In this document: one piece after another, positions 1 to 64,000 of the stretch | Position numbering within the stretch: position 1 is the first letter of the stretch | How the letters are laid out: every line of letters begins with the position of its first letter | NCBI GenBank assembly: GCA_023512345.1 | Contig: JAILZT010000002.1 | Location: 1-64,000 of the forward strand | From: Paenibacillus sp. | GTDB lineage: Bacteria; Bacillota; Bacilli; Paenibacillales; Paenibacillaceae | Direction of reading: 5' to 3' | DNA: 64,000 nucleotides | The notes under the pieces: generated by a model | Seen by the model: the letters and a program-made list of their open reading frames with translations, nothing else | Database searches by the model: none | What the model was told of the DNA's origin: nothing | Translations under genes and position numbers: made by a program

Positions 1-45
1 TGCCGCCAGCGTTCGTCCTGAGCCAGGATCAAACTCTCCAATTTT
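1..45 (-). rRNA. 16S ribosomal RNA, 5' end only (partial)
   Basis: The reverse complement of the first bases reads GGAGAGTTTGATCCTGGCTC followed by AGGACGAACGCTGGCGGCA, the universal start of bacterial 16S rRNA (the 27F primer region). The gene runs leftwards off the window, so only about 45 bases are present. The exact mature 5' end is uncertain by a few bases. A strong promoter lies about 140 bases upstream. Confidence 0.97.
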
Positions 46-183
46 GTATTGAAAAGAGCGATTGCTCATTTTGAAACTGACGATTCATTAAATGAATCTA
101 TTAAAAATTAACGCGTTCCATTTGTTCAGTTTTCAAAGAACTTGTTCCTGCATCAGAATTAATATCTCATGCACAGGAATCAT

Positions 184-213
184 ATTATATCATATTTCAT
201 TATTTCTTGTCAA
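184..213 (-). promoter_or_regulatory. sigma-A promoter of the rRNA operon
   Basis: On the minus strand there is a perfect -35 TTGACA (208-213), an 18-base spacer and a perfect -10 TATAAT (184-189). It points toward the 16S gene, leaving a leader of roughly 130 bases as is usual for rrn operons. The match is seen directly; its role is inferred from position. Confidence 0.8.
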
Positions 214-446
214 CTTATTTCTTCATCGTGTTTGTTTGTCTTCAACGACGCCTCATAAGCACAAGAAATAATATACCATGGCTATTCAATGTTTGCAACC
301 CTTTTTTTAAAACTAATTAATACCGTCTCAGTGCCCAGCAATAACAATAGATTTATATTTCAATATCGAATCAATTACGGCTAAAATAGAGTAATTGAAA
401 ACTCAATCATTCATAGACTCATTATATAGTACGTAAAGGAGCTAAG

Positions 447-1703
447 ATGAAAAACAATCCAGTATCAGATGCATCCCCTAAGGTAATTGAAGCTGCGCAG
501 TCACATAATACGCAACAAGCAACAATATACCGCATTTTGCTAGCCATCAGCTTTGTCCATTTATTCAATGATTCTATTCAGGCCGTCATCCCGGCTATCT
601 TCCCGATCCTCAAAGAAAATATGAGGCTTTCCTTCGCCCAAATAGGCTGGATATCCTTTGCTCTAAATATGACCTCCTCTGTTATTCAGCCCGTGATCGG
701 GTATGCAGCTGATCGTAAACCGCGGCCTTTTCTACTTCCACTAGGTATGTGCTCAACATTTGCTGGAGTTATGCTCCTCGCCTATGCCAACAATTACGTA
801 CTTGTCCTCATCTCCGTTATGCTTGTTGGTTTTGGTTCAGCCACCTTTCACCCAGAAGGTATGCGTGTTGCCCATATGGCAGCAGGACTCCGCAAAGGTC
901 TGTCCCAGTCTATTTTTCAGGTAGGCGGCAATGCTGGGCAATCGCTCGGTCCTATGTTAACCCGATGGATCTTTATCCCTTTTGGACAAATTGGAGCACT
1001 TAGTTTCACTATAGTAGCAGCCGCAGGAATCGCTGTTCAAACCTATGTTGCTCGCTGGTATGCAGATATGCTTAAGAATGGGTACACGTTCCGCAAAAAA
1101 TCTGCCGTTCGTAAAATTGACCCCGCGCGGAGTAAAAGTATTTTACAGGCAACTATTATTCTAGTATTTCTGGTCTTCGTTCGTTCTTGGTACGGGGCAT
1201 CTATCGGCAGTTACTATTCTTTCTACTTGATGGATAAATACCATATGTCCCTTGACGATGCACAGATATATATTTTTATGTATTTAGCAGCAGGAGCGGT
1301 GGGCACCTTCTTTGGCGGTCCACTCGCAGATCGATTTGGACGACGTAACTTGATCTTGTTATCAATGGTAGGTACTGTTCCGTTTGCACTGGCTTTACCC
1401 TTTGTCAGCCAATTTTGGGCCGGAGCTTTGCTTCTTCTAGGGGGCTTCATACTGCTGTCCAGCTTCTCGGTTACGGTTATTTATGCGCAGATGCTATATC
1501 CAGGTAATATCGGGACTGTCTCCGGGCTTATTACCGGACTCGCTTTTGGACTAGGGGGAATTGGTTCTCTTGTGATCGGTAATCTTATTGACCACGTAGG
1601 AATCTCCCAAGTATTTGTTGCTTGCGGCTTCCTTCCCCTGCTAGGATTGTTGGCTTTACTGCTGCCGGGGGATGACAAGCTAGAGGAATGGGCTGCTGAT
1701 TAA
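447..1703 (+). CDS. MFS transporter, fosmidomycin-resistance (Fsr)-like
   Basis: A 418-residue, very hydrophobic protein with about 12 predicted membrane segments, the usual length for the Fsr family of major facilitator drug exporters. The N-terminal region (FVHLFNDSIQAVIPAIFP) and the motif GYAADRKPRP in the first half, mirrored by GGPLADRFGRRN in the second half, fit MFS motif A in both repeats. It would be a proton-driven exporter in the cytoplasmic membrane; the substrate cannot be read from sequence. The start is supported by AAAGGAGCTAAG just before ATG. It is convergent with the radical SAM unit and shares a terminator with it, so a link to peptide export is not shown. Confidence 0.85.
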   Translation: MKNNPVSDASPKVIEAAQSHNTQQATIYRILLAISFVHLFNDSIQAVIPAIFPILKENMRLSFAQIGWISFALNMTSSVIQPVIGYAADRKPRPFLLPLGMCSTFAGVMLLAYANNYVLVLISVMLVGFGSATFHPEGMRVAHMAAGLRKGLSQSIFQVGGNAGQSLGPMLTRWIFIPFGQIGALSFTIVAAAGIAVQTYVARWYADMLKNGYTFRKKSAVRKIDPARSKSILQATIILVFLVFVRSWYGASIGSYYSFYLMDKYHMSLDDAQIYIFMYLAAGAVGTFFGGPLADRFGRRNLILLSMVGTVPFALALPFVSQFWAGALLLLGGFILLSSFSVTVIYAQMLYPGNIGTVSGLITGLAFGLGGIGSLVIGNLIDHVGISQVFVACGFLPLLGLLALLLPGDDKLEEWAAD

Positions 1704-1712
1704 TAACAATAA

Positions 1713-1754
1713 AAAAGACTCATCACTCTCAAGCAAGAGAAGGATGAGTCTTTC
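1713..1754. terminator. bidirectional Rho-independent terminator
   Basis: The stem AAAGACTCATC pairs with GATGAGTCTTT around a loop of about 18 bases. An A run precedes it and T-rich sequence follows, so it can end both the MFS transcript (plus) and the radical SAM/peptide transcript (minus). Confidence 0.8.
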
Positions 1755-1767
1755 TTATTAGAAATCT

Positions 1768-1851
1768 TTAGCTAAGACTACCTGGTACCGATTTGGAGAC
1801 ACGGCCCGTTGTAATCGCAGTCGGTTGTACCGCTGGACGAATAACTTTCAT
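1768..1851 (-). CDS. 27-residue peptide, candidate RiPP precursor of the adjacent radical SAM enzyme
   Basis: A short gene 60 bases downstream of the radical SAM gene on the same strand, preceded by a perfect AAGGAGGTGA seven bases or so before ATG, which is a stronger site than most genes in this window have. It encodes 27 residues starting MKVIRPAVQP, continuing TAITTGRVSK and ending SVPGSLS, then TAA. It is followed within about 15 bases by a terminator, so it is the last gene of the unit. The peptide is basic in its first 20 residues and Ser/Gly/Pro-rich at its end. It has no Cys, His or aromatic residue. Radical SAM/SPASM enzymes are commonly encoded next to short precursor peptides, so a ribosomally made, post-translationally modified product is inferred. 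I do not recognise the peptide family. It could also be an unmodified small protein. Confidence 0.7.
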   Translation of the reverse strand: MKVIRPAVQPTAITTGRVSKSVPGSLS

Positions 1852-1911
1852 AACATTCACCTCCTTAAAAAGCTCAAGCGTAATCTTCTTTAGGAGCTTA
1901 ATTTGTAGTTT

Positions 1912-3267
1912 TTATAAAGTTGATGCTTGCTCCTCAGCCTTCGCCTGAAGCCAAATCGTCCGCAGTGTTTGCTTAATCTGACGTTTCTCATAAGAACATG
2001 GACGGTTTCCCGTACGCATCCGGTACAGCGGGCAATGGTTTCCTTGACAGGAAGGTCGGAAGAAGCAGGATTGACAGTTGCTGTCAGTCTCCTCACCGGA
2101 GGTAGTCCATAACGCCATTTTGTCCAGATCAAGATCCAGGGTCCCATCTTCATGAATAGCTCCAAGCTGATTGTTCTCCTGATCAATAGCCACGGAGCAT
2201 TTGTACAGCTGACCGTCAGAGCCCACTATAAGAGAATTCGGTTTAGCCGCATAACACACCGCTCCGGTTGGAAGCAGAATATCAGAAATAAAAGAGCTTA
2301 CAGTGAGCCCCTGGGCAATGGCTTGTTCGTTGAACTCCCAGATTTTCTTGTCTTTTGTAATATCATCACATACCGGAAGATTCAAGTCATTCTCGCCCCC
2401 CATACAGCCTACAGGACGGAAATAAACTTTAAAGCGTGGGTCATCTCCGAATAGCTCTTTAAGAACGGGAATAAACTCGGTAACGGCATCTAGGTTACTA
2501 TTATCGAAATTAACACGCAAATTGATTTCAAATGGACGGTCTACCGCTTTTAATGACATCAAATTGTTGACAATTCGTGCAAATGTCCCGCCCCCGGCAG
2601 TCAATCCGCGCCGTTTGTCGTGGACCTCAGCATTACCGTCGAGTGTGACCATGAAGCGCTCCACCCGCCAATCCAAAAGCTTATCAAACATTTCACGATC
2701 CAGAAAATATCCGTTAGTGGATATTTCGGCACCGTAAACTACTCCATTGCTATCGCAGGATTCTATAAATGAACGGGAAAGCCGCTCAATGATTTGCGGA
2801 GCCAAAAGGGGTTCACCCCCGTGCCAGCTAATGGTCAACCGATTCAATGTCGATACCTGTTGAGCTATATATTTTTCAAGTCCCGAAGCCACATCATTCT
2901 TCATCGTTCCTCTTGGGAAATACTCATAGCAATAGTTGCAGCGGAAATTACAAGCCTCTGTCGCGAGCAGCACCAAGTGCATACTGTCCTGACGATGCAT
3001 CGACTGATGTAAAAATTGCGCCCGGCGCATTTCATCCGTATCTTGCTTAACCAAAAAACCATGCTGGAGAAGATGCTCGTGTAAAGTGAGGTCGCCGTCA
3101 GGAACAGGGTCGTCCGGTCCGGAAAGCAAAGCATTAACCCTGCTGCTCTCCTCTGGCGAAAACGCCGCGATGGCACCCGTATAGCTGTTGAACAGCATGA
3201 GTCCCCCGTCATCTACTGTTGTCCGCGCGTTAAAACGCGAAGGCTTCCATTGCACTTCCTGTTTCAT
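1912..3267 (-). CDS. radical SAM/SPASM peptide-modifying enzyme
   Basis: The protein carries the radical SAM motif CNFRCNYC (CX3CX2C, ligand of the SAM-binding 4Fe-4S cluster) about 105 residues from the chosen start, and a C-terminal SPASM-type Cys set (GAVC, YKC, CQSC, PSC, NHC, PCSY) expected to bind further Fe-S clusters. The first 100 residues have the short beta-rich segment typical of peptide maturases (FNARTTVDDGGLMLFNSYTG region). The frame is open from 3339, but no ribosome binding site precedes that ATG; ATG at 3267 follows AAGGATGGGGAC and gives 451 residues, so I chose it. Family knowledge: such enzymes make C-C, C-S or epimer modifications in RiPP precursors or act as sulfatase maturases. 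No sulfatase is nearby, and a 27-aa peptide gene follows directly, so peptide maturation is the favoured role. The reaction is unknown. Confidence 0.88.
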   Translation of the reverse strand: MKQEVQWKPSRFNARTTVDDGGLMLFNSYTGAIAAFSPEESSRVNALLSGPDDPVPDGDLTLHEHLLQHGFLVKQDTDEMRRAQFLHQSMHRQDSMHLVLLATEACNFRCNYCYEYFPRGTMKNDVASGLEKYIAQQVSTLNRLTISWHGGEPLLAPQIIERLSRSFIESCDSNGVVYGAEISTNGYFLDREMFDKLLDWRVERFMVTLDGNAEVHDKRRGLTAGGGTFARIVNNLMSLKAVDRPFEINLRVNFDNSNLDAVTEFIPVLKELFGDDPRFKVYFRPVGCMGGENDLNLPVCDDITKDKKIWEFNEQAIAQGLTVSSFISDILLPTGAVCYAAKPNSLIVGSDGQLYKCSVAIDQENNQLGAIHEDGTLDLDLDKMALWTTSGEETDSNCQSCFFRPSCQGNHCPLYRMRTGNRPCSYEKRQIKQTLRTIWLQAKAEEQASTL

Positions 3268-3455
3268 CAATTGTCCCCATCCTTGCTTTTTCAGATTAAA
3301 TGCTTCTATACAACTTTCTAATGATGACGTTCTATTCATGTAATTTCAATGACAGTAATCACGTCGGGAGCAAGATTATTCTTTCGGTTGTTTTTGCGGT
3401 ACAATTAGTTAAAAGTTGAACAATATTATCAATCTGAATAAGGGAGGACATCCCG

Positions 3456-4676
3456 GTGAAAAAAGGGTTAGCCCGAATCCGCAGAGGTTATGGAAAGAAA
3501 TTGGTCTCCATTCATGCTTGGAATGCATGGCTCGTGTTATTTTTGGCTCTAAGCGGACTTATGCTGCTTGGGGGATATTGGCGTGAAGCTTTGGGAGAAG
3601 GTCGAGTCTGGCTGAAATGGGGCCATATTCTATTCGGACTAGTTCTATTGATTCCTGTAATCTATTACCTCTTCCTTGCAGCCAAGCATTGGAAAAGACT
3701 AGAGGGTCGTCCCTCGCAAAAAGCAAATGTAATAGGTGTGCTTACTCTGTTGATAGGTTGGATTGTCTCCGGGATTGTACTCTGGCAATTCAAGTTGGCG
3801 GGACCCCGCGCGGCTAATACAGCACTCTTCATTCACGACCTACTGACCTGGGTTGGGCTTCCGATTATCATTTACCACTCCATCACAAGAACAAAATGGC
3901 TTAAAGAACCGCAAAAAAGAACGATTGTTCCAGAAATAGATAGAACACAACCCCTTTATTCACGCCGTGGTTTCATTAAAGTTGCCGTAGGTGCGGGGAT
4001 GGCACTAACATTAGGTCCTACCTTTGCAGGTTGGCTGGGGAAAGCTTTTAAACCCCCAAGCATGGAGGATTATGCGGCGGACAATGCAAATGCGCTGCTG
4101 CCCAACCCCATTCCCTTGCCTGAGTCCGTACCTCCAATCGGCGGGGGTGCTGAGGGACATTTTCGCGTATATACAGTAACAGACATCCCTTCCTTTAATA
4201 ATGCTAACTGGTCCTTTACGATTGACGGTCTGGTTGATAAGAAGTTTAGCTGGAATTGGGAAGAATTCGTGCAGTTGCAGCGCGAGGTGCAGGTCAGTGA
4301 TTTTCACTGTGTCACTGGGTGGTCTGTCTACAAAAATACATGGGAAGGCATCCCTTTAACCAAACTTCTGGATATGGCCGGTGTTCAGAGTAATGCCGCA
4401 ACCGTTAAGCTATATTCCGGAGATAATGTCTACACAGACTCCCTAACCATGGAGCAAGCGCGTATGGAGGATATAATCGTAGCGGTGATGCATGACGGTA
4501 TGCCGATTTCGAATCAGCTCGGGGGGCCTGTTCGTCTGGTTGTCCCACAAATGTATGCTTACAAGTCCGTGAAGTGGTTGAACCGGATTGAGTTGATTGA
4601 GGGCGAACATATCGGATACTGGGAACAGCGGGGATATGATATTGACGCTTGGCTTCCGGGTTCGAAGAAAGTATAA
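3456..4676 (+). CDS. fused cytochrome b561-like / Tat / molybdopterin oxidoreductase
   Basis: A 406-residue protein with GTG start behind AGGGAGGA. Residues 1-150 hold about four membrane helices with His at 20, 57, 127 and 141 as possible haem b ligands, like the DUF4405/cytochrome b561 or MsrQ (YedZ) type. A twin-arginine stretch (SRRGFIKVAVGAGMALTLG, RR at 170-171) follows, and then a sulfite-oxidase/MsrP-fold domain. Cys285 in DFHCVTGWS fits the conserved molybdenum-ligand Cys of that fold. The product would be a membrane-anchored enzyme with its Mo domain outside the cell and its own quinol-linked haem partner. Possible roles are repair of methionine sulfoxide or another S/N-oxide reaction; the substrate is not shown. 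It is transcribed divergently from the radical SAM gene. Confidence 0.82.
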   Translation: MKKGLARIRRGYGKKLVSIHAWNAWLVLFLALSGLMLLGGYWREALGEGRVWLKWGHILFGLVLLIPVIYYLFLAAKHWKRLEGRPSQKANVIGVLTLLIGWIVSGIVLWQFKLAGPRAANTALFIHDLLTWVGLPIIIYHSITRTKWLKEPQKRTIVPEIDRTQPLYSRRGFIKVAVGAGMALTLGPTFAGWLGKAFKPPSMEDYAADNANALLPNPIPLPESVPPIGGGAEGHFRVYTVTDIPSFNNANWSFTIDGLVDKKFSWNWEEFVQLQREVQVSDFHCVTGWSVYKNTWEGIPLTKLLDMAGVQSNAATVKLYSGDNVYTDSLTMEQARMEDIIVAVMHDGMPISNQLGGPVRLVVPQMYAYKSVKWLNRIELIEGEHIGYWEQRGYDIDAWLPGSKKV

Positions 4677-4691
4677 AAGGCTGACATACAC

Positions 4692-4730
4692 AAAAAGCTC
4701 CCGTCTGCGAAAAGGCAGCGGGAGCTTTTT
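4692..4730. terminator. bidirectional terminator
   Basis: The arms AAAAAGCTCCCG and CGGGAGCTTTTT form a 12-base-pair perfect stem. It sits between the convergent molybdopterin oxidoreductase and lipoprotein genes and has T runs on both strands. Confidence 0.9.
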
Positions 4731-4745
4731 AATAGATTACTTTTA

Positions 4746-5621
4746 CTATTGGATTTCCTCGAAGGATGCATCATAGAGACGAAACATGGTTTTATAGCCG
4801 GAATCATCTATTTTAATGCCTACGTCCAAGCGTCCGGTAATTTGCAAAGGAGCCGATTTGTATCTCAGTTTAACGTCATCGGGGACAAATACGATCATTA
4901 TTTTGTTCCAATACGTCTCGTCACCATTGTCGAAGGGACATTCCGCACCCGGTTCAGGAATAAGCAAGAACCAGTTTTTCTCAAAGGAGAGCACCTCACC
5001 CATGAAGCCCTTAATGGTAACCTGGCTGCCATGGAGATCCCAAAATTGTTCTGAGGGACGGGTCTGATCCTCGCCATCGAAGAAATCCGACCACCCAATC
5101 CCCGTGACTCCAACTAAATCTGGCTTCGCGGTATTTAAAGTGTTTAATGCCGGACTGGGCTTCGATGTTGGCTTTGCAGATGGCGAAGCGGTCGGTTGTT
5201 TAGGTGTCACTGCAGCTGTCATTGTCGCTGTAGCTGTTTTGGTTGCCGTTGCAGTAGCGGGCACTGTCGCAGTCGCTGCTGGAGTAGATTCTGAAGTAAT
5301 TGCTGTTGTAGCTTCTGTTGTAGCTTCTGTTGTGGCTTCTGTTAGGATCGACGGCTCAGTTGAGGGCGACTCAGGAGGCTTCGTCGGCTTACCTGCCGAC
5401 CCCGAAACAGTTGAGTAGTCAGTCTCCTCTGGTGGTGCTGAAGTCGCCGCTGGAACTAGAGAAGATTGAGCAGAAATGACGGGGGTATCAACTGCCGCAT
5501 CGCCAAAGGAATCCCCTCCGCTTACAGTCTGTTTATTTTGTCCGCAGCCCTGAAGAAGAAGTGACATTAAGATTATCGCTCCCGCTAAGATCAGACTTGG
5601 CCTAAATCTCCTTAAGTTCAA
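4746..5621 (-). CDS. lipoprotein with Thr/Ala-rich stalk and a DUF3299-like C-terminal domain
   Basis: A 291-residue protein starting at TTG, preceded by GGGAGG with good spacing. The signal sequence ends in the lipobox LLQGC, so it should be lipid-anchored outside the membrane. Residues about 35-165 are low-complexity Thr/Ala/Ser/Pro, including a TEAT repeat, and act as a spacer. The last 115 residues form a compact domain (HGSQVTIKGFMGEVL, WFLLIPEPGAECPF, PLQITGRLDVG) that resembles DUF3299, an OB-fold-like family seen beside LolCDE/MacB-type transporters; this is a recollection, not a search. It ends the phosphatase/ABC operon, 15 bases after the permease stop. Likely a partner of that transporter. 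Function unknown. Confidence 0.75.
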   Translation of the reverse strand: MNLRRFRPSLILAGAIILMSLLLQGCGQNKQTVSGGDSFGDAAVDTPVISAQSSLVPAATSAPPEETDYSTVSGSAGKPTKPPESPSTEPSILTEATTEATTEATTAITSESTPAATATVPATATATKTATATMTAAVTPKQPTASPSAKPTSKPSPALNTLNTAKPDLVGVTGIGWSDFFDGEDQTRPSEQFWDLHGSQVTIKGFMGEVLSFEKNWFLLIPEPGAECPFDNGDETYWNKIMIVFVPDDVKLRYKSAPLQITGRLDVGIKIDDSGYKTMFRLYDASFEEIQ

Positions 5622-5635
5622 AAGAGCATACCTCC

Positions 5636-6856
5636 CTATGATTTAAAAAGAGCTAACGGGCTAAGCCGATACATTCTGAATGCAGGTCCCACTGAAGATA
5701 ACAGTCCAATGAATAAGGTTCCCGCTCCTATCATCCAATGGCTATTCGTCCAATGAAATGGATCGATTTGAATCCCCGCTTGATCGAATAACGCATCCTT
5801 CAATATATAGGCTCCCAGATGTCCTATCAACAGACCCGCTACAAGTCCGGTTGCCGTAATGAGCAGACCCTCGCTCGTCAAAGTCATCCATATGTACCCT
5901 TTAGACTTACCTAAAAGGCGTAATAAACCCGCATCCTTAGTTCGCTCGCCTACTGCAGCAATTAGGGACAGCAAAATAGCTATCGCAGCCAACACTATAC
6001 ACAAAGACGTTAGTACATTGATAAGACGAGAACCCTGATCGACAGCATTAACTACATCGGACACAGCCTTGCTCGTATATGCAGCTTGAACTCCGTTAGT
6101 TCCATCTAATGTTTCCTTTAATCCATGAGCCCCCAGCAGACTGGCAGGCTTCACTAATATGGCCGTAATTTCTTTATGGTTATCTTCCGAACCATGTACT
6201 GCCCAAGCATAGTCAACGGTTGTAAAAATAGCTCGGTCATCAGGTGTATTCAAATCCGGCAGAACGCCAACGATTGTATAATCGAAGCTTGCATGGCCAT
6301 CCTCTTCCTCATGACCCTCATTCCCAGCAGTGTGTTCATCTTCATGTTCCTCCTGCTGTACAAGACCATGCGCTCCAGAGAAGGTATCCCCAACTTGAAG
6401 ATTTAACGTACTGGCTACATAAGAACCGACAATAGCTTCACCCGTGCTGCGAAAAATAGTGCCCCGCTCAAGATTACGATCTCCGTAACGAGTTAAGAAG
6501 TACTCTGGTTCAATCCCAACCACTGGAAATCCATTGTAATTATCGCCTGTTGTCATAGCATAGGCCTTATCCACCCCGGTATCCATCTTGGCTTGCTCCA
6601 AAACTGTTAGCGGAATGTTACCCGTGGGAGCTCCGATATGATAGAACGCATTCAGTACCAGCTGTGTTTCACTGCCTTCGGCACCAATGACGAGATCGAA
6701 CGGACCGTAACCCTTTTTCGCTCCCTGCTCCACGCTGTCTTGAGCCAATGATACCAATAGGATAAAAGCAACCGTAACCGCGACTGCGCTAATGGTCAGC
6801 AGAGATAAAAAACGCCGGTGCACAACATTACGGAACGTAAATTTCAAAAGACTCAT
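5636..6856 (-). CDS. ABC transporter permease, FtsX/MacB-like, with His-rich extracellular loop
   Basis: A 406-residue protein with one N-terminal membrane helix (about 15-38), a large external domain, and three C-terminal helices, which is the FtsX/LolE/MacB layout. It overlaps the ATPase gene by ATGA, so the two are translationally coupled. Residues 160-190 are an acidic/His insert, with His at 163, 171, 175, 182 and 188 among many Glu and Asp, a typical divalent-metal-binding pattern. With the upstream alkaline phosphatase (a Zn/Mg enzyme) and the DUF3299-like lipoprotein downstream, a metal-linked role is inferred. This type of transporter often moves lipids, peptides or lipoproteins rather than ions, so the cargo is open. 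Confidence 0.85.
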   Translation of the reverse strand: MSLLKFTFRNVVHRRFLSLLTISAVAVTVAFILLVSLAQDSVEQGAKKGYGPFDLVIGAEGSETQLVLNAFYHIGAPTGNIPLTVLEQAKMDTGVDKAYAMTTGDNYNGFPVVGIEPEYFLTRYGDRNLERGTIFRSTGEAIVGSYVASTLNLQVGDTFSGAHGLVQQEEHEDEHTAGNEGHEEEDGHASFDYTIVGVLPDLNTPDDRAIFTTVDYAWAVHGSEDNHKEITAILVKPASLLGAHGLKETLDGTNGVQAAYTSKAVSDVVNAVDQGSRLINVLTSLCIVLAAIAILLSLIAAVGERTKDAGLLRLLGKSKGYIWMTLTSEGLLITATGLVAGLLIGHLGAYILKDALFDQAGIQIDPFHWTNSHWMIGAGTLFIGLLSSVGPAFRMYRLSPLALFKS

Positions 6857-7569
6857 GCCATGCTCACCTCCTGCTGATCTCTAGCTCCCAGCGGCCTGAG
6901 GTTGGACCCCCGGTTATGGTTCACATCGTAAATATCGAGGCAGTTGGGAAAACGCCGCGCCATATTCAAGTCATGGGTTACGACAATTAAGGTCTGTTTT
7001 TCATTCGCACTTAAATTCAATAAAAGCTCTGAAATTTCATCAGCCGTTTCCCAGTCCAAACTCCCGGTGGGCTCGTCTGCCAATACAAGGGGCGGTTCAT
7101 TAACAAGAGCGCGTATAATAGCTACGCGCTGCTGCTGTCCACGGGACAATTGGGAGGGCAGATGACGGTTGCGATCCTGCAGACCCACCTTTTCCAGCCA
7201 ATCCCCGATCAGATTATTCTTTTGTTTTGCTGACAAACGTACATTCAGGGCAATCTCTACATTTTGTTCCACAGTAAGCGAAGGGATGAGATGAAAATCC
7301 TGAAGTACATAACCTATTCGTCCCGCCCGGAGTTTATCCAGTTCCCCTTCCTTAAGCACATGCAGAGGAATTCCATCCATAACAATCTCCCCGCTGTCCG
7401 GCCGCAGAATTCCACTGATTAAATGGAGAAGGGTACTTTTACCGGACCCACTGGGTCCGGTAATCGCTACCTTTTCACCTTTTGCGACGTTCCATTCAGG
7501 AATATTCAAGATCGGGACTGTTCGCCCATCCACTCTAAATTGTTTCTCCAGACCGCGAATTTGCAGCAA
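6853..7569 (-). CDS. ABC transporter ATP-binding protein, LolD/MacB type
   Basis: The protein has a Walker A motif (GPSGSGKST), Q-loop, signature LSRGQQQR, Walker B ([13 protein letters not shown]) and the switch His (VVTHD), the standard set for a LolD-type ATPase. The frame is open to 7617, inside the end of the phosphatase gene. The sequence AGGAG followed by eight bases places the best start at TTG 7569 (238 residues); GTG at 7578 lies directly against the binding site and is less likely. It energises the FtsX-like permease that follows with a 4-base overlap. Its start lies 12 bases after the phosphatase stop, so the phosphatase and transporter are probably one transcript. Confidence 0.9.
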
Positions 7570-7580
7570 TCCACTCACTC

Positions 7581-9308
7581 CTATCGCAGTATAATCCGCT
7601 CGGACAGGGTATCCCAACTCAGTGTTTTCCCCGTTAATTGACTAAAAGCTTCAAGAGGCAAATACAATTTTCCATTATCAATATCTACGGTGTAAGAAGT
7701 AGCATTACCATTAAGTGTTGCGGTCTGAGCCGTTAAATTTACAATGACCGTATTCTTTCCTAAGACGAGATTCGCTGTTGCGGTGTCTCCCTTGTAGGTA
7801 CCGCCGAGTGCTTTTACCAGCGCCTCTGCAGGATACAGCACTTTATTCTCGCGATTAATTTTAAACTTAGGATACAGGTATTTCGATTGCAGCTCTGTAG
7901 ACTGTTTGTTAAGGTCAACTCCAATAATACTTGCGCCGGCAGTGGCGATTTGTGTGTTGTCCACTTGGCCCTTAACTTTATCGGCTATTGGACCATACGC
8001 CCATATCCCTACATCCACAGCGGAGTGACCATGACCGGACCAGCCCACCAGCAAACGTTTTGACACTACTGCGTTGTAGGCTCCCTCACGCTTATAAGAG
8101 GAACCATCTCCCGCCATAATCTGCTGAACCTCTTCATCAGACAGATCTGTGATCCAGGTATTAGTCGTTACGATTGCCCGTATTTCCTCAGCTGTTTTTG
8201 CTGCTTCAAGAGAAGCTGCTAGACTTTCGGAGGAGTGCTTTTGCTTATCCCAAAGATCAATATTAATTTCATAAATGTTATCTCTGGACAGAGAGAGTCC
8301 ACCAGTTTCATGATCAGCTGTAACTACGACTGATGTATTACCATCTTTTTTTGCAAAATCCATAGCGGCCTTAAAAGCTGCGTCGAAGTCAAGCACCTCT
8401 TGAACAGTTGTTGGCAAATCGTTGGCATGTCCGGCATGGTCTATCCGACCACCCTCAACCATCATTACGAATCCTTCTTTATCCTTAGACAGGATGTTTA
8501 ACGCTTTGGAGGTCATCGCCGCCAGATTGGGGATTTCCGCAGTACGGTCAGGGACATAGGCAACATGTGAGCTGCCGAACAAGCCCAGTACTTTGGTGGT
8601 ATTGGCAGGAAGAGCGTTCAGACTGGAGGTGTTCTCAACCACGGTGTAACCCTTGGCTTGAAAGTCAGGCAAGAGGTTCTTATCCGTGCGTTTGCCCTTC
8701 TCGTCTTTGGTTACGAAGAACTGTTTGCCTCCCCCTAGCAGAACGTCTACACCGCTCTCCAAATATTGTGAGGCGATAGCATTTTCATTATCACGACTGC
8801 GGACATGAGAGGCATATACAGCAGGCGTTGCGTGAGTAATCCGGGCCGTTGTAACAAGTCCAGTCGCCTTGCCGGTAATCTCAGCCGCTTCAATTATAGA
8901 AGCAAAGGGTCTCGCTATATCTTCATTAGACACGCTGATACCCGCGTTATATGTTTTATGACCTGTTGCAAATGCTGTTCCCGCTGAGGCTGAATCCGTA
9001 ACGATCCCTGATACAATTTTGCCTCCATCCTCACCACGATCTGCATATGTAGTGGCTTGGCCAACATAGTACGGGTCAATGTTAAGGTGGCTGATTCCCT
9101 TGGTATATTGCTGATAATAACGTGCGGCGGAGACTTGAGCAGGTCCCATTCCATCTCCAATCAGGACGATAAGGTTTTTGGATTGGGCTTTAGCTGGAGT
9201 TGCTGGCTTTTTTGCATTCTGCTCAGCACCGACAAGGGTAGTACCTGATACAACAGCTACAGCCATTCCGCCAATTACCATGCTTTTCATAAATTTATTC
9301 AATTTCAT
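7581..9308 (-). CDS. phoA: secreted alkaline phosphatase with C-terminal stalk domain
   Basis: A 575-residue protein with an N-terminal signal peptide (about 1-28). It has the alkaline phosphatase core: metal-binding Asp in VLIGDGMG (about 52), nucleophile Ser in VTDSASAG (about 106), and metal-ligand motifs EGGRIDHAGH, VVTADHETGG and GWSGHGHS. The core ends near residue 465. The remaining 110 residues are a copper-amine-oxidase-N-like stalk domain, which is unusual for PhoA and common in Paenibacillus wall or secreted proteins. It releases phosphate from phosphomonoesters outside the cell and needs zinc and magnesium. A Pho-box-like array lies just upstream, fitting induction by phosphate starvation. 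It is the first gene of the operon with the ABC transporter. Confidence 0.93.
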   Translation of the reverse strand: MKLNKFMKSMVIGGMAVAVVSGTTLVGAEQNAKKPATPAKAQSKNLIVLIGDGMGPAQVSAARYYQQYTKGISHLNIDPYYVGQATTYADRGEDGGKIVSGIVTDSASAGTAFATGHKTYNAGISVSNEDIARPFASIIEAAEITGKATGLVTTARITHATPAVYASHVRSRDNENAIASQYLESGVDVLLGGGKQFFVTKDEKGKRTDKNLLPDFQAKGYTVVENTSSLNALPANTTKVLGLFGSSHVAYVPDRTAEIPNLAAMTSKALNILSKDKEGFVMMVEGGRIDHAGHANDLPTTVQEVLDFDAAFKAAMDFAKKDGNTSVVVTADHETGGLSLSRDNIYEINIDLWDKQKHSSESLAASLEAAKTAEEIRAIVTTNTWITDLSDEEVQQIMAGDGSSYKREGAYNAVVSKRLLVGWSGHGHSAVDVGIWAYGPIADKVKGQVDNTQIATAGASIIGVDLNKQSTELQSKYLYPKFKINRENKVLYPAEALVKALGGTYKGDTATANLVLGKNTVIVNLTAQTATLNGNATSYTVDIDNGKLYLPLEAFSQLTGKTLSWDTLSERIILR

Positions 9309-9350
9309 TCCCCTTCCTTATTATCGATCTAATCAAGCTTACCTCCGGAA

Positions 9351-9389
9351 GGTTAACGAATTGTCAAAACAAGCTACAGTTTGTATTAA
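9351..9389 (-). promoter_or_regulatory. putative PhoP-binding Pho box upstream of phoA
   Basis: On the minus strand, hexamers TTAATA, TGTAGC, TTGACA and TTAACC start exactly 11 bases apart. Three of the four resemble the Bacillus PhoP consensus TT(A/T/C)ACA with 5-base spacers, and the array lies 43-81 bases before the phosphatase ATG. Pattern seen directly; PhoP binding is inferred from family knowledge. Confidence 0.55.
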
Positions 9390-9416
9390 ATTATCATTCA
9401 TTCATATGTTCAGAAC

Positions 9417-9466
9417 AAAAAAAAGTCCCGATCCCTTTCGTACAAGACGAAATGAAACCGAGACTC
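9417..9466 (-). terminator. terminator of the ligA operon
   Basis: On the minus strand AGTCTCGG pairs with the reverse arm CGGGACT through an extended hairpin with inner stem TTTCGT/ACGAAA. It is followed by a run of eight T. It lies directly after the ligA stop. Confidence 0.8.
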
Positions 9467-9500
9467 TGTTGATGTTATACAGTTTACACAGCTTAATTAA

Positions 9501-13938
<4,438 letters not shown>

Positions 13939-13977
13939 GTAAGACATGCTCCTTTCAAATATAAATTGATACACTTT

Positions 13978-14199
13978 ACTATATAGATTGAACTTAATAT
14001 TTATAGAGTAAAGGGCCAGTCGCCACTGCGGTGAATGTTTGGACTTCCAGCCGCTGTTGTCTACAGATTTCTCGATTAATACCGCTCATAGCGGTAGAAA
14101 TCCGTAGACAAAGGCGGACGCTCTCGCTCTTCCAGTTCCAAAATCCCCCTCCGTCGCTCCATTCCCTCTTCTTTAGTTTTAAAGTTCAATTTATATAGT
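13978..14199. mobile_element. MITE-like element, copy 1 (222 bp), between pcrB and pcrA
   Basis: The ends are inverted repeats: the left end reads ACTATATAGATTGAACTT and the right end, reversed, reads ACTATATAAATTGAACTT (one difference in 18). The interior holds a long hairpin (TTGTCTAC.GATTTCT ... ACCGCT cat AGCGGT AGAAATC.GTAGACAA, about 14078-14132 region). No open reading frame is present. A second copy with the same ends and hairpin lies at 60942-61198. No clear target duplication is visible. This is a short non-coding, palindromic repeat of the type mobilised in trans, or a structured intergenic repeat. Confidence 0.8.
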
Positions 14200-14238
14200 G
14201 TTTAAGCAAGAAGGTCGTAGTTCTTCATAAAACTACCC

Positions 14239-14958
14239 CTACAAATAAGGTATTGGCTCTGTCATCTTAACAGCGTCCACTGTAAGCAGCGCCTGCTGAA
14301 CATCACGGTATATTATATTGCCTACTACAACGGTATCGCATAGAGCCGCAGCCTGCGCTGCTTCTGCTTCACAGGTTATACCGCCTCCATAGAAAAGCTG
14401 GCTATATTCCACGTTCTCACGAACAGCCTGCACAGTATCCATATCTCCAAAAACACCACTATACTCCAAATATACAATAGGTAAATTCATTAGCTTATCT
14501 GCGATCTGCGCGTAAGCCGCCGCTGCTTCTGCGGTAAGTTCAGTCTCTGCACCTGTCAGGCGCGCAACTGAAGAATCACCGTTCAGCACAATATACCCTT
14601 CTGCTAGCAGCATGTCCCATGGAATGAAACTCCCATATCGCTCAATAGCCTGACGATGCTGGCCAAGAATCCAAGCCTGATCAGGTGTATTCAATACCAT
14701 AGGTATCATATAACAATCAAAACCAGTAACGACTGCTTCCAGATCCGAAACCTCAAGTGCACAAGGCAGTGTAAACTTCCGCACTCTGGATAGTAAATCC
14801 ACGGTATTCTCGTAGGTTACACCTGTTGAGCCTCCAATTAAAATCGCGTCGCTGCCCGACAAGCAAATGGACTGCAGGTCTTCATCGCTAATGAACCGAT
14901 CAGGGTCCAGCTTGAATACATGCCGCCATGGTTTGATCATTTGTTGGATTGATTTCAT
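14239..14958 (-). CDS. pcrB: heptaprenylglyceryl phosphate synthase
   Basis: A 239-residue TIM-barrel protein of the PcrB/GGGPS family, the usual length. The N-terminal WRHVFKLDPDR, the phosphate-binding GGSTGVT and YLEYSGVFG, and the C-terminal YGGGI and VVVGNIIY segments match the family. It joins heptaprenyl diphosphate to sn-glycerol-1-phosphate, the first step toward an archaea-like ether lipid found in Bacillales. It heads the pcrB-pcrA-ligA operon, but a 222 bp MITE-like element now separates it from pcrA, so coupling of the two may be altered. Confidence 0.95.
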   Translation of the reverse strand: MKSIQQMIKPWRHVFKLDPDRFISDEDLQSICLSGSDAILIGGSTGVTYENTVDLLSRVRKFTLPCALEVSDLEAVVTGFDCYMIPMVLNTPDQAWILGQHRQAIERYGSFIPWDMLLAEGYIVLNGDSSVARLTGAETELTAEAAAAYAQIADKLMNLPIVYLEYSGVFGDMDTVQAVRENVEYSQLFYGGGITCEAEAAQAAALCDTVVVGNIIYRDVQQALLTVDAVKMTEPIPYL

Positions 14959-15100
14959 TCTTTTCCATCCTTATTATTCATATGGGCATAAGAAGAAACG
15001 ACTTCATCGTCTTAATGGACGACAGACGTTTCTCGTTAAACCCCAAAAGATATAGATCTAGTCTATGCTAGCATTGGATAGCTGTCAATTTGCAGACAGA

Positions 15101-15130
15101 AAAAAATGCGAACATTTTTTCGCATTTTTT
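15101..15130 (-). terminator. terminator after the GDPD-like gene
   Basis: The arms AAATGCGAA and TTCGCATTT form a perfect stem with a short loop. On the minus strand a T run follows. It starts four bases after the GDPD-like stop codon. Confidence 0.85.
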
Positions 15131-15133
15131 CCA

Positions 15134-15994
15134 CTATCTATGGATAGGCTTCAAATCATTCTCAGCTATAAAATCAGTGTAAAATCCGTCCACACCCCTC
15201 CGAGACAGCTTCTGTATTTGCTGTACATCATTCACGGTATGAACATACACACGTGCACCACTGCGCTTAAGAGCTCTAACAAATGTTTTCGTGGCCCTGT
15301 TTTCCGGCATTGTAATATCGACACCATAATTCTTCACAAAATCAATAACCTGTTCATCACTATCCTGAGATTCATAAAGGGTATAAATAACATTTGAAAA
15401 AGGGTAGATCCTATCGATTTCCTCGAGCATGGGACGATTATATATTTGAGGTATAATCCGATCCAGCAAAGCGGGATCACGGCGCCTCGCTGAATCTGTA
15501 AGCATTTGAAATTCCTTCATCATTAAGTCCGGGTCTGACTCCTTGGTATCTGTCACAATATACGCATCAGGATAGTGCTGCAGCAAATCAAGGATCATCT
15601 CCCAGTCAAGAGGGGAGTAAATCCCTTCAATCCGAGTATTCATGAACTCCTGATAATTCAGTATAGTTCCCTGCTTATTTGCTGGTAAGACCTTTAATTG
15701 CCCCAGCAACTCACTCATATGGGTTGTCCACTCATGACGGGCGACCAGCTTCCCATCGCTCGTCAGCAGCAGGTCCGTCTCAAATATACGGGTTCCCTGC
15801 TCATAGTTAGCTACAAAGGCTTCAAAGGCATTCGTGTAGCTTAGATCGTTAATACCACCCATAGCATGAGCTACAATACGATAATCCGGGAAGTCTGTTC
15901 CAGAGACATCCTCCTGATTTCCAAATGAGGTAATAAGTACAATCACCAGAGATAGAATGATAATAAAGGATGGAATTAGTTTTTTATTATTCAT
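15134..15994 (-). CDS. membrane-anchored glycerophosphodiester phosphodiesterase-like protein
   Basis: A 286-residue protein with an N-terminal hydrophobic anchor or signal (about 5-25) followed by a GDPD/PI-PLC-like barrel. YRIVAHAMGGI replaces the usual AHRG start of GDPD, ETDLLLTSDGKLVARHEW supplies the metal-binding Glu/Asp and catalytic His, and VDGFYTDF closes the barrel. The frame is open to 16057, but that longer start lies in a hairpin; ATG 15994 after AAAAGGAA is preferred. Expected to hydrolyse glycerophosphodiesters or a related wall polymer outside the membrane. The changed HRG motif (HAMGG) makes the substrate uncertain. Similar proteins occur beside exopolysaccharide genes. Confidence 0.75.
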   Translation of the reverse strand: MNNKKLIPSFIIILSLVIVLITSFGNQEDVSGTDFPDYRIVAHAMGGINDLSYTNAFEAFVANYEQGTRIFETDLLLTSDGKLVARHEWTTHMSELLGQLKVLPANKQGTILNYQEFMNTRIEGIYSPLDWEMILDLLQHYPDAYIVTDTKESDPDLMMKEFQMLTDSARRRDPALLDRIIPQIYNRPMLEEIDRIYPFSNVIYTLYESQDSDEQVIDFVKNYGVDITMPENRATKTFVRALKRSGARVYVHTVNDVQQIQKLSRRGVDGFYTDFIAENDLKPIHR

Positions 15995-16035
15995 AGTTGT
16001 ATGGGTTCCTTTTCTAAGGTTGGTGTAGACAACAA

Positions 16036-16067
16036 TACCCCGTTCTGCCGAAGGCAAAACGGGGTAT
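16036..16067 (-). terminator. hairpin after the sugar phosphotransferase gene
   Basis: The arms ATACCCCGTT and AACGGGGTAT form a strong stem with an inner CTGCCGAAGGCA loop, 40 bases after the stop of the 16108-17514 gene. The following T run is weak, so termination may be partial. Confidence 0.6.
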
Positions 16068-16107
16068 CATATTCCAACCAGAGCAAGGCTACAATGTGCT
16101 TTGGGAA

Positions 16108-17514
16108 TTAATAGGCGTTAGTGTTCTTAAAACCATTGCGGATCGTTTTAAAGATAATACGGATATCGAACAACAGTGACCAATTCTCTATATAGAAAAT
16201 ATCATGCTTAATCCGGTCTTCAATAGAGGTATCTCCGCGCAACCCATTGCTCTGAGCCCAGCCTGTAATACCAGGACGAACATGATGCTTGACCATGTAC
16301 TTGGGAATTTCACCGCGAAACTGTTGAACATAGAAGGGACGCTCCGGCCGGGGCCCTACAACGCTCATTTGCCCCATTAAGACATTAAAGAACTGCGGCA
16401 GCTCATCCAGACTAGTCTTTCGAATAAAGGTGCCAAATCGAGTTCTGCGCGGGTCCTCCGGTGTTGACCAGCCTGTATCCTCTTCTCCATCCTGTTGCAT
16501 CTTCATGGAGCGGAATTTATACATCATGAACGAGCGACGATTCAAGCCGACTCGTTCCTGTTTAAAAATGATTGATCCTGGAGAGGTCATACGTACCCCT
16601 ATGGCGACAATCAACATTACGGGAGACATCATAATAATAGCGAACAAGGAGAACACAATATCGAATACCCGCTTGGCCATCTTGTTGCCCGCCATATCCA
16701 GTGGAATATCCCGAACATTGATCATTGGCATACCTGCAAAGTTATCAAAATAAGGGCGTGCCGGCAGGTAATCAAAAAAGTCTGGAATGATCAGTGTACG
16801 CACCCCTGCCTTCTCACAAGCAGCGATAATTGAAGGGTATTTGGAATGGGCATCCAACGGGAGCGCTAATATGACTTCATCCACAGGCAGCATCTCGAGC
16901 ATCCCCGACAACTGATCAATCGTTCCCAGAATCGGTTTGTAGCGTTGCTCTTCGAGACCATCCCATGTGTAGTAATCATCCAAGAAACCAATCGCTTCAT
17001 ATCCCAATTCCGGATACTGCTCCAGGTTATTATAAAATCTTTTGCCTAGAGTTCCAGCCCCGAGAATAAGCACATATTGGCGATTGAAGCCTTTTTCGCG
17101 TAAAGATTTAAGTGCGTGCTTTATGATATAGCGATATAACATAATCGAGAGGAGTAAAAGTCCCATATAAAGGGCTAAATAGGCCCGGGAAATATCAATC
17201 TCTTTTACAAAAAACATCAGACCCAGCAGGAAAAAGATAGACATAATATGCACTTGGAAAATTTTCAGGAACTCATCCACAAACCGCTTTTTGCGCTTAG
17301 GCAAATAGAGGGATAAAACAATACCAATCAGCACAGAAATAAAGCCATAAATAAGGCTCCAATAAGCATAAGACTCAACGGGCAACGGATTCACAAATTG
17401 CATCCAACCGCTTTTGAACTTGAGCCACCAGGCTACCAAAAATGACATCTGGATGACTACAAAGTCTGCAATCATATAGAGTTGCGTTAAAAATCTTTGA
17501 TTACGGCGAATCAT
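16108..17514 (-). CDS. polyprenyl-phosphate sugar-1-phosphate transferase (priming enzyme)
   Basis: A 468-residue protein of the WcaJ/WbaP type. It has four N-terminal membrane helices (about 10-130), a Rossmann-like middle domain (LILGAGTLGKRFYNNL), and the C-terminal catalytic domain with the membrane-dipping helix (KRVFDIVFSLFAIIMMSPVM), KQERVGLNRR, YKFRSM, SLDELPQ, VGPRPERPF and RPGITGWAQ. It places a sugar-1-phosphate (glucose or galactose is typical) on undecaprenyl phosphate to start a repeat unit or glycan. Its start overlaps the end of the upstream glycosyltransferase gene by ATGA. The last gene of its transcript. S-layer glycan loci in Bacillales use a related galactosyl transferase for priming; the sugar here cannot be told. 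Confidence 0.92.
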   Translation of the reverse strand: MIRRNQRFLTQLYMIADFVVIQMSFLVAWWLKFKSGWMQFVNPLPVESYAYWSLIYGFISVLIGIVLSLYLPKRKKRFVDEFLKIFQVHIMSIFFLLGLMFFVKEIDISRAYLALYMGLLLLSIMLYRYIIKHALKSLREKGFNRQYVLILGAGTLGKRFYNNLEQYPELGYEAIGFLDDYYTWDGLEEQRYKPILGTIDQLSGMLEMLPVDEVILALPLDAHSKYPSIIAACEKAGVRTLIIPDFFDYLPARPYFDNFAGMPMINVRDIPLDMAGNKMAKRVFDIVFSLFAIIMMSPVMLIVAIGVRMTSPGSIIFKQERVGLNRRSFMMYKFRSMKMQQDGEEDTGWSTPEDPRRTRFGTFIRKTSLDELPQFFNVLMGQMSVVGPRPERPFYVQQFRGEIPKYMVKHHVRPGITGWAQSNGLRGDTSIEDRIKHDIFYIENWSLLFDIRIIFKTIRNGFKNTNAY

Positions 17515-18464
17515 AATCTCACCTCAGTATTGGATTCATTCCGGGAATCGGCTTGCCCGAAAGAGGAAAGACTTTGTGACGGAAGAGGTACCTGTCTAGG
17601 AAAGGTTAATGCATTACGCAAAAGCGAGATCACAAACTTCACTCCCACCCCAGCATACACTGCTCCATTTATCATACTGTTGTACTGCCTGCTATAATGC
17701 TTACGATGAAATAAAATCATGGCTCTATGAAATTCATAGACGATCTTAAACGGTCTCCGTCTGGCGCTGCCACCCTTCAGGTGAACTATGGTAGTCTGCG
17801 GATAATAATAAATCCCCCAGCCAGCCTCTTTTATACGGTAGCACCAATCCAGATCCTCACCGTACATGAAAAATTCCTCATCCAGCCCACCGACCTGATC
17901 AATCGTCTCCCGGCGTAGCAGCATGAATGCACCCACCAGACAATCCACAGGATAATCCTGATCTGGATCCAGATAGCCCAACTGATAACCATTGAACCTT
18001 GGTCGATCTGGGAAAAGCCTGCTGAACCCAAAGGCATAATAAAACGAAGCTGCTGGTGTAGGGAACCCTCTCTTACATGCTTTATCGAGCGAGCCATCGG
18101 GCAAAATGATTTTACATCCAGAAGCCCCAAGATCTGGCCTTCCATCCATAAAGGAAACCATCGTCTCAAATGTGTCCTGCCGCACCACCGTATCCGAATT
18201 CAGCAGCAGCACATAACGTCCAGAAGCGACCTCCATACCTTGATTATTAGCCCGGGCAAAGCCGGTATTATCTTCGTTAGCAATTAAATTAACATTAGGA
18301 AACTCTCTACTAATCATCTCTATGGATTCATCATGGGAGTTATTATCTACTAAAATGATCTCATAGGAAAAGTTCGTTACAGAGTCATATACCGACCTTA
18401 GACAATCCATTGTCAGGCGGCACGTGTTGTAATTGACAATAATTATGCTGACATCTACACTCAC
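17511..18464 (-). CDS. family 2 glycosyltransferase, WbbL rhamnosyltransferase-like
   Basis: A 317-residue GT-A fold enzyme. SIIIVNYNTCRL starts the nucleotide-sugar domain, LVDNNSHD and LLNSDTVV carry the acidic metal-binding motifs, and GEDLDWCYRIKEAG gives the ED.D motif typical of rhamnosyltransferases of the WbbL group. The start is GTG 18464, nine bases after AGGAG. It overlaps the priming transferase gene by 4 bases. With rmlABCD nearby, transfer of L-rhamnose from dTDP-rhamnose onto the lipid-linked primer is plausible, but specificity is inferred. Confidence 0.88.
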   Translation of the reverse strand: MSVDVSIIIVNYNTCRLTMDCLRSVYDSVTNFSYEIILVDNNSHDESIEMISREFPNVNLIANEDNTGFARANNQGMEVASGRYVLLLNSDTVVRQDTFETMVSFMDGRPDLGASGCKIILPDGSLDKACKRGFPTPAASFYYAFGFSRLFPDRPRFNGYQLGYLDPDQDYPVDCLVGAFMLLRRETIDQVGGLDEEFFMYGEDLDWCYRIKEAGWGIYYYPQTTIVHLKGGSARRRPFKIVYEFHRAMILFHRKHYSRQYNSMINGAVYAGVGVKFVISLLRNALTFPRQVPLPSQSLSSFGQADSRNESNTEVRL

Positions 18465-18592
18465 TGCATTACTCTCCTGACAAAAATAGTATTCTATCGA
18501 CAATAATTATAGCATAAAACCCCTCTGAGAGGACTCACCTTTACAGGAGAGATTTACCAGATAGTAACTCATTCTAGAGGAAATACAGTTAC

Positions 18593-19591
18593 TTATGAAT
18601 AATACCTGTCCGATTCTGTCGATTCATTGCTTTTGTTCCCCGCTGACCTTTCTTGTATATATTTCCGCTTTTTCTTAAGATCCGACATCTGCGCAAAAAA
18701 TGATTTCCATGCCTTGATTAATCCTGGTTCTTTGAGCAGCATATAGCCGTGTGCAGCAATTTCGTAGGGTAGCGATATTACTAAAGTCATCAGTAAAGTT
18801 CGCAATTGCTCATTTTTATAGATCATTTTATATCGGTTAATATATGAGATTCGGCGAATAAACATAGGCTTACTATCCCGACCGGATACTTTCCAACCAC
18901 GTTCGTGATATCCTATGGCTTCAGCATCATAAAACCCCTGCCATCCCAGCAGCTGTGCTCGCCAAGCCACGTCCACGTCTTCTTTATACGCAAAAAAGTC
19001 ACCGTCAAAAAACTCTCCATCGACACTGATATCGTTAATCATACGCCGGGAGTACATAGCCGCTGCTCCAGATACGCCGAAAACTGGGCCTGACTCCTGC
19101 CAGTTACTCGTGTGTTCTCCTGCTCCGCGATCAAAGGCACGACGTGCTCTATTCATTCGCAGTCCTGTACTATCTACAATCTGATGATCAGCCTTCAGCA
19201 GAAGCTTTCCAGTAGCACTGCCTATTTGCAGGTTAGCCTCCATTCGTGCTACTAGCCGGGACACATAGTCAGGGGCAACAGTTAGATCTGGATTCAGGAC
19301 TAGAACATAGTCTGTATTTGTAGCGGAAATTGCTTGATTGTGGGCAGGTGCGAATCCGGTGTTGATTTGGTTTTGGATAAGAACGAAATCAGGAAAGTTA
19401 TCGTGAATTTCTGTCTCAAATTGGCTATAAAAAGCCCTAACTTTTTCCGCCGAACCATCTACCGATGCATTATCAACGACAATTATCTGCTCTATTGGGT
19501 AATCCTGCTTTAACACTGCAGCTAGGCATTCTATGATATCCTCTGCACTGTTATAGGTAACAATATGTATACTTACAGTTTTATTGTTCAT
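18593..19591 (-). CDS. family 2 glycosyltransferase, rhamnosyltransferase-like
   Basis: A 332-residue GT2 enzyme with VSIHIVTYNSAEDI, VVDNASVDGS, LVLNPDLTV and KEDVDVAWRAQLLGW, the same motif pattern as the next gene. ATG 19591 is chosen because GAGGAATT lies just before it. A terminator 70 bases upstream separates it from rmlD, so it probably begins a separate transcript with the next glycosyltransferase and the priming enzyme. It likely adds an early sugar, perhaps rhamnose, to the lipid-linked glycan on the cytoplasmic side. Confidence 0.87.
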   Translation of the reverse strand: MNNKTVSIHIVTYNSAEDIIECLAAVLKQDYPIEQIIVVDNASVDGSAEKVRAFYSQFETEIHDNFPDFVLIQNQINTGFAPAHNQAISATNTDYVLVLNPDLTVAPDYVSRLVARMEANLQIGSATGKLLLKADHQIVDSTGLRMNRARRAFDRGAGEHTSNWQESGPVFGVSGAAAMYSRRMINDISVDGEFFDGDFFAYKEDVDVAWRAQLLGWQGFYDAEAIGYHERGWKVSGRDSKPMFIRRISYINRYKMIYKNEQLRTLLMTLVISLPYEIAAHGYMLLKEPGLIKAWKSFFAQMSDLKKKRKYIQERSAGNKSNESTESDRYYS

Positions 19592-19663
19592 ATAATTCCT
19601 CGAATTCATATTTTCATTAAACAGAACGGAATTTAACTTATAGCTCTATTATACAGAAAAGAG

Positions 19664-19701
19664 AAAAAAACTCCCGTACCGTTATTCACGATTCGAGAGT
19701 T
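19664..19701 (-). terminator. terminator after rmlD
   Basis: On the minus strand AACTCTCG pairs with CGGGAGTT (one G-U pair) and is followed by seven T. It lies 12 bases after the rmlD stop and splits the glycan locus into two transcripts. Confidence 0.7.
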
Positions 19702-19712
19702 CATATTAAGTT

Positions 19713-20585
19713 TTATTCCTTTAGCTCCAGTAAAAAATCTCTTAAGCCCTCTCGCCAATGGCGAATATCCTGAAACCCGTTCGTCCGAATGGACAAATGC
19801 TCCATTACCGAGTTGCGCGGACGTGGTGCTGGCCGTGGAAACTGTTCTGTATCACAAGGCTTAAGCTTAGCTGTAAAGGTCAAACCTAGAATATCCTCTG
19901 CTTCTGCAAAAATAGCCCCTGTAAACTCATACCAAGTGCAGGCTCCGCTGTTGGAAGCATGGTAGACTCCATACTTTTCAGTTTGGATAAGTTCTAGTAA
20001 GAAATTCGCTAAATCCACAGTGTAGGTCGGAGAGCCTTTTTGGTCGTCTACCACTTGCAACAGCGGCTTTTCCTGGCCAAGCTTAAGAATCGTCTTTACG
20101 AAGTTATTGCCATACTTACCGTACACCCAAGAGGTTCGTACGATGAAATACTTGGATGAGAGGCTTTGTGCCAGTATCTCGCCTGCCCGCTTCGACTTCC
20201 CATATATACTCTGTGGGTCAGTATTATCATACTCATGGTAGGCTTGAGTTCCCATTCCGTCAAAAACATAATCTGTACTAATGTAAACCAGTTTTGATCC
20301 TACTTTTTCGGCAGCAAGCGCAACATTCCGAGTTCCTGTGGCATTAATTAGATATGCTGCATCAATGTCACTTTCAGCAGCATCTACCGCTGTATGGGCA
20401 GCGCAATGAATAACAACATCAGGAGTAAATTCTCCAATAATGTCTACGCACTGATCCAGATTGGTTATATCCATCTCTTGACGGTCACAACCAAGAACCT
20501 CATGACCTTCCTTTTGCAGAAGCAATACAACATCCTGCCCCAGCTGTCCGGCTGAACCTGTAACGAGTATCTTCATCTTTGCCAT
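19713..20585 (-). CDS. rmlD: dTDP-4-dehydrorhamnose reductase
   Basis: A 290-residue short-chain dehydrogenase with the NADPH motif TGSAGQLGQD near the start, the STDYVFDG segment and the catalytic YGKSK (YxxxK) typical of RmlD. It performs the last step of dTDP-L-rhamnose synthesis. Its ATG overlaps the rmlB stop (TAATG), showing translational coupling. It ends the rml unit before a terminator. Confidence 0.95.
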   Translation of the reverse strand: MAKMKILVTGSAGQLGQDVVLLLQKEGHEVLGCDRQEMDITNLDQCVDIIGEFTPDVVIHCAAHTAVDAAESDIDAAYLINATGTRNVALAAEKVGSKLVYISTDYVFDGMGTQAYHEYDNTDPQSIYGKSKRAGEILAQSLSSKYFIVRTSWVYGKYGNNFVKTILKLGQEKPLLQVVDDQKGSPTYTVDLANFLLELIQTEKYGVYHASNSGACTWYEFTGAIFAEAEDILGLTFTAKLKPCDTEQFPRPAPRPRNSVMEHLSIRTNGFQDIRHWREGLRDFLLELKE

Positions 20586-21607
20586 TATAAGGAGTCTCCT
20601 AGGCGACTGCCATATTGGAGCTCAGCGTATTTCTGATATTCACCGGATTGTATCCGAGCCCACCATTCTTTATTATTCAGATACCATTGTATCGTCTCTT
20701 TTATCCCGGTCTCGAAAGTATGCTTCGGTTTCCAGCCTAACTCATTCGTAATTTTGGTTGGATCTATACCATAACGACGATCATGACCTGGACGATCCTG
20801 GACATAAGTAATTAGTGACTCCGGCTTGCCCAGTTCCTGTAGTACGGTATTCACGATATGCACATTGGTCCGTTCATTGTTGCCACCAATATTATAAACC
20901 TCGCCATTCACACCCTCATGAATAACTAAATCGATAGCACTGCAGTGATCCTCAACATACAGCCAGTCCCGAATATTCAATCCGTCGCCATACACCGGCA
21001 AGGCCTGATCCGATAAAGCACGAGAGATCATCAGTGGAATCAACTTTTCAGGGAATTGGTATGGACCGTAATTGTTGGAACAGCGTGTAATATTAACTGG
21101 AAGTCCAAACGTTTCATGGTATGCACGTACAAGTAGATCCCCACCCGCTTTACTAGCGGAATAAGGACTGTTCGGAGTTAGCGGGGTTTCTTCAGTAAAT
21201 AGACCCGTAGCTCCCAAGGATCCATATACCTCATCGGTTGATACCTGTACAAACTTAGTTACACTATACTTCTTCGACGCATCCAACAGAACTTGCGTGC
21301 CCAGTACATTCGTCTTTACGAATACCTCAGGCTCCAAAATACTCCGGTCCACATGAGATTCAGCCGCAAAGTTGACCACTACATCAATACCTTGGCTCAT
21401 CAGAGAATCTATGGCCGTTGCATCGGTGATATCTGCTTTTACGAAACTATAATTAGGATTGCCCTCAATAGACTTCAAGTTCTCTAAATTCCCTGCATAA
21501 GTTAATGCATCTACGTTGATAATTTGATAATCAGGATGCTGCTGCAGCATGTATATTACAAAGTTACTGCCTATAAAGCCGGCCCCGCCGGTAACTAACA
21601 GTTTCAT
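20585..21607 (-). CDS. rmlB: dTDP-glucose 4,6-dehydratase
   Basis: A 340-residue extended SDR with GGAGFIGSNF at the N-terminus, the STDEVYGSLG active-site segment (Asp-Glu pair) and YSASK catalytic motif, all characteristic of RmlB. It turns dTDP-glucose into dTDP-4-keto-6-deoxyglucose using bound NAD. It lies between rmlC and rmlD in the order rmlA-C-B-D, common in Bacillales S-layer and rhamnan loci. Confidence 0.96.
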   Translation of the reverse strand: MKLLVTGGAGFIGSNFVIYMLQQHPDYQIINVDALTYAGNLENLKSIEGNPNYSFVKADITDATAIDSLMSQGIDVVVNFAAESHVDRSILEPEVFVKTNVLGTQVLLDASKKYSVTKFVQVSTDEVYGSLGATGLFTEETPLTPNSPYSASKAGGDLLVRAYHETFGLPVNITRCSNNYGPYQFPEKLIPLMISRALSDQALPVYGDGLNIRDWLYVEDHCSAIDLVIHEGVNGEVYNIGGNNERTNVHIVNTVLQELGKPESLITYVQDRPGHDRRYGIDPTKITNELGWKPKHTFETGIKETIQWYLNNKEWWARIQSGEYQKYAELQYGSRLGDSL

Positions 21608-21653
21608 GTATGAACCACCTTCTTCATCAATAAATGATACTTACTTTACTTGC

Positions 21654-22205
21654 CTATAGGTCAAAATTCAACTCCGCATCCTTTAACAAAGGAAGCCGTT
21701 GATCTTTATCTGAGAGACTCGGTGCAGATACCGGCCAATCTATACCTAACGCTGGATCATTCCATAATATGCCGCGATCATTCTCAGGGGAATAGTATTC
21801 GTCCACTTTATACAATACTTGTGTGTTAGGAACTAAAGTGCAGAAGCCATGAGCAAAGCCTTTTGGCACAAGCAGCTGACGTTTGTTGGACTCACTTAAA
21901 ATAACCCCAACCCATTGTCCAAATGTTGGTGAATTACGACGGATATCAACGATAACATCATAAATGACACCAGATAAAACCCGAATCAATTTGGTTTGAG
22001 CCTTTGGATTCAATTGGTAATGGAGACCGCGGAGCACCCCAACTTCTACAGATAAAGACTGGTTATCTTGAATAAAGTGATTATTAACACCTAGTCCGTG
22101 CATAATTTGTTCGTTGTAGCTTTCCATAAAAAAACCCCGATGATCGCCATGGACCACGGGTTCAAGTAGGCTTGCACCCTGTAATTTAAGAGGAGTTGCT
22201 TTCAT
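21654..22205 (-). CDS. rmlC: dTDP-4-dehydrorhamnose 3,5-epimerase
   Basis: A 183-residue cupin with the RmlC signature: GVLRGLHYQ (catalytic His), VDIRRNSPTFGQWVG, VPKGFAHGFCTL and the YSPENDRGILWNDPALGIDWP tail in two parts. The start ATG 22205 follows GGAGGAAC; a longer frame to 22223 would start inside that binding site. It performs the double epimerisation before RmlD. Confidence 0.95.
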   Translation of the reverse strand: MKATPLKLQGASLLEPVVHGDHRGFFMESYNEQIMHGLGVNNHFIQDNQSLSVEVGVLRGLHYQLNPKAQTKLIRVLSGVIYDVIVDIRRNSPTFGQWVGVILSESNKRQLLVPKGFAHGFCTLVPNTQVLYKVDEYYSPENDRGILWNDPALGIDWPVSAPSLSDKDQRLPLLKDAELNFDL

Positions 22206-22227
22206 AACGTATAGTTCCTCCATATGC

Positions 22228-22971
22228 TTATAATTTTAATTTCCCAAATGCATCTCCAAATACCAATTCCTGTGACAACTCATTCGCTCGTGCTAACGAA
22301 GAATGCGTACCCGCATCCGTCCACCAACCTTTAAGGATATCAAAGGTCAACTCATCACGATTAATATATGCATTATTAACATCAGTGATTTCTAATTCCC
22401 CGCGATTGGATGGCTTTAGGGTCTTCACTATATCAAATACTTTATGATCAAACATATAAATACCTGTTACCGCATAATTAGACTTCGGATGTTCCGGCTT
22501 TTCCTCAATAGAAATAATTCGCTCTCCTTGAAGCTCAGGTACACCAAATCGTTTAGGATCTTGAACTTCTTGTATGAGGATTTTAGCACCATTTTTCTGT
22601 TCCTGAAAATTATGGACATATGGGGTAATATCATCTTCGAAGACGTTATCCCCAAGGATAACTACCATTTGATCTTCACCGACAAAATGTTCAGCTAAAT
22701 CAAGAGCTTGAGCGATACCACCCGCTTCGTCCTGAACTTTATATGTAAAACAAACCCCCATATCTCGACCGCTGCCAAGCAAGTTTACTACATCACCCAT
22801 ATGGTCTTTGCCTGTAACAATGAGAATGTCATTAACTCCAGCTTGTTTAAGCTTAAACACAGAATGAAATATCATTGGATATTTACCAACGGGAAGTAGA
22901 TGTTTATTAGTGACTTTCGTTAAGGGGTAGAGGCGTGAGCCTGTACCACCTGCTAGGATTATGCCTTTCAT
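22228..22971 (-). CDS. rmlA: glucose-1-phosphate thymidylyltransferase (short form)
   Basis: A 247-residue nucleotidyltransferase with GIILAGGTGSRLYPLT (pyrophosphorylase loop), GDNVFEDD metal-binding motif and EEKPEHPKS. It is shorter than the classical 290-residue RmlA and lacks the C-terminal regulatory extension, like the RmlA-short group in Gram-positives. It makes dTDP-glucose. GGGGGA lies before its ATG, which overlaps the upstream GtrA-like gene by ATGA, so the rml genes are transcribed together with the export genes. Confidence 0.93.
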   Translation of the reverse strand: MKGIILAGGTGSRLYPLTKVTNKHLLPVGKYPMIFHSVFKLKQAGVNDILIVTGKDHMGDVVNLLGSGRDMGVCFTYKVQDEAGGIAQALDLAEHFVGEDQMVVILGDNVFEDDITPYVHNFQEQKNGAKILIQEVQDPKRFGVPELQGERIISIEEKPEHPKSNYAVTGIYMFDHKVFDIVKTLKPSNRGELEITDVNNAYINRDELTFDILKGWWTDAGTHSSLARANELSQELVFGDAFGKLKL

Positions 22972-23390
22972 AGTATTCCCCCTGTATCCTGCTTTGTGAC
23001 TCTAGAATTAAAAGCCCAATATTTATTTAATGCGAAGTTTAAAACAGGAACAACAAAAATCGAAACCACTTGGCCAACCATATAGTTCATAAGAAGAATA
23101 TGATCAAATGTAAAAAGGATAGATAAATTAACGAGTAATCCAAAAGAAGAGACAACAAAGTATTTCAGAAAAACTCCCAGATTAAAACCCTTTTTGAACG
23201 TCAAAATAGAATTCAAATAATATGAAATAATCAAGGAGAACAAAAAACCTATTGTCGATGACATCAAAGGATTAAAACCTACTAGTTCAGTAAGAAGCCA
23301 TAGTGTTCCGGTATGCACTGCTGTTCCTATCACACCAACAAAACCATATCGAACAAATTGGCTTGATAGTAATAAATTAAACTTGGTCAT
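22968..23390 (-). CDS. GtrA-like membrane protein
   Basis: A 140-residue protein with four predicted membrane helices and the family start FVRYGFVGVIGTAVH and end NFALNKYWAF, as in GtrA. GtrA proteins are thought to flip undecaprenyl-phosphate-linked sugars to the outer face. It overlaps the DUF2304 gene by 14 bases and lies beside a GtrB-like transferase, completing a GtrA/GtrB pair. Confidence 0.9.
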   Translation of the reverse strand: MTKFNLLLSSQFVRYGFVGVIGTAVHTGTLWLLTELVGFNPLMSSTIGFLFSLIISYYLNSILTFKKGFNLGVFLKYFVVSSFGLLVNLSILFTFDHILLMNYMVGQVVSIFVVPVLNFALNKYWAFNSRVTKQDTGGIL

Positions 23391-23733
23391 TATCGTTAGT
23401 GTCTTCTCTTAGTTTTTGTTCTAATAAAGCATTTCTTTGGATTAGTTCTTTTAGGTTATTACTTATTATTGAGATTTGCTGGCTTTGTCTTAGCAAAAGA
23501 ATCAAAGTAAACATTAAGGCTAATAAAAATAAAAGAGAGGGTGGGTATTCTATCCCCAAAATATGTGATACTGAGTCTATCATTTTCGGAAAAATAGAAA
23601 GAATAAAAACTATAATAGCTCCAACCATCCAAAACATACTTTCTTTTTCAGAAAAGAGGTTCTTCTTAACGCGATTATATACAAAAAATATTAGACCAAA
23701 ACCAATTAACACAAAAAATATTCTAGTAATCAT
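23377..23733 (-). CDS. DUF2304 membrane protein
   Basis: A 118-residue protein with three membrane helices and a short Gln/Leu-rich coiled tail (about 85-118). The pattern of helices, the FSEKESMFWMVG segment between them and its position between GtrA-like and GtrB-like genes match DUF2304, a family found in polysaccharide loci. AGGAGA precedes its ATG. Its role is unknown; it may assist the lipid-linked sugar transferase. Confidence 0.8.
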   Translation of the reverse strand: MITRIFFVLIGFGLIFFVYNRVKKNLFSEKESMFWMVGAIIVFILSIFPKMIDSVSHILGIEYPPSLLFLLALMFTLILLLRQSQQISIISNNLKELIQRNALLEQKLREDTNDNDQV

Positions 23734-23754
23734 TATTGAGTTCTCCTATTTGAA

Positions 23755-24489
23755 TTAATTATAAAAGGCTTGATTCGATGCAGCCTTTCGCTTGCTTAAG
23801 AGTATAAATATAATAGCATAGAACATTTTAATCATATACTTCATCGGTTTAATTAATCCACTATGCATACTAGTCCCGAACTCTCTATTTCTCATTTCCA
23901 CTGCGTATTCAGCAATTTTATAATTTTGCAATAACATTTCAATAATTAAGTTTGCATCTGGATATTCTGGGTACTTATTCATTTGGGCATACTTTTCAAA
24001 AACTGAATAATTCAAAACTTGAAAACCTGATGTTGGATCAGTAATATTCACTTTACAAATTTGTTTAATAATGCTTCTAAAAAAACCAGTGCCAATTTTC
24101 CTAAAGAAAGTATGGTTATAATTGTTCTCTGCTTTAAACCTAGAACCTATAACTATATCCGCATCTTGTTCTCTCATAATATCTAACAACTTACCAGCTT
24201 CAGAGGCTATGTGTTGCCCATCACCATCAAACTGAATAACAATCTCGTAGTTTTTTTCTACAGCATATTTGAACCCTGTTTGAAGCGCTCCTGAATACCC
24301 TAAATTAACGGGAAGAGAAAGAAACTTTATTCCTTTGATGCGCTTTAAAATATTTAGAGTATTATCAGTAGAACAGTCATTAACAACGAGAATATCAACA
24401 TCCTCCAAGTTATGCTGTACTTCAGTGATAACTTTAGTTATATTCTGTTCCTCATTAAATGCAGGAATAATTAAAAGAATTCGGGACAT
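23755..24489 (-). CDS. GtrB/DPM1-like polyprenyl-phosphate glycosyltransferase
   Basis: A 244-residue GT2 enzyme with ILLIIPAFNEEQNI, VVNDCSTDNT, IQFDGDGQH (DxD region) and DIVIGSRF, the pattern of dolichyl-phosphate mannose synthases and GtrB. It would move a sugar from a nucleotide donor to undecaprenyl phosphate for use outside the membrane. GtrA- and DUF2304-like genes follow directly, and a GT-C transferase that could use the product lies at 33596-34858. Confidence 0.88.
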   Translation of the reverse strand: MSRILLIIPAFNEEQNITKVITEVQHNLEDVDILVVNDCSTDNTLNILKRIKGIKFLSLPVNLGYSGALQTGFKYAVEKNYEIVIQFDGDGQHIASEAGKLLDIMREQDADIVIGSRFKAENNYNHTFFRKIGTGFFRSIIKQICKVNITDPTSGFQVLNYSVFEKYAQMNKYPEYPDANLIIEMLLQNYKIAEYAVEMRNREFGTSMHSGLIKPMKYMIKMFYAIIFILLSKRKAASNQAFYN

Positions 24490-24501
24490 AATTTTATCTC
24501 C

Positions 24502-25428
24502 TTATTGATCTGCTTTAATAATATCTATATTCTTATACGTTTCTGCTAAACCTTGTTCAATGGTGTAACTTGGTACCCAACCCAACTTATTAAAGATCTT
24601 AGTGTTATCCATGTAACTATCTTTTATATCTCCAGGTCTCTCCGGCATGTAAACTGTTTCAACTGTAGAGTTCGTTATATCTGATATTTTTCTAGCAATC
24701 TCATTAATATTAACCGGAGTATTTGTACTAATATTAAAAGTATCGTATTCCCCTTCATGCATAACTAAAACATTAGCGCTTACTACATCTTTAACATAAA
24801 TGAAATCTCTTGTTTGATTACCATCCCCATATATAACTGGAATAGCATCATTCAAGTATTTATTAAAAAATATTGATATTACGCCTCCTTCCCCTTTAGA
24901 ACTTTGACGTTCACCGTAAACATTGGAGAATCTTAATATCGTATATTTTAACTTACTAATATTACAGAATACCTTGATATAATTTTCTGGTGTATATTTA
25001 GAAATTCCGTAAAATGAAATTGGATTACTGATAAAATCCTCATTGATTGGAAGCTCTTCTGGATTACCATAAATAGCTGCGGAGGATGAATAAATAATTT
25101 TATTAACATTATATTTTGCACAGTGATTCAGTATATTTATAGTCCCAATTATATTAATACTAGCATCAAACTCTGGGATATTAATTGACTTTTGAACATC
25201 GACCTGAGCAGCTAAGTGAAAAACTATTTCTGGAGTATAGGTTTCAAATATTTGCGCTATATTGGGGTCACGAATATCCATTTCCACAAATTTTGCTTGT
25301 GGATTAAGATTCTTTAAGGAACCCGTAGATAAATTATCTATAACAATTACATGATGCTCTTCTTTGATGAGCCTATCAACTAGATGCGAACCAATAAAAC
25401 CGCACCCCCCAGTAACCATAACTCTCAT
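24502..25428 (-). CDS. NAD-dependent sugar epimerase/dehydratase (GalE-like)
   Basis: A 308-residue extended SDR with GGCGFIGSHLVDRL (NAD-binding), the Ser region SSSAAIYG and YGISK catalytic motif. It is closest in style to UDP-glucose/UDP-GlcNAc 4-epimerases of the GalE group. It likely supplies a nucleotide sugar for the glycan; the exact substrate is not readable. The coding sequence is A+T-rich like its upstream neighbours. Confidence 0.88.
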   Translation of the reverse strand: MRVMVTGGCGFIGSHLVDRLIKEEHHVIVIDNLSTGSLKNLNPQAKFVEMDIRDPNIAQIFETYTPEIVFHLAAQVDVQKSINIPEFDASINIIGTINILNHCAKYNVNKIIYSSSAAIYGNPEELPINEDFISNPISFYGISKYTPENYIKVFCNISKLKYTILRFSNVYGERQSSKGEGGVISIFFNKYLNDAIPVIYGDGNQTRDFIYVKDVVSANVLVMHEGEYDTFNISTNTPVNINEIARKISDITNSTVETVYMPERPGDIKDSYMDNTKIFNKLGWVPSYTIEQGLAETYKNIDIIKADQ

Positions 25429-25459
25429 ATATATAAACTCCTTCCAAAATTATTGTACT

Positions 25460-26713
25460 TCATTTAAACATTTTTTTGTGCATTCTGATGGATAAGTATA
25501 TTACTCTCCAAAAAAATAATTGTAATTCTATTAAAAAAGAGAACCTAACGGAAATCCTTTTGGGATTTTTGCAGAATTGGAGTAAGTCTTTTACAGCAGA
25601 AGACCATGAAAATTTAGAAGAATTATGATCAGTGTAGTAATTACCTTTTTCCTCTATAACCATTCTGATAATATGATTAGCCGTTTCAATCTCATCTTTA
25701 GGTTTAACCACAGTACCTAGATTATTTTTTTTAATTATTTCTGAGAATACATCTCCATCCGAAGCAATTATAGGTAGTTTGCACCAAATATAATCAAGTA
25801 ATCGTGTTCGGTAAGAGAATCTCGTTTCAAGGTGACTTTCATGTAGGGATATTCCGATATCTGCTTCTAGTAAAAAGTCACTTCTTTTTTCATATTCTAC
25901 CCAATCATTAAAAACCACAGTATCTTCTAATTTTAAATCTTTCCTTAGTTTTAGAAGACTCTTTAGTTTTTTTGGTTCACTTCCTACTGGTGGTTTTACT
26001 CCCATAAAGAAACACTTAACGTCAGTGCGCTCCTCTTTAACAATTGCCATAGCTTTGATTAAAGTCTCAGGGTCTAACCAATCCCATATTCCCCCACCCC
26101 AGACAACCACTTTATCTGTTTCACCTATAGTTGAATACATCCCTTTTAACACTCGATTTTGTTTTGTAGGAGAATATTCAGGAATTCCAAAAGGAACGAT
26201 TCCTATCAAGTTAGCAATATTCCTATCTATAGAATTATATAAGGAAGGCGTTATTTTTTGGCTGGAAAGCATACCTAACCAATAGTCTTTTTGCTTTTCG
26301 GATGCGCAGTAAAAATAATCACCTCGGATCAGCTGCTCTTTTATAACAGCTAATGTTGTAAAATGTTTAATCTTACTGGATATAGTATTTGATAACCCTT
26401 CAAGGTTCTCTAAATGAAAAGGATCATATAAATCAACAGCAATAGCTTTATTAAAATATTTTATGAACGGGTATTTCCATAGAGTTAACCCTTGTAATAA
26501 GACAGCATCACATTTCTTTAAACTCTTAATTAGATTTGAAATGGTGATTTTCATGATTGTAAAATCTTTGTTTTCTAGAAAATCTTCATTAGGTACAAGT
26601 AATATTATATTATTACTTTTTGATAATTCCTTAGAAATTTCCCAATACCTTATAGAGGGGCCAGACATATTCTTTTTAATAGCAGCAGGAGATATTATTA
26701 ATATGTTTTTCAT
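25460..26713 (-). CDS. family 4-type glycosyltransferase
   Basis: A 417-residue GT-B fold protein. The N-terminus (MKNILIISPAAIKKNMSGPSIRYWE) and the C-terminal domain with VVWGGGIWDWLDPETLIKA and ADIGISLHESHLETRFSYR match GT4-type enzymes. A short hydrophobic stretch at the end suggests membrane association. It probably adds an inner sugar to the lipid-linked glycan. Its start lies 3 bases after the methyltransferase stop. Strongly A+T-rich. Confidence 0.82.
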   Translation of the reverse strand: MKNILIISPAAIKKNMSGPSIRYWEISKELSKSNNIILLVPNEDFLENKDFTIMKITISNLIKSLKKCDAVLLQGLTLWKYPFIKYFNKAIAVDLYDPFHLENLEGLSNTISSKIKHFTTLAVIKEQLIRGDYFYCASEKQKDYWLGMLSSQKITPSLYNSIDRNIANLIGIVPFGIPEYSPTKQNRVLKGMYSTIGETDKVVVWGGGIWDWLDPETLIKAMAIVKEERTDVKCFFMGVKPPVGSEPKKLKSLLKLRKDLKLEDTVVFNDWVEYEKRSDFLLEADIGISLHESHLETRFSYRTRLLDYIWCKLPIIASDGDVFSEIIKKNNLGTVVKPKDEIETANHIIRMVIEEKGNYYTDHNSSKFSWSSAVKDLLQFCKNPKRISVRFSFLIELQLFFWRVIYLSIRMHKKMFK

Positions 26714-26716
26714 ATC

Positions 26717-27835
26717 TCAATTTCTACCTAATAATTTACTGTACCATCTTTTTTTTCTTTGTTGTTCCATCTCTTTTCTTGAATATTCCAATTGATTAAT
26801 TAGGTTTTCATATAATTCATTCTGTTTTTCAGCGGAATCTTGCATGTTTTTTAAATCCAACTTCAGCTTGTCCGATTCATTTTGGTAACGTAATAACTCA
26901 CCAGATATAGATGAATTTTCTTGCTTTATTTGAACATTAGCATCATTTAAATTTTCAACAGTAGTCAATAATTGTATATAGCTTTGCTCTAGTTTTTTAT
27001 AATCACCATCTTTATTCTCTATAATAGTCTCAATTTTTTCACTGTATTTTATTTGCATTTCCAATGTTTCTTTTTGATGATTGATATAGTTTTTTAATTC
27101 TAAAATCTCTTCTTCCATTATGTTCTTCTTAGATGTTGTTTCTTTTAGTAGATTAGCTTCAGAACAAATTTTTGATCTAACTATAAATTGATAAGTATTA
27201 GCTTCTGAATTATATTTATAGATATAATCAAGTATTTCTTTAGGATACAGTGAGACATTAGTAGCAAATTCAGAGAATTCAGGGTATATTTCCGTTTTCC
27301 CAACTATGTTTACTAAAAATCCTGCTCCTTCAAATAAATCAAATATTGTTTTTTTGGTAAAGAGTTTTAAATGCGTATTATCCAGTAGCCCAATCTTTTG
27401 GTATTGGAATTTCCCATCTAATAGATTTAACACTATGGAAGCATGTGCTACATTTGGTATTGATGAAAGTATTTCACCATTACCATTTAACAAGACCTTA
27501 CATTTTTCTAATACTAATTCTGGATTTTTCAAATGTTCTAAGACATCAGCAAAAACAATATAATCGTACGTTCCCCAAGTCTTTAAAATTTCAAAATCTA
27601 TTAGCTCTACATCTCCGATGAGCATCTTACCACAATACTGTCTTGCTATTTCAGCATCAGCTTCATTTATCTCTACACAATCAACATGACAACTCTTTTT
27701 TTCTTTTAGGATTTTTGTCATATAACCAGATGCACATCCAAACTCAAGTACTCTTGAACCATCTGTAATAAGATTAATAATCTTAGTAGCCGAGTTATCT
27801 TTAGAAAGGTCTACCTCATAATTATATTTTGACAT
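26717..27835 (-). CDS. SAM-dependent methyltransferase with long C-terminal coiled coil
   Basis: A 372-residue protein. Residues 1-215 are a class I methyltransferase with motif I VLEFGCASGYMT (about 29-40), acidic loop VEINEAD and post-motif YDYIVFADVLEHLKNPE. From about 225 to 363 there is a long heptad-rich, charged coiled coil, ending in a basic tail (QQRKKRWYSKLLGRN). It abuts the Wzt-like ATPase gene (1 base gap). Enzyme plus coiled coil next to an ABC glycan exporter recalls WbdD of E. coli O9a, where the coiled coil measures chain length and the modifying domain caps it; that parallel is an inference. It may instead methylate a sugar during synthesis. Confidence 0.82.
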   Translation of the reverse strand: MSKYNYEVDLSKDNSATKIINLITDGSRVLEFGCASGYMTKILKEKKSCHVDCVEINEADAEIARQYCGKMLIGDVELIDFEILKTWGTYDYIVFADVLEHLKNPELVLEKCKVLLNGNGEILSSIPNVAHASIVLNLLDGKFQYQKIGLLDNTHLKLFTKKTIFDLFEGAGFLVNIVGKTEIYPEFSEFATNVSLYPKEILDYIYKYNSEANTYQFIVRSKICSEANLLKETTSKKNIMEEEILELKNYINHQKETLEMQIKYSEKIETIIENKDGDYKKLEQSYIQLLTTVENLNDANVQIKQENSSISGELLRYQNESDKLKLDLKNMQDSAEKQNELYENLINQLEYSRKEMEQQRKKRWYSKLLGRN

Positions 27836-29038
27836 TTAATTCACTTCCCACTTATGATTTATAAGTACAATTCCTTCTCCCTTATAACTACTACTTATAA
27901 CATTAAAAGAGCCCAGTCCTGCTTTATAATCCAATCTCCCAATTGCTTCCTTCTCAAAAAAGCCTACATGTATATTATATGTGCCCGGAAAAAGATTTAA
28001 TTGATTATAGTGAATTAATATTTGGTTTTCCCCTAAACTTGGTTTAATTATTTCATTATCTAGCTTGGTATTCAGGCCACAAACACTCGTTCCGTCTGGT
28101 CCAAATATAGCAACACCTGCAACAATTTCCTCAATTGGTTTTAATAGATCATATTTTATCAAAACCGTCATTCCATCATTAATTTCAAACTGCTGTTTCT
28201 TATTTTTTGTCATGTATTCAAAAAAATTGGCTTCCAAAATATTAAGAGCCAAATCACTAGCATCTGTATCCTCTTTTAAATGTTTAGTATTTGTTACAAC
28301 ATCCTTTTTCATTTTCATAAAATCCTCAAAACGAGGAACTATTTGAATAGGGTCACCCTGCTCTCTTACAAGACCCTTATCAATCCAAACTACATAATCA
28401 CATATGTTCTTAACTGAGTAAGTATCATGGGAAACATAAATTATAGTCTTACCATTTTTTTTGAAATCTTTTATCTTTTCAATACACTTGAGCTGGAAAT
28501 ATAAATCACCCACTGCTAATGCTTCATCTACTATTAATATATCAGGATCAACGTTTATAGCCGATGCAAAAGCAAGCCTAACATACATACCCGAAGAGTA
28601 AGTTTTAACTGGCTTATTGATAAATTCGCCAATTTCCGCAAAATCTTCTATCGCTGGTAGCCTTACGTCCATTTCTTCTTTTGTAAAACCTTGAATAGCA
28701 CCATTCATATAAACATTTTCTTTACCTGTAAATTCAGGATTAAATCCTGCACCCAATTCTAACAAAGCTGATATCTTACCATTGACTGAAACTTCACCCT
28801 GAGTCGGTTTCAAAATTCCGCAAATAAGTTGTAACAATGTACTCTTTCCGCTACCATTTTCACCAATTAAGCCAATAGTTTGACCCTTCGGTATTTTTAA
28901 ATCAACACCTTTAAGTGCTGTGAAATCCTCTGAAAATTTCCTGCTTTCATAAAAAATTTCTTTCAATCTATTAATAGGATTGCTGTATGTTTTGAATTGT
29001 TTAGTAACATCTTTTATCTCAACTGCATAATTATTCAT
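27836..29038 (-). CDS. wzt: polysaccharide ABC exporter ATPase with C-terminal glycan-binding domain (Wzt-like)
   Basis: A 400-residue protein. Residues 1-245 are the ATPase: GENGSGKST (Walker A), YSSGMYVRLAFA signature, ILIVDEALAVGD (Walker B) and YVSHD. Residues about 260-400 form a beta-rich domain like the Wzt C-terminal carbohydrate-recognition module of E. coli O9a and O8. It works with the permease at 34848-35645 to export a lipid-linked glycan. The extra domain suggests the exporter reads a specific chain end, which fits the adjacent methyltransferase. Confidence 0.93.
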   Translation of the reverse strand: MNNYAVEIKDVTKQFKTYSNPINRLKEIFYESRKFSEDFTALKGVDLKIPKGQTIGLIGENGSGKSTLLQLICGILKPTQGEVSVNGKISALLELGAGFNPEFTGKENVYMNGAIQGFTKEEMDVRLPAIEDFAEIGEFINKPVKTYSSGMYVRLAFASAINVDPDILIVDEALAVGDLYFQLKCIEKIKDFKKNGKTIIYVSHDTYSVKNICDYVVWIDKGLVREQGDPIQIVPRFEDFMKMKKDVVTNTKHLKEDTDASDLALNILEANFFEYMTKNKKQQFEINDGMTVLIKYDLLKPIEEIVAGVAIFGPDGTSVCGLNTKLDNEIIKPSLGENQILIHYNQLNLFPGTYNIHVGFFEKEAIGRLDYKAGLGSFNVISSSYKGEGIVLINHKWEVN

Positions 29039-29048
29039 AAGCTACACC

Positions 29049-31385
29049 TTATCTTCTATTTTTAATTTTTAATAAATTCACAAGTAGTTTCCTTCCAATT
29101 TTGCCGACCATGTTGTTTTTTCTTAAATAATTTAAAAATCTCCATCCGATTGTATTGTATATAGCTTGAATTTGCTGGTCCTTAAGCTGAAGTTCTCGTT
29201 CTAAGTGTTCATTAGTATGATTTATAAGAGTAAGGCTCTTATGTTTTGTTTTATTAAGTGTAGACTTCTCTTCAGATGAAATAGATAGAGATTTATCACT
29301 GGAGTCTATTAAATTCTTATATACCTCTCTATACTCTTGAGCCATTTGGCTAGTGTGTACAGTAATCTGTTCATTAGTCTTAATATTGTTTTTGACAAAA
29401 TCGTATAATTTAGGATTAGAATAAATATTCTTAATATTATCAAGTAGTGAAGTACTAGATAGATTTTCAAGGACCCATCCTGTTTCGTTGTGATTCACCC
29501 GAGAACCTAGAGCACCTCGCTTATTTACAAGTACGGGGATCCCAGCAGCCCATGACTCGGATAAAGTATAAGAAAAGGTTTCAGGCACAACAGATAATAA
29601 ACATACCAAATCTATATTCAATTCTCTAAGAAGGATTGATAAATTATCTCTTTTATATCCACCAATTTTGTAAACATTTTCACCATTAAATTCTTCCAGA
29701 ACCCTATCGTGAATTTCTCCTATTAAGTACCAATTTATTGTGATGGATTTATCCTTTTTACGAATTACATCACTGATATATTGGCTCCCTTTATGTTTAG
29801 CGAAGTTACCCACGAAAGCTATATTAAACACTTTTCTTTTAGTAATATTATTCTCAAGATCTAAAACTTTATTTTCTGGAACTATATTAATTAAAATACC
29901 ATGTTCAATAACTTCATAAGGGATATGAAGTTGGCTTATTTTATATTCACGTTCAAAATATTCTGAAGCTGATTTAGATGGGAAGATGATTAGATTTAAT
30001 AATTTAATATTTTTTTCAACTTCCGAATGCCATTGTTCTCTAAAGGAGGTTCCATATCCCATTTTATTATGCAGGCATTGTTTGCATTTATCCACAGTAA
30101 TATTCTCATAGCAATAATCTCCATGATTATCCATAAGCAATATAGATGGGCAAACTAAATGATAGTCATGAACTGTGTAGACTAGTGGAATTTTAAATTG
30201 CTCAGCTAATTTAAAAATATCAAAGGTATGTCTTTGTAAATGGTGGATATGAATTAAATCTATAGAAAACCCTTTTAGAATTTCTTCTAGAACTTTTCTA
30301 TAATCTTCTTGATAAAAGGTATGTGCTTCAATTGGATTTTCAATAAAAAAGTTAAAATTAGTCGAAGTTTTATTATTGAATTTTTTTAATAACACACGTG
30401 TTCCACTAGTTGTAAGTGTAAAAAATTCTATTTCTTCAATTTCTTGAATGAGATCAAATACATGATATTCGGTACCCCCGCGTTTAAACAACCAATCTTC
30501 GTCTACCGTGTTATGTGTGAGAAATAAAATCTTCTTTTTAGGAGTTCTCGAATAAGTTGTTAGCTGCTTTTTGATATTCTCTATTAAAGGAAAGACTGAA
30601 TTTGATGATAAAAAGCTATTAACACGATCAAAATAATAAGGGAATTTACCTCTTAAAACTTCTGAGTTACGAATAATCAAACCTTCTTTATCACTCTTAA
30701 AAGACATTGACCCTTTATGATATATAAAGGTGGCATCATCCAAAACATTCACATAACCAAATTCAGTCACTCTGCAACAAAAGTCATTTTCTTCACCATA
30801 TCCTTTTGAATATGATTCAGCATCGAAGAGGCCTACCTTGTCTAGAATCGCTCTTTTTATGAACATGCAAAAACCTACTGCTGTTGGAATATGAGGATAA
30901 TTTTTAAGCGATATATCCTCAATCATTTCAGCAAAACTATCAATAGTAAAACCTTCTGGAATTTCATTATCTTCCCCGAAATTCGGAACTGAACAAATAG
31001 TGCCGTTATTCGTAAACGGGGTCACGGTTGCAATTAACTCAGATGAGTATGCACATGTTAAGATTTTTGAAAGCCAGCCTTTAGTTACAATTGTATCGCT
31101 ATTCAAAAGCACAATATCATTTGTTGAATAGGACATTCCTCTATTCACTGTTTTAACAAACCCTAAATTCGTTTCATTGGATAAAAAAATAACATTATCG
31201 TTTTCAAGAGCTTCTTTTTCTAGATATGGAGAAATACGAGTATCTGGGCTACAGTCATTTATTAAAATAATTCTATAGGGTTGACCTGCATCATTGTTTA
31301 GGATGGAATCCACACATTGAATCAAATCCTCGTAAGCATTATAAATAGGTATAATTATATCAATTATTCTTTCCTGTATTAACAT
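29049..31385 (-). CDS. two-domain glycosyltransferase (GT2 + GT4)
   Basis: A 778-residue protein. The N-terminal third is a GT2 enzyme (IIDIIIPIYNAYEDL, LLNSDTIVT, GYGEENDFCCRVTEFG). The middle and C-terminal part, from about residue 290, is a GT-B enzyme (KKILFLTHNTVDEDW, KRGGTEYHVFDL, FVGNFAKHKGS, LSESWAAGIPVLVNKRGALG). A tail of about 45 residues with LKDQQIQAIYNTIGWRF resembles the tails of glycosyltransferases from ABC-type glycan loci. Two active sites in one chain could make an alternating repeat. No strong ribosome binding site precedes the ATG; coupling to the gene upstream is likely. Confidence 0.85.
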   Translation of the reverse strand: MLIQERIIDIIIPIYNAYEDLIQCVDSILNNDAGQPYRIILINDCSPDTRISPYLEKEALENDNVIFLSNETNLGFVKTVNRGMSYSTNDIVLLNSDTIVTKGWLSKILTCAYSSELIATVTPFTNNGTICSVPNFGEDNEIPEGFTIDSFAEMIEDISLKNYPHIPTAVGFCMFIKRAILDKVGLFDAESYSKGYGEENDFCCRVTEFGYVNVLDDATFIYHKGSMSFKSDKEGLIIRNSEVLRGKFPYYFDRVNSFLSSNSVFPLIENIKKQLTTYSRTPKKKILFLTHNTVDEDWLFKRGGTEYHVFDLIQEIEEIEFFTLTTSGTRVLLKKFNNKTSTNFNFFIENPIEAHTFYQEDYRKVLEEILKGFSIDLIHIHHLQRHTFDIFKLAEQFKIPLVYTVHDYHLVCPSILLMDNHGDYCYENITVDKCKQCLHNKMGYGTSFREQWHSEVEKNIKLLNLIIFPSKSASEYFEREYKISQLHIPYEVIEHGILINIVPENKVLDLENNITKRKVFNIAFVGNFAKHKGSQYISDVIRKKDKSITINWYLIGEIHDRVLEEFNGENVYKIGGYKRDNLSILLRELNIDLVCLLSVVPETFSYTLSESWAAGIPVLVNKRGALGSRVNHNETGWVLENLSSTSLLDNIKNIYSNPKLYDFVKNNIKTNEQITVHTSQMAQEYREVYKNLIDSSDKSLSISSEEKSTLNKTKHKSLTLINHTNEHLERELQLKDQQIQAIYNTIGWRFLNYLRKNNMVGKIGRKLLVNLLKIKNRR

Positions 31386-31408
31386 TTCTGCACACCACTT
31401 TCTACAGC

Positions 31409-33076
31409 CTATATAATTATTTGTAATTTCCCCTCTATAATTTCAAGGTGAGGATTTAAATATTTATCAACTTCCATAGACATCAATAGATCTTTAGCAT
31501 GAGGTTGTAATAATTCTTCAGCTGCCATAGAGGTTAATGTTACAAATTCAATATATGGATTAAATACATTATCTTTTCCGTTTAGAAGTAATTCCATATT
31601 CAATCCATCAAAGTCATAATTCCCTTCTTTATTCCTGCTCATATATTCTTTAAATAATATAGATTTCAAGGCAAAGCATTCTTCATATGCAAAGGATGTA
31701 TTCTGAATTCTTCTTACCCTACCTAAATAGCCAACCTCATCGGATTCATCATTATGATTAGGGTAACACTTTTTATCACCTTGAAGATGGGCTCCAGCGT
31801 ATTGTAATTTTCCGGTCACTGAAATTACTTTACCAGAGACACAACCTACTTTTTCACGTTCAGAATAAGTTAGCATTTTATTTAGCCACTCTTTATTCCG
31901 CACAGAGATTGTATCTTTAATAAACACAAAATTCTTTATATCACTAAACTGGTTTAGATATCTGAACATCTCTGCAAAATAATCATTATCCTTATATAAT
32001 AAGGAAACTACATTTTCATCTAATTCAAAACCATTAACGGACAAAACAACGATAGCTATATTTGTTATAGAGCTATTTTTTTTTATATGTTTAATCTTTT
32101 CTTTAATTAATTCTTTATTATTAGATGAAGCTAATATAAAAATTGCAATGGGTTTGGTAGGCTCGGCAAAATGAAATACTGGGCAATAGTTTCCTCTAAT
32201 GAGTTTATCCTCTTCTACTCCTATGCAATCGTAACCCCTCCGTATAAGGGATTGTTGCAGTGCTATTCTACCTCTATCATAGGCATAGCTTTTACTATTC
32301 ACTTCAACAGCTGTAGAGCCAGGAATCATTCTCCAATGATATAAAATCTTAGGGATGTGAGTGATTTTATTAGTTCTCTCCGTAAATCTAAGTATTAAAT
32401 CATAATCCTGAGCTCCTTCAAGCCCTTCTCTAAATCCACCAATTTCCTCAACAATGCTCTTTCTGTAAACTCCTAAATGCCCCACATACATAAATGAAAA
32501 TAATAATTCTGGATTCCAATTCGTCTTATAAGCAGGATAAATTCTTTCTCCACTCATTAATTTTTTATCTTCATCTGAATATATCAAATCTAACCCCGGA
32601 TTCTCATTCAGTTTTAAGACTACTTCTAACAAAGCATTATCCGTTAGCTCATCATCATGATCTAGTAAAGCTATAAATTCCCCCGTAGAGAGTTTAAGAG
32701 CCTCGTTTGATGTAATAGAAATATGAGAGTTCTTATTAAGTATTTTCACTTTGATTTTATTGCTCTGTTTAGATAATAAATAGTTAGATATTTCGGCGTT
32801 TGTAGAACAATCATCCACGATGCATAATTCCCAGTTATCGTATATCTGACCTTCAACTGATTCTACTGCCTTTTGGAGCCATTGGAGCTCTACATTATAT
32901 ACAGGCATCAATATCGAAATTTTTGGATTAAAGCTAAATGGTATTTTTGCAACAGGCGTTTTATTTTCTTTCTTGATCCAACGTGCATAAATATCAATAT
33001 CCTCAAGATTATTCTCAGTTTTTTTTTTGAAAAACTGATTCTTTATAGTCTTTTTCAGACGATATATTAGTTTCAT
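31409..33076 (-). CDS. family 2 glycosyltransferase, large
   Basis: A 555-residue protein. After a basic N-terminus there is a GT2 domain from about residue 45 (PKISILMPVYNVELQW, VDDCSTNAE, LLDHDDELTD, GAQDYDLILRFTE). The C-terminal 230 residues form a second, degenerate GT2-like region without a clear DxD motif. AGGGGTATC lies before the ATG. It probably extends the glycan chain in the cytoplasm. A+T-rich. Confidence 0.83.
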   Translation of the reverse strand: MKLIYRLKKTIKNQFFKKKTENNLEDIDIYARWIKKENKTPVAKIPFSFNPKISILMPVYNVELQWLQKAVESVEGQIYDNWELCIVDDCSTNAEISNYLLSKQSNKIKVKILNKNSHISITSNEALKLSTGEFIALLDHDDELTDNALLEVVLKLNENPGLDLIYSDEDKKLMSGERIYPAYKTNWNPELLFSFMYVGHLGVYRKSIVEEIGGFREGLEGAQDYDLILRFTERTNKITHIPKILYHWRMIPGSTAVEVNSKSYAYDRGRIALQQSLIRRGYDCIGVEEDKLIRGNYCPVFHFAEPTKPIAIFILASSNNKELIKEKIKHIKKNSSITNIAIVVLSVNGFELDENVVSLLYKDNDYFAEMFRYLNQFSDIKNFVFIKDTISVRNKEWLNKMLTYSEREKVGCVSGKVISVTGKLQYAGAHLQGDKKCYPNHNDESDEVGYLGRVRRIQNTSFAYEECFALKSILFKEYMSRNKEGNYDFDGLNMELLLNGKDNVFNPYIEFVTLTSMAAEELLQPHAKDLLMSMEVDKYLNPHLEIIEGKLQIII

Positions 33077-33100
33077 TAGAGATACCCCTGTTGATTATTA

Positions 33101-33595
33101 TTATTTGTTAATATAGACATCACTAATAATAAAATGCTGATTAGTTTGTACTGGATCAATCCGTATTGATGTCATTTTCTTGGATGAATCCCCATACGGT
33201 ATTTGCAACTCCACTGAATTATCCCCAGGTGATAAAGAGTACTTTAATGATTTAATTTCGTTAAAGCCTTGATCGTCTTCATTTAAATAAAATAGCTGTA
33301 GAGAATCTGCCTCCCCAACTTTGATATGGAGGTTTAATGAATGCATGTAATCCTCATTAAGATTCAACGTTACTGAGGGATCATTATCTTTACCATCCCC
33401 GGAAATCAATTCCTTGTTAACTTTGAGATTCTCAATATTCATACTATTGGATATAGCTAAATCTAGTTTCTGTTCAATAAAGTTTATTTTACTATAGGCA
33501 TACCAGTTTTTTATTGACCGACTAATCCCTGTATTAAGTAAGAAAATAATTGTAACCAGTATAAAAAGAAGTAAAGTTATTCTTCTAGCTTTCAA
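33101..33595 (-). CDS. membrane-anchored protein of unknown function
   Basis: A 164-residue protein starting at TTG with AAAGGTGA six bases upstream; its start overlaps the stop of the GT-C gene (TAATTG). One N-terminal helix (about 6-22) anchors an otherwise soluble domain rich in beta-prone stretches (PSVTLNLNEDYMHSL, LQLFYLNEDD, SVELQIPYG, IRIDPV), resembling a small carbohydrate-binding beta sandwich facing outward. I do not recognise a family. Its place between the GT-C enzyme and the glycosyltransferases suggests a role in glycan assembly or handling outside the membrane. Confidence 0.7.
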   Translation of the reverse strand: MKARRITLLLFILVTIIFLLNTGISRSIKNWYAYSKINFIEQKLDLAISNSMNIENLKVNKELISGDGKDNDPSVTLNLNEDYMHSLNLHIKVGEADSLQLFYLNEDDQGFNEIKSLKYSLSPGDNSVELQIPYGDSSKKMTSIRIDPVQTNQHFIISDVYINK

Positions 33596-34858
33596 TTAAT
33601 TCACCTTTTTCTCTTTAAAAAAATGAGAAGCGCAAAATATTGATATAAAACAGATTATTGGAAGACCATACCTATGATTAGTTAGAAAAGGCAACATCAC
33701 CAATGTGTGGTAGATAATTATTAGAGTTATTGGATTTCTAAATCCTTTTCTAAAGATAGAGACTAAAATTTCATACCAACCGAAAATCACAACAAAAATG
33801 ACTAAAAACATATTTGTTATTTTAAAGAGAGCTTTAGTTAGGCCTAAATTATGGTAATATCCTGATACATCATTAAACGGGAAAAACCAATAATAGTTAT
33901 TTCCTACCAGCAGTCTGCCAATTTTCTTTATATTCCAATACATATAACTCGGAAAGTGATTCTTAATATTATCAATTGCTACCTTCTTTAATTTATCGTC
34001 ACCTTCTGATTCTAAATGTTGATACGGAGTTGTTATTTCGTAAGTATCGTATCCCTTACCTCGATATGGAGGTTCATCGCCTTCGGTGTCAGCTCTAGAT
34101 CCCAGAAACAAAACTGCCCCTGAACCATTATTAAGAGTTAACCTATCAAACATCACCAAGTTCTTTAGGAAGAATGGTCCCACCATTATCATAAACATTC
34201 CTAGCATAATTATAAATCCATTTATCATTTTTCTATTTTTTCTAAAGTGGATAAATAAAAAGAACACTAAGAAAAATGGCACTAATAAATAAGTGGATCG
34301 AGTAAGTGTAGCTAAACCTATAATAACTCCAGAAAGAATATAGTGTTTATAGTTATTATTTTCAGTAGCTAAAAGTAAATAGTACCCACTCATCAATAGG
34401 AAAAGTATATATAGCGGCTCAGTTAAGAGAGTAGGGGATATTTCTATTAAAGGAAAGTATACTGCCATGAATAATGAAGAAAATAAAGCAACCTTCACAT
34501 TAAACATTTTTACAGCGATTTTGTATAAATAAATAATGCTTACTGATGCAATTAAAATATTAACTAATCTTATAAAGAGTATGGGCTTGCTAGTAATACC
34601 AGCCAACAAATAAATGTAAATAGAATTTAGAGGTGCTGTCCATAAGGATTGCTGATCAAGGAGCGCTCCTATAAACCCCTTTTGAACAATCAATAAATAA
34701 TTACCATAGTAAACATTCTCATCCGGATAAAAACTTAATAATTTGTCTGGTGTAAGGGGAAACGGGGTGGTTAGAAAATAAATAAAACGAACTGTTATAG
34801 CTAAAAGTATTATTGCAAACAACATAAACTTATTATTCATTTTATATTTAAAGAACAT
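33596..34858 (-). CDS. GT-C family integral membrane glycosyltransferase (ArnT/PMT-like)
   Basis: A 420-residue protein with roughly ten or eleven membrane helices. The first outside loop contains FPLTPDKLLSFYPDENVYYGN, with Asp/Glu residues at the position of the catalytic carboxylate of GT39/GT83 enzymes. Such proteins use polyprenyl-phosphate sugars on the outer face. It could use the product of the GtrB-like enzyme at 23755-24489. ATG 34858 overlaps the end of the permease gene by 11 bases, with AAAGGA upstream; a longer frame to 34870 is less well placed. Confidence 0.85.
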   Translation of the reverse strand: MFFKYKMNNKFMLFAIILLAITVRFIYFLTTPFPLTPDKLLSFYPDENVYYGNYLLIVQKGFIGALLDQQSLWTAPLNSIYIYLLAGITSKPILFIRLVNILIASVSIIYLYKIAVKMFNVKVALFSSLFMAVYFPLIEISPTLLTEPLYILFLLMSGYYLLLATENNNYKHYILSGVIIGLATLTRSTYLLVPFFLVFFLFIHFRKNRKMINGFIIMLGMFMIMVGPFFLKNLVMFDRLTLNNGSGAVLFLGSRADTEGDEPPYRGKGYDTYEITTPYQHLESEGDDKLKKVAIDNIKNHFPSYMYWNIKKIGRLLVGNNYYWFFPFNDVSGYYHNLGLTKALFKITNMFLVIFVVIFGWYEILVSIFRKGFRNPITLIIIYHTLVMLPFLTNHRYGLPIICFISIFCASHFFKEKKVN

Positions 34859-35645
34859 CAGCAAACCCATCCTTTAATTTATTAAATACTTTTAGCCCCA
34901 TAACTAAACTTATAATGGAGAATGTTAACATATATAAAAAAGATGAGATATTAAAATCACCTGTAGAAAGCATTATATTTCTAAAGTTTTGTATAAAGTG
35001 GTAGAGCGGATTAATCTCCAAGTAAAACCTAAATTTTTCAGGTATAATATTTATAGGGTAGACAATAGGTGTTAAATAGAACCAAACATTAAGAAACACA
35101 GAAAGAAATTGGTTAATATCTCTCAAATAAACATTCAATGACGACAGCAATAAAGAAATACCAAACATAAACATACTTAAAACAATGATATACAAAGGTA
35201 GAAATACTAAATTCCACGATAGAGGCACTTGAAAAAAGATAAACAAAATAAATACTATGAGTATAAAGACAAAAAACGAAAACATCCCAGATAATAAATA
35301 AGAAAAAACAGTCCATTTTGTATTAAAAATTGTCTTCTTTATTAAAGAAGCATTATCAATTAATGCGTTAGTACCTCTGACTATCACTTCATTAAAATAC
35401 ATCCACGGCACTAAACCGCAAATTAGCCAAATGGAAAAGCTTAAGCCTCCATACTCTGGTCCAAGTTTCGACTTCAAAACAAATGAAAAAACAAAAGTAT
35501 AAATTAAGATAGTAGCTAATGGTTGCAAGAAAAACCAGATAATCCCTAAAGCTGAACCAGTATATCTTTGCTTTATATCTCTTATAATCATATTTTTAAT
35601 TAAGTATTTATTTTCACGAAGAGAATTGATTAAATTACGAAACAT
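34848..35645 (-). CDS. wzm: polysaccharide ABC exporter permease (Wzm/TagG-like)
   Basis: A 265-residue protein with six membrane helices of the ABC-2 type. The N-terminal region MIRDIKQRYTGSALGIIWFFLQP is the hallmark of Wzm/TagG/KpsM exporters, and ending YPINIIPEKFRFYLEINPL ... FRN is typical. It pairs with the Wzt-like ATPase at 27836-29038. It is the first gene of the long minus-strand transcript that reaches rmlD. GGAGTTAGGGATG lies before the start. Confidence 0.93.
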   Translation of the reverse strand: MFRNLINSLRENKYLIKNMIIRDIKQRYTGSALGIIWFFLQPLATILIYTFVFSFVLKSKLGPEYGGLSFSIWLICGLVPWMYFNEVIVRGTNALIDNASLIKKTIFNTKWTVFSYLLSGMFSFFVFILIVFILFIFFQVPLSWNLVFLPLYIIVLSMFMFGISLLLSSLNVYLRDINQFLSVFLNVWFYLTPIVYPINIIPEKFRFYLEINPLYHFIQNFRNIMLSTGDFNISSFLYMLTFSIISLVMGLKVFNKLKDGFADVL

Positions 35646-35829
35646 TCATCCCTAACTCCATCCATTGGTTAATTTTTATGTGTCAAAAAGTTATGAAAAA
35701 TAGGATAATAGCCCTCCATTTCTTAAAATTCTAACAAACACTTAATAGGGCATTCCTACATTGTGCTACCAAATAACAATTTATTTATGCTAAAATATCC
35801 TCGTACCTACAGAAAAAGGAGATCATAAC

Positions 35830-38286
35830 GTGTCGAAACCAGTATACGGTAAAAATGCCTTACAGTCGAGAAATGTTGAAAAGATACCCAGCCCGGTCTG
35901 GGCGATGGTTGTCGCTTTTATTCTATTTTTGTTGTGGACCCCGTTTCAAGTGGGATTGTTTAATGGGCAAATGGTAGACTTTGAGAAACCTTTATATGTG
36001 TCAGCTTTGCTTAGTGCTCTAATGATGCTAGTTTGGGTTGGACTGTATTATAAGAAGTTCAAACTTGAACAGCAAAGTGACTTGGTAGTTGCAGCCGCAT
36101 TATTGCTTCCTATTACCTATGCTTTATCATTATTTGTCGCCGTTTCGCATTATATGGCGATGAATATGCTGTTTATTCAGAGTATGTATGCAGCAGTTTT
36201 CATTATAACGTTTTATCTCTTGAAGCAAAAGCAACTAAATGTTGTCATTCAAAATGCATTACTAGCTATTGCGTATTTCATTGTAGGTTTTGGGCTTCTG
36301 AATTGGCTTGGAGGCGCTAAAGTAGCGGGGGCTCTGGTAGGTTGGTTCTCGAATACAGTGAGTAATGGTAAGTATTTAGATGCTGTCATGACGGATTCTA
36401 ATGGTCTGCGGCTCACTTCAATCTTCCAATATGCAAATACATATGCAGCCTTTCTGATGGCTTTTCTGTTTGTTGCAGTGTTTGCACTGATTCGCTCCCG
36501 TAAATGGTATGGAACACTTACACACGGTTTTATTCTTGTTCCTATTATTGTATCGATTCTGCTGACGCTATCGCGTGGCGGTCTCGTGTTACTTCCAGTT
36601 GTGTTTATACTACTTCTTCTGTTCCTGAAGCCTGCTCAGCAAATTCTATGGATTTTGCATCTTGGGATTGCAGGCATTGCATCTGTAATCATTGCTAGTC
36701 CGGTAACAAACCTAGGAACAGAATTGAATACCAAGTTCTCCTCTTCGGCTGCATTGAAGGGCTGGGGTTATCTGTTGGGAGCCTCATTGCTCGTGGCTGG
36801 TCTTAGTTGGGTTGTTCAACGTTTTGTTGCTCCTTGGTTGAATGAGAAACTAGGTAACTGGGGTTCACGTAAATTAACAGGGTTATGGATTCCACTAGGT
36901 TCAGTGGCACTGATAGGTATGGTAGCTTTCCTCCTCGTTGGTACAAGTGCTCGAAGTATCTTACCTGCTAACATGGAGACACGCTTAGAAAATATAAATT
37001 TCAATCAGCATAGTGTATTAGAACGATTTACTTTCTATAAGGATGCTTTGAAGGTTGTTAAGGATTATCCTATTTTGGGAGCTGGGGGCGGGGGTTGGGC
37101 CTCGCTATACGAGCAGTACCAGAACAACCCTTATACAAGCCGGCAAGTTCACAATTTCTTTTTACAGTATTTAATTGAGGTTGGTATTCTTGGGTTCATC
37201 GTATTTATGAGTTTTATCCTTTATATTTTCTACAAATACATTCGCAGTTACATCAAGCGGGATAAAAATGATTTTGACAATGGATTCTTTTATCTGATTA
37301 TTGCTTTATCCATTCTTGTCCATAGTTTACTGGATTTCAATATGAGTTATGCGTTTATGGGTATATTGGTTTTCCTTGGCCTCGCAGGTATGGCGGCTGT
37401 CATGGATAGCAAGCCCTTGAAGCGGAATTGGAATCAAAATGGAATACGTATGGGGTACTTAGCTGTGCTTACGGTTGGAACTGCATTTTTACTGTTCCTG
37501 TCGATTAGCTATCTTGGTTCTAGTAGCGCAGCAGCAAAAGCTAAAAACTTACTTGGGGTCAGTCAATCCTATGAAGAGATCAAAGAACCTTTAGTTAAAG
37601 CTTTGAAGAATAGACCGAGCCATCCTGAATCGGCTGCTTATCTGTCGTCTATTGATCAGCAGGTATTTAGCCAAACCCAAGATGAACAGTATTTAAATGA
37701 GTCTTACAATACGCTTGTACGAGCATTAAAAGATGAGCCTTATAACAAAAACCTATTAACTCAGTTGGTAAGCTACTACGATTTGAAGAGTCAAAACGAT
37801 CTTTCTTATGCTATTTACCGCGATAATGCAGATAAATTCAACTGGGATATCGAATGGTATGAAGCACTGATTAGTCGTTCTTATTCATTGGGCCATGAAG
37901 CGTATGCCCAGAAAAATGAAGCCAAAGAGAAGGAGTACTTCACAACAGGACTGAATGCCTATACACATGTGGAAGCTGGGGTTGAGCATCTGAAAACCCT
38001 CCCTCCGGAGCAGTTGCAAGGTCGTCCGTTCGCTATCACTCCGACTATGGCACTGAATGCTGGGAAAATGCAGCTTATGTCAGGGCAGGGCGAAGCAGCA
38101 GCAAAAACATTGAAGCTCGGTCTCAGTGAAGATTACACAGATTTGAATAATCGTGAAATTGCCCGTTGGTATTTAGCCGCTTTGAAAAGTGGTGGTGGAC
38201 AGGACCAAGCCGTGTATGACTTGCTGATTGCCGCTGAACCTTTGGAAGCCAAACAGATTGATGAGATTGTTAACCAGAAATATTAA
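35830..38286 (+). CDS. O-antigen ligase/Wzy-type membrane protein with C-terminal TPR domain
   Basis: An 818-residue protein with GTG start behind AAAAAGGAG. Residues about 20-560 contain some 12-14 membrane helices with the Wzy_C/WaaL segment (GAGGGGWASLYEQYQ, then RQVHNFFLQYLIEVGILGF) in a large outer loop. Residues about 580-818 are soluble and helical, like tetratricopeptide repeats. Such proteins polymerise or transfer undecaprenyl-linked glycans on the outer face; in Bacillales S-layer loci the related protein is the oligosaccharide:protein O-transferase. It is divergent from the exporter operon and has its own terminator. Ligase versus polymerase cannot be decided from sequence, but an ABC exporter argues for ligase. 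Confidence 0.87.
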   Translation: MSKPVYGKNALQSRNVEKIPSPVWAMVVAFILFLLWTPFQVGLFNGQMVDFEKPLYVSALLSALMMLVWVGLYYKKFKLEQQSDLVVAAALLLPITYALSLFVAVSHYMAMNMLFIQSMYAAVFIITFYLLKQKQLNVVIQNALLAIAYFIVGFGLLNWLGGAKVAGALVGWFSNTVSNGKYLDAVMTDSNGLRLTSIFQYANTYAAFLMAFLFVAVFALIRSRKWYGTLTHGFILVPIIVSILLTLSRGGLVLLPVVFILLLLFLKPAQQILWILHLGIAGIASVIIASPVTNLGTELNTKFSSSAALKGWGYLLGASLLVAGLSWVVQRFVAPWLNEKLGNWGSRKLTGLWIPLGSVALIGMVAFLLVGTSARSILPANMETRLENINFNQHSVLERFTFYKDALKVVKDYPILGAGGGGWASLYEQYQNNPYTSRQVHNFFLQYLIEVGILGFIVFMSFILYIFYKYIRSYIKRDKNDFDNGFFYLIIALSILVHSLLDFNMSYAFMGILVFLGLAGMAAVMDSKPLKRNWNQNGIRMGYLAVLTVGTAFLLFLSISYLGSSSAAAKAKNLLGVSQSYEEIKEPLVKALKNRPSHPESAAYLSSIDQQVFSQTQDEQYLNESYNTLVRALKDEPYNKNLLTQLVSYYDLKSQNDLSYAIYRDNADKFNWDIEWYEALISRSYSLGHEAYAQKNEAKEKEYFTTGLNAYTHVEAGVEHLKTLPPEQLQGRPFAITPTMALNAGKMQLMSGQGEAAAKTLKLGLSEDYTDLNNREIARWYLAALKSGGGQDQAVYDLLIAAEPLEAKQIDEIVNQKY

Positions 38287-38316
38287 TCATGAGATTCTAA
38301 TCAAAGGGTTAAATTA

Positions 38317-38368
38317 AAAACGGAGTAGGCCACTGTTTAGTGCAGTGAACTACTCCGTTTATTTTTTT
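38317..38368. terminator. strong terminator after the ligase gene
   Basis: AAACGGAGTAG and CTACTCCGTTT form the outer stem, with an inner CACTG/CAGTG stem, followed by ATTTTTTT. It ends the plus-strand ligase transcript and may also serve galU on the other strand. Confidence 0.9.
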
Positions 38369-38410
38369 GATTGAATGGATAGATAGATTGGATATGAATG
38401 ATTGCCTTAA

Positions 38411-39298
38411 TTAAATGAGACCTTTTTCCGCTTCACTCTCCACAATCTCCCGTAGGTATTGCAGCAAATCCTCTTTAAGATCTCCACGCTGGAGTGCATA
38501 ATGAATGGTTGTCCGGATGAAGCCCATTTTCTCACCTACATCATGACGTTTACCTTCAAAGTTATAGGCAATAATTCGTTCCACCTCGCTAAGACGCGCT
38601 ATGGCATCGGTAAGCTGTATTTCTCCACCTACACCCACCTGTTGTTCACCTAGCATATCAAAAATACGAGGAGTTAAAATATAGCGGCCGAGTATAGCTA
38701 GATTAGAAGGAGCTTCCTCTCTTTTCGGCTTCTCTACGAGACGATTGGCTTTATATACACGTTCCGCCAAGGATATACCATCTACCACACCGTAACGCGA
38801 TACTTCTTCCCAGGGTACCGGCTGAACGCCAACGATTGATGATTTATACTCATCGTAAACATCTATCATTTGTTTGAGGCAAGGTGTATCGGCTTCAACA
38901 ATGTCATCTCCAAGCAAAACAGCAAAGGGTTCATTGCCGATGAATTTTCGTGCACACCAAATAGCATGTCCCAAACCTTTCGGCTCCTTTTGACGGATGT
39001 AATGGATATCCGCCATTTCAGAAGATTTACGTACAGAATCTAGCAGCTCCCATTTTTGTTTTTCGGCTAGACCGAACTCCAGCTCAAAAGAAGTATCGAA
39101 ATGATCTTCGATCGCACGTTTTCCTTTTCCCGTTACGATAATGATATCTTCGATGCCTGAAGCCACTGCTTCCTCGACAATGTACTGGATCGTTGGCTTA
39201 TCTACTATAGGCAGCATTTCTTTGGGCATTGCTTTGGTTGCAGGTAAAAAGCGGGTACCCAGACCTGCTGCCGGAATAATGGCTTTACGAATTTTCAT
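38411..39298 (-). CDS. galU: UTP-glucose-1-phosphate uridylyltransferase
   Basis: A 295-residue protein with [47 protein letters not shown] and [13 protein letters not shown], the full GalU/GtaB signature. It makes UDP-glucose for glycans, teichoic acids and glycolipids. AAAAGGAGCATATGCC lies before its ATG. Its position at the edge of the glycan locus fits a supply role. Confidence 0.97.
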
Positions 39299-39438
39299 GG
39301 CATATGCTCCTTTTTTATGTACTCGATGCAGTTTCTCACCTTATCTAGTAGAAAAAGTGACTAGTACCTTTGATTATACCAGTTTCGGTCTATTTTAGGT
39401 AATAAGTAACACTTGTTACTCCTTAATATAAAGAAACA

Positions 39439-39473
39439 GGCAGGGGTAAGGAGTTTCCCTTACTACCCTGCCC
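39439..39473 (-). terminator. hairpin after the U32 family gene
   Basis: GGCAGGG...GTAAGG pairs with CCTTAC...CCCTGCC as a long stem just after the stop codon at 39487. The T run after it on the minus strand is interrupted (TGTTTCTTT), so strength is uncertain. Confidence 0.65.
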
Positions 39474-39486
39474 GTTAATCAAGCAC

Positions 39487-42042
39487 CTACTTAGCATTTA
39501 CCAATTGTCCGCGCGTAACACCAAGTTGGTTGGTCGCTTTGAGGCTCTTCCAAACCTGCGTGCCGGAGATCTCACCGCGAAGCGCACGGGTGTAGAGACT
39601 GAGCACTTCAGCTACCTGCTCCGGTGTTTCCTCCAGAAACTCCACGCGGAAAGAATTTACTCCTAACTCACGGAAATTGTTAAGGTATTCTGCTCCTGAT
39701 TGTTCAACGGCATTGTACACCGTATTACGGCAACCTTCATCTACGCGTACTGGATGGGACATACCGATACGATCCTGCAGGGATGCACGATGGTCTTCAC
39801 AAGGACGTCCGCAGTTTGTAAAATCAGTACCTTCGCTCAGGAATGTGCAGTACACACAGTGTTCCGTATGGAACATCGGCATATGCTGGTGGATTACAAT
39901 CTCCATACGTGACGTGTCACTATGGCCTAACAGATCCACCATCTGTTGTATGTTCAAATCGTAAGAAGGCGTTACAAGGTCGCAGCCTGCTTCCAGGAAC
40001 AGATCTACCGCTTTGTGATTGGCGATATTCAGTGAGAAATCGCCAATGATACGCGGATGGACAGCGTCCGGCTGCTCCATACGACGGCGAAGATAGTAAT
40101 ATAATGCGCCGGTGTTACGCACGAGAACCGCATCCGGCTGCAGGCGTAGAATATTGGCATGATAGCCATTCTCGCCTGGCATGTGGATACGCGGCGTTGC
40201 CAGCGTAATGCTGGCACCCGCAGCCCGTACAGCGTCCACCGCTGCCGGGAACTGCTTGATGAACTCGAAGTCGGCGTAGATGTTCATCACGCCGGCGTCG
40301 AGCGCAGCCTGTACCTGCGGCAGGCTGCGGCACAGCGCGGTAAGCTCCGCTTCACCGCGCACTTCCAAGCCGTCCCGCTTGCGCGTAGGGACGGCCACCC
40401 CAGCGACGCCCCCTTGGGCCGCGTCGCTGTAAACCTCGACCGCCCGTTTCACGTAGACGGGCGGTTTCGGGCGCTCGCCCGCAAGCAGCTCCACCGCGTG
40501 GCGGCGGATGCTGTTGAGCTCGCGCATGGGCACAATCACGTCGCCTTCCAGATGCGACTCCAAAACGCCAAGCTGGAAGACGGTTCCGCCCAGACGGCCG
40601 AATTGTTCTTCCAGCAGCGCAGCATCCATCGGACGCTTTTGCGCAGTTTCTAGCGCAAGCTCCGAATCCACACGAACGGTGACGCCCTTCTGCACGTCCG
40701 TCCACCAAGTCGCCAGAGGTTCACCTACGCGGCCCTCCACCTTAATGTCAACCGGGAATACCCGGTATGGCTTCTCGGTCTCGTAGGTTTGACGCAGGGA
40801 CTTGTCCAGCGCCGGATCGTTGGTCTTCCAAATGCGGTCCCCGACATGCAGACGGCGCAAATCTACATCGTTGCGTCCCGGTACGATATCGACGATCCAC
40901 CCTTCTCCAGCTTCACCCTCCAGCTTCACGCCTTTACGGCGAAGATCATAGACACGTCCGCCTTCTTCTTTTTTCGTAGGATCACCTGCATCAAAAACAA
41001 TACCATCCCCACGCTTGAGGGGCGCATCTATACGGCAAACTACGCCGTCCCTAAGAATTTGCTCCACCTTGCCTAGATACACACCCCGGCTTTTCGGGAA
41101 GGTACCATCCACAAGCTTTTTATGATTCGTGCCATCCAGGAAGCCATGTGTAAAGCCGCGGGAAAAGCTCTGTTGCAGCTCGCGCACTTCTTCCTTGGAC
41201 GGTTCGGACCAAACGCCATCAAAATACCGATCAATCGCTTTCCGATACTTGCCAACAACGTTAGCTACATACTCAGGGCTCTTGAGGCGACCCTCAATTT
41301 TGAAAGACGTTACCCCAGCTTCGATCAGCTCTGGCATCAGATCAATAGCAGCTAAATCCTTAGGCGATAGCAGGTAGGTCACATCACCCATCGGCTTAAT
41401 TTCCCCGTCAACCATCAGGTCATACGGCAGGCGGCAGGCTTGAGCACATTCACCACGATTAGCGGAACGTCCTCCCCACATTTCCGAAGTCAGGCATTGC
41501 CCCGAGTACGAGACGCACAAAGCACCATGCACAAATACTTCCATTGGTAGGCGAGCTTGTTCACCAATCGTCTTGATTTGTTTTAGATTATTTTCACGTC
41601 CGAGAACTACACGTTCCAATCCGAACGGTTTCGTAAATTCTACGGCCTCCGGCGAAGTAATCGTCATTTGTGTGGAGCCATGAATCGGAAAATCCGGAGA
41701 AATCTCGCGAATCAGCTTCACCAGACCCAAATCCTGTACAATTACCGCATCTACTCCGGCATCCACACAAGCGTCGATGAGTTCTTTAGCCTCAGTCAGC
41801 TCATTTTCAAACACCAGTATATTAAAGGTTAGAAACCCTTTTACTCCATAGCTGTGCAAAAACGCCATAATCTCCGGCAGCTCGTCCATGCGAAAATTAT
41901 TCGCTCTGGCCCGTGCATTAAACTTCTCCACGCCAAAAAAGACAGCATCTGCACCATTCGCTACCGCCGCACGCATACAATCCCAATCGCCTGCAGGAGC
42001 CAATAGCTCCACGTCTTCTCTACGTATGTCTTGCTCTTTCAT
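39487..42042 (-). CDS. U32 peptidase family protein (RlhA/YrrO-like, DUF3656), large form
   Basis: An 851-residue protein. Residues 10-330 are the U32 domain (LLAPAGDWDCMRAAVANGADAVFFG, FVHGALCVSYSGQCLTSE and the Cys cluster GECAQACRLPYD). The middle is the DUF3656 beta-rich region. The C-terminal 280 residues hold a second barrel-like segment with Cys-rich HTEHCVYC ... NCGRPCEDH. U32 proteins with these Cys sets are RNA-modifying enzymes in E. coli (RlhA hydroxylates 23S rRNA C2501, TrhP acts on tRNA) that need iron-sulfur clusters and prephenate; rRNA or tRNA hydroxylation is the likely role rather than collagen cleavage. The stretch 40100-40800 is locally more G+C-rich. GGGAGGATATAG precedes the ATG. 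Confidence 0.88.
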   Translation of the reverse strand: MKEQDIRREDVELLAPAGDWDCMRAAVANGADAVFFGVEKFNARARANNFRMDELPEIMAFLHSYGVKGFLTFNILVFENELTEAKELIDACVDAGVDAVIVQDLGLVKLIREISPDFPIHGSTQMTITSPEAVEFTKPFGLERVVLGRENNLKQIKTIGEQARLPMEVFVHGALCVSYSGQCLTSEMWGGRSANRGECAQACRLPYDLMVDGEIKPMGDVTYLLSPKDLAAIDLMPELIEAGVTSFKIEGRLKSPEYVANVVGKYRKAIDRYFDGVWSEPSKEEVRELQQSFSRGFTHGFLDGTNHKKLVDGTFPKSRGVYLGKVEQILRDGVVCRIDAPLKRGDGIVFDAGDPTKKEEGGRVYDLRRKGVKLEGEAGEGWIVDIVPGRNDVDLRRLHVGDRIWKTNDPALDKSLRQTYETEKPYRVFPVDIKVEGRVGEPLATWWTDVQKGVTVRVDSELALETAQKRPMDAALLEEQFGRLGGTVFQLGVLESHLEGDVIVPMRELNSIRRHAVELLAGERPKPPVYVKRAVEVYSDAAQGGVAGVAVPTRKRDGLEVRGEAELTALCRSLPQVQAALDAGVMNIYADFEFIKQFPAAVDAVRAAGASITLATPRIHMPGENGYHANILRLQPDAVLVRNTGALYYYLRRRMEQPDAVHPRIIGDFSLNIANHKAVDLFLEAGCDLVTPSYDLNIQQMVDLLGHSDTSRMEIVIHQHMPMFHTEHCVYCTFLSEGTDFTNCGRPCEDHRASLQDRIGMSHPVRVDEGCRNTVYNAVEQSGAEYLNNFRELGVNSFRVEFLEETPEQVAEVLSLYTRALRGEISGTQVWKSLKATNQLGVTRGQLVNAK

Positions 42043-42180
42043 CTATATCCTCCCAAACCGCTGTTATAGCGGGTCTTTTCTTCGTCTTTAACTTATCTAT
42101 TGTATCAAATATCACATCAACGCGCCATGTGTTTACCAACATTTATATAGAAAAAGTCCGTCTTTACTCATAACAATCCC

Positions 42181-42846
42181 CTAAAACAATCTCTCTGATA
42201 ACCCCTCAACAGGCTCATAATAGCATGCATACTTATTTTTTATTATTGGACGAAGCATTCCCTTTTCAACCATATCTTGCAGCCACTTTCGAGCCGTTCG
42301 GAAATTAACCTCATACTGATTCACGATATCTTTGGTACGGATAGGCTTCCCCATATTCCATGCTAGTCGAATCACCTCCCTCTCTAAAGGAGAGGCTGGG
42401 TTAGGTGAAACCTTCCTGATCTGTGAAGGCCCTATAACCATCTGCAATAACATACGGCAAATTTCAGGACGCTTCTGCACATCATCAAAGGAAAAATGAA
42501 TAATCCTCCAACCCATCCCGGTTAAAAAGCTTTCCCGGTTTAGCGAATAACTAAATCTTTCCCGATCCATATCTTTGATGTGGCTTTGAAATCCGTCACA
42601 TTCCAACCCAAAGCGTCCGTAAGCCGGGAGAAAAGCAAAGTCTAGAAATTGGGATTTGCGGTTCCAATCATACACCTCATATTCTGGATGTAAATGATCA
42701 AGGTTACCGAACAAAGGCCACCAAACGTTCTGAAGTAGCAGTTTTTCTGCATATTGGTGTCCTCTAAGCAATCGCCCTCTCCTTTCGCCTGATCTAACAC
42801 TTAAATGGCGCTCCATTAATAATTGATGTTCTTGCTCGAAATCCAT
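42181..42846 (-). CDS. predicted PD-(D/E)XK/Vsr-like nuclease fold with C-terminal winged helix
   Basis: A 221-residue protein from ATG 42846 (AGAAGAGG nine bases upstream; an ATG three codons earlier abuts that site). The first 150 residues have SQFLDFAFLP, GRFGLECDGFQSH and GWRIIHFSFDDVQKRPE, the D...E.D plus basic spacing and final beta-alpha seen in Vsr/DUF559-type endonucleases. Residues about 155-220 look like a winged helix (RTKDIVNQYEVNFRTARKWLQDMVEKGML). It may cut or bind DNA; no methylase or restriction partner is adjacent. I do not recognise a named family. Confidence 0.6.
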   Translation of the reverse strand: MDFEQEHQLLMERHLSVRSGERRGRLLRGHQYAEKLLLQNVWWPLFGNLDHLHPEYEVYDWNRKSQFLDFAFLPAYGRFGLECDGFQSHIKDMDRERFSYSLNRESFLTGMGWRIIHFSFDDVQKRPEICRMLLQMVIGPSQIRKVSPNPASPLEREVIRLAWNMGKPIRTKDIVNQYEVNFRTARKWLQDMVEKGMLRPIIKNKYACYYEPVEGLSERLF

Positions 42847-42916
42847 AGATATCATCCTCTTCTTATAATTTTCAAATACACAACTAATGCTGAGTCATCA
42901 AATGTGCACCAATTCC

Positions 42917-43112
42917 AATTCCTGAACGAACTGCAACATTTCAGCTTCCTAGGCCACATAGACGCACCAATTCCTGCACTTTCTGCAACATTTCATCTTC
43001 CTAGGCTACATAGACACTCCAATTCCTGCACTTTCTGCAACATTTCAGCTTACTAGGCCACATAGACGCCCCAATTCCTGCACTAACTGCAACATTTCAG
43101 CTTCCTAGGCCT
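42917..43112. repeat. 52-bp tandem repeat, about 3.8 copies
   Basis: The marker AATTCCTG starts at 42917, 42969, 43021 and 43073, exactly 52 bases apart. Each unit carries CTGCAACATTTCA and CTAGG(C)..CATAGAC with a few substitutions. The array fills the gap upstream of the nuclease-like gene. No open frame or CRISPR-like spacer pattern is seen. Confidence 0.9.
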
Positions 43113-43113
43113 C

Positions 43114-43156
43114 ACAACAAAAAAAACGTCCCCGCCGGTTGGCATTAGGGACGTTC
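43114..43156 (-). terminator. terminator downstream of the stalk-domain protein
   Basis: AACGTCCC (43125-43132) pairs with GGGACGTT (43148-43155). On the minus strand eight T follow. It lies about 100 bases after the stop of the gene ending at 43256. Confidence 0.85.
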
Positions 43157-43255
43157 TTCGTCTGAAATAATTATAACATTGCATGGATAAGAGCAATAGC
43201 CTTACTTTTTAGTCTATTAGTCTTTCAGTCTTTCAGTCTTTCCACTCTTAACCCT

Positions 43256-45172
43256 CTACTTCTCACTCCCCGCAAACCGGAACGATTGCAGTGTTTGATC
43301 CAGCGTCTGCTGCTGCTCCGGCGTAGCATTTGCATCATTTAGCGTTACGGTTAGGGTGTAGATTACATCGTTTTTACTGAAAACCATAGTCTTGATGTGA
43401 AAAGGGATTCCTCCCTTTGTCTGACGAACAGTGATTACCGTTGCCGGCTCACCCGCGACTGTGGTTTCCTCCACACTCTCGATCGTAGGGCCTTTTGGAT
43501 CTTTGTTGTTGTTCTGGTAGTAATCCTTAATCTCGTTGATTGTGAACTCTGTGGATCCTTCAGGATTTGCAGCCATCTGAAAACGACCGCCAATGAATCG
43601 GTATTCTATATTCTGTGATTCAAAAATATCCTGAACAGGCTGCCAGAGCAACGGGATATCGATGGTATAACCAAATCTTTTGGATATTTTGGTTACGGCC
43701 TTGTCTTTGAGCGATACATAAGAGTCTACTGCCATCCGCCCAAAGTTCTCCTTAATCGTATCAAAATCGATATCCAAGGAAGAAACCATAGCATTAAAGT
43801 TTTCTTTTTCATCTCCATGACCGGCAGGTGCTACAAACTGACCATAATAGCGGTAACCGTTCTTTAAAAGAAGCATCTGATATTCTGTCGTCCAGCCATT
43901 TCCATAGTTGTACTGCAATTCATTAATTTGAGCTTGAACACCGGATATGGTTTCAAAAGAACTCTCCTTATTCAAAAAGGCTTCCGGCACAAAGCTGTCC
44001 GCAGTTTGGCTTTTTAGTTCCTCTCCCCAACTAGCAAGTGAAGACCCAGAGGGTGCCGAGCTTACCTTCAACTGCAAATAACTTCCCTTTTTACTCTCAT
44101 AGTAGAGATGTTGATCGTCCTTGCTCCAATCGGCTGGAATTTCTAAAGAAATCCCATAATCCTCATTATAGGCTGTCCGGAAACCACTTTTTACTGTGGA
44201 GAGATCTCTAATGGATTTGTCTTTAGGATTAAAAGATGGCTGAAATGAGTTTAAAAGTCCGGTATACTCGGTAAAATCCTTATAATTTACAGCATTATCA
44301 TCCGTTAAATACAGTTCATATAATCGATCGTTCGCATAATATAAACGTCCCTCCCACAAAGCTCCGTCGGAATCCTTACTCACTATCCGCGCATATGGGT
44401 GTGCAGCCTGCGGAAAGGTATCGCGGTCGAGCACAGTCTCTCCACCTTCTTCTGCGCTTCGAACCAACTGATCCAGCATTTCATCTACATCCGCCTGAAC
44501 CTCCCGAAGCGTAGCATGGATCTCCAGATAGTAGAGGTTTTCCGAACTCATGAAGGTGGCTACATTCTCATCTCCACTGCTGCTCCCCACTATAAGATCG
44601 GATGGGTAGTTCATGCTCCACTCATAATAGCTGTTTCCTATTTTAGTTTTGCCTACATCACTGTCAATTCCATCGCCGTTAGGACTCCCGTTCTCCGCCA
44701 AAGGAGCTGTAAGACTCACCAGGATTGAACCATTGCTGCCTGAGGAAATTCCCGCCCCAATAACGCCAGCAACAAAACGCATGGGCACCATCAGCACACC
44801 GGAAACCATACGCGGCGGCGCTTCCAGCTTCACCTTAACTCCATCCTTCCAGGCGGTTTGGCTGCCAATCGTCATTGCACCTGTATGAGGGCCGTACATC
44901 ACTTTGACTACATCATTTCGTTCAAGCGAGACTGTACTGCCGAAGGTCTTTTTAAAAACACCCAGTGGCACCATCACTATTCCCTTTTCTACAAAAGGCT
45001 TCACAATCTTAATTGTCTTTCCGTTCACGCTAGCGGTCGTACTGCCCACCTTAAGCACAAGCTCCAGTTTATCCTTGTCTGCCGCATGAACAGCGTTTAT
45101 CGGTAAAAGAGACAGCACAATCAGTGCGGCCAGTATTACATGCAGTCCCCGGGTTAAAATTAATTTCCTCAT
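43256..45172 (-). CDS. secreted stalk-domain (copper amine oxidase N-like) protein
   Basis: A 638-residue protein. ATG 45172 follows GGGGGAAACATAGG and gives a clean signal peptide (RKLILTRGLHVILAALIVLS, cleavage near AVHAAD); the frame is open further upstream but without such a site. Residues about 35-140 are the stalk domain (VNGKTIKIVKPFVEKGIVMVP in two parts, then MVPMRFVAGVIGA). The rest has three repeats of an alpha/beta domain similar to PsbP/DUF1795-like or lipoprotein modules (YEWSMNYPSDLIV, YGISLEIPADWS, FGYTIDIPLLWQP). It is exported, function unknown. It lies 56 bases downstream of the HtrA-like protease gene, probably in one operon. Confidence 0.82.
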   Translation of the reverse strand: MRKLILTRGLHVILAALIVLSLLPINAVHAADKDKLELVLKVGSTTASVNGKTIKIVKPFVEKGIVMVPLGVFKKTFGSTVSLERNDVVKVMYGPHTGAMTIGSQTAWKDGVKVKLEAPPRMVSGVLMVPMRFVAGVIGAGISSGSNGSILVSLTAPLAENGSPNGDGIDSDVGKTKIGNSYYEWSMNYPSDLIVGSSSGDENVATFMSSENLYYLEIHATLREVQADVDEMLDQLVRSAEEGGETVLDRDTFPQAAHPYARIVSKDSDGALWEGRLYYANDRLYELYLTDDNAVNYKDFTEYTGLLNSFQPSFNPKDKSIRDLSTVKSGFRTAYNEDYGISLEIPADWSKDDQHLYYESKKGSYLQLKVSSAPSGSSLASWGEELKSQTADSFVPEAFLNKESSFETISGVQAQINELQYNYGNGWTTEYQMLLLKNGYRYYGQFVAPAGHGDEKENFNAMVSSLDIDFDTIKENFGRMAVDSYVSLKDKAVTKISKRFGYTIDIPLLWQPVQDIFESQNIEYRFIGGRFQMAANPEGSTEFTINEIKDYYQNNNKDPKGPTIESVEETTVAGEPATVITVRQTKGGIPFHIKTMVFSKNDVIYTLTVTLNDANATPEQQQTLDQTLQSFRFAGSEK

Positions 45173-45228
45173 CCTATGTTTCCCCCTGTTATATACAGTA
45201 GACCCTTCGTCACTCTTACAAATCAATC

Positions 45229-46365
45229 TTATTCAAACTCAGCATCTTCCTCAGCAACTACTGGGTCTGCTTGACCTAATACCAGCTTGCGGACAACGAT
45301 ATCCCCTTCACTCTGCATAACTAGACGTACCACTCCGCCCGGTGAATAACCCTTGAACAGCTCGTTGATATCTACGTTAGAGGACACCCGGTGGCCGTCT
45401 ATGCTGTATAGAACATCCCCCACAAGAATACCAGCCTTACGTGCCGCTGAAGATACCACCTTCGTAATGGTCAACGGATCCTCTGTAGGAAGGCCGACCA
45501 GACTGGACCAACTTCCTTCAAGCTCCAGTCCCAGGCTCGGACGCTTGACCTCACCATACTTGAACAGCTGGTTCATAATGTATTGAACCGTCTCCGAAGG
45601 AATCGCAAAACCCATATTTTCCACACCTATCGCTGAATACTTCAGGGTGTTAATACCTAACACTTCCCCTTTCATATTGATAAGCGGCCCTCCGCTATTG
45701 CCTGGATTGATGGCTGTATCACTTTGGATCAGGCGATAAGATGCATCTACTGTACGATTAAGCCCACTAATTACTCCTGTGGATGCCGAACTGCGCAGAG
45801 CAAAGGAGATAGGAGTACCAATAGCAATCACCTTATCACCCACCCGAGCGTTAGATGAAGACTTGGCCAGCTTGGCAGGTTTAAGAGCAGTTGCATTAAT
45901 TTTTATCAAGGCCAAATCACTGACTTCATCCATATAGGTATTAGTGATCTTGAACGACTTGCCATCTGATGTAACGACAACCGTGTTCTGCAGATCCTTA
46001 ATCACATGGGCATTGGTTATAATCCAACCATTACTTCTAACGATGATTCCAGAGCCATGCATTAGATTATACCGTTCATCCACTCCACCATAGCGCTCCC
46101 CGGAAGATTTCCCTATAATGCCAACTACTGAAGGAGTTACATCCTTAATAATCTGCGGTATGAGATCATCTACACCAGCAGGGATCTTTTTTACCGCAGC
46201 AGCACTTCCCACTTGACGGACCATCACCTGAGGAGTAGATATATGACCCTGTGCCTCTTTATTTACTACAGCAGATCCTGCAACAACACTCCCACTCCAT
46301 ACTGTGCAGAACAGCCACCCGCTCAGCAGCAGAATAGAACTCCTCTTCCCCATCTTTCTTCCCAT
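45229..46365 (-). CDS. HtrA/DegP-like S1C serine protease with PDZ domain
   Basis: A protein of about 378 residues with an N-terminal signal or anchor helix. The trypsin-like triad is in NAHVIKDL (His), SDLALIKI (Asp) and NPGNSGGPL (Ser), at about 120, 150 and 224. A PDZ domain (PSLGLELEG ... KAGILVGDVLYSIDGHRV) follows at the end. It would degrade or refold damaged proteins outside the membrane. Several starts are possible: GTG 46392, ATG 46383, ATG 46365; AAGGGGAG before 46365 makes this one preferred, with moderate certainty. Confidence 0.9.
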   Translation of the reverse strand: MGRKMGKRSSILLLSGWLFCTVWSGSVVAGSAVVNKEAQGHISTPQVMVRQVGSAAAVKKIPAGVDDLIPQIIKDVTPSVVGIIGKSSGERYGGVDERYNLMHGSGIIVRSNGWIITNAHVIKDLQNTVVVTSDGKSFKITNTYMDEVSDLALIKINATALKPAKLAKSSSNARVGDKVIAIGTPISFALRSSASTGVISGLNRTVDASYRLIQSDTAINPGNSGGPLINMKGEVLGINTLKYSAIGVENMGFAIPSETVQYIMNQLFKYGEVKRPSLGLELEGSWSSLVGLPTEDPLTITKVVSSAARKAGILVGDVLYSIDGHRVSSNVDINELFKGYSPGGVVRLVMQSEGDIVVRKLVLGQADPVVAEEDAEFE

Positions 46366-46413
46366 TATTCTCCCCTTCTCCATTCCTTTCACCGGACCCT
46401 CTCTTTATCTTGT

Positions 46414-46458
46414 AAAAAAGACGCCTTCATTCGCTCGAAGCGTTAAAGGTGTCTTTTG
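46414..46458 (-). terminator. terminator after the small membrane protein
   Basis: AAAAGACACCTTT pairs with the far arm AAGGCGTCTTTT (one mismatch) around an inner CGCT/AGCG stem on the minus strand and is followed by six T. It separates the 69-aa gene from the protease gene. Confidence 0.8.
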
Positions 46459-46495
46459 GGTGTAAACCTTTGCAATTGTTGCTGAATCCAGCTTG

Positions 46496-46705
46496 TTAAC
46501 TTAACCAGTTCAATACCATGGCAAAATCGGAAATGAGAAAGACAAGCAAGCTCACAACTCCAAAACCGATGGCAAATTTGTTTTTCTGCGGAGCCTTAAG
46601 TAATCTAACCACTCCAATTAGAATCAAAATGGTGAACAAAATCATGAATACATCAAACGTGTGAAACTTAGATGCTTCTGTTGCAACGGCTTCTGCAAGC
46701 AGCAT
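46496..46705 (-). CDS. small two-helix membrane protein (DUF2759-like)
   Basis: A 69-residue protein with an excellent ribosome binding site (GAGGAGGTAACGCC). Two membrane helices (about 17-36 and 45-66) are joined by a short basic loop LLKAPQKNK. The size and pattern resemble the DUF2759 group of Bacillales, a weak match from memory. Role unknown. Confidence 0.7.
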   Translation of the reverse strand: MLLAEAVATEASKFHTFDVFMILFTILILIGVVRLLKAPQKNKFAIGFGVVSLLVFLISDFAMVLNWLS

Positions 46706-47138
46706 GGCGTTACCTCCTCAAAAAGTTTGTCAGGCAAGCTCGCTTGTAATTGTATAAGTCCTAATGCTCTCTTTATTATCTTCTATGTTATCGTTACCAT
46801 TTAGGTCGCGCAATAGAAAACTCTTAAAAATTATGTATTTGTCGTAAAAAAGTTAAAAAAAGAGTCCCCAAATGTAAATAATGATGATATAAATCATTGA
46901 ACTTAAGAGTATACATTGAATTATCAAGGTACGAGTTGGTAACAGCTTCCGCTATAATCCTTACTAAATATATCAACGAAAGAGCCTCACTTTGAATCTT
47001 ACGACGGACATGCTTAACTTATGCCCATTTTGCCATTATGCATCATTGCACGGTCAGTGACTAGCTTTCCTTAGGTACATTATTTACTGTACAATTGATT
47101 TTAAAATAAATCCCCAACACTCTAAGGAGCTGAAAGGT
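46706..47138. other. intergenic stretch, divergent promoters expected
   Basis: No gene is seen in these 433 bases. They separate the divergent 69-aa gene and the Gfo/Idh/MocA gene. The only structure noted is a short palindrome GTACA...TGTAC near 47075-47093, just upstream of the oxidoreductase, which might be an operator. No clear -35/-10 pair was identified. Confidence 0.5.
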
Positions 47139-48188
47139 ATGGACAACGTTCGTGTCGGCCTGATTGGGTACGGCTTTTCCGCATCCACATTCCACGCCCC
47201 CCTGCTGGCTGCTATTAACGGCTTCCGAATTTCGGCGGTTGCCTCCTCCAAACCTGAATTGGTTAAAAAGGACTTGCCGGAGGCTGTTGTGGAATCCGAT
47301 CATACTGCTCTAATTAAGCGCAAGGATGTAGATCTTTTAATTATCACAGCTCCCAATGAGGCTCATTTCCCAATCGCTATAGAAGCTCTAGAGGCAGGCA
47401 AACATGTTATTGTTGAGAAGCCTTTTGTACTAACCTATGATCAAGGCAAGCAATTGATAGATCTCGCCTACAGTAAGGGCGTTCTGCTTAGTGTATATCA
47501 CAACCGCCGCTGGGATAATGATTTTCTTACGCTGCAAGAGATCATCAACTCTGGTAAACTAGGCCGAGTCTTTACATATGAAGCACACTATGATCGTTAT
47601 CGGCGTGAGGTGCGTGACCGCTGGAGAGAACGCGGGATTCCTGGGGCAGGTCTGCTATATGACCTTGGTGCCCACCTTATCGATCAGGCCCTAGTCCTGT
47701 TCGGAACTCCTCATGTGGTCACAGCTGATATTCTTTCACAGAGAGACGGGGCTCAAGCCGACGATTATTTTCACATTACCCTGAAATATGACCGACTCCG
47801 GATTATTTTGCACTCAAGTATGTTGGTGAAGGAGCCCGGACCACACTTTTTGGTACATGGCGATAAAGGAAGCTTCAGTAAATACGGCTTGGACTCTCAA
47901 GAAGAAACTTTGAAAGGTGGAGGGCGACCCGGCAGCCCCTTTTATGGGGAAGACCAAGAACAAAATTATGGAACGCTCGTCTGGGAGAACAAAAGCGGGC
48001 TAACCGTTAGAGAAAAGGTTCCTACCGTTCCCGGACGCTACCAGGACTACTACCAAGGTATTTATGACTCTATAGTTACCGGTGCACCCTCTCCTGTCAG
48101 CGCCGAAGATGCCTTGAATGTCATTGCAGTTATCGAATGTGCACTGCTAAGCAGCAGCGAGCAGCGCAGCATCCCTTTCCCACTGTAG
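47139..48188 (+). CDS. Gfo/Idh/MocA family oxidoreductase
   Basis: A 349-residue NAD(P)-dependent sugar or inositol dehydrogenase-like protein. GLIGYGFSASTFHAPLL is the dinucleotide-binding motif, VEKPFVLT holds the conserved EKP catalytic Lys, and DLGAHLIDQAL the His/Asp segment of the C-terminal domain. AAGGAG lies before the ATG. Close in style to the YvaA/scyllo-inositol dehydrogenase group. It stands alone, so the substrate is unknown. Confidence 0.9.
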   Translation: MDNVRVGLIGYGFSASTFHAPLLAAINGFRISAVASSKPELVKKDLPEAVVESDHTALIKRKDVDLLIITAPNEAHFPIAIEALEAGKHVIVEKPFVLTYDQGKQLIDLAYSKGVLLSVYHNRRWDNDFLTLQEIINSGKLGRVFTYEAHYDRYRREVRDRWRERGIPGAGLLYDLGAHLIDQALVLFGTPHVVTADILSQRDGAQADDYFHITLKYDRLRIILHSSMLVKEPGPHFLVHGDKGSFSKYGLDSQEETLKGGGRPGSPFYGEDQEQNYGTLVWENKSGLTVREKVPTVPGRYQDYYQGIYDSIVTGAPSPVSAEDALNVIAVIECALLSSSEQRSIPFPL

Positions 48189-48222
48189 ATTGAGATGGAT
48201 CACTCTCTTCAATTCTTATAAA

Positions 48223-48269
48223 AAACAGGGATCCCGTAAGCAACCCAAGTGGCTGCTGGGATCCCTGTT
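48223..48269. terminator. terminator between the oxidoreductase and uvrA
   Basis: AACAGGGATCCC pairs perfectly with GGGATCCCTGTT. The T run is on the minus strand (ending uvrA), with a weaker one on the plus strand. Confidence 0.85.
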
Positions 48270-48281
48270 GTATAAGAAGAG

Positions 48282-51161
48282 TTAAGCATCATGAACGGAA
48301 ACGGCTTGCAGCTCCAGCGCCTGAGTCCGTTCGGTATCCCGGATTAGAACCGGCTTCAGATACTTGCCAGTATAAGATGCCTCCACCTTGATAAGCTGTT
48401 CCGGTGTTCCAGTAGCAAGTACAGTACCCCCGCCACTTCCGCCTTCCGGTCCCATATCAATAATATAATCCGCCGTCTTAATCACATCTAGATTATGCTC
48501 AATAACGAGTACCGATTCTCCGGAATCAACCAAGCGGTGAAGCACCTCCAGCAAACGTCCGATATCATCCACATGCAAGCCGGTTGTTGGTTCATCCAAG
48601 ATATACAGTGTCTTTCCTGTACTCCGGCGATACAGCTCAGATGCAAGCTTCACACGTTGTGCTTCACCACCGGATAAAGTTGTACCCGGCTGACCCAAGT
48701 TGATATAACCAAGACCCACGTCCATGAGTGTTTGCATTTTGCGGTGAATTTTCGGAATGTTTTTGAAGAATTCAGTTGCATCCTCCACGGTCATCTCCAG
48801 AACGTCGGAAATGTTCTTCCCTTTATATCTCACTTCAAGAGTCTCACGATTATAACGTTTGCCCTTACATACCTCGCAAGGTACATATACATCTGGCAGA
48901 AAGTGCATCTCGATCTTGATAATACCGTCTCCACGGCACGCCTCACAGCGTCCGCCCTTCACGTTGAAGCTGAATCGACCCTTTTGGAAGCCGCGAACCT
49001 TCGCTTCATTTGTCTTGGAGAATAGATCACGAACGTCATCGAACACACCTGTGTAGGTTGCAGGATTAGAACGTGGTGTACGGCCAATTGGTGACTGGTC
49101 AATATCAATTACCTTATCCAGATGTTCCAAACCACGAATCTCCTTGTGGAGACCGGGGCGCATCTTGACGGCTTTGTTCAATTGACGGGCAAGGCTCTTG
49201 TATAAGATCTCATTAATCAGAGAGGACTTCCCAGAGCCAGACACACCGGTTACTGCAGTGAAGACACCCATTGGAATCTTTACGTTAACGTTCTTGAGAT
49301 TATTTTCTTTGGCACCACGAATCTCCAGCCAGCGATCATCCGTAGCGCGGCGCTTGGAGGTTACGGGGATGAACTTCCGTCCACTTAAATACTCACCGGT
49401 TAAAGAGTTAGGGTCTTTCATAATCTCCTCTGGAGTCCCTTGGGCGATAACCTGCCCTCCGTGTATCCCTGCCCCTGGACCGATATCAATGATATAATCC
49501 GCTGCCATCATTGTATCCTCATCATGTTCAACCACTATAAGAGTGTTGCCCAGATCGCGCATATGAGCCAATGTTGAAATCAGACGGTCATTATCACGTT
49601 GGTGAAGACCTATGCTAGGCTCGTCCAAAATATATAATACGCCCATCAGACTGGAACCAATCTGTGTCGCCAGTCGAATCCGCTGCGCTTCACCGCCAGA
49701 CAAGGAGCCTGCTGCGCGGCTAAGTGTTAAATAGTCCAATCCAACATTCACTAGGAAACCCAATCGGCTGGATATCTCTTTGAGAATAAGATTAGCAATC
49801 GCTGTCTCCTTCTCACTCAGTACAATGCTTGTAAAGAACTCTTTGCAATCGCCAATCGACAGATCTGTAACATCAGCAATATTCTGATTGTTAATCGTCA
49901 CTGCCAAAATTTCTTTCTTAAGGCGTTTGCCCTTACATACATGACAAGGCTTGGCACTCATGAAACCCTCAATAAACTCTCTTATCCCATCAGAGGCCGT
50001 CTCACGATATCGACGTTCCAGATTCGGAATGATCCCTTCAAAGGCAACCATCGCATCCTTCTTTTGGCCAAAATCATTCTCATAGCGGAAGCGTATCTTT
50101 TCACTGCCTGTACCGTTCAACAGTTTGTTCATGTGATCTGGTGTTAACGAACTTACAGGAACATCCTGAGGAATCTTAAAGTGCTCGCAGACCGATTTAA
50201 GAAACTGTGGATAGTAATTCGAAGTACTGCCAGTCCAAGCTAGGAACGCACCATCCGCAATGGATTTACCAGCATCCGGTATGAGCAGATCAGGATCGAC
50301 CACCATTTTGACCCCTAGACCATCGCACTCTGTACATGCACCAAATGGGCTGTTGAAGGAGAACATACGCGGTGCAAGTTCTTCAATACTGAATCCGCAC
50401 ACTGGGCAAGCAAAGCTTGCGCTGAATAAAAGCTCTTCCTGATCAATGATATCTACGATGATTTTTCCACCGGACAACTTGAGGGCTGTTTCCAGGGAAT
50501 CGGTTAACCGGGTCTCCACATCATCCTTTATGACAATCCGGTCAACGACTACTTCAATCGTATGCTTCTTATTCTTTTCAAGCTCGATCTCTTCAGAGAG
50601 GTCTCGTTGCTCGCCATCTACACGTACGCGTACGAACCCTTGCTTGGAAATATCCGAGAAAAGCCCTTTATGCTCGCCTTTACGACCCGAGATAATGGGA
50701 GCAAGTATTTGCAAACGGGTCTTCTGAGGATACTGCATAATACGGTCAACCATTTGTTCTACGGTCTGAGAGGTAATTTCAATGCCATGTTCAGGACAGT
50801 GAGGATGACCCACGCGGGCAAAAAGCAGACGCAGGTAGTCATAAATTTCTGTAACTGTCCCAACAGTAGACCGCGGATTGCGGCTCGTAGTTTTTTGGTC
50901 GATTGAGATCGCTGGGGATAAGCCTTCAATAGAATCGACATCCGGCTTTTCCATTTGCCCCAGGAACTGGCGCGCATAGGCAGATAGTGACTCAACATAC
51001 CGCCGCTGCCCTTCTGCATAAATAGTATCGAACGCAAGCGAGGACTTACCCGATCCACTAAGCCCCGTCAGCACGACGAAGCGGTCACGAGGTATCGTTA
51101 CGTCAATGTTTTTTAGATTATGCGCTCTAGCACCTTTAATTACTATATTTTCGATCGCCAA
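48282..51161 (-). CDS. uvrA: excinuclease ABC subunit A
   Basis: A 959-residue protein with two ABC ATPase halves: Walker [15 protein letters not shown] near the N-terminus and [13 protein letters not shown] in the second half, each with LSGGEAQR signature. Zinc-binding Cys pairs CPVC ... CTEC and CEAC ... CEVC are present. It finds DNA damage and loads UvrB. The start is TTG 51161, with AGAGGAGATG upstream; no in-frame ATG fits the family N-terminus. It follows uvrB by 41 bases in one operon. Confidence 0.97.
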
Positions 51162-51202
51162 CGGTATAACATCTCCTCTACATTTCGATCCTTCTAAATC
51201 TG

Positions 51203-53194
51203 TTACTCTGCTCGCAACTCTAAGAGAGCATCCCGAAGCTCCGCGGCACGTTCGAATTGCAAATTCTTCGCGGCATCCTTCATCTCGGCTTCCAGACGCT
51301 GCATCAAGCTTTGACGTTCCTTCTTGTTCAACTTGCCGCCAACACCCGTAAGATAATCCGCCTTAGATTCCGCAACCTTCGTCGCTTCGATGATCTCCCG
51401 GACTTTTTTATTAATGGTTGTTGGTGTAATCCCGTGCTTCTCATTATAAGCAATCTGCAGTTCACGGCGTCGGAGTGTCTCGCTCATGGCTTTTTCCATA
51501 GAATCGGTAATCTTATCGCCATACAATAGCACCCGGCCCTCAGAGTTACGAGCCGCACGACCGATCGTCTGAATCAGTGAACGTTCTGAGCGAAGAAAAC
51601 CTTCCTTATCGGCATCAAGAATAGCTACAAGAGATACTTCGGGTAAATCCAACCCTTCACGGAGCAAGTTAATCCCGATCAGCACATGGAACGTCCCCAG
51701 ACGCAAATCACGCAAAATAGCCATACGCTCCAATGTCTTAATATCCGAGTGCAAGTAACGCACTTTAATGCCAATTTCCTTCAGGTAATCTGTCAGATCC
51801 TCGGACATCTTCTTAGTTAGCGTAGTAATCAGTACACGTTCATCCCGTTCTATCCGAAGACGAATTTCACCGAGAAGATCATCAATCTGCCCTTCAGTCG
51901 GACGAACCTCGATGATAGGATCCAGCAGGCCGGTTGGACGAATGATTTGCTGAACCATAGTCTCGCAATGCTCCATCTCATAGGGCCCTGGCGTAGCCGA
52001 CACATACACAATCTGTCTTACCTTATCTTCGAATTCCTCAAACTGCAGCGGGCGGTTATCAAGTGCGGAAGGCAATCGGAAACCATGCTCTACCAGAACC
52101 GTCTTACGCGCTCTGTCACCGTTGTACATCCCTCGAATCTGCGGAAGCGTTACATGGGATTCATCCACAACAATCAACATATCTTCAGGAAAATAATCCA
52201 TCAATGTATAAGGAGTTGCTCCAGGCTCACGGAACGTAAGCGGACCGGAGTAATTCTCGATTCCAGAACAAAAGCCAACTTCCTTCATCATCTCAATATC
52301 ATAACGTGTCCGTTGCTCCAGACGTTGTGCTTCCAGCAGCTTGCCTGAATCTCGCAGCACAGCCAGCCGTTCTTCCAGTTCCCGTTCAATATTAACAAGC
52401 GCGACGCGCATGGTCTCTTCCTTGGTGACAAAGTGTGACGCCGGAAAAATGGCTACATGATCACGTTCCCCGATCAATTCACCGGTTAATACATCAATTT
52501 CTGTTATCCGCTCAATTTCGTCTCCGAACAGCTCAACACGAATTGCATGCTCCCCTTGGGAAGCCGGGAAGATCTCTACCACATCTCCGCGCACACGAAA
52601 GGTTCCGCGCACAAAGTTGATATCATTGCGCTGATACTGGATATCCACAAGCCGACTTAATATCTGATTGCGGGGTTTCTCCATCCCTACACGCAGCGAC
52701 AGCAATAGACTGCCGTACTCCTGCGGCGAACCGAGGCCGTAAATGCAGGACACGCTCGCTACTATAATAATATCCCGTCGCTCAAAAAGTGAGCTTGTCG
52801 CCGAGTGGCGCAGCTTATCAATCTCTTCATTAATGCTGGAATCTTTCTCAATATAGGTATCGGAAGAAGGGATGTAGGCTTCCGGTTGATAGTAATCATA
52901 ATAACTTACAAAATAATCCACTGAGTTTTTAGGAAAGAAATCCTTGAACTCACTGGCAAGCTGTGCAGCCAATGTCTTGTTATGTGCAATTACAAGCGTA
53001 GGACGATTAAGCTTGGAAATCATTTGCGCGATAGTAAAAGTTTTACCTGTACCCGTCGCTCCCAGCAGCGTCTGGTGCTTCTTGCCCGCCCGGATGCCTT
53101 CTAGCAATTCCTCGATGGCATGTGGCTGATCGCCCTGGGGTGTATATTCGGACTCCAGCTCAAAAGTCTGCTTACTGATGACAATATCACTCAT
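51203..53194 (-). CDS. uvrB: excinuclease ABC subunit B
   Basis: A 663-residue protein with Walker [11 protein letters not shown], the beta-hairpin region [21 protein letters not shown] (motif II), [13 protein letters not shown] [12 protein letters not shown] and the C-terminal UVR motif ([20 protein letters not shown]) that binds UvrC. It verifies damage and forms the preincision complex. AAGGGGAG precedes the ATG. A LexA-like sequence lies about 190 bases upstream. Confidence 0.97.
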
Positions 53195-53408
53195 TTGCCC
53201 GTCTCCCCTTAAACATCTAAAATATAGTAATATATAAATATAACAGGATTAACTCCTGCTAGACTATAGTTTCCAATCAGCTTTCGATAAAAAGATCTCA
53301 TACGTATCATACGGAACCACTATTCAATTGTTATCTTAATTCATGATCTCCATACGATAGTGAAAAATATACAATATAAGAATACTTGTTCCCGTTCATT
53401 ATACATTG

Positions 53409-53436
53409 TTGCCAAGAACGTTGCAAACCATAATAT
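53409..53436 (+). promoter_or_regulatory. possible promoter of motAB
   Basis: TTGCCA and TAATAT are 16 bases apart, ending 24 bases before the motA ATG. One mismatch in each hexamer or two; a sigma-D flagellar promoter was not convincingly found. Confidence 0.35.
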
Positions 53437-53459
53437 AGATTAGAATAGGAGCATTAGAA

Positions 53460-54254
53460 ATGGATATTACCTCAGTAATCGGCATTCTGGCCGGACTGGC
53501 CGCCCTAATTGGTGGCTTTTTTTGGGAAGGCGGAAGCCTGGCAGGATTATTTCAGCCCAACGCGGCTTTAATTGTATTTGGTGGTACGTTCGCCGCGGTT
53601 TTGATCAGCTTTCCCGCCTCCAAGCTGCGTACCATACCTGCCGCACTTCGTATGGCCTTTGGTCGCGATAAAGAGAATACGGACGAAAAAGCAGAAGAAC
53701 TTATCGCATTGGCTGCTATCACCCGCCGTGGCGGTGTTTTGGCACTGGAACAGATCGCTGATGACCATCCCCATCATTTTACACGGGAAGGTCTGCAACT
53801 GGTTGTTGACGGTACTGATCCAGATCAGGTAAGGCAGATTTTGGAGCTGGAAATGGACGCCTCAGAGCTGAAATATGATAGTTATAGCAAGATCTTCGAA
53901 GCTGCTGGCGGATATGCACCTACCATGGGGATTATCGGCACCGTTATGGGCCTTATCCGGGTCTTAGGCAATCTAACAGATCCTTCGAACCTAGGTCCCT
54001 CTATCGCAGTTGCTTTTACAGCCACATTATATGGTGTAGCTAGTGCTAATCTAATTTTTTTACCCATCGCTTCCAAAATCAAATCGCGCGGCCAAAGCCA
54101 AATCCATGTGTTAGAAATGCTGCTCGTTGGCATCCTGTCCCTCCAAAATGGAGATCATCCTATGCTCATTCGAAAAAAATTGGGTTCTTTTATTTCCACC
54201 TCACGTCCGGAAAGGTCTGAAGGCGAAAACGATGTTAAAAGAGGCTTCTTATGA
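53460..54254 (+). CDS. motA: flagellar motor stator protein MotA
   Basis: A 264-residue protein with four membrane helices, the cytoplasmic loop between helices 2 and 3, and the conserved ends of the family (GGYAPTMGIIGTVMGLIRVL and AVAFTATLYGVASANLIFLPIASKI read in parts). TAGGAG lies eight bases before the ATG. With MotB it forms the proton-driven stator of the flagellum. It overlaps motB by 4 bases (ATGA). Confidence 0.95.
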   Translation: MDITSVIGILAGLAALIGGFFWEGGSLAGLFQPNAALIVFGGTFAAVLISFPASKLRTIPAALRMAFGRDKENTDEKAEELIALAAITRRGGVLALEQIADDHPHHFTREGLQLVVDGTDPDQVRQILELEMDASELKYDSYSKIFEAAGGYAPTMGIIGTVMGLIRVLGNLTDPSNLGPSIAVAFTATLYGVASANLIFLPIASKIKSRGQSQIHVLEMLLVGILSLQNGDHPMLIRKKLGSFISTSRPERSEGENDVKRGFL

Positions 54255-55186
54255 GACAGAGACAGCGGGTTCGCAAAAAAACACGGCACTCTCACTCTGC
54301 ACCGGATGTCCGTGATCGTTGGATGATTACCTATGCGGATCTCATTACATTACTTTTGATTTTTTTCGTGATTTTGTATGCGATGAGCAGTCTCGATGAG
54401 AACAAATACGGAATTGTAACGGATTCGTTATCCCACTCCTTCCGGTCTGGCAACCCTGTTCTGGACGGAGGAAACGGGATTCTTGATCCCGCTCAGGGAC
54501 CAACTTCGGAGAGTGACTTGGGAGCTGCAACTGGGCAATCATCAGGCAATGGATCAGGCGGGAGTAATGGAGACAACGGGAGTGGAAACGTTGGGGCTGG
54601 AGCTGGTGTAAGTGCTGGGACTAATGCTGGAGCCGGAACTGGTGATGAAGCTGACACTGGAGCTGCTCCGAGTACTGCTGAGCCTACGGCCCGTGAGCTT
54701 GCTTTTAGAGAACAGGAGGCACAGCTTTCTGAACTTGTAGGCGTCATAACGAAGTATGTCCAGGATAATAATCTGGGTGACCAAATATTTGTAGAAGATA
54801 AACCGCAGGGTATTGCCATAACGCTCAGTGACCGCTTTCTGTTCGACATTGGGGATGCTGCTATAAAATCCCCCTCACTGCCTGCGCTCCGAAAATTGTC
54901 GGGTTTATTCAACGGTATTGGGGCCGTGGTCAGCATTGAAGGCCACACCGACAATACTCAGGTATTGTCCACCTCATCTTATAAGGACAACTGGGAGCTA
55001 TCCGGTGCACGTGCGCTGTCTGTATTACGCTTTTTCCTAGAAAAGCAGGGCCTTAATCCTGATGAATTCCAGTATGCAGGATATGCAGACACCCGCCCCG
55101 CTGCCAGTAATTCTACCGAAGCCGGACGGCAAAAAAACCGCCGTGTAGAGATCATTGTACTGCGGCAGCTGCAAGAGGAAGAGTAA
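54251..55186 (+). CDS. motB: flagellar motor stator protein MotB
   Basis: A 311-residue protein. One membrane helix begins at RWMITYADLITLLLIFF, with the proton-carrying Asp30. The C-terminal OmpA-like peptidoglycan-binding domain has SIEGHTDN and RRVEII. Between them, about residues 95-155, lies a long Gly/Ser/Ala/Thr-rich linker (GSGGSNGDNGSGN, then GAGAGVSAGTNAGAG), unlike the shorter charged linker of B. subtilis MotB. Coupled to motA. Confidence 0.94.
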   Translation: MRQRQRVRKKTRHSHSAPDVRDRWMITYADLITLLLIFFVILYAMSSLDENKYGIVTDSLSHSFRSGNPVLDGGNGILDPAQGPTSESDLGAATGQSSGNGSGGSNGDNGSGNVGAGAGVSAGTNAGAGTGDEADTGAAPSTAEPTARELAFREQEAQLSELVGVITKYVQDNNLGDQIFVEDKPQGIAITLSDRFLFDIGDAAIKSPSLPALRKLSGLFNGIGAVVSIEGHTDNTQVLSTSSYKDNWELSGARALSVLRFFLEKQGLNPDEFQYAGYADTRPAASNSTEAGRQKNRRVEIIVLRQLQEEE

Positions 55187-55203
55187 GAGTAAGAGAGTAA
55201 TAT

Positions 55204-55243
55204 GGCCTCAGTAGCGGAAATGTTGTACTTCCTGCAGGATTTC
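55204..55243. repeat. single diverged unit related to the 52-bp repeat
   Basis: TGGCCTCAGTAGC.GAAATGTTG and TGCAGGATTT match the reverse complement of the 52-bp units at 42917-43112 (TGGCCTAGTAAGC.GAAATGTTG...TGCAGGAATT). It sits just after motB in a noncoding gap. Confidence 0.45.
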
Positions 55244-55308
55244 AGCCTCCGTGCTGGCCTCGTTGTCTCTTTTTCTTTTGCAAATAAATTTGTGCCAAAG
55301 CATGTCAA

Positions 55309-55346
55309 ACAGGACTATAAGAGAGGATTTCTCTTATAGTCCTGTT
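55309..55346. terminator. bidirectional terminator between motB and gcvH
   Basis: AACAGGACTATAAGAGA pairs perfectly with TCTCTTATAGTCCTGTT around a five-base loop. Very stable; serves both convergent genes. Confidence 0.9.
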
Positions 55347-55348
55347 AG

Positions 55349-55741
55349 TTACTCTCCAACCAAAGCACGATACGCAGCGGCATCAAGCAAACTACCTGCA
55401 GCGTCTGTAAATTCACCCTCGATTTCCACTTCAAAAATCCATCCGCCGGCGTAAGGCTGGTCGTTAAGTAGCTCTGGACTGTTCTCCAATGTTTCGTTAA
55501 TCTTAGTCACCGTTCCCGTGATTGGGGAATATAATTCAGATACGGTCTTTACAGATTCAATGCTGCCTACGCTGTCACCAGCAGTTATTGTCGCGCCTAC
55601 TTCCGGAAATTCCACGAATACGATGTCACCTAACAAATGCTGAGCATGATCCGTAATCCCTACCCGAACTACTCTTCCTTCTGTCTGCTGGGCCCACTCA
55701 TGCTCTTCGCTGTATAGCAGGTTGTCTAACACCTCACTCAT
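55349..55741 (-). CDS. gcvH: glycine cleavage system H protein
   Basis: A 130-residue protein with the lipoyl-attachment segment [11 protein letters not shown] (Lys65) and the family layout ([25 protein letters not shown]). ATG 55741 follows GAGG with nine bases; an in-frame extension to 55762 is less likely. It carries the aminomethyl group between the P, T and L proteins. Divergent from gcvT-gcvPA-gcvPB and not behind the riboswitch. Confidence 0.95.
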
Positions 55742-55781
55742 TCCAAGCCGCCTCTTTTCCACAATTGGAGTTGTAAAATTA

Positions 55782-55810
55782 GTTATAGCCTAAGTTATTG
55801 CGTTGCTCAA
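55782..55810 (-). promoter_or_regulatory. probable gcvH promoter
   Basis: TTGAGC (55805-55810) and TATAAC (55782-55787) are 17 bases apart on the minus strand, about 40 bases before the gcvH ATG. Confidence 0.5.
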
Positions 55811-55864
55811 TGTCAATATAACTAACAGGATTTTTAAATTTGTCATCTTTTTGACGTTTTTTTG

Positions 55865-55894
55865 TTGACAGCACATCGGTATACCCGTTTTAAT
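55865..55894 (+). promoter_or_regulatory. probable promoter of the glycine riboswitch transcript
   Basis: TTGACA (55865-55870) and TTTAAT (55889-55894) are 18 bases apart and lie about 30 bases before the first aptamer. Confidence 0.55.
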
Positions 55895-55924
55895 GGAGTC
55901 AGTAGAATATAAACGTTGTTGCGA

Positions 55925-56125
55925 ATGAAGGCATAGGGAGAGACTGTCTCCTGAAGACGGCGCCGAAGGAGTAAGCCCGGGATGGGTGAATCTCTCAGGC
56001 AAAAGGACCTTTGCTGGACGCATCTCTGGAGAGCATTAGGCGTTACGAAACGCCCGATCACCAACGGGGAAACCTGCCCACAATTGTGGAACAGGGTAAC
56101 TCTCAGGTACAAAGGACAGAGCGGA
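55925..56125 (+). promoter_or_regulatory. tandem glycine riboswitch (two aptamers)
   Basis: Two copies of the glycine aptamer core lie in a row. The first has GGGAGAGAC, GCGCCGAAGGAG, and ATCTCTCAGGCAAAAGGACC; the second has GGAGAGC, CGCCGATCACCAACGGGG-like segments and TAACTCTCAGGTACAAAGGAC. They precede gcvT. Family knowledge: the tandem glycine riboswitch turns on glycine cleavage genes when glycine is high. The 3' part of aptamer 2 overlaps the 5' arm of a terminator. Confidence 0.93.
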
Positions 56126-56175
56126 AGATGAACATATGCGAGTTTTGCATATCTCTCTTCTGCCTGTCCTTTTTT
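56114..56175 (+). terminator. riboswitch-controlled terminator before gcvT
   Basis: GGACAG...GGAAGA pairs with TCTTCT.CCTGTCC, followed by TTTTTT. The first arm is the end of aptamer 2, so glycine binding should prevent the stem and let transcription reach gcvT. Confidence 0.85.
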
Positions 56176-56205
56176 GCATGTAATCAGACCAAGGGGAGTG
56201 ACGAT

Positions 56206-57330
56206 ATGGATGCTTTGAAAAGAACGCCTTTTTATGATCTCTACTCCGCTTTTCCGGAGTCCAGATGTATTGATTTTGGAGGCTGGGAGCTGCCGGTTCA
56301 GTTCACGGGTATCGTGAAGGAACATGAGGCCGTACGTCAGAATGCCGGTCTGTTCGATGTATCGCATATGGGCGAGTTCATGGTAACAGGGTCTGGAGCG
56401 GAATCTTTTATCCAAAAAATGACGACTAACGATGTAACCCGTCTTCTCGACGGGGGTGCACAGTATACGCTTCTCTGTTATCCGAATGGCGGTGTAGTGG
56501 ATGATCTGCTTGTGTACCGTTTGGGTGAAGGCCGTTATATGCTCGTTGTGAATGCCTCCAACATTGACAAGGATTTTCAGTGGCTGCAGGAGCACCTCAC
56601 CGATGAATTCAGCGACGTTTCGCTTACCAATGTCTCTGACGAGACGCTGCTGTTGGCGTTGCAAGGTCCCTTGGCTGAAAAAATACTCGCAACAGTAACC
56701 GATGTTTCCTTGGCTGAGCTCAAGCCATTCCATTTCATCGAAAAAGCCAGCGTCTGCGGTGTAGAGGTTCTACTCTCCCGTACCGGTTATACCGGCGAGG
56801 ATGGTTTTGAAATTTATGCACCACTGAATACGGCGGACACACTGTGGAACGGATTACTCGCAGCAGGGGCTCCATATGGATTAACACCTGCGGGACTGGG
56901 GGCACGTGATACTCTGCGTTTTGAAGCGAAGCTGCCCTTGTATGGTCAGGAGCTTTCGGCGGATATTACACCGCTTGAGGCTGGAGTTCAGTTTTTCGTG
57001 AAGCTGGATAAAGTGGATTTCATCGGGCGTGATGCTCTTTTGCAGCAAAAAGAAGCCGGTCTTCCCCGCCGACTCGTCGGTCTTGAAATGATCGATCGAG
57101 GCATTCCGCGCTCACATTATCCAGTGTATGCAGATGGAGTCAAGATTGGTGAAGTCACTACAGGAACCCAATCCCCGACACTTAAGCGTAATTTAGGGCT
57201 GGCATTGATAGATGCATCCTACAGTGAACTAGGTACAGAGGTATTCGTGGAGATTCGGGGCAAGCAGTTGAAGGCTGTCGTAATCAAGGCTCCATTTTAT
57301 AAAAAAAGCCAAGGAGTGAATCCGCAATGA
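56206..57330 (+). CDS. gcvT: glycine cleavage system T protein (aminomethyltransferase)
   Basis: A 374-residue protein with the family landmarks [18 protein letters not shown] (N-terminus), [24 protein letters not shown] and [12 protein letters not shown] 56206 follows AAGGGGAGTG; the frame is open upstream into the riboswitch but that part is not protein-like. It uses tetrahydrofolate to release ammonia from the aminomethyl-H protein. First gene of the operon, overlapping gcvPA by 4 bases. Confidence 0.96.
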
Positions 57331-58679
57331 AGCACCGTTATCTGCCGATGACTGAACAAGACTGCAAAGAGATGATGGAAACCGTCGGGATTCAGTCCAT
57401 AGAGGAGCTGTTCTCCGATATCCCGCAAGCTGTACGCTATCAAGGAACAATGCCGATGTCGGAAGCCCTTGATGAATATGCATTGCTGCGTCATATGAAA
57501 GAACTGGCCGATAAAAATGCAAGCTTCGATACCCATGCCAGCTTTCTGGGGGCTGGACTCTATGATCACCACATTCCGGTTGTCATTAACCATGTGATTT
57601 CCCGCTCTGAATTCTATACAGCCTACACTCCCTACCAACCGGAGATTAGCCAAGGTGAGCTTCAGGCGATTTTCGAATTCCAATCCTACATCTGTGAGCT
57701 GACCGGCATGAAAGTAGCTAACGCCAGTATGTACGATGGTGCAACAGCTTTTGCTGAAGCAGCGGTCCTTGCAGCAGGTGCTACAAAACGCAAAAAACTA
57801 ATCGTTTCTCGCACGGTCCATCCAGAAGCACGCCAGGTGCTGAACACTTCGGCCAATGCCTGGGGATTAGATGTCGTAGAGATTGACTATAAAGACGGAG
57901 TTACTGATTTGGCTAAATTAGCGGAAGCTATAGATGGAGATACAGCCGCAGTGCTGGTGCAATCCCCGAATTTCTTCGGCAGTATAGAGGATATGAGTGC
58001 AATAGAGCCGTTAATTCATGCTGTAAAAGGATTGCTTGTCGTCAGTGCCAATCCGATTGCTCTCGGCGTTTTGGAAACCCCGGGCAAGCTGGGTGCTGAC
58101 ATCGTTGTTGGCGATGCGCAACCACTCGGGATTCCAGCTTCACTCGGCGGCCCAACCTGCGGTTTCTTCGCCGTTGCCGAACCGCTCATGCGTCGTATGC
58201 CGGGCCGTATCGTCGGCCAAACGGTTGACCGTAATGGAAAACGCGGTTTCGTTCTTACTCTCCAAGCTCGCGAGCAGCATATCCGCCGTGAGAAAGCGAC
58301 GTCCAACATTTGCTCTAATCAGGCACTACTGGCACTTTGCGCATCCGTCTACTTATCGGTGATGGGCAAAGAAGGTATGCGTGAGGTTGGAGAGCTAAAT
58401 ATACGTAAAAGTCATTACGCCGCCAGTAAGTTAAGCGAGCTAAATGGGGCTGAACGCACCTTCTCGGCTCCATTCTTTAATGAATTTGTATTGAAGCTTC
58501 CTGAAGGCAGCAGTGTAAGTGCCATTAACTCAAAGCTACTTAAGGAAGGTTATCTCGGAGGTTACGATCTAGGCAAGGATTACCCTGAGCTTGCTGGACA
58601 TATGTTGATTGCCGTAACGGAAAAGAGAAGCAAAGCAGAAATTGACCAATTCGCAAACGCACTGGAGGGCTGTGTATGA
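57327..58679 (+). CDS. gcvPA: glycine dehydrogenase (decarboxylating) subunit 1
   Basis: A 450-residue protein, the N-terminal half of the P protein split in Gram-positives. [53 protein letters not shown] and [14 protein letters not shown] segments are present. It lacks the PLP Lys, which is on subunit 2. Start overlaps gcvT (ATGA) with AAGGAGTG upstream; the stop overlaps gcvPB. Confidence 0.96.
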
Positions 58680-60136
58680 AACCGGAACAAACTCTGATTT
58701 TCGAATTAAGCCGTCCCGGCCGCTCGGCCTATTCCCTGCCACAGTGTGATGTCCCTCAAGAGGAAAGCATCGAATCCTTGATTCCGACCGGTCTGCTGCG
58801 CAGCCTACCGGTGGTTTTGCCAGAAGTGTCTGAGGTCGATGTGATTCGCCACTATACCGCTCTTTCACGCCGCAACTTTGGTGTAGACAACGGCTTTTAT
58901 CCGCTTGGTTCCTGTACGATGAAATATAATCCGAAGATTAATGAGGATGTTGCCCGCTTCCCGGGTCTAGCCAAGATCCATCCTTACCAACCGGAGGAGA
59001 GTATTCAAGGTGCCCTTGAGCTGATGTACACCCTGCAAAAAGATTTAGCAGCACTTACCGGCATGGATGCCGTCTCCCTCCAGCCTGCAGCAGGTGCCCA
59101 TGGCGAATGGACCGGATTGATGATGATTCGTGCTTACCATGAAAGCCGCGGCGAGACCCGTACCAAGGTCATTGTGCCCGATTCCTCACACGGTACCAAT
59201 CCTGCAAGTGCAGCTGCGGCTGGGCTGGAAACTGTAACGATTCCTTCTAATAATAAAGGGATGGTTGATCTTGAAGCACTGAAAGCAGCAGTCGGCAGCG
59301 ATACAGCAGCACTAATGCTGACGAACCCAAGCACATTAGGATTGTTCGAGACGCAAATCGTAGAGATTGCGGCTATTGTGCACGAAGCTGGCGGCTTGCT
59401 CTATTATGATGGAGCGAACTCTAACGCCATTATGGGCATCACCCGTCCCGGAGATATGGGCTTTGACGTAGTGCATTTGAATCTGCACAAAACGATGAGC
59501 ACCCCGCACGGCGGCGGCGGCCCCGGAGCCGGACCTGTCGGCGTAAAAGCAAGATTGGTTCCATTTCTTCCACAGCCTACAGTAGCTATAAATGAGGACG
59601 GCAGCTTCTCGCTCGACTTCGGCGGTCCTGAATCGATTGGTCGCGTTAAGGCATTTTACGGCAACTTTGGTATTCTCGTTCGTGCTTACGCCTATATTCG
59701 CACCTATGGCCCAGATGGTCTTCGCGAGGTGTCAGAGAACGCTGTGCTGAATGCCAATTATATGATGCACCGACTGGCGCCTTACTTTGAAATTCCGTAT
59801 CCGGGAGTATGTAAGCATGAATTCGTTATGTCCGGCAAAAACCTTAAGCAATATGGCGTCCGCACGCTGGATGTTGCCAAACGACTGCTCGATTTCGGCT
59901 ATCATCCGCCAACCGTGTATTTCCCACTGACGGTGGAGGAATGCATGATGATTGAGCCAACGGAGACCGAAAGCAAAGAAACCCTCGACGGCTTCATCGA
60001 GACGATGATCCAGATTGTGAAGGAAGCACAAGAAACGCCGGAAGTAGTTATTAACGCACCTCACACTACGGAGATCAGTCGTTTGGATGAGACTCAGGCC
60101 GCGCGCAAGCCAGTGTTGAATTGTTCTTGTGGGTGA
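58676..60136 (+). CDS. gcvPB: glycine dehydrogenase (decarboxylating) subunit 2
   Basis: A 486-residue protein, the C-terminal half of the P protein. The PLP-binding Lys is in [31 protein letters not shown] and [11 protein letters not shown] are the expected family segments. It decarboxylates glycine with subunit 1 and passes the aminomethyl group to GcvH. It overlaps gcvPA by ATGA and ends before a strong terminator. The C-terminus CSCG is short and Cys-rich, unremarkable in function. Confidence 0.96.
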
Positions 60137-60170
60137 GAATGGGTAAGAAGTAATAGGTGAGATAAATAAT

Positions 60171-60216
60171 AGCGGCTAATCCTAAGTCTTTTAGACTTTA
60201 GGGTTAGCCGCTTTTT
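60171..60216 (+). terminator. terminator of the gcvT operon
   Basis: AGCGGCTAATCCTAAGTC and GACTTTAGGGTTAGCCGCT form a stem of about 18 pairs with one or two mismatches, followed by TTTTT. The outer stem shares AGCGGCTAATCC with the terminator at 60631. Confidence 0.9.
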
Positions 60217-60389
60217 ATTCGAGAACAATCGATCGCCGGTACGCTCAATCTTAAACTGACAATTCGATTCCCATACCACACTATTCGTAAAATTGAAATA
60301 TACAGCAGAGGATATTTTGGAATTAAATTATTTGTGTAGACTATATTAGACCCCCTATTATCTCAAGACAGTAAGGAGTAATTAAACTC

Positions 60390-60602
60390 ATGAAAAAAAA
60401 CACAATACCTTTGATATCCGTCATTTTAACTTACATATTCTCGAAAGTGTTTCTTAATCTGATCAATCTCGAATACCAGTTATTCAATGAAAGATTTGAT
60501 TTCTTTAAATTATTTTTTGATATAACGATCTTTTTACTATTCTACGTTATTGTCTATTATTCACTAAACTTTCTCTATGTGAAGTCTCGAAAGAACTCTT
60601 AA
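60390..60602 (+). CDS. small membrane protein of unknown function
   Basis: A 70-residue, very hydrophobic protein, with two membrane helices (about 5-22 and 43-63) rich in Phe, Ile and Leu and a basic end (VKSRKNS). AAGGAG lies 11 bases before the ATG and a terminator follows the stop, so it looks like a complete small transcription unit. The region is A+T-rich. I do not recognise a family. Confidence 0.6.
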   Translation: MKKNTIPLISVILTYIFSKVFLNLINLEYQLFNERFDFFKLFFDITIFLLFYVIVYYSLNFLYVKSRKNS

Positions 60603-60630
60603 TACATCGACTAGGATGAATATGATAGTA

Positions 60631-60683
60631 AAGCGGCTAATCCCGGTCTCCATTCAGACCCGATTCATTAGCTGCTTTTTTTA
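60631..60683 (+). terminator. terminator after the small membrane protein
   Basis: AAGCGGCTAATC.CGGTCT pairs with AGACC.GATT.ATTAGCTGCTT, followed by seven T. Confidence 0.85.
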
Positions 60684-60747
60684 TGCGCAAGTCACATGGG
60701 TTCGTGACCTCCCCTACTTTCATTCCCAGCACATGATCTGCCGATCC

Positions 60748-60877
60748 ATACGGACTCAGGAGACGTTATTCACTTAAAAACACCTCGTTTTCATTATATA
60801 CGGACTGAGATGCACTTATTAGCCTAAAAAGTAGCTGTAACCGGTCAGTTGAGAGCTAATAAGGTCTCCTGTGTCCG
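60748..60877. repeat. intergenic repeat units, two direct and one inverted
   Basis: CGGACTCAGGAGACGTTATT (within 60748-60773) and CGGACTGAGATGCACTTATT (within 60798-60823) are direct, spaced 50 bases apart. The reverse complement of 60855-60877 is CGGACACAGGAGACCTTATT plus AGC, close to the first. Each is flanked by A-rich sequence. Another ATACGGACTG core, inverted, lies near 60922-60931. No gene is visible from 60684 to 61330. Confidence 0.65.
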
Positions 60878-60941
60878 CAACGAAAAGTATTCTATACATA
60901 AATCCAATATAGGGACTCTACAGTCCGTATGTAATAACCTG

Positions 60942-61198
60942 CTATATAAATTGAACTTAAGATTTTAAATTAAGGGATTAGTCGCACTGCGATGAATGTT
61001 TGGACTTCCGGCCGCTGTTGTCTACAAATTTTCTTTGATTGATACCGCTTGTCGCAGTAGAAATCCGTAGACTGCCTATGCTTTCGGAGCTAGCTTTCCT
61101 ACGGAAAGCTTTCGGGAGGTCGCTTTCGCTCCTCCAGTTCCAAAATCCCCCTCCGTCACTCCTTTCCTTTTTCTTTAGTTTTAAAATTCAATCTATAT
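60942..61198. mobile_element. MITE-like element, copy 2 (about 257 bp)
   Basis: It shares its ends (CTATATAAATTGAACTTAA; reverse of the right end TATATAGATTGAATTTTAA) and the interior (AATGTTTGGACTTCCGGCCG, GCTGTTGTCTAC, AGAAATCCGTAGAC, CCAGTTCCAAAATCCCCCTC) with the copy at 13978-14199. It is longer because of an internal stretch of about 35 bases with its own hairpin (GCTTTCCTACGGAAAGC). No frame. It lies about 130 bases before the ABC-2 exporter operon. Confidence 0.8.
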
Positions 61199-61330
61199 AT
61201 TTAGGGGTGGGGCGGTGGTAGATACAAATTCATTAATTCCATCGCTAAGAACTGATAGTTTTCGACAAGATGCTTGTGCTATATTACCTTGATGTGATTT
61301 TGAAGGCGTTATTCCTAAGGAGGTTTATCC

Positions 61331-62347
61331 TTGCGTATTATTGAAGCTAGGCAGCTATCCAAGTCGTTTATACAAGCTGTGAAGGAACCCGGACTGAAAG
61401 GTTCGGTTAAGCATTTGTTTATCCCCAGACATATAGAGAAGGTAGCCGTACAGCCACTGGATCTTAGTGTAGAAGCCGGTGAGACGGTCGCATATGTGGG
61501 GCCGAACGGAGCAGGGAAATCAACCACTCTCAAAATGCTGACAGGAATATTGGTACCCACTTCAGGCACCGTTTCCGTGAACGGCATCAATCCCCATAAA
61601 AATAGAATGCACAATGCCGCGCAGATCGGAGCGGTCTTCGGACAACGCACACAGCTGTGGTGGGACATTCCGATCATGGAGTCTTTTTCTCTCTTAAAGG
61701 ATATTTATCAAATACCCCAAGCTGTCTATAAGAGTAACCTAGATCAGTTTATCGAACTGCTGGGCATGAATGAATTTATTCACTTATCTGCCAGAAAGCT
61801 GTCTCTGGGTCAACGCATGCGTGCGGACCTAGCCGCCTCCTTATTACATAATCCACCAATTTTATATCTGGATGAACCCACCATTGGCCTTGACGTATCC
61901 GTCAAACACAAAATTCGCGAATTTATCAAAAAGATTAATCTGGAGCAGCAGACCACAGTTATGCTCACCACCCATGATCTTGGCGACATTGAGGATTTGT
62001 GCAAACGGCTGATCATTATAGACCACGGCTCCATTATTTATGACGGTAGTCTACAGGAAGTGAAATCCCGCTTTGCCAGCAAACGGATGATTTTCTTCCA
62101 AGTCGGCTCTCCCATGCCTGATCTGTTCGAACAATTGAAGCAAAGTCCCGGGTTGCAGGTGGAAAACCAAAACACGCTGGATTTTTCAGTGTCCTTTAAT
62201 CGTTATGAATATACGGCAAGCGAAGTGGTCAGTCAGGTGATGAAGCATGGCGAAGTGATTGACTTCCGCATGGAGGATGCCAATATCGAGCAAGTCATCA
62301 AGTCCGTGTATGACGGCAATCTGGACCTGAATGCGAGCAGGAAATGA
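61331..62347 (+). CDS. ABC-2 exporter ATP-binding protein
   Basis: A 338-residue protein with TTG start behind AAGGAGG. Walker A GPNGAGKSTT, signature LSLGQRMRADLA, Walker B LYLDEPTIGLD and switch TTHD are present. A regulatory C-terminal region of about 90 residues follows. It matches the DrrA/NatA-like group paired with DUF990-type permeases. Cargo unknown. First gene of a three-gene exporter operon. Confidence 0.9.
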   Translation: MRIIEARQLSKSFIQAVKEPGLKGSVKHLFIPRHIEKVAVQPLDLSVEAGETVAYVGPNGAGKSTTLKMLTGILVPTSGTVSVNGINPHKNRMHNAAQIGAVFGQRTQLWWDIPIMESFSLLKDIYQIPQAVYKSNLDQFIELLGMNEFIHLSARKLSLGQRMRADLAASLLHNPPILYLDEPTIGLDVSVKHKIREFIKKINLEQQTTVMLTTHDLGDIEDLCKRLIIIDHGSIIYDGSLQEVKSRFASKRMIFFQVGSPMPDLFEQLKQSPGLQVENQNTLDFSVSFNRYEYTASEVVSQVMKHGEVIDFRMEDANIEQVIKSVYDGNLDLNASRK

Positions 62348-62364
62348 GGGGGAGAAATAGCGGC

Positions 62365-63171
62365 ATGTCTGTGATCAAGCTCAAGAAATACAGCAGCATT
62401 GCAAACCGTTCATTGCAAAATATTCTGGCGTACCGAATTTCTTACATCATTACTTTTCTGGCCAGTTTTTTGAATCTGCTGGCGATCTACTTTTTATGGC
62501 AAGGCATTTATAGCGGACGCGATTCGGTGGGCGGATATACCTGGGACCAGATGAAAACCTATTTACTAGTTACGTTCCTGGCTAATGCTGCTTTATCCTG
62601 GTATTCCGAGACTTCAATCTCCGGTAAAATCCTGGATGGAAGCGTCGCGGCAGACTTGCTCAAGCCTATTGATTTCCAAACTGCCCGCTTCGCGGAGACC
62701 TTAGGTTCAAGTCTGTTGGAAGGGGCAATGAGCACCATTTTGATCGGAGTATTTATACTGTTTACTTCAGGAGTGAGCATTCCCCACTCTCCACTTGTAT
62801 ATGGATTATTTGCCGTGAGTCTGCTGGCAGCTATGCTAGTGAAATTTGGTGTTGTTTATATGGCGGCATTAATGTGTTTCTGGTCAACAGGATCTCTAGG
62901 AATTGTCTGGACGCGCATTGCCGTCACCAATTTATTGTCCGGCGCTTTAGTGCCTTTGGCTTTTTTCCCGGATTGGCTGGAGAAGTTAGCGTTGTGGCTG
63001 CCCTTCCAGAGCATTATTCACACGCCTAATATGATCTTTTTGCAGCAAGCGGACACTTGGGAAGCCTTGAAGCTGATTGGTATTCAGTGCTTTTGGGGAG
63101 CTGCTCTGTGGATTGCTGGGAAATGCATGTGGAACTGGGCGGTTCGGCAGGTCACCATTCATGGAGGTTAG
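62365..63171 (+). CDS. ABC-2 family permease, subunit 1
   Basis: A 268-residue protein with six membrane helices; the start ATG 62365 follows AGGGGGAG, and an in-frame ATG at 62344 overlaps the ATPase stop but has no proper site. The start SVIKLKKYSSIANRSLQNILAYRISYI is typical of the ABC2_membrane_6 (DUF990) group. It likely forms a heterodimer with the next permease. Confidence 0.85.
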   Translation: MSVIKLKKYSSIANRSLQNILAYRISYIITFLASFLNLLAIYFLWQGIYSGRDSVGGYTWDQMKTYLLVTFLANAALSWYSETSISGKILDGSVAADLLKPIDFQTARFAETLGSSLLEGAMSTILIGVFILFTSGVSIPHSPLVYGLFAVSLLAAMLVKFGVVYMAALMCFWSTGSLGIVWTRIAVTNLLSGALVPLAFFPDWLEKLALWLPFQSIIHTPNMIFLQQADTWEALKLIGIQCFWGAALWIAGKCMWNWAVRQVTIHGG

Positions 63172-63187
63172 AGGGGGGGATCCACTG

Positions 63188-63985
63188 ATGTCTTTGTCAC
63201 GTATGCTCTACTTGTACAAAAAAATGTATTCACAACAGCTCAAAGCCATCCTGGAATATAATAAGGATTTCTACATCCTCATGTTTTCCGCCGCGTTGAC
63301 ACAGGTTCTAGGGTTTGTCTTTCTCTGGGTTATTTATGACCGGATTCCCGACATCAACGGCTGGCGCTTTTGGGAAGTAACCTTTATGTATGCGATGATC
63401 TTTCTTACGGAGGGGATTGCCTCCCTGTTTTTTGAAGGGACCTGGCGCATGAGCAGATTAGTCAATCAGGGTGAGCTGGATCGCTACCTTCTGCGTCCTG
63501 TACCCGTTGTACTGCAGATCTTTTGCACAGGGATTGGAATTAACGGGCTGGGCAATGTACTGATCGGCGGGGTTATTGTCTGGCAGTCGCTTCTCCACAG
63601 TAATTTGGAATGGACATTGGCTAAAATCGGCATTATCTTGTTGCTTCTGATCACAGCAGTGATTATCCGGGTATCCATTAATTTAGCTGGTAACTCGGCT
63701 TCATTCTGGATTCGTAATGCCGGCAATGCCTTCCCATTAATGGTCCATAATCTCTCTGACCTAGCTAAATACCCGATCACATTGTTCCCTCAGGCTATAC
63801 GCATTTTTATTTCAACGGTGCTTCCGTATGCATTTATCAGCTTTTATCCCGCAACCTATATATTCGGAAAAAGCGAATGGTCTAACTGGTGGATGTTGTC
63901 TCCCCTCGTGGCCGTCGGAAGTGCGGCAGCTGCCTATGGCGTTTTTCACCTTGGACTTTCACGGTATGAGAGTACAGGAAATTAA
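63188..63985 (+). CDS. ABC-2 family permease, subunit 2
   Basis: A 265-residue protein with six membrane helices. ATG 63188 follows GAGGGGGGATCC; the frame is open upstream within the previous gene, but the family start LYLYKKMYSQQLKAILEYNKDF begins here. It belongs to the same permease family as its neighbour and completes the exporter. A new ribosome binding site (AAAGGAGA) appears at the end of the window, suggesting another gene follows. Confidence 0.87.
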   Translation: MSLSRMLYLYKKMYSQQLKAILEYNKDFYILMFSAALTQVLGFVFLWVIYDRIPDINGWRFWEVTFMYAMIFLTEGIASLFFEGTWRMSRLVNQGELDRYLLRPVPVVLQIFCTGIGINGLGNVLIGGVIVWQSLLHSNLEWTLAKIGIILLLLITAVIIRVSINLAGNSASFWIRNAGNAFPLMVHNLSDLAKYPITLFPQAIRIFISTVLPYAFISFYPATYIFGKSEWSNWWMLSPLVAVGSAAAAYGVFHLGLSRYESTGN

Positions 63986-64000
63986 ATCTTTTAAAGGAGA

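Follow-up and report, generated by a model that had tools for sequence, protein, structure and literature searches.

A short peptide without conserved cysteine or aromatic residues, encoded beside a radical SAM/SPASM enzyme in Paenibacillus and other bacteria

What reaction might a radical SAM enzyme carry out on a peptide that is without every residue which most known radical SAM peptide enzymes join? The question is raised by a pair of genes in the first 64,000 nucleotides of a Paenibacillus sp. contig (JAILZT010000002.1; this whole stretch is hereafter the window), where a gene for a radical SAM/SPASM enzyme is followed by a reading frame for a peptide of only 27 amino acids, a size that would make reconstitution easy. 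The occurrence, the variation and the genomic surroundings of the two genes were analysed in related genomes, along with their likeness to known radical SAM peptide systems.

Rereading of the window confirmed the coordinates given for both genes in a preliminary description of this DNA (Table 1). The layout noted there, with a gap of 60 bases between the enzyme stop and the peptide gene, a perfect ribosome-binding site and a terminator of its own, is borne out by the site AAGGAGGTGA and by the RNA fold of the terminator, at -29 kcal/mol and z = -8.25 against 200 shuffles; a scan for terminators by simple pattern did not list this hairpin. A GTG at 1860 would lengthen the peptide by three residues but falls within AAGGAGGTGA. 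For the enzyme, an alternative in-frame ATG at 3339 would give a protein of 475 residues and is less likely, because the top-scoring homologues are mostly about 450 residues long. The window genome has a single such enzyme gene, its sole other match being weak (E 7.4e-4).

Table 1. Positions of the enzyme gene, the peptide gene and the associated signals in the window
Feature	Position	Strand	Remarks
Intrinsic terminator, hairpin and T run	1707-1760	minus	Between the peptide gene and a convergent MFS gene
Gene of the putative precursor peptide, 27 aa, MKVIRPAVQPTAITTGRVSKSVPGSLS	1768-1851	minus	ATG at 1851, stop at 1768
Ribosome-binding site AAGGAGGTGA of the peptide gene	1857-1866	minus	Perfect; read directly
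Radical SAM/SPASM peptide maturase, 451 aa	1912-3267	minus	ATG at 3267, stop at 1912
SPASM region, C338 to C424, including clade-specific N410-H411	1996-2256	minus	Cys in 89/89 covered clade rows
CxxxCxxC motif of the radical SAM cluster (C106, C110, C113)	2929-2952	minus	In 90/90 clade rows and 23 outgroup rows
Putative RRE-like leader-binding N-terminal domain, about residues 1-90	2998-3267	minus	Predicted
Weak CRP/Fnr-like box CGTGATTACTGTCATT	3348-3363	minus	Upstream of the enzyme; imperfect match

The window enzyme has a PF04055 match (E 2.3e-14) together with the CxxxCxxC core and the SPASM Cys set of the radical SAM/SPASM maturases, and structure comparison places it in the peptide-maturase fold. 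A Pfam search of the enzyme gave no RRE match. Its N-terminal domain is predicted to consist of strands followed by helices, and the alignment of the structure model to CteB, whose N-terminal domain is an RRE according to the available part of PMC6231123, begins at residue 10. As modelled, the N-terminal domain is probably an RRE-like domain that binds the leader.

Relatives of the enzyme were drawn from two sources, the best 80 of the 397 stretches that encode a relative and a further 30 loci from Paenibacillales genomes; the sampled loci overlap in species and are therefore partly non-independent. A search for a conserved peptide beside homologous enzymes had been proposed as a check on the pairing, and by motif search a related peptide was found to adjoin the enzyme in 102 of 109 homologous loci (the window's copy left out), with a matching co-occurrence among genomes. 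The 102 peptides, representing 63 distinct sequences, start with ATG (93), GTG (7), TTG (1) or GTA (1); the last of these, in L020, was called at GTA, the peptide being taken from the Val before KIIRP with a GTG start assumed. A Shine-Dalgarno-like pattern precedes all but one of them (101/102). The motif search gave no peptide at seven loci, namely L029, L082 and L108-L112, of which L082 and L108-L112 lie outside the clade described below. The contig of L029 stops 281 bases past the enzyme match; in L030, its closest relative, the distance from the match to the peptide is about 302 bases. Six more loci (L133-L137 and L144) were added by a class-wide search, the L133 peptide being identical to that of L039. 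In L144/L155 the enzyme homologue is disrupted by internal stops and the downstream peptide frame is intact.

The preliminary description had pointed to an RPAVQPTAIT-like core. The peptide is indeed conserved, but its middle varies, and the conserved parts are the C-terminal KSVPGNL and the N-terminal MKxIRPA, as in the consensus M[KR]x[IL]RPA..P......G[RK][ILV]xKSVPGNL[KS]. Conservation was scored on 65 distinct peptides, comprising the above 63 and two added by hand: M1, K20, P23 and G24 are present in all 65, V22, L26 and G16 in 61 each, R5 in 59, S21 in 57, A7 in 56, N25 in 53 and P6 in 51. The pN/pS ratio, calculated from 450 pairs with at least 70% identity, is 0.18, a sign that the peptide is translated and under purifying selection. 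The 27-residue reading frame is a real, conserved gene; a chance reading frame was considered and is rejected by this ratio, by the conservation beside the enzyme and by the co-occurrence among genomes.

Of 296 Paenibacillales genomes, 33 have a match to the enzyme profile at E <= 1e-60 and 26 a match to the peptide profile at E <= 0.01, one of the latter matches (G196, E 0.005) being not credible as it lies inside a frame of 1724 residues. The 25 peptide genomes are the same 25 that have an enzyme at E < 1e-170, and the peptide is found in none of the 271 others (Fisher p 7e-37, the 1e-170 line having been set after the scores were seen); in the other eight of the 33 the enzymes are more distant relatives, with best E from 1e-145 to 1e-62. 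In a phylum-wide draw of 299 genomes the peptide was found in no genome but the window's own, which indicates that it is at least rare outside the Bacilli. The hosts of the family include Paenibacillus, several genera of Bacillaceae, Kurthia, Alicyclobacillus and some Clostridia, with two clostridial members, L066 and L067, among the loci. Two paralogues of the enzyme were observed in each of seven genomes of genus g31 (G090, G094, G108, G134, G144, G164 and G216), one belonging to the Cys-free clade and accompanied by the peptide, the other more distant (about 480 bits); L108/L109, also of genus g31, have scores like those of the distant paralogue.

The absence of Cys, His, Phe, Tyr and Trp noted earlier for the window peptide holds for that peptide, but in the family as a whole these residues occur sporadically and without conservation. 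Among the 63 distinct peptides, Cys is present in five, in the variable middle, His in 13 at differing positions, Trp in four at position 3, and Phe and Tyr in one each. This composition rules out thioether and aromatic crosslinks as the general outcome. Sactipeptides and ranthipeptides need a conserved Cys donor in the precursor, whereas here Cys occurs in 5/63 peptides and not in that of the window; a core Trp, Tyr, Phe or His is conserved in the aromatic cyclophane RiPPs and not in the family peptides. The earlier proposal, which set the pair apart from the thioether and aromatic classes, is supported.

The replacement of V22 by Ala, Asn or Met in 3/65 distinct peptides makes a single universal reaction site at Val unlikely. 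This bears in particular on a cyclopropylglycine synthase, which would bond the gamma carbons of Val22 in the manner of TvgB on its TVGG repeats, since Ala and Asn cannot close in this way. In the TvgB/TigE-type enzymes a GYY motif supplies a Tyr ligand to Aux I, and the core is a repeated T-[VI]-G, as in TVGG or TIGSVS; the window enzyme is without the GYY motif, and its peptide has a single S-V-P-G and no repeats. Such a reaction is improbable, even with TigE (8vpo) standing fourth in the Foldseek list of the enzyme (E 2.6e-14) and with an S/T-V-P-G context similar to the TVGG described in the accessible portion of PMC9062424.

The invariant Pro23 and Gly24, which share full conservation (65/65) with Lys20, direct attention to a change of the backbone itself, whereby oxidation at the Gly C-alpha would lead to cleavage/C-terminal amidation, or to a desaturation without crosslink. 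The C-alpha hydrogen of glycine is comparatively easily removed. We consider this outcome quite unlikely, as N25 (53/65) and L26 (61/65) are conserved and not obviously needed for cleavage, and we know of no precedent for amidation by a radical SAM enzyme.

An overall phylogenetic tree of 113 enzymes was inferred with FastTree, in which the peptide-bearing enzymes form one clade of 90 rows; the peptide is present in 89 of these, and the contig of the remaining one, L029, ends too early to tell. In a tree of 55 rows the 36 sampled peptide-bearing enzymes likewise form a single clade, with support 100/100. Identity to the window enzyme is 45-93% in the clade and 26-43% in the outgroup rows. A short reading frame with at least two Cys near its C-terminus accompanies 13 of the 19 outgroup rows of the 55-row tree (L138, L108, L139, L141, L142, L153, L156, L154, L146-L149 and L151), and lies upstream of the enzyme in L138, L108, L148 and L154. 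The partners of L110 and L111 have a single terminal Cys only, and the search gave no convincing partner for four of the 19 rows (L082, L140, L143 and L152). Examples of the Cys-tailed partners are MKWIVKAAQERKATGNNNNCNC, MKFVKKANQAVRKINAGNNCNC and MKLVKKAMKRREAVANTNCNC, in contrast to MKWIRPAITTAQAVNTGKILKSVPGNLA in the Cys-free clade.

In the nearest group, L139-L142, whose join with the clade has modest support (83/76), the partners that were found have NCNC tails. The Cys-tailed relatives L138, L139, L141, L142, L108/L109, L153, L154 and L156 are 34-42% identical to the window enzyme, and those of L139, L141 and L142 resemble the window pair in having a tiny precursor with a ribosome-binding site downstream of the enzyme and a start of the form MKx[IV]..A; they differ in their tails, which are NNCNC, CNNCWC, NCHIC, NCNGC or CGCG in the relatives. 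Starts such as MKWIVKA, MKFVKKA and MKLVKKA in the relatives are similar to MKWIRPA and MKVIRPA in the clade. As the nearest Cys-tailed partners share the start of the clade peptides, the leader was probably kept and the Cys core apparently replaced by a Cys-free one; the direction of the change is suggested by an outgroup that is largely Cys-tailed. The Cys-tailed peptides of the relatives presumably become thioethers.

The same relatives help to judge whether the short gene encodes a substrate at all. It could be a partner or a regulator, with the enzyme modifying something else, given that the peptide gene stands downstream of the enzyme gene and not ahead of it, and that the peptide shows little variation by the standard of RiPP precursors. 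We find this very unlikely in view of the maturase fold of the enzyme and of L139, L141 and L142, which also have downstream peptides with similar starts and Cys tails, in three copies in L142.

Two further arrangements were observed among the relatives. Three tandem, near-identical genes for peptides of 22-23 residues that end in NNNNCNC, all preceded by a strong ribosome-binding site, lie downstream of the enzyme relative at L142:1150-1510 (minus strand) and occur also in L158, and apparently constitute a Cys-tailed radical SAM peptide family without a name. In L108, L109 and L138, peptides of 37-42 residues ending in DNCNGC or GNCHIC are encoded ahead of the enzyme, and in L108 a gene that by eye resembles an MFS transporter directly follows it.

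Residues particular to the clade were sought in the enzyme alignment. Besides the radical SAM motif, eight Cys are invariant in the clade enzymes. M206 and W310 are clade-specific and present in 90/90 clade rows each, and H411 and N410 are found in 88 and 87, respectively, of the 89 rows covered; L082, L108, L138 and L139-L142 have different residues at both 410 and 411. By M206 and N410-H411 the clade also differs from the SCIFF/ranthipeptide and sactipeptide maturases (CteB, PDB 5WGG/5WHY). C300, in the linker ahead of the SPASM domain, is found in 90/90 clade rows and also in L139 and L142, so that it cannot alone be a marker of changed chemistry, the partners of these two relatives being Cys-tailed; a gain of C300 together with the loss of Cys, which was considered, is rejected on these grounds. 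In SuiB the clusters have a full set of ligands, the first ligand of Aux I coming from the linker, whereas in CteB Aux I has an open site (PMC6231123, available part). In the clade enzymes, C300 may close Aux I. By our own assignment of cluster ligands, made from the sequence alignment, all invariant Cys of the enzyme, C300 among the candidates, may be cluster ligands. With both auxiliary clusters apparently fully ligated, the enzyme seems suited to an oxidation that removes two electrons in all. The Cys-tailed relatives, with their similar leader, allow a comparison that asks whether M206, N410-H411 and C300 decide between a thioether and another outcome.

The ligand assignment is also relevant to an epimerase, in which the enzyme would invert a residue such as Val22 or Leu26 at C-alpha and leave the mass unchanged, as EpeE does in epipeptides. 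The epimerases of epipeptides and proteusins require a free catalytic Cys. The conserved Val and Leu of the peptide and its want of a thiol suit such a reaction, the fold matches of the enzyme model include EpeE structures, and epimerised Val and Ile are described for the B. subtilis epipeptides in the available part of PMC8326336. On balance, epimerisation appears unlikely.

In agreement with the earlier view that the pair is of no evident described RiPP class, six peptides of the family, that of the window included, are without a match among the NCBIfam models. The two best models for the enzyme, among the best 25 of 79 families, are TIGR04463 ('rSAM_vs_C_rich', 221.9 bits, cut-off 525) and TIGR04334 (Clo7bot, 181.1 bits, cut-off 600), with both scores far below the cut-offs; the name of TIGR04463 implies a Cys-rich partner, unlike the Cys-free peptide here. 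The precursors of PQQ and mycofactocin are short, conserved along their length and modified by SPASM enzymes, their Glu-Tyr and Val-Tyr cores becoming a redox group, and no such redox-forming residues are present in the Cys-free peptide. Crosslinks made without Cys or an aromatic ring are described in the accessible portion of PMC13361665 for streptococcal RaS-RiPPs linked to Rgg regulators, namely the Thr-O to Gln C-alpha ether formed by TqqB in threoglucins and the backbone N to C-alpha bonds of bicyclostreptins; the comparison with the present pair concerns the chemistry, and the TQQ core of threoglucins is absent from the 63 distinct peptides. A literature search by sequence strings and topics, mostly without subscription papers, yielded no description of the family, and an unlabelled cluster in the supplementary lists of Kostenko et al. 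(PMC9062424) may contain it. The Cys-free pairs represent a coherent, widespread and apparently undescribed radical SAM peptide family, and the pair may make a peptide modification of an undescribed type.

The reading that we favour, with a probability of about 0.5, is that of a self-contained maturase-precursor pair in which oxidation of the peptide tail gives a sulfur-free ring, which originated by replacement of a Cys core and which is probably under Fnr control. The RRE-like N-terminal domain of the enzyme would bind the conserved leader MKxIRPA, after which the conserved C-terminal segment K20-S-V-P23-G24-N-L would lose a hydrogen to the 5'-deoxyadenosyl radical and a second electron to the auxiliary iron-sulfur clusters, so that two hydrogens are removed in net terms. 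As the peptide has neither a thiol nor an aromatic ring, the oxidised carbon would be trapped by a nearby side-chain or backbone oxygen or nitrogen, or by another carbon. The bond would most likely fall in the segment from K20 to N25 and close a small ring without sulfur, the exact atoms of which we leave unspecified; such a ring is favoured by the known sulfur-free radical SAM crosslinks and the two-electron set-up. The lineage would have arisen among enzymes with Cys-tailed partners, with the leader and the fold being kept as the core was replaced, and at low oxygen the expression of the pair would probably be raised by Fnr in many hosts. In this reading the pairing, its conservation, the single clade, the Cys-tailed relatives and the enrichment of the box are observations, and the chemistry, the binding of the leader, the direction of the change, the control by Fnr and the function are inferred.

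To assess accompanying functions, reading frames of at least 70 residues in the fetched flanks of the 80 loci were clustered, and besides the enzyme no family was found in more than 16 loci. Beyond local synteny there is no conserved neighbour gene family, and an additional conserved exporter, protease or immunity gene is accordingly rejected for these flanks. The lack of a conserved adjacent exporter or protease and the little-varying sequence make a signal-like or cofactor-like product with one conserved target likelier than a diversifying antibiotic. They also raise the question of whether radical SAM peptides could act inside the cell, perhaps under oxygen limitation.

Control by Fnr is suggested by the regions upstream of the enzyme genes. 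A box of the form [TCA]GTGA-N6-TCA[CT] is present within 20-200 bases upstream of 38 of the 80 enzymes, at -77 to -189, as against a mean of 0.28 and a maximum of 2 in dinucleotide shuffles and 30 of 432 other reading frames in the same loci; by this pattern, 42 of the 80 loci have no box. Perfect TGTGA-N6-TCACA is found in L053 and L064, and also in L068, farther out at -283. The window genome encodes an Fnr-like regulator (L170) with a C-terminal Cys cluster, which we take to resemble B. subtilis Fnr, just as we take the box to be that of Fnr. In the clostridial L066 and L067 a near-perfect Fur/PerR-like palindrome, CGATAATNATTATCA, is found instead, at -89 and -87. Against mononucleotide shuffles, the NrdR box shows no excess, the Rex box is slightly raised (16 loci with 2-3 mismatches versus 9.4), the cre box is raised (15 loci with one mismatch versus 5.6), and so is the Fur/PerR box (two loci with one mismatch, and ten with three versus 2.6); L066 and L067 provide the two best Fur/PerR matches, and among the ten loci five are close relatives.

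The narG gene is present in 15 of the 25 peptide genomes and 90 of the 271 others (Fisher p 0.015, kinship ignored), and is absent from seven peptide-bearing genomes of the P. elgii/tyrfis type (genus g31); no Fnr-like box was found before narG of the window genome. The link to nitrate respiration is weak. A narrower and rather doubtful version of the favoured reading holds that the enzyme is induced by Fnr and makes a sulfur-free bond of unseen type, for instance between the Gly24 C-alpha and Lys20 or Ser21, in an intracellular peptide of little variation that serves as a conserved signal or cofactor, the whole having come about by a swap of the Cys core. If true, the system would illustrate how chemistry is altered in a radical SAM lineage that forms thioethers.

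Two minor features of the flanks may be added. A search with Rfam at the gathering threshold gave no match in 1-12000, and positions 1-60, with which the window begins, presumably represent the 5' terminus of a minus-strand 16S rRNA gene. On the plus strand, a divergent gene of the molybdopterin sulfite-oxidase type (PF00174) at 3456-4676, with an N-terminal cytochrome-b-like part whose PF01292 match is below the cut-off, shares with the enzyme gene the intergenic region that contains the Fnr-like box.
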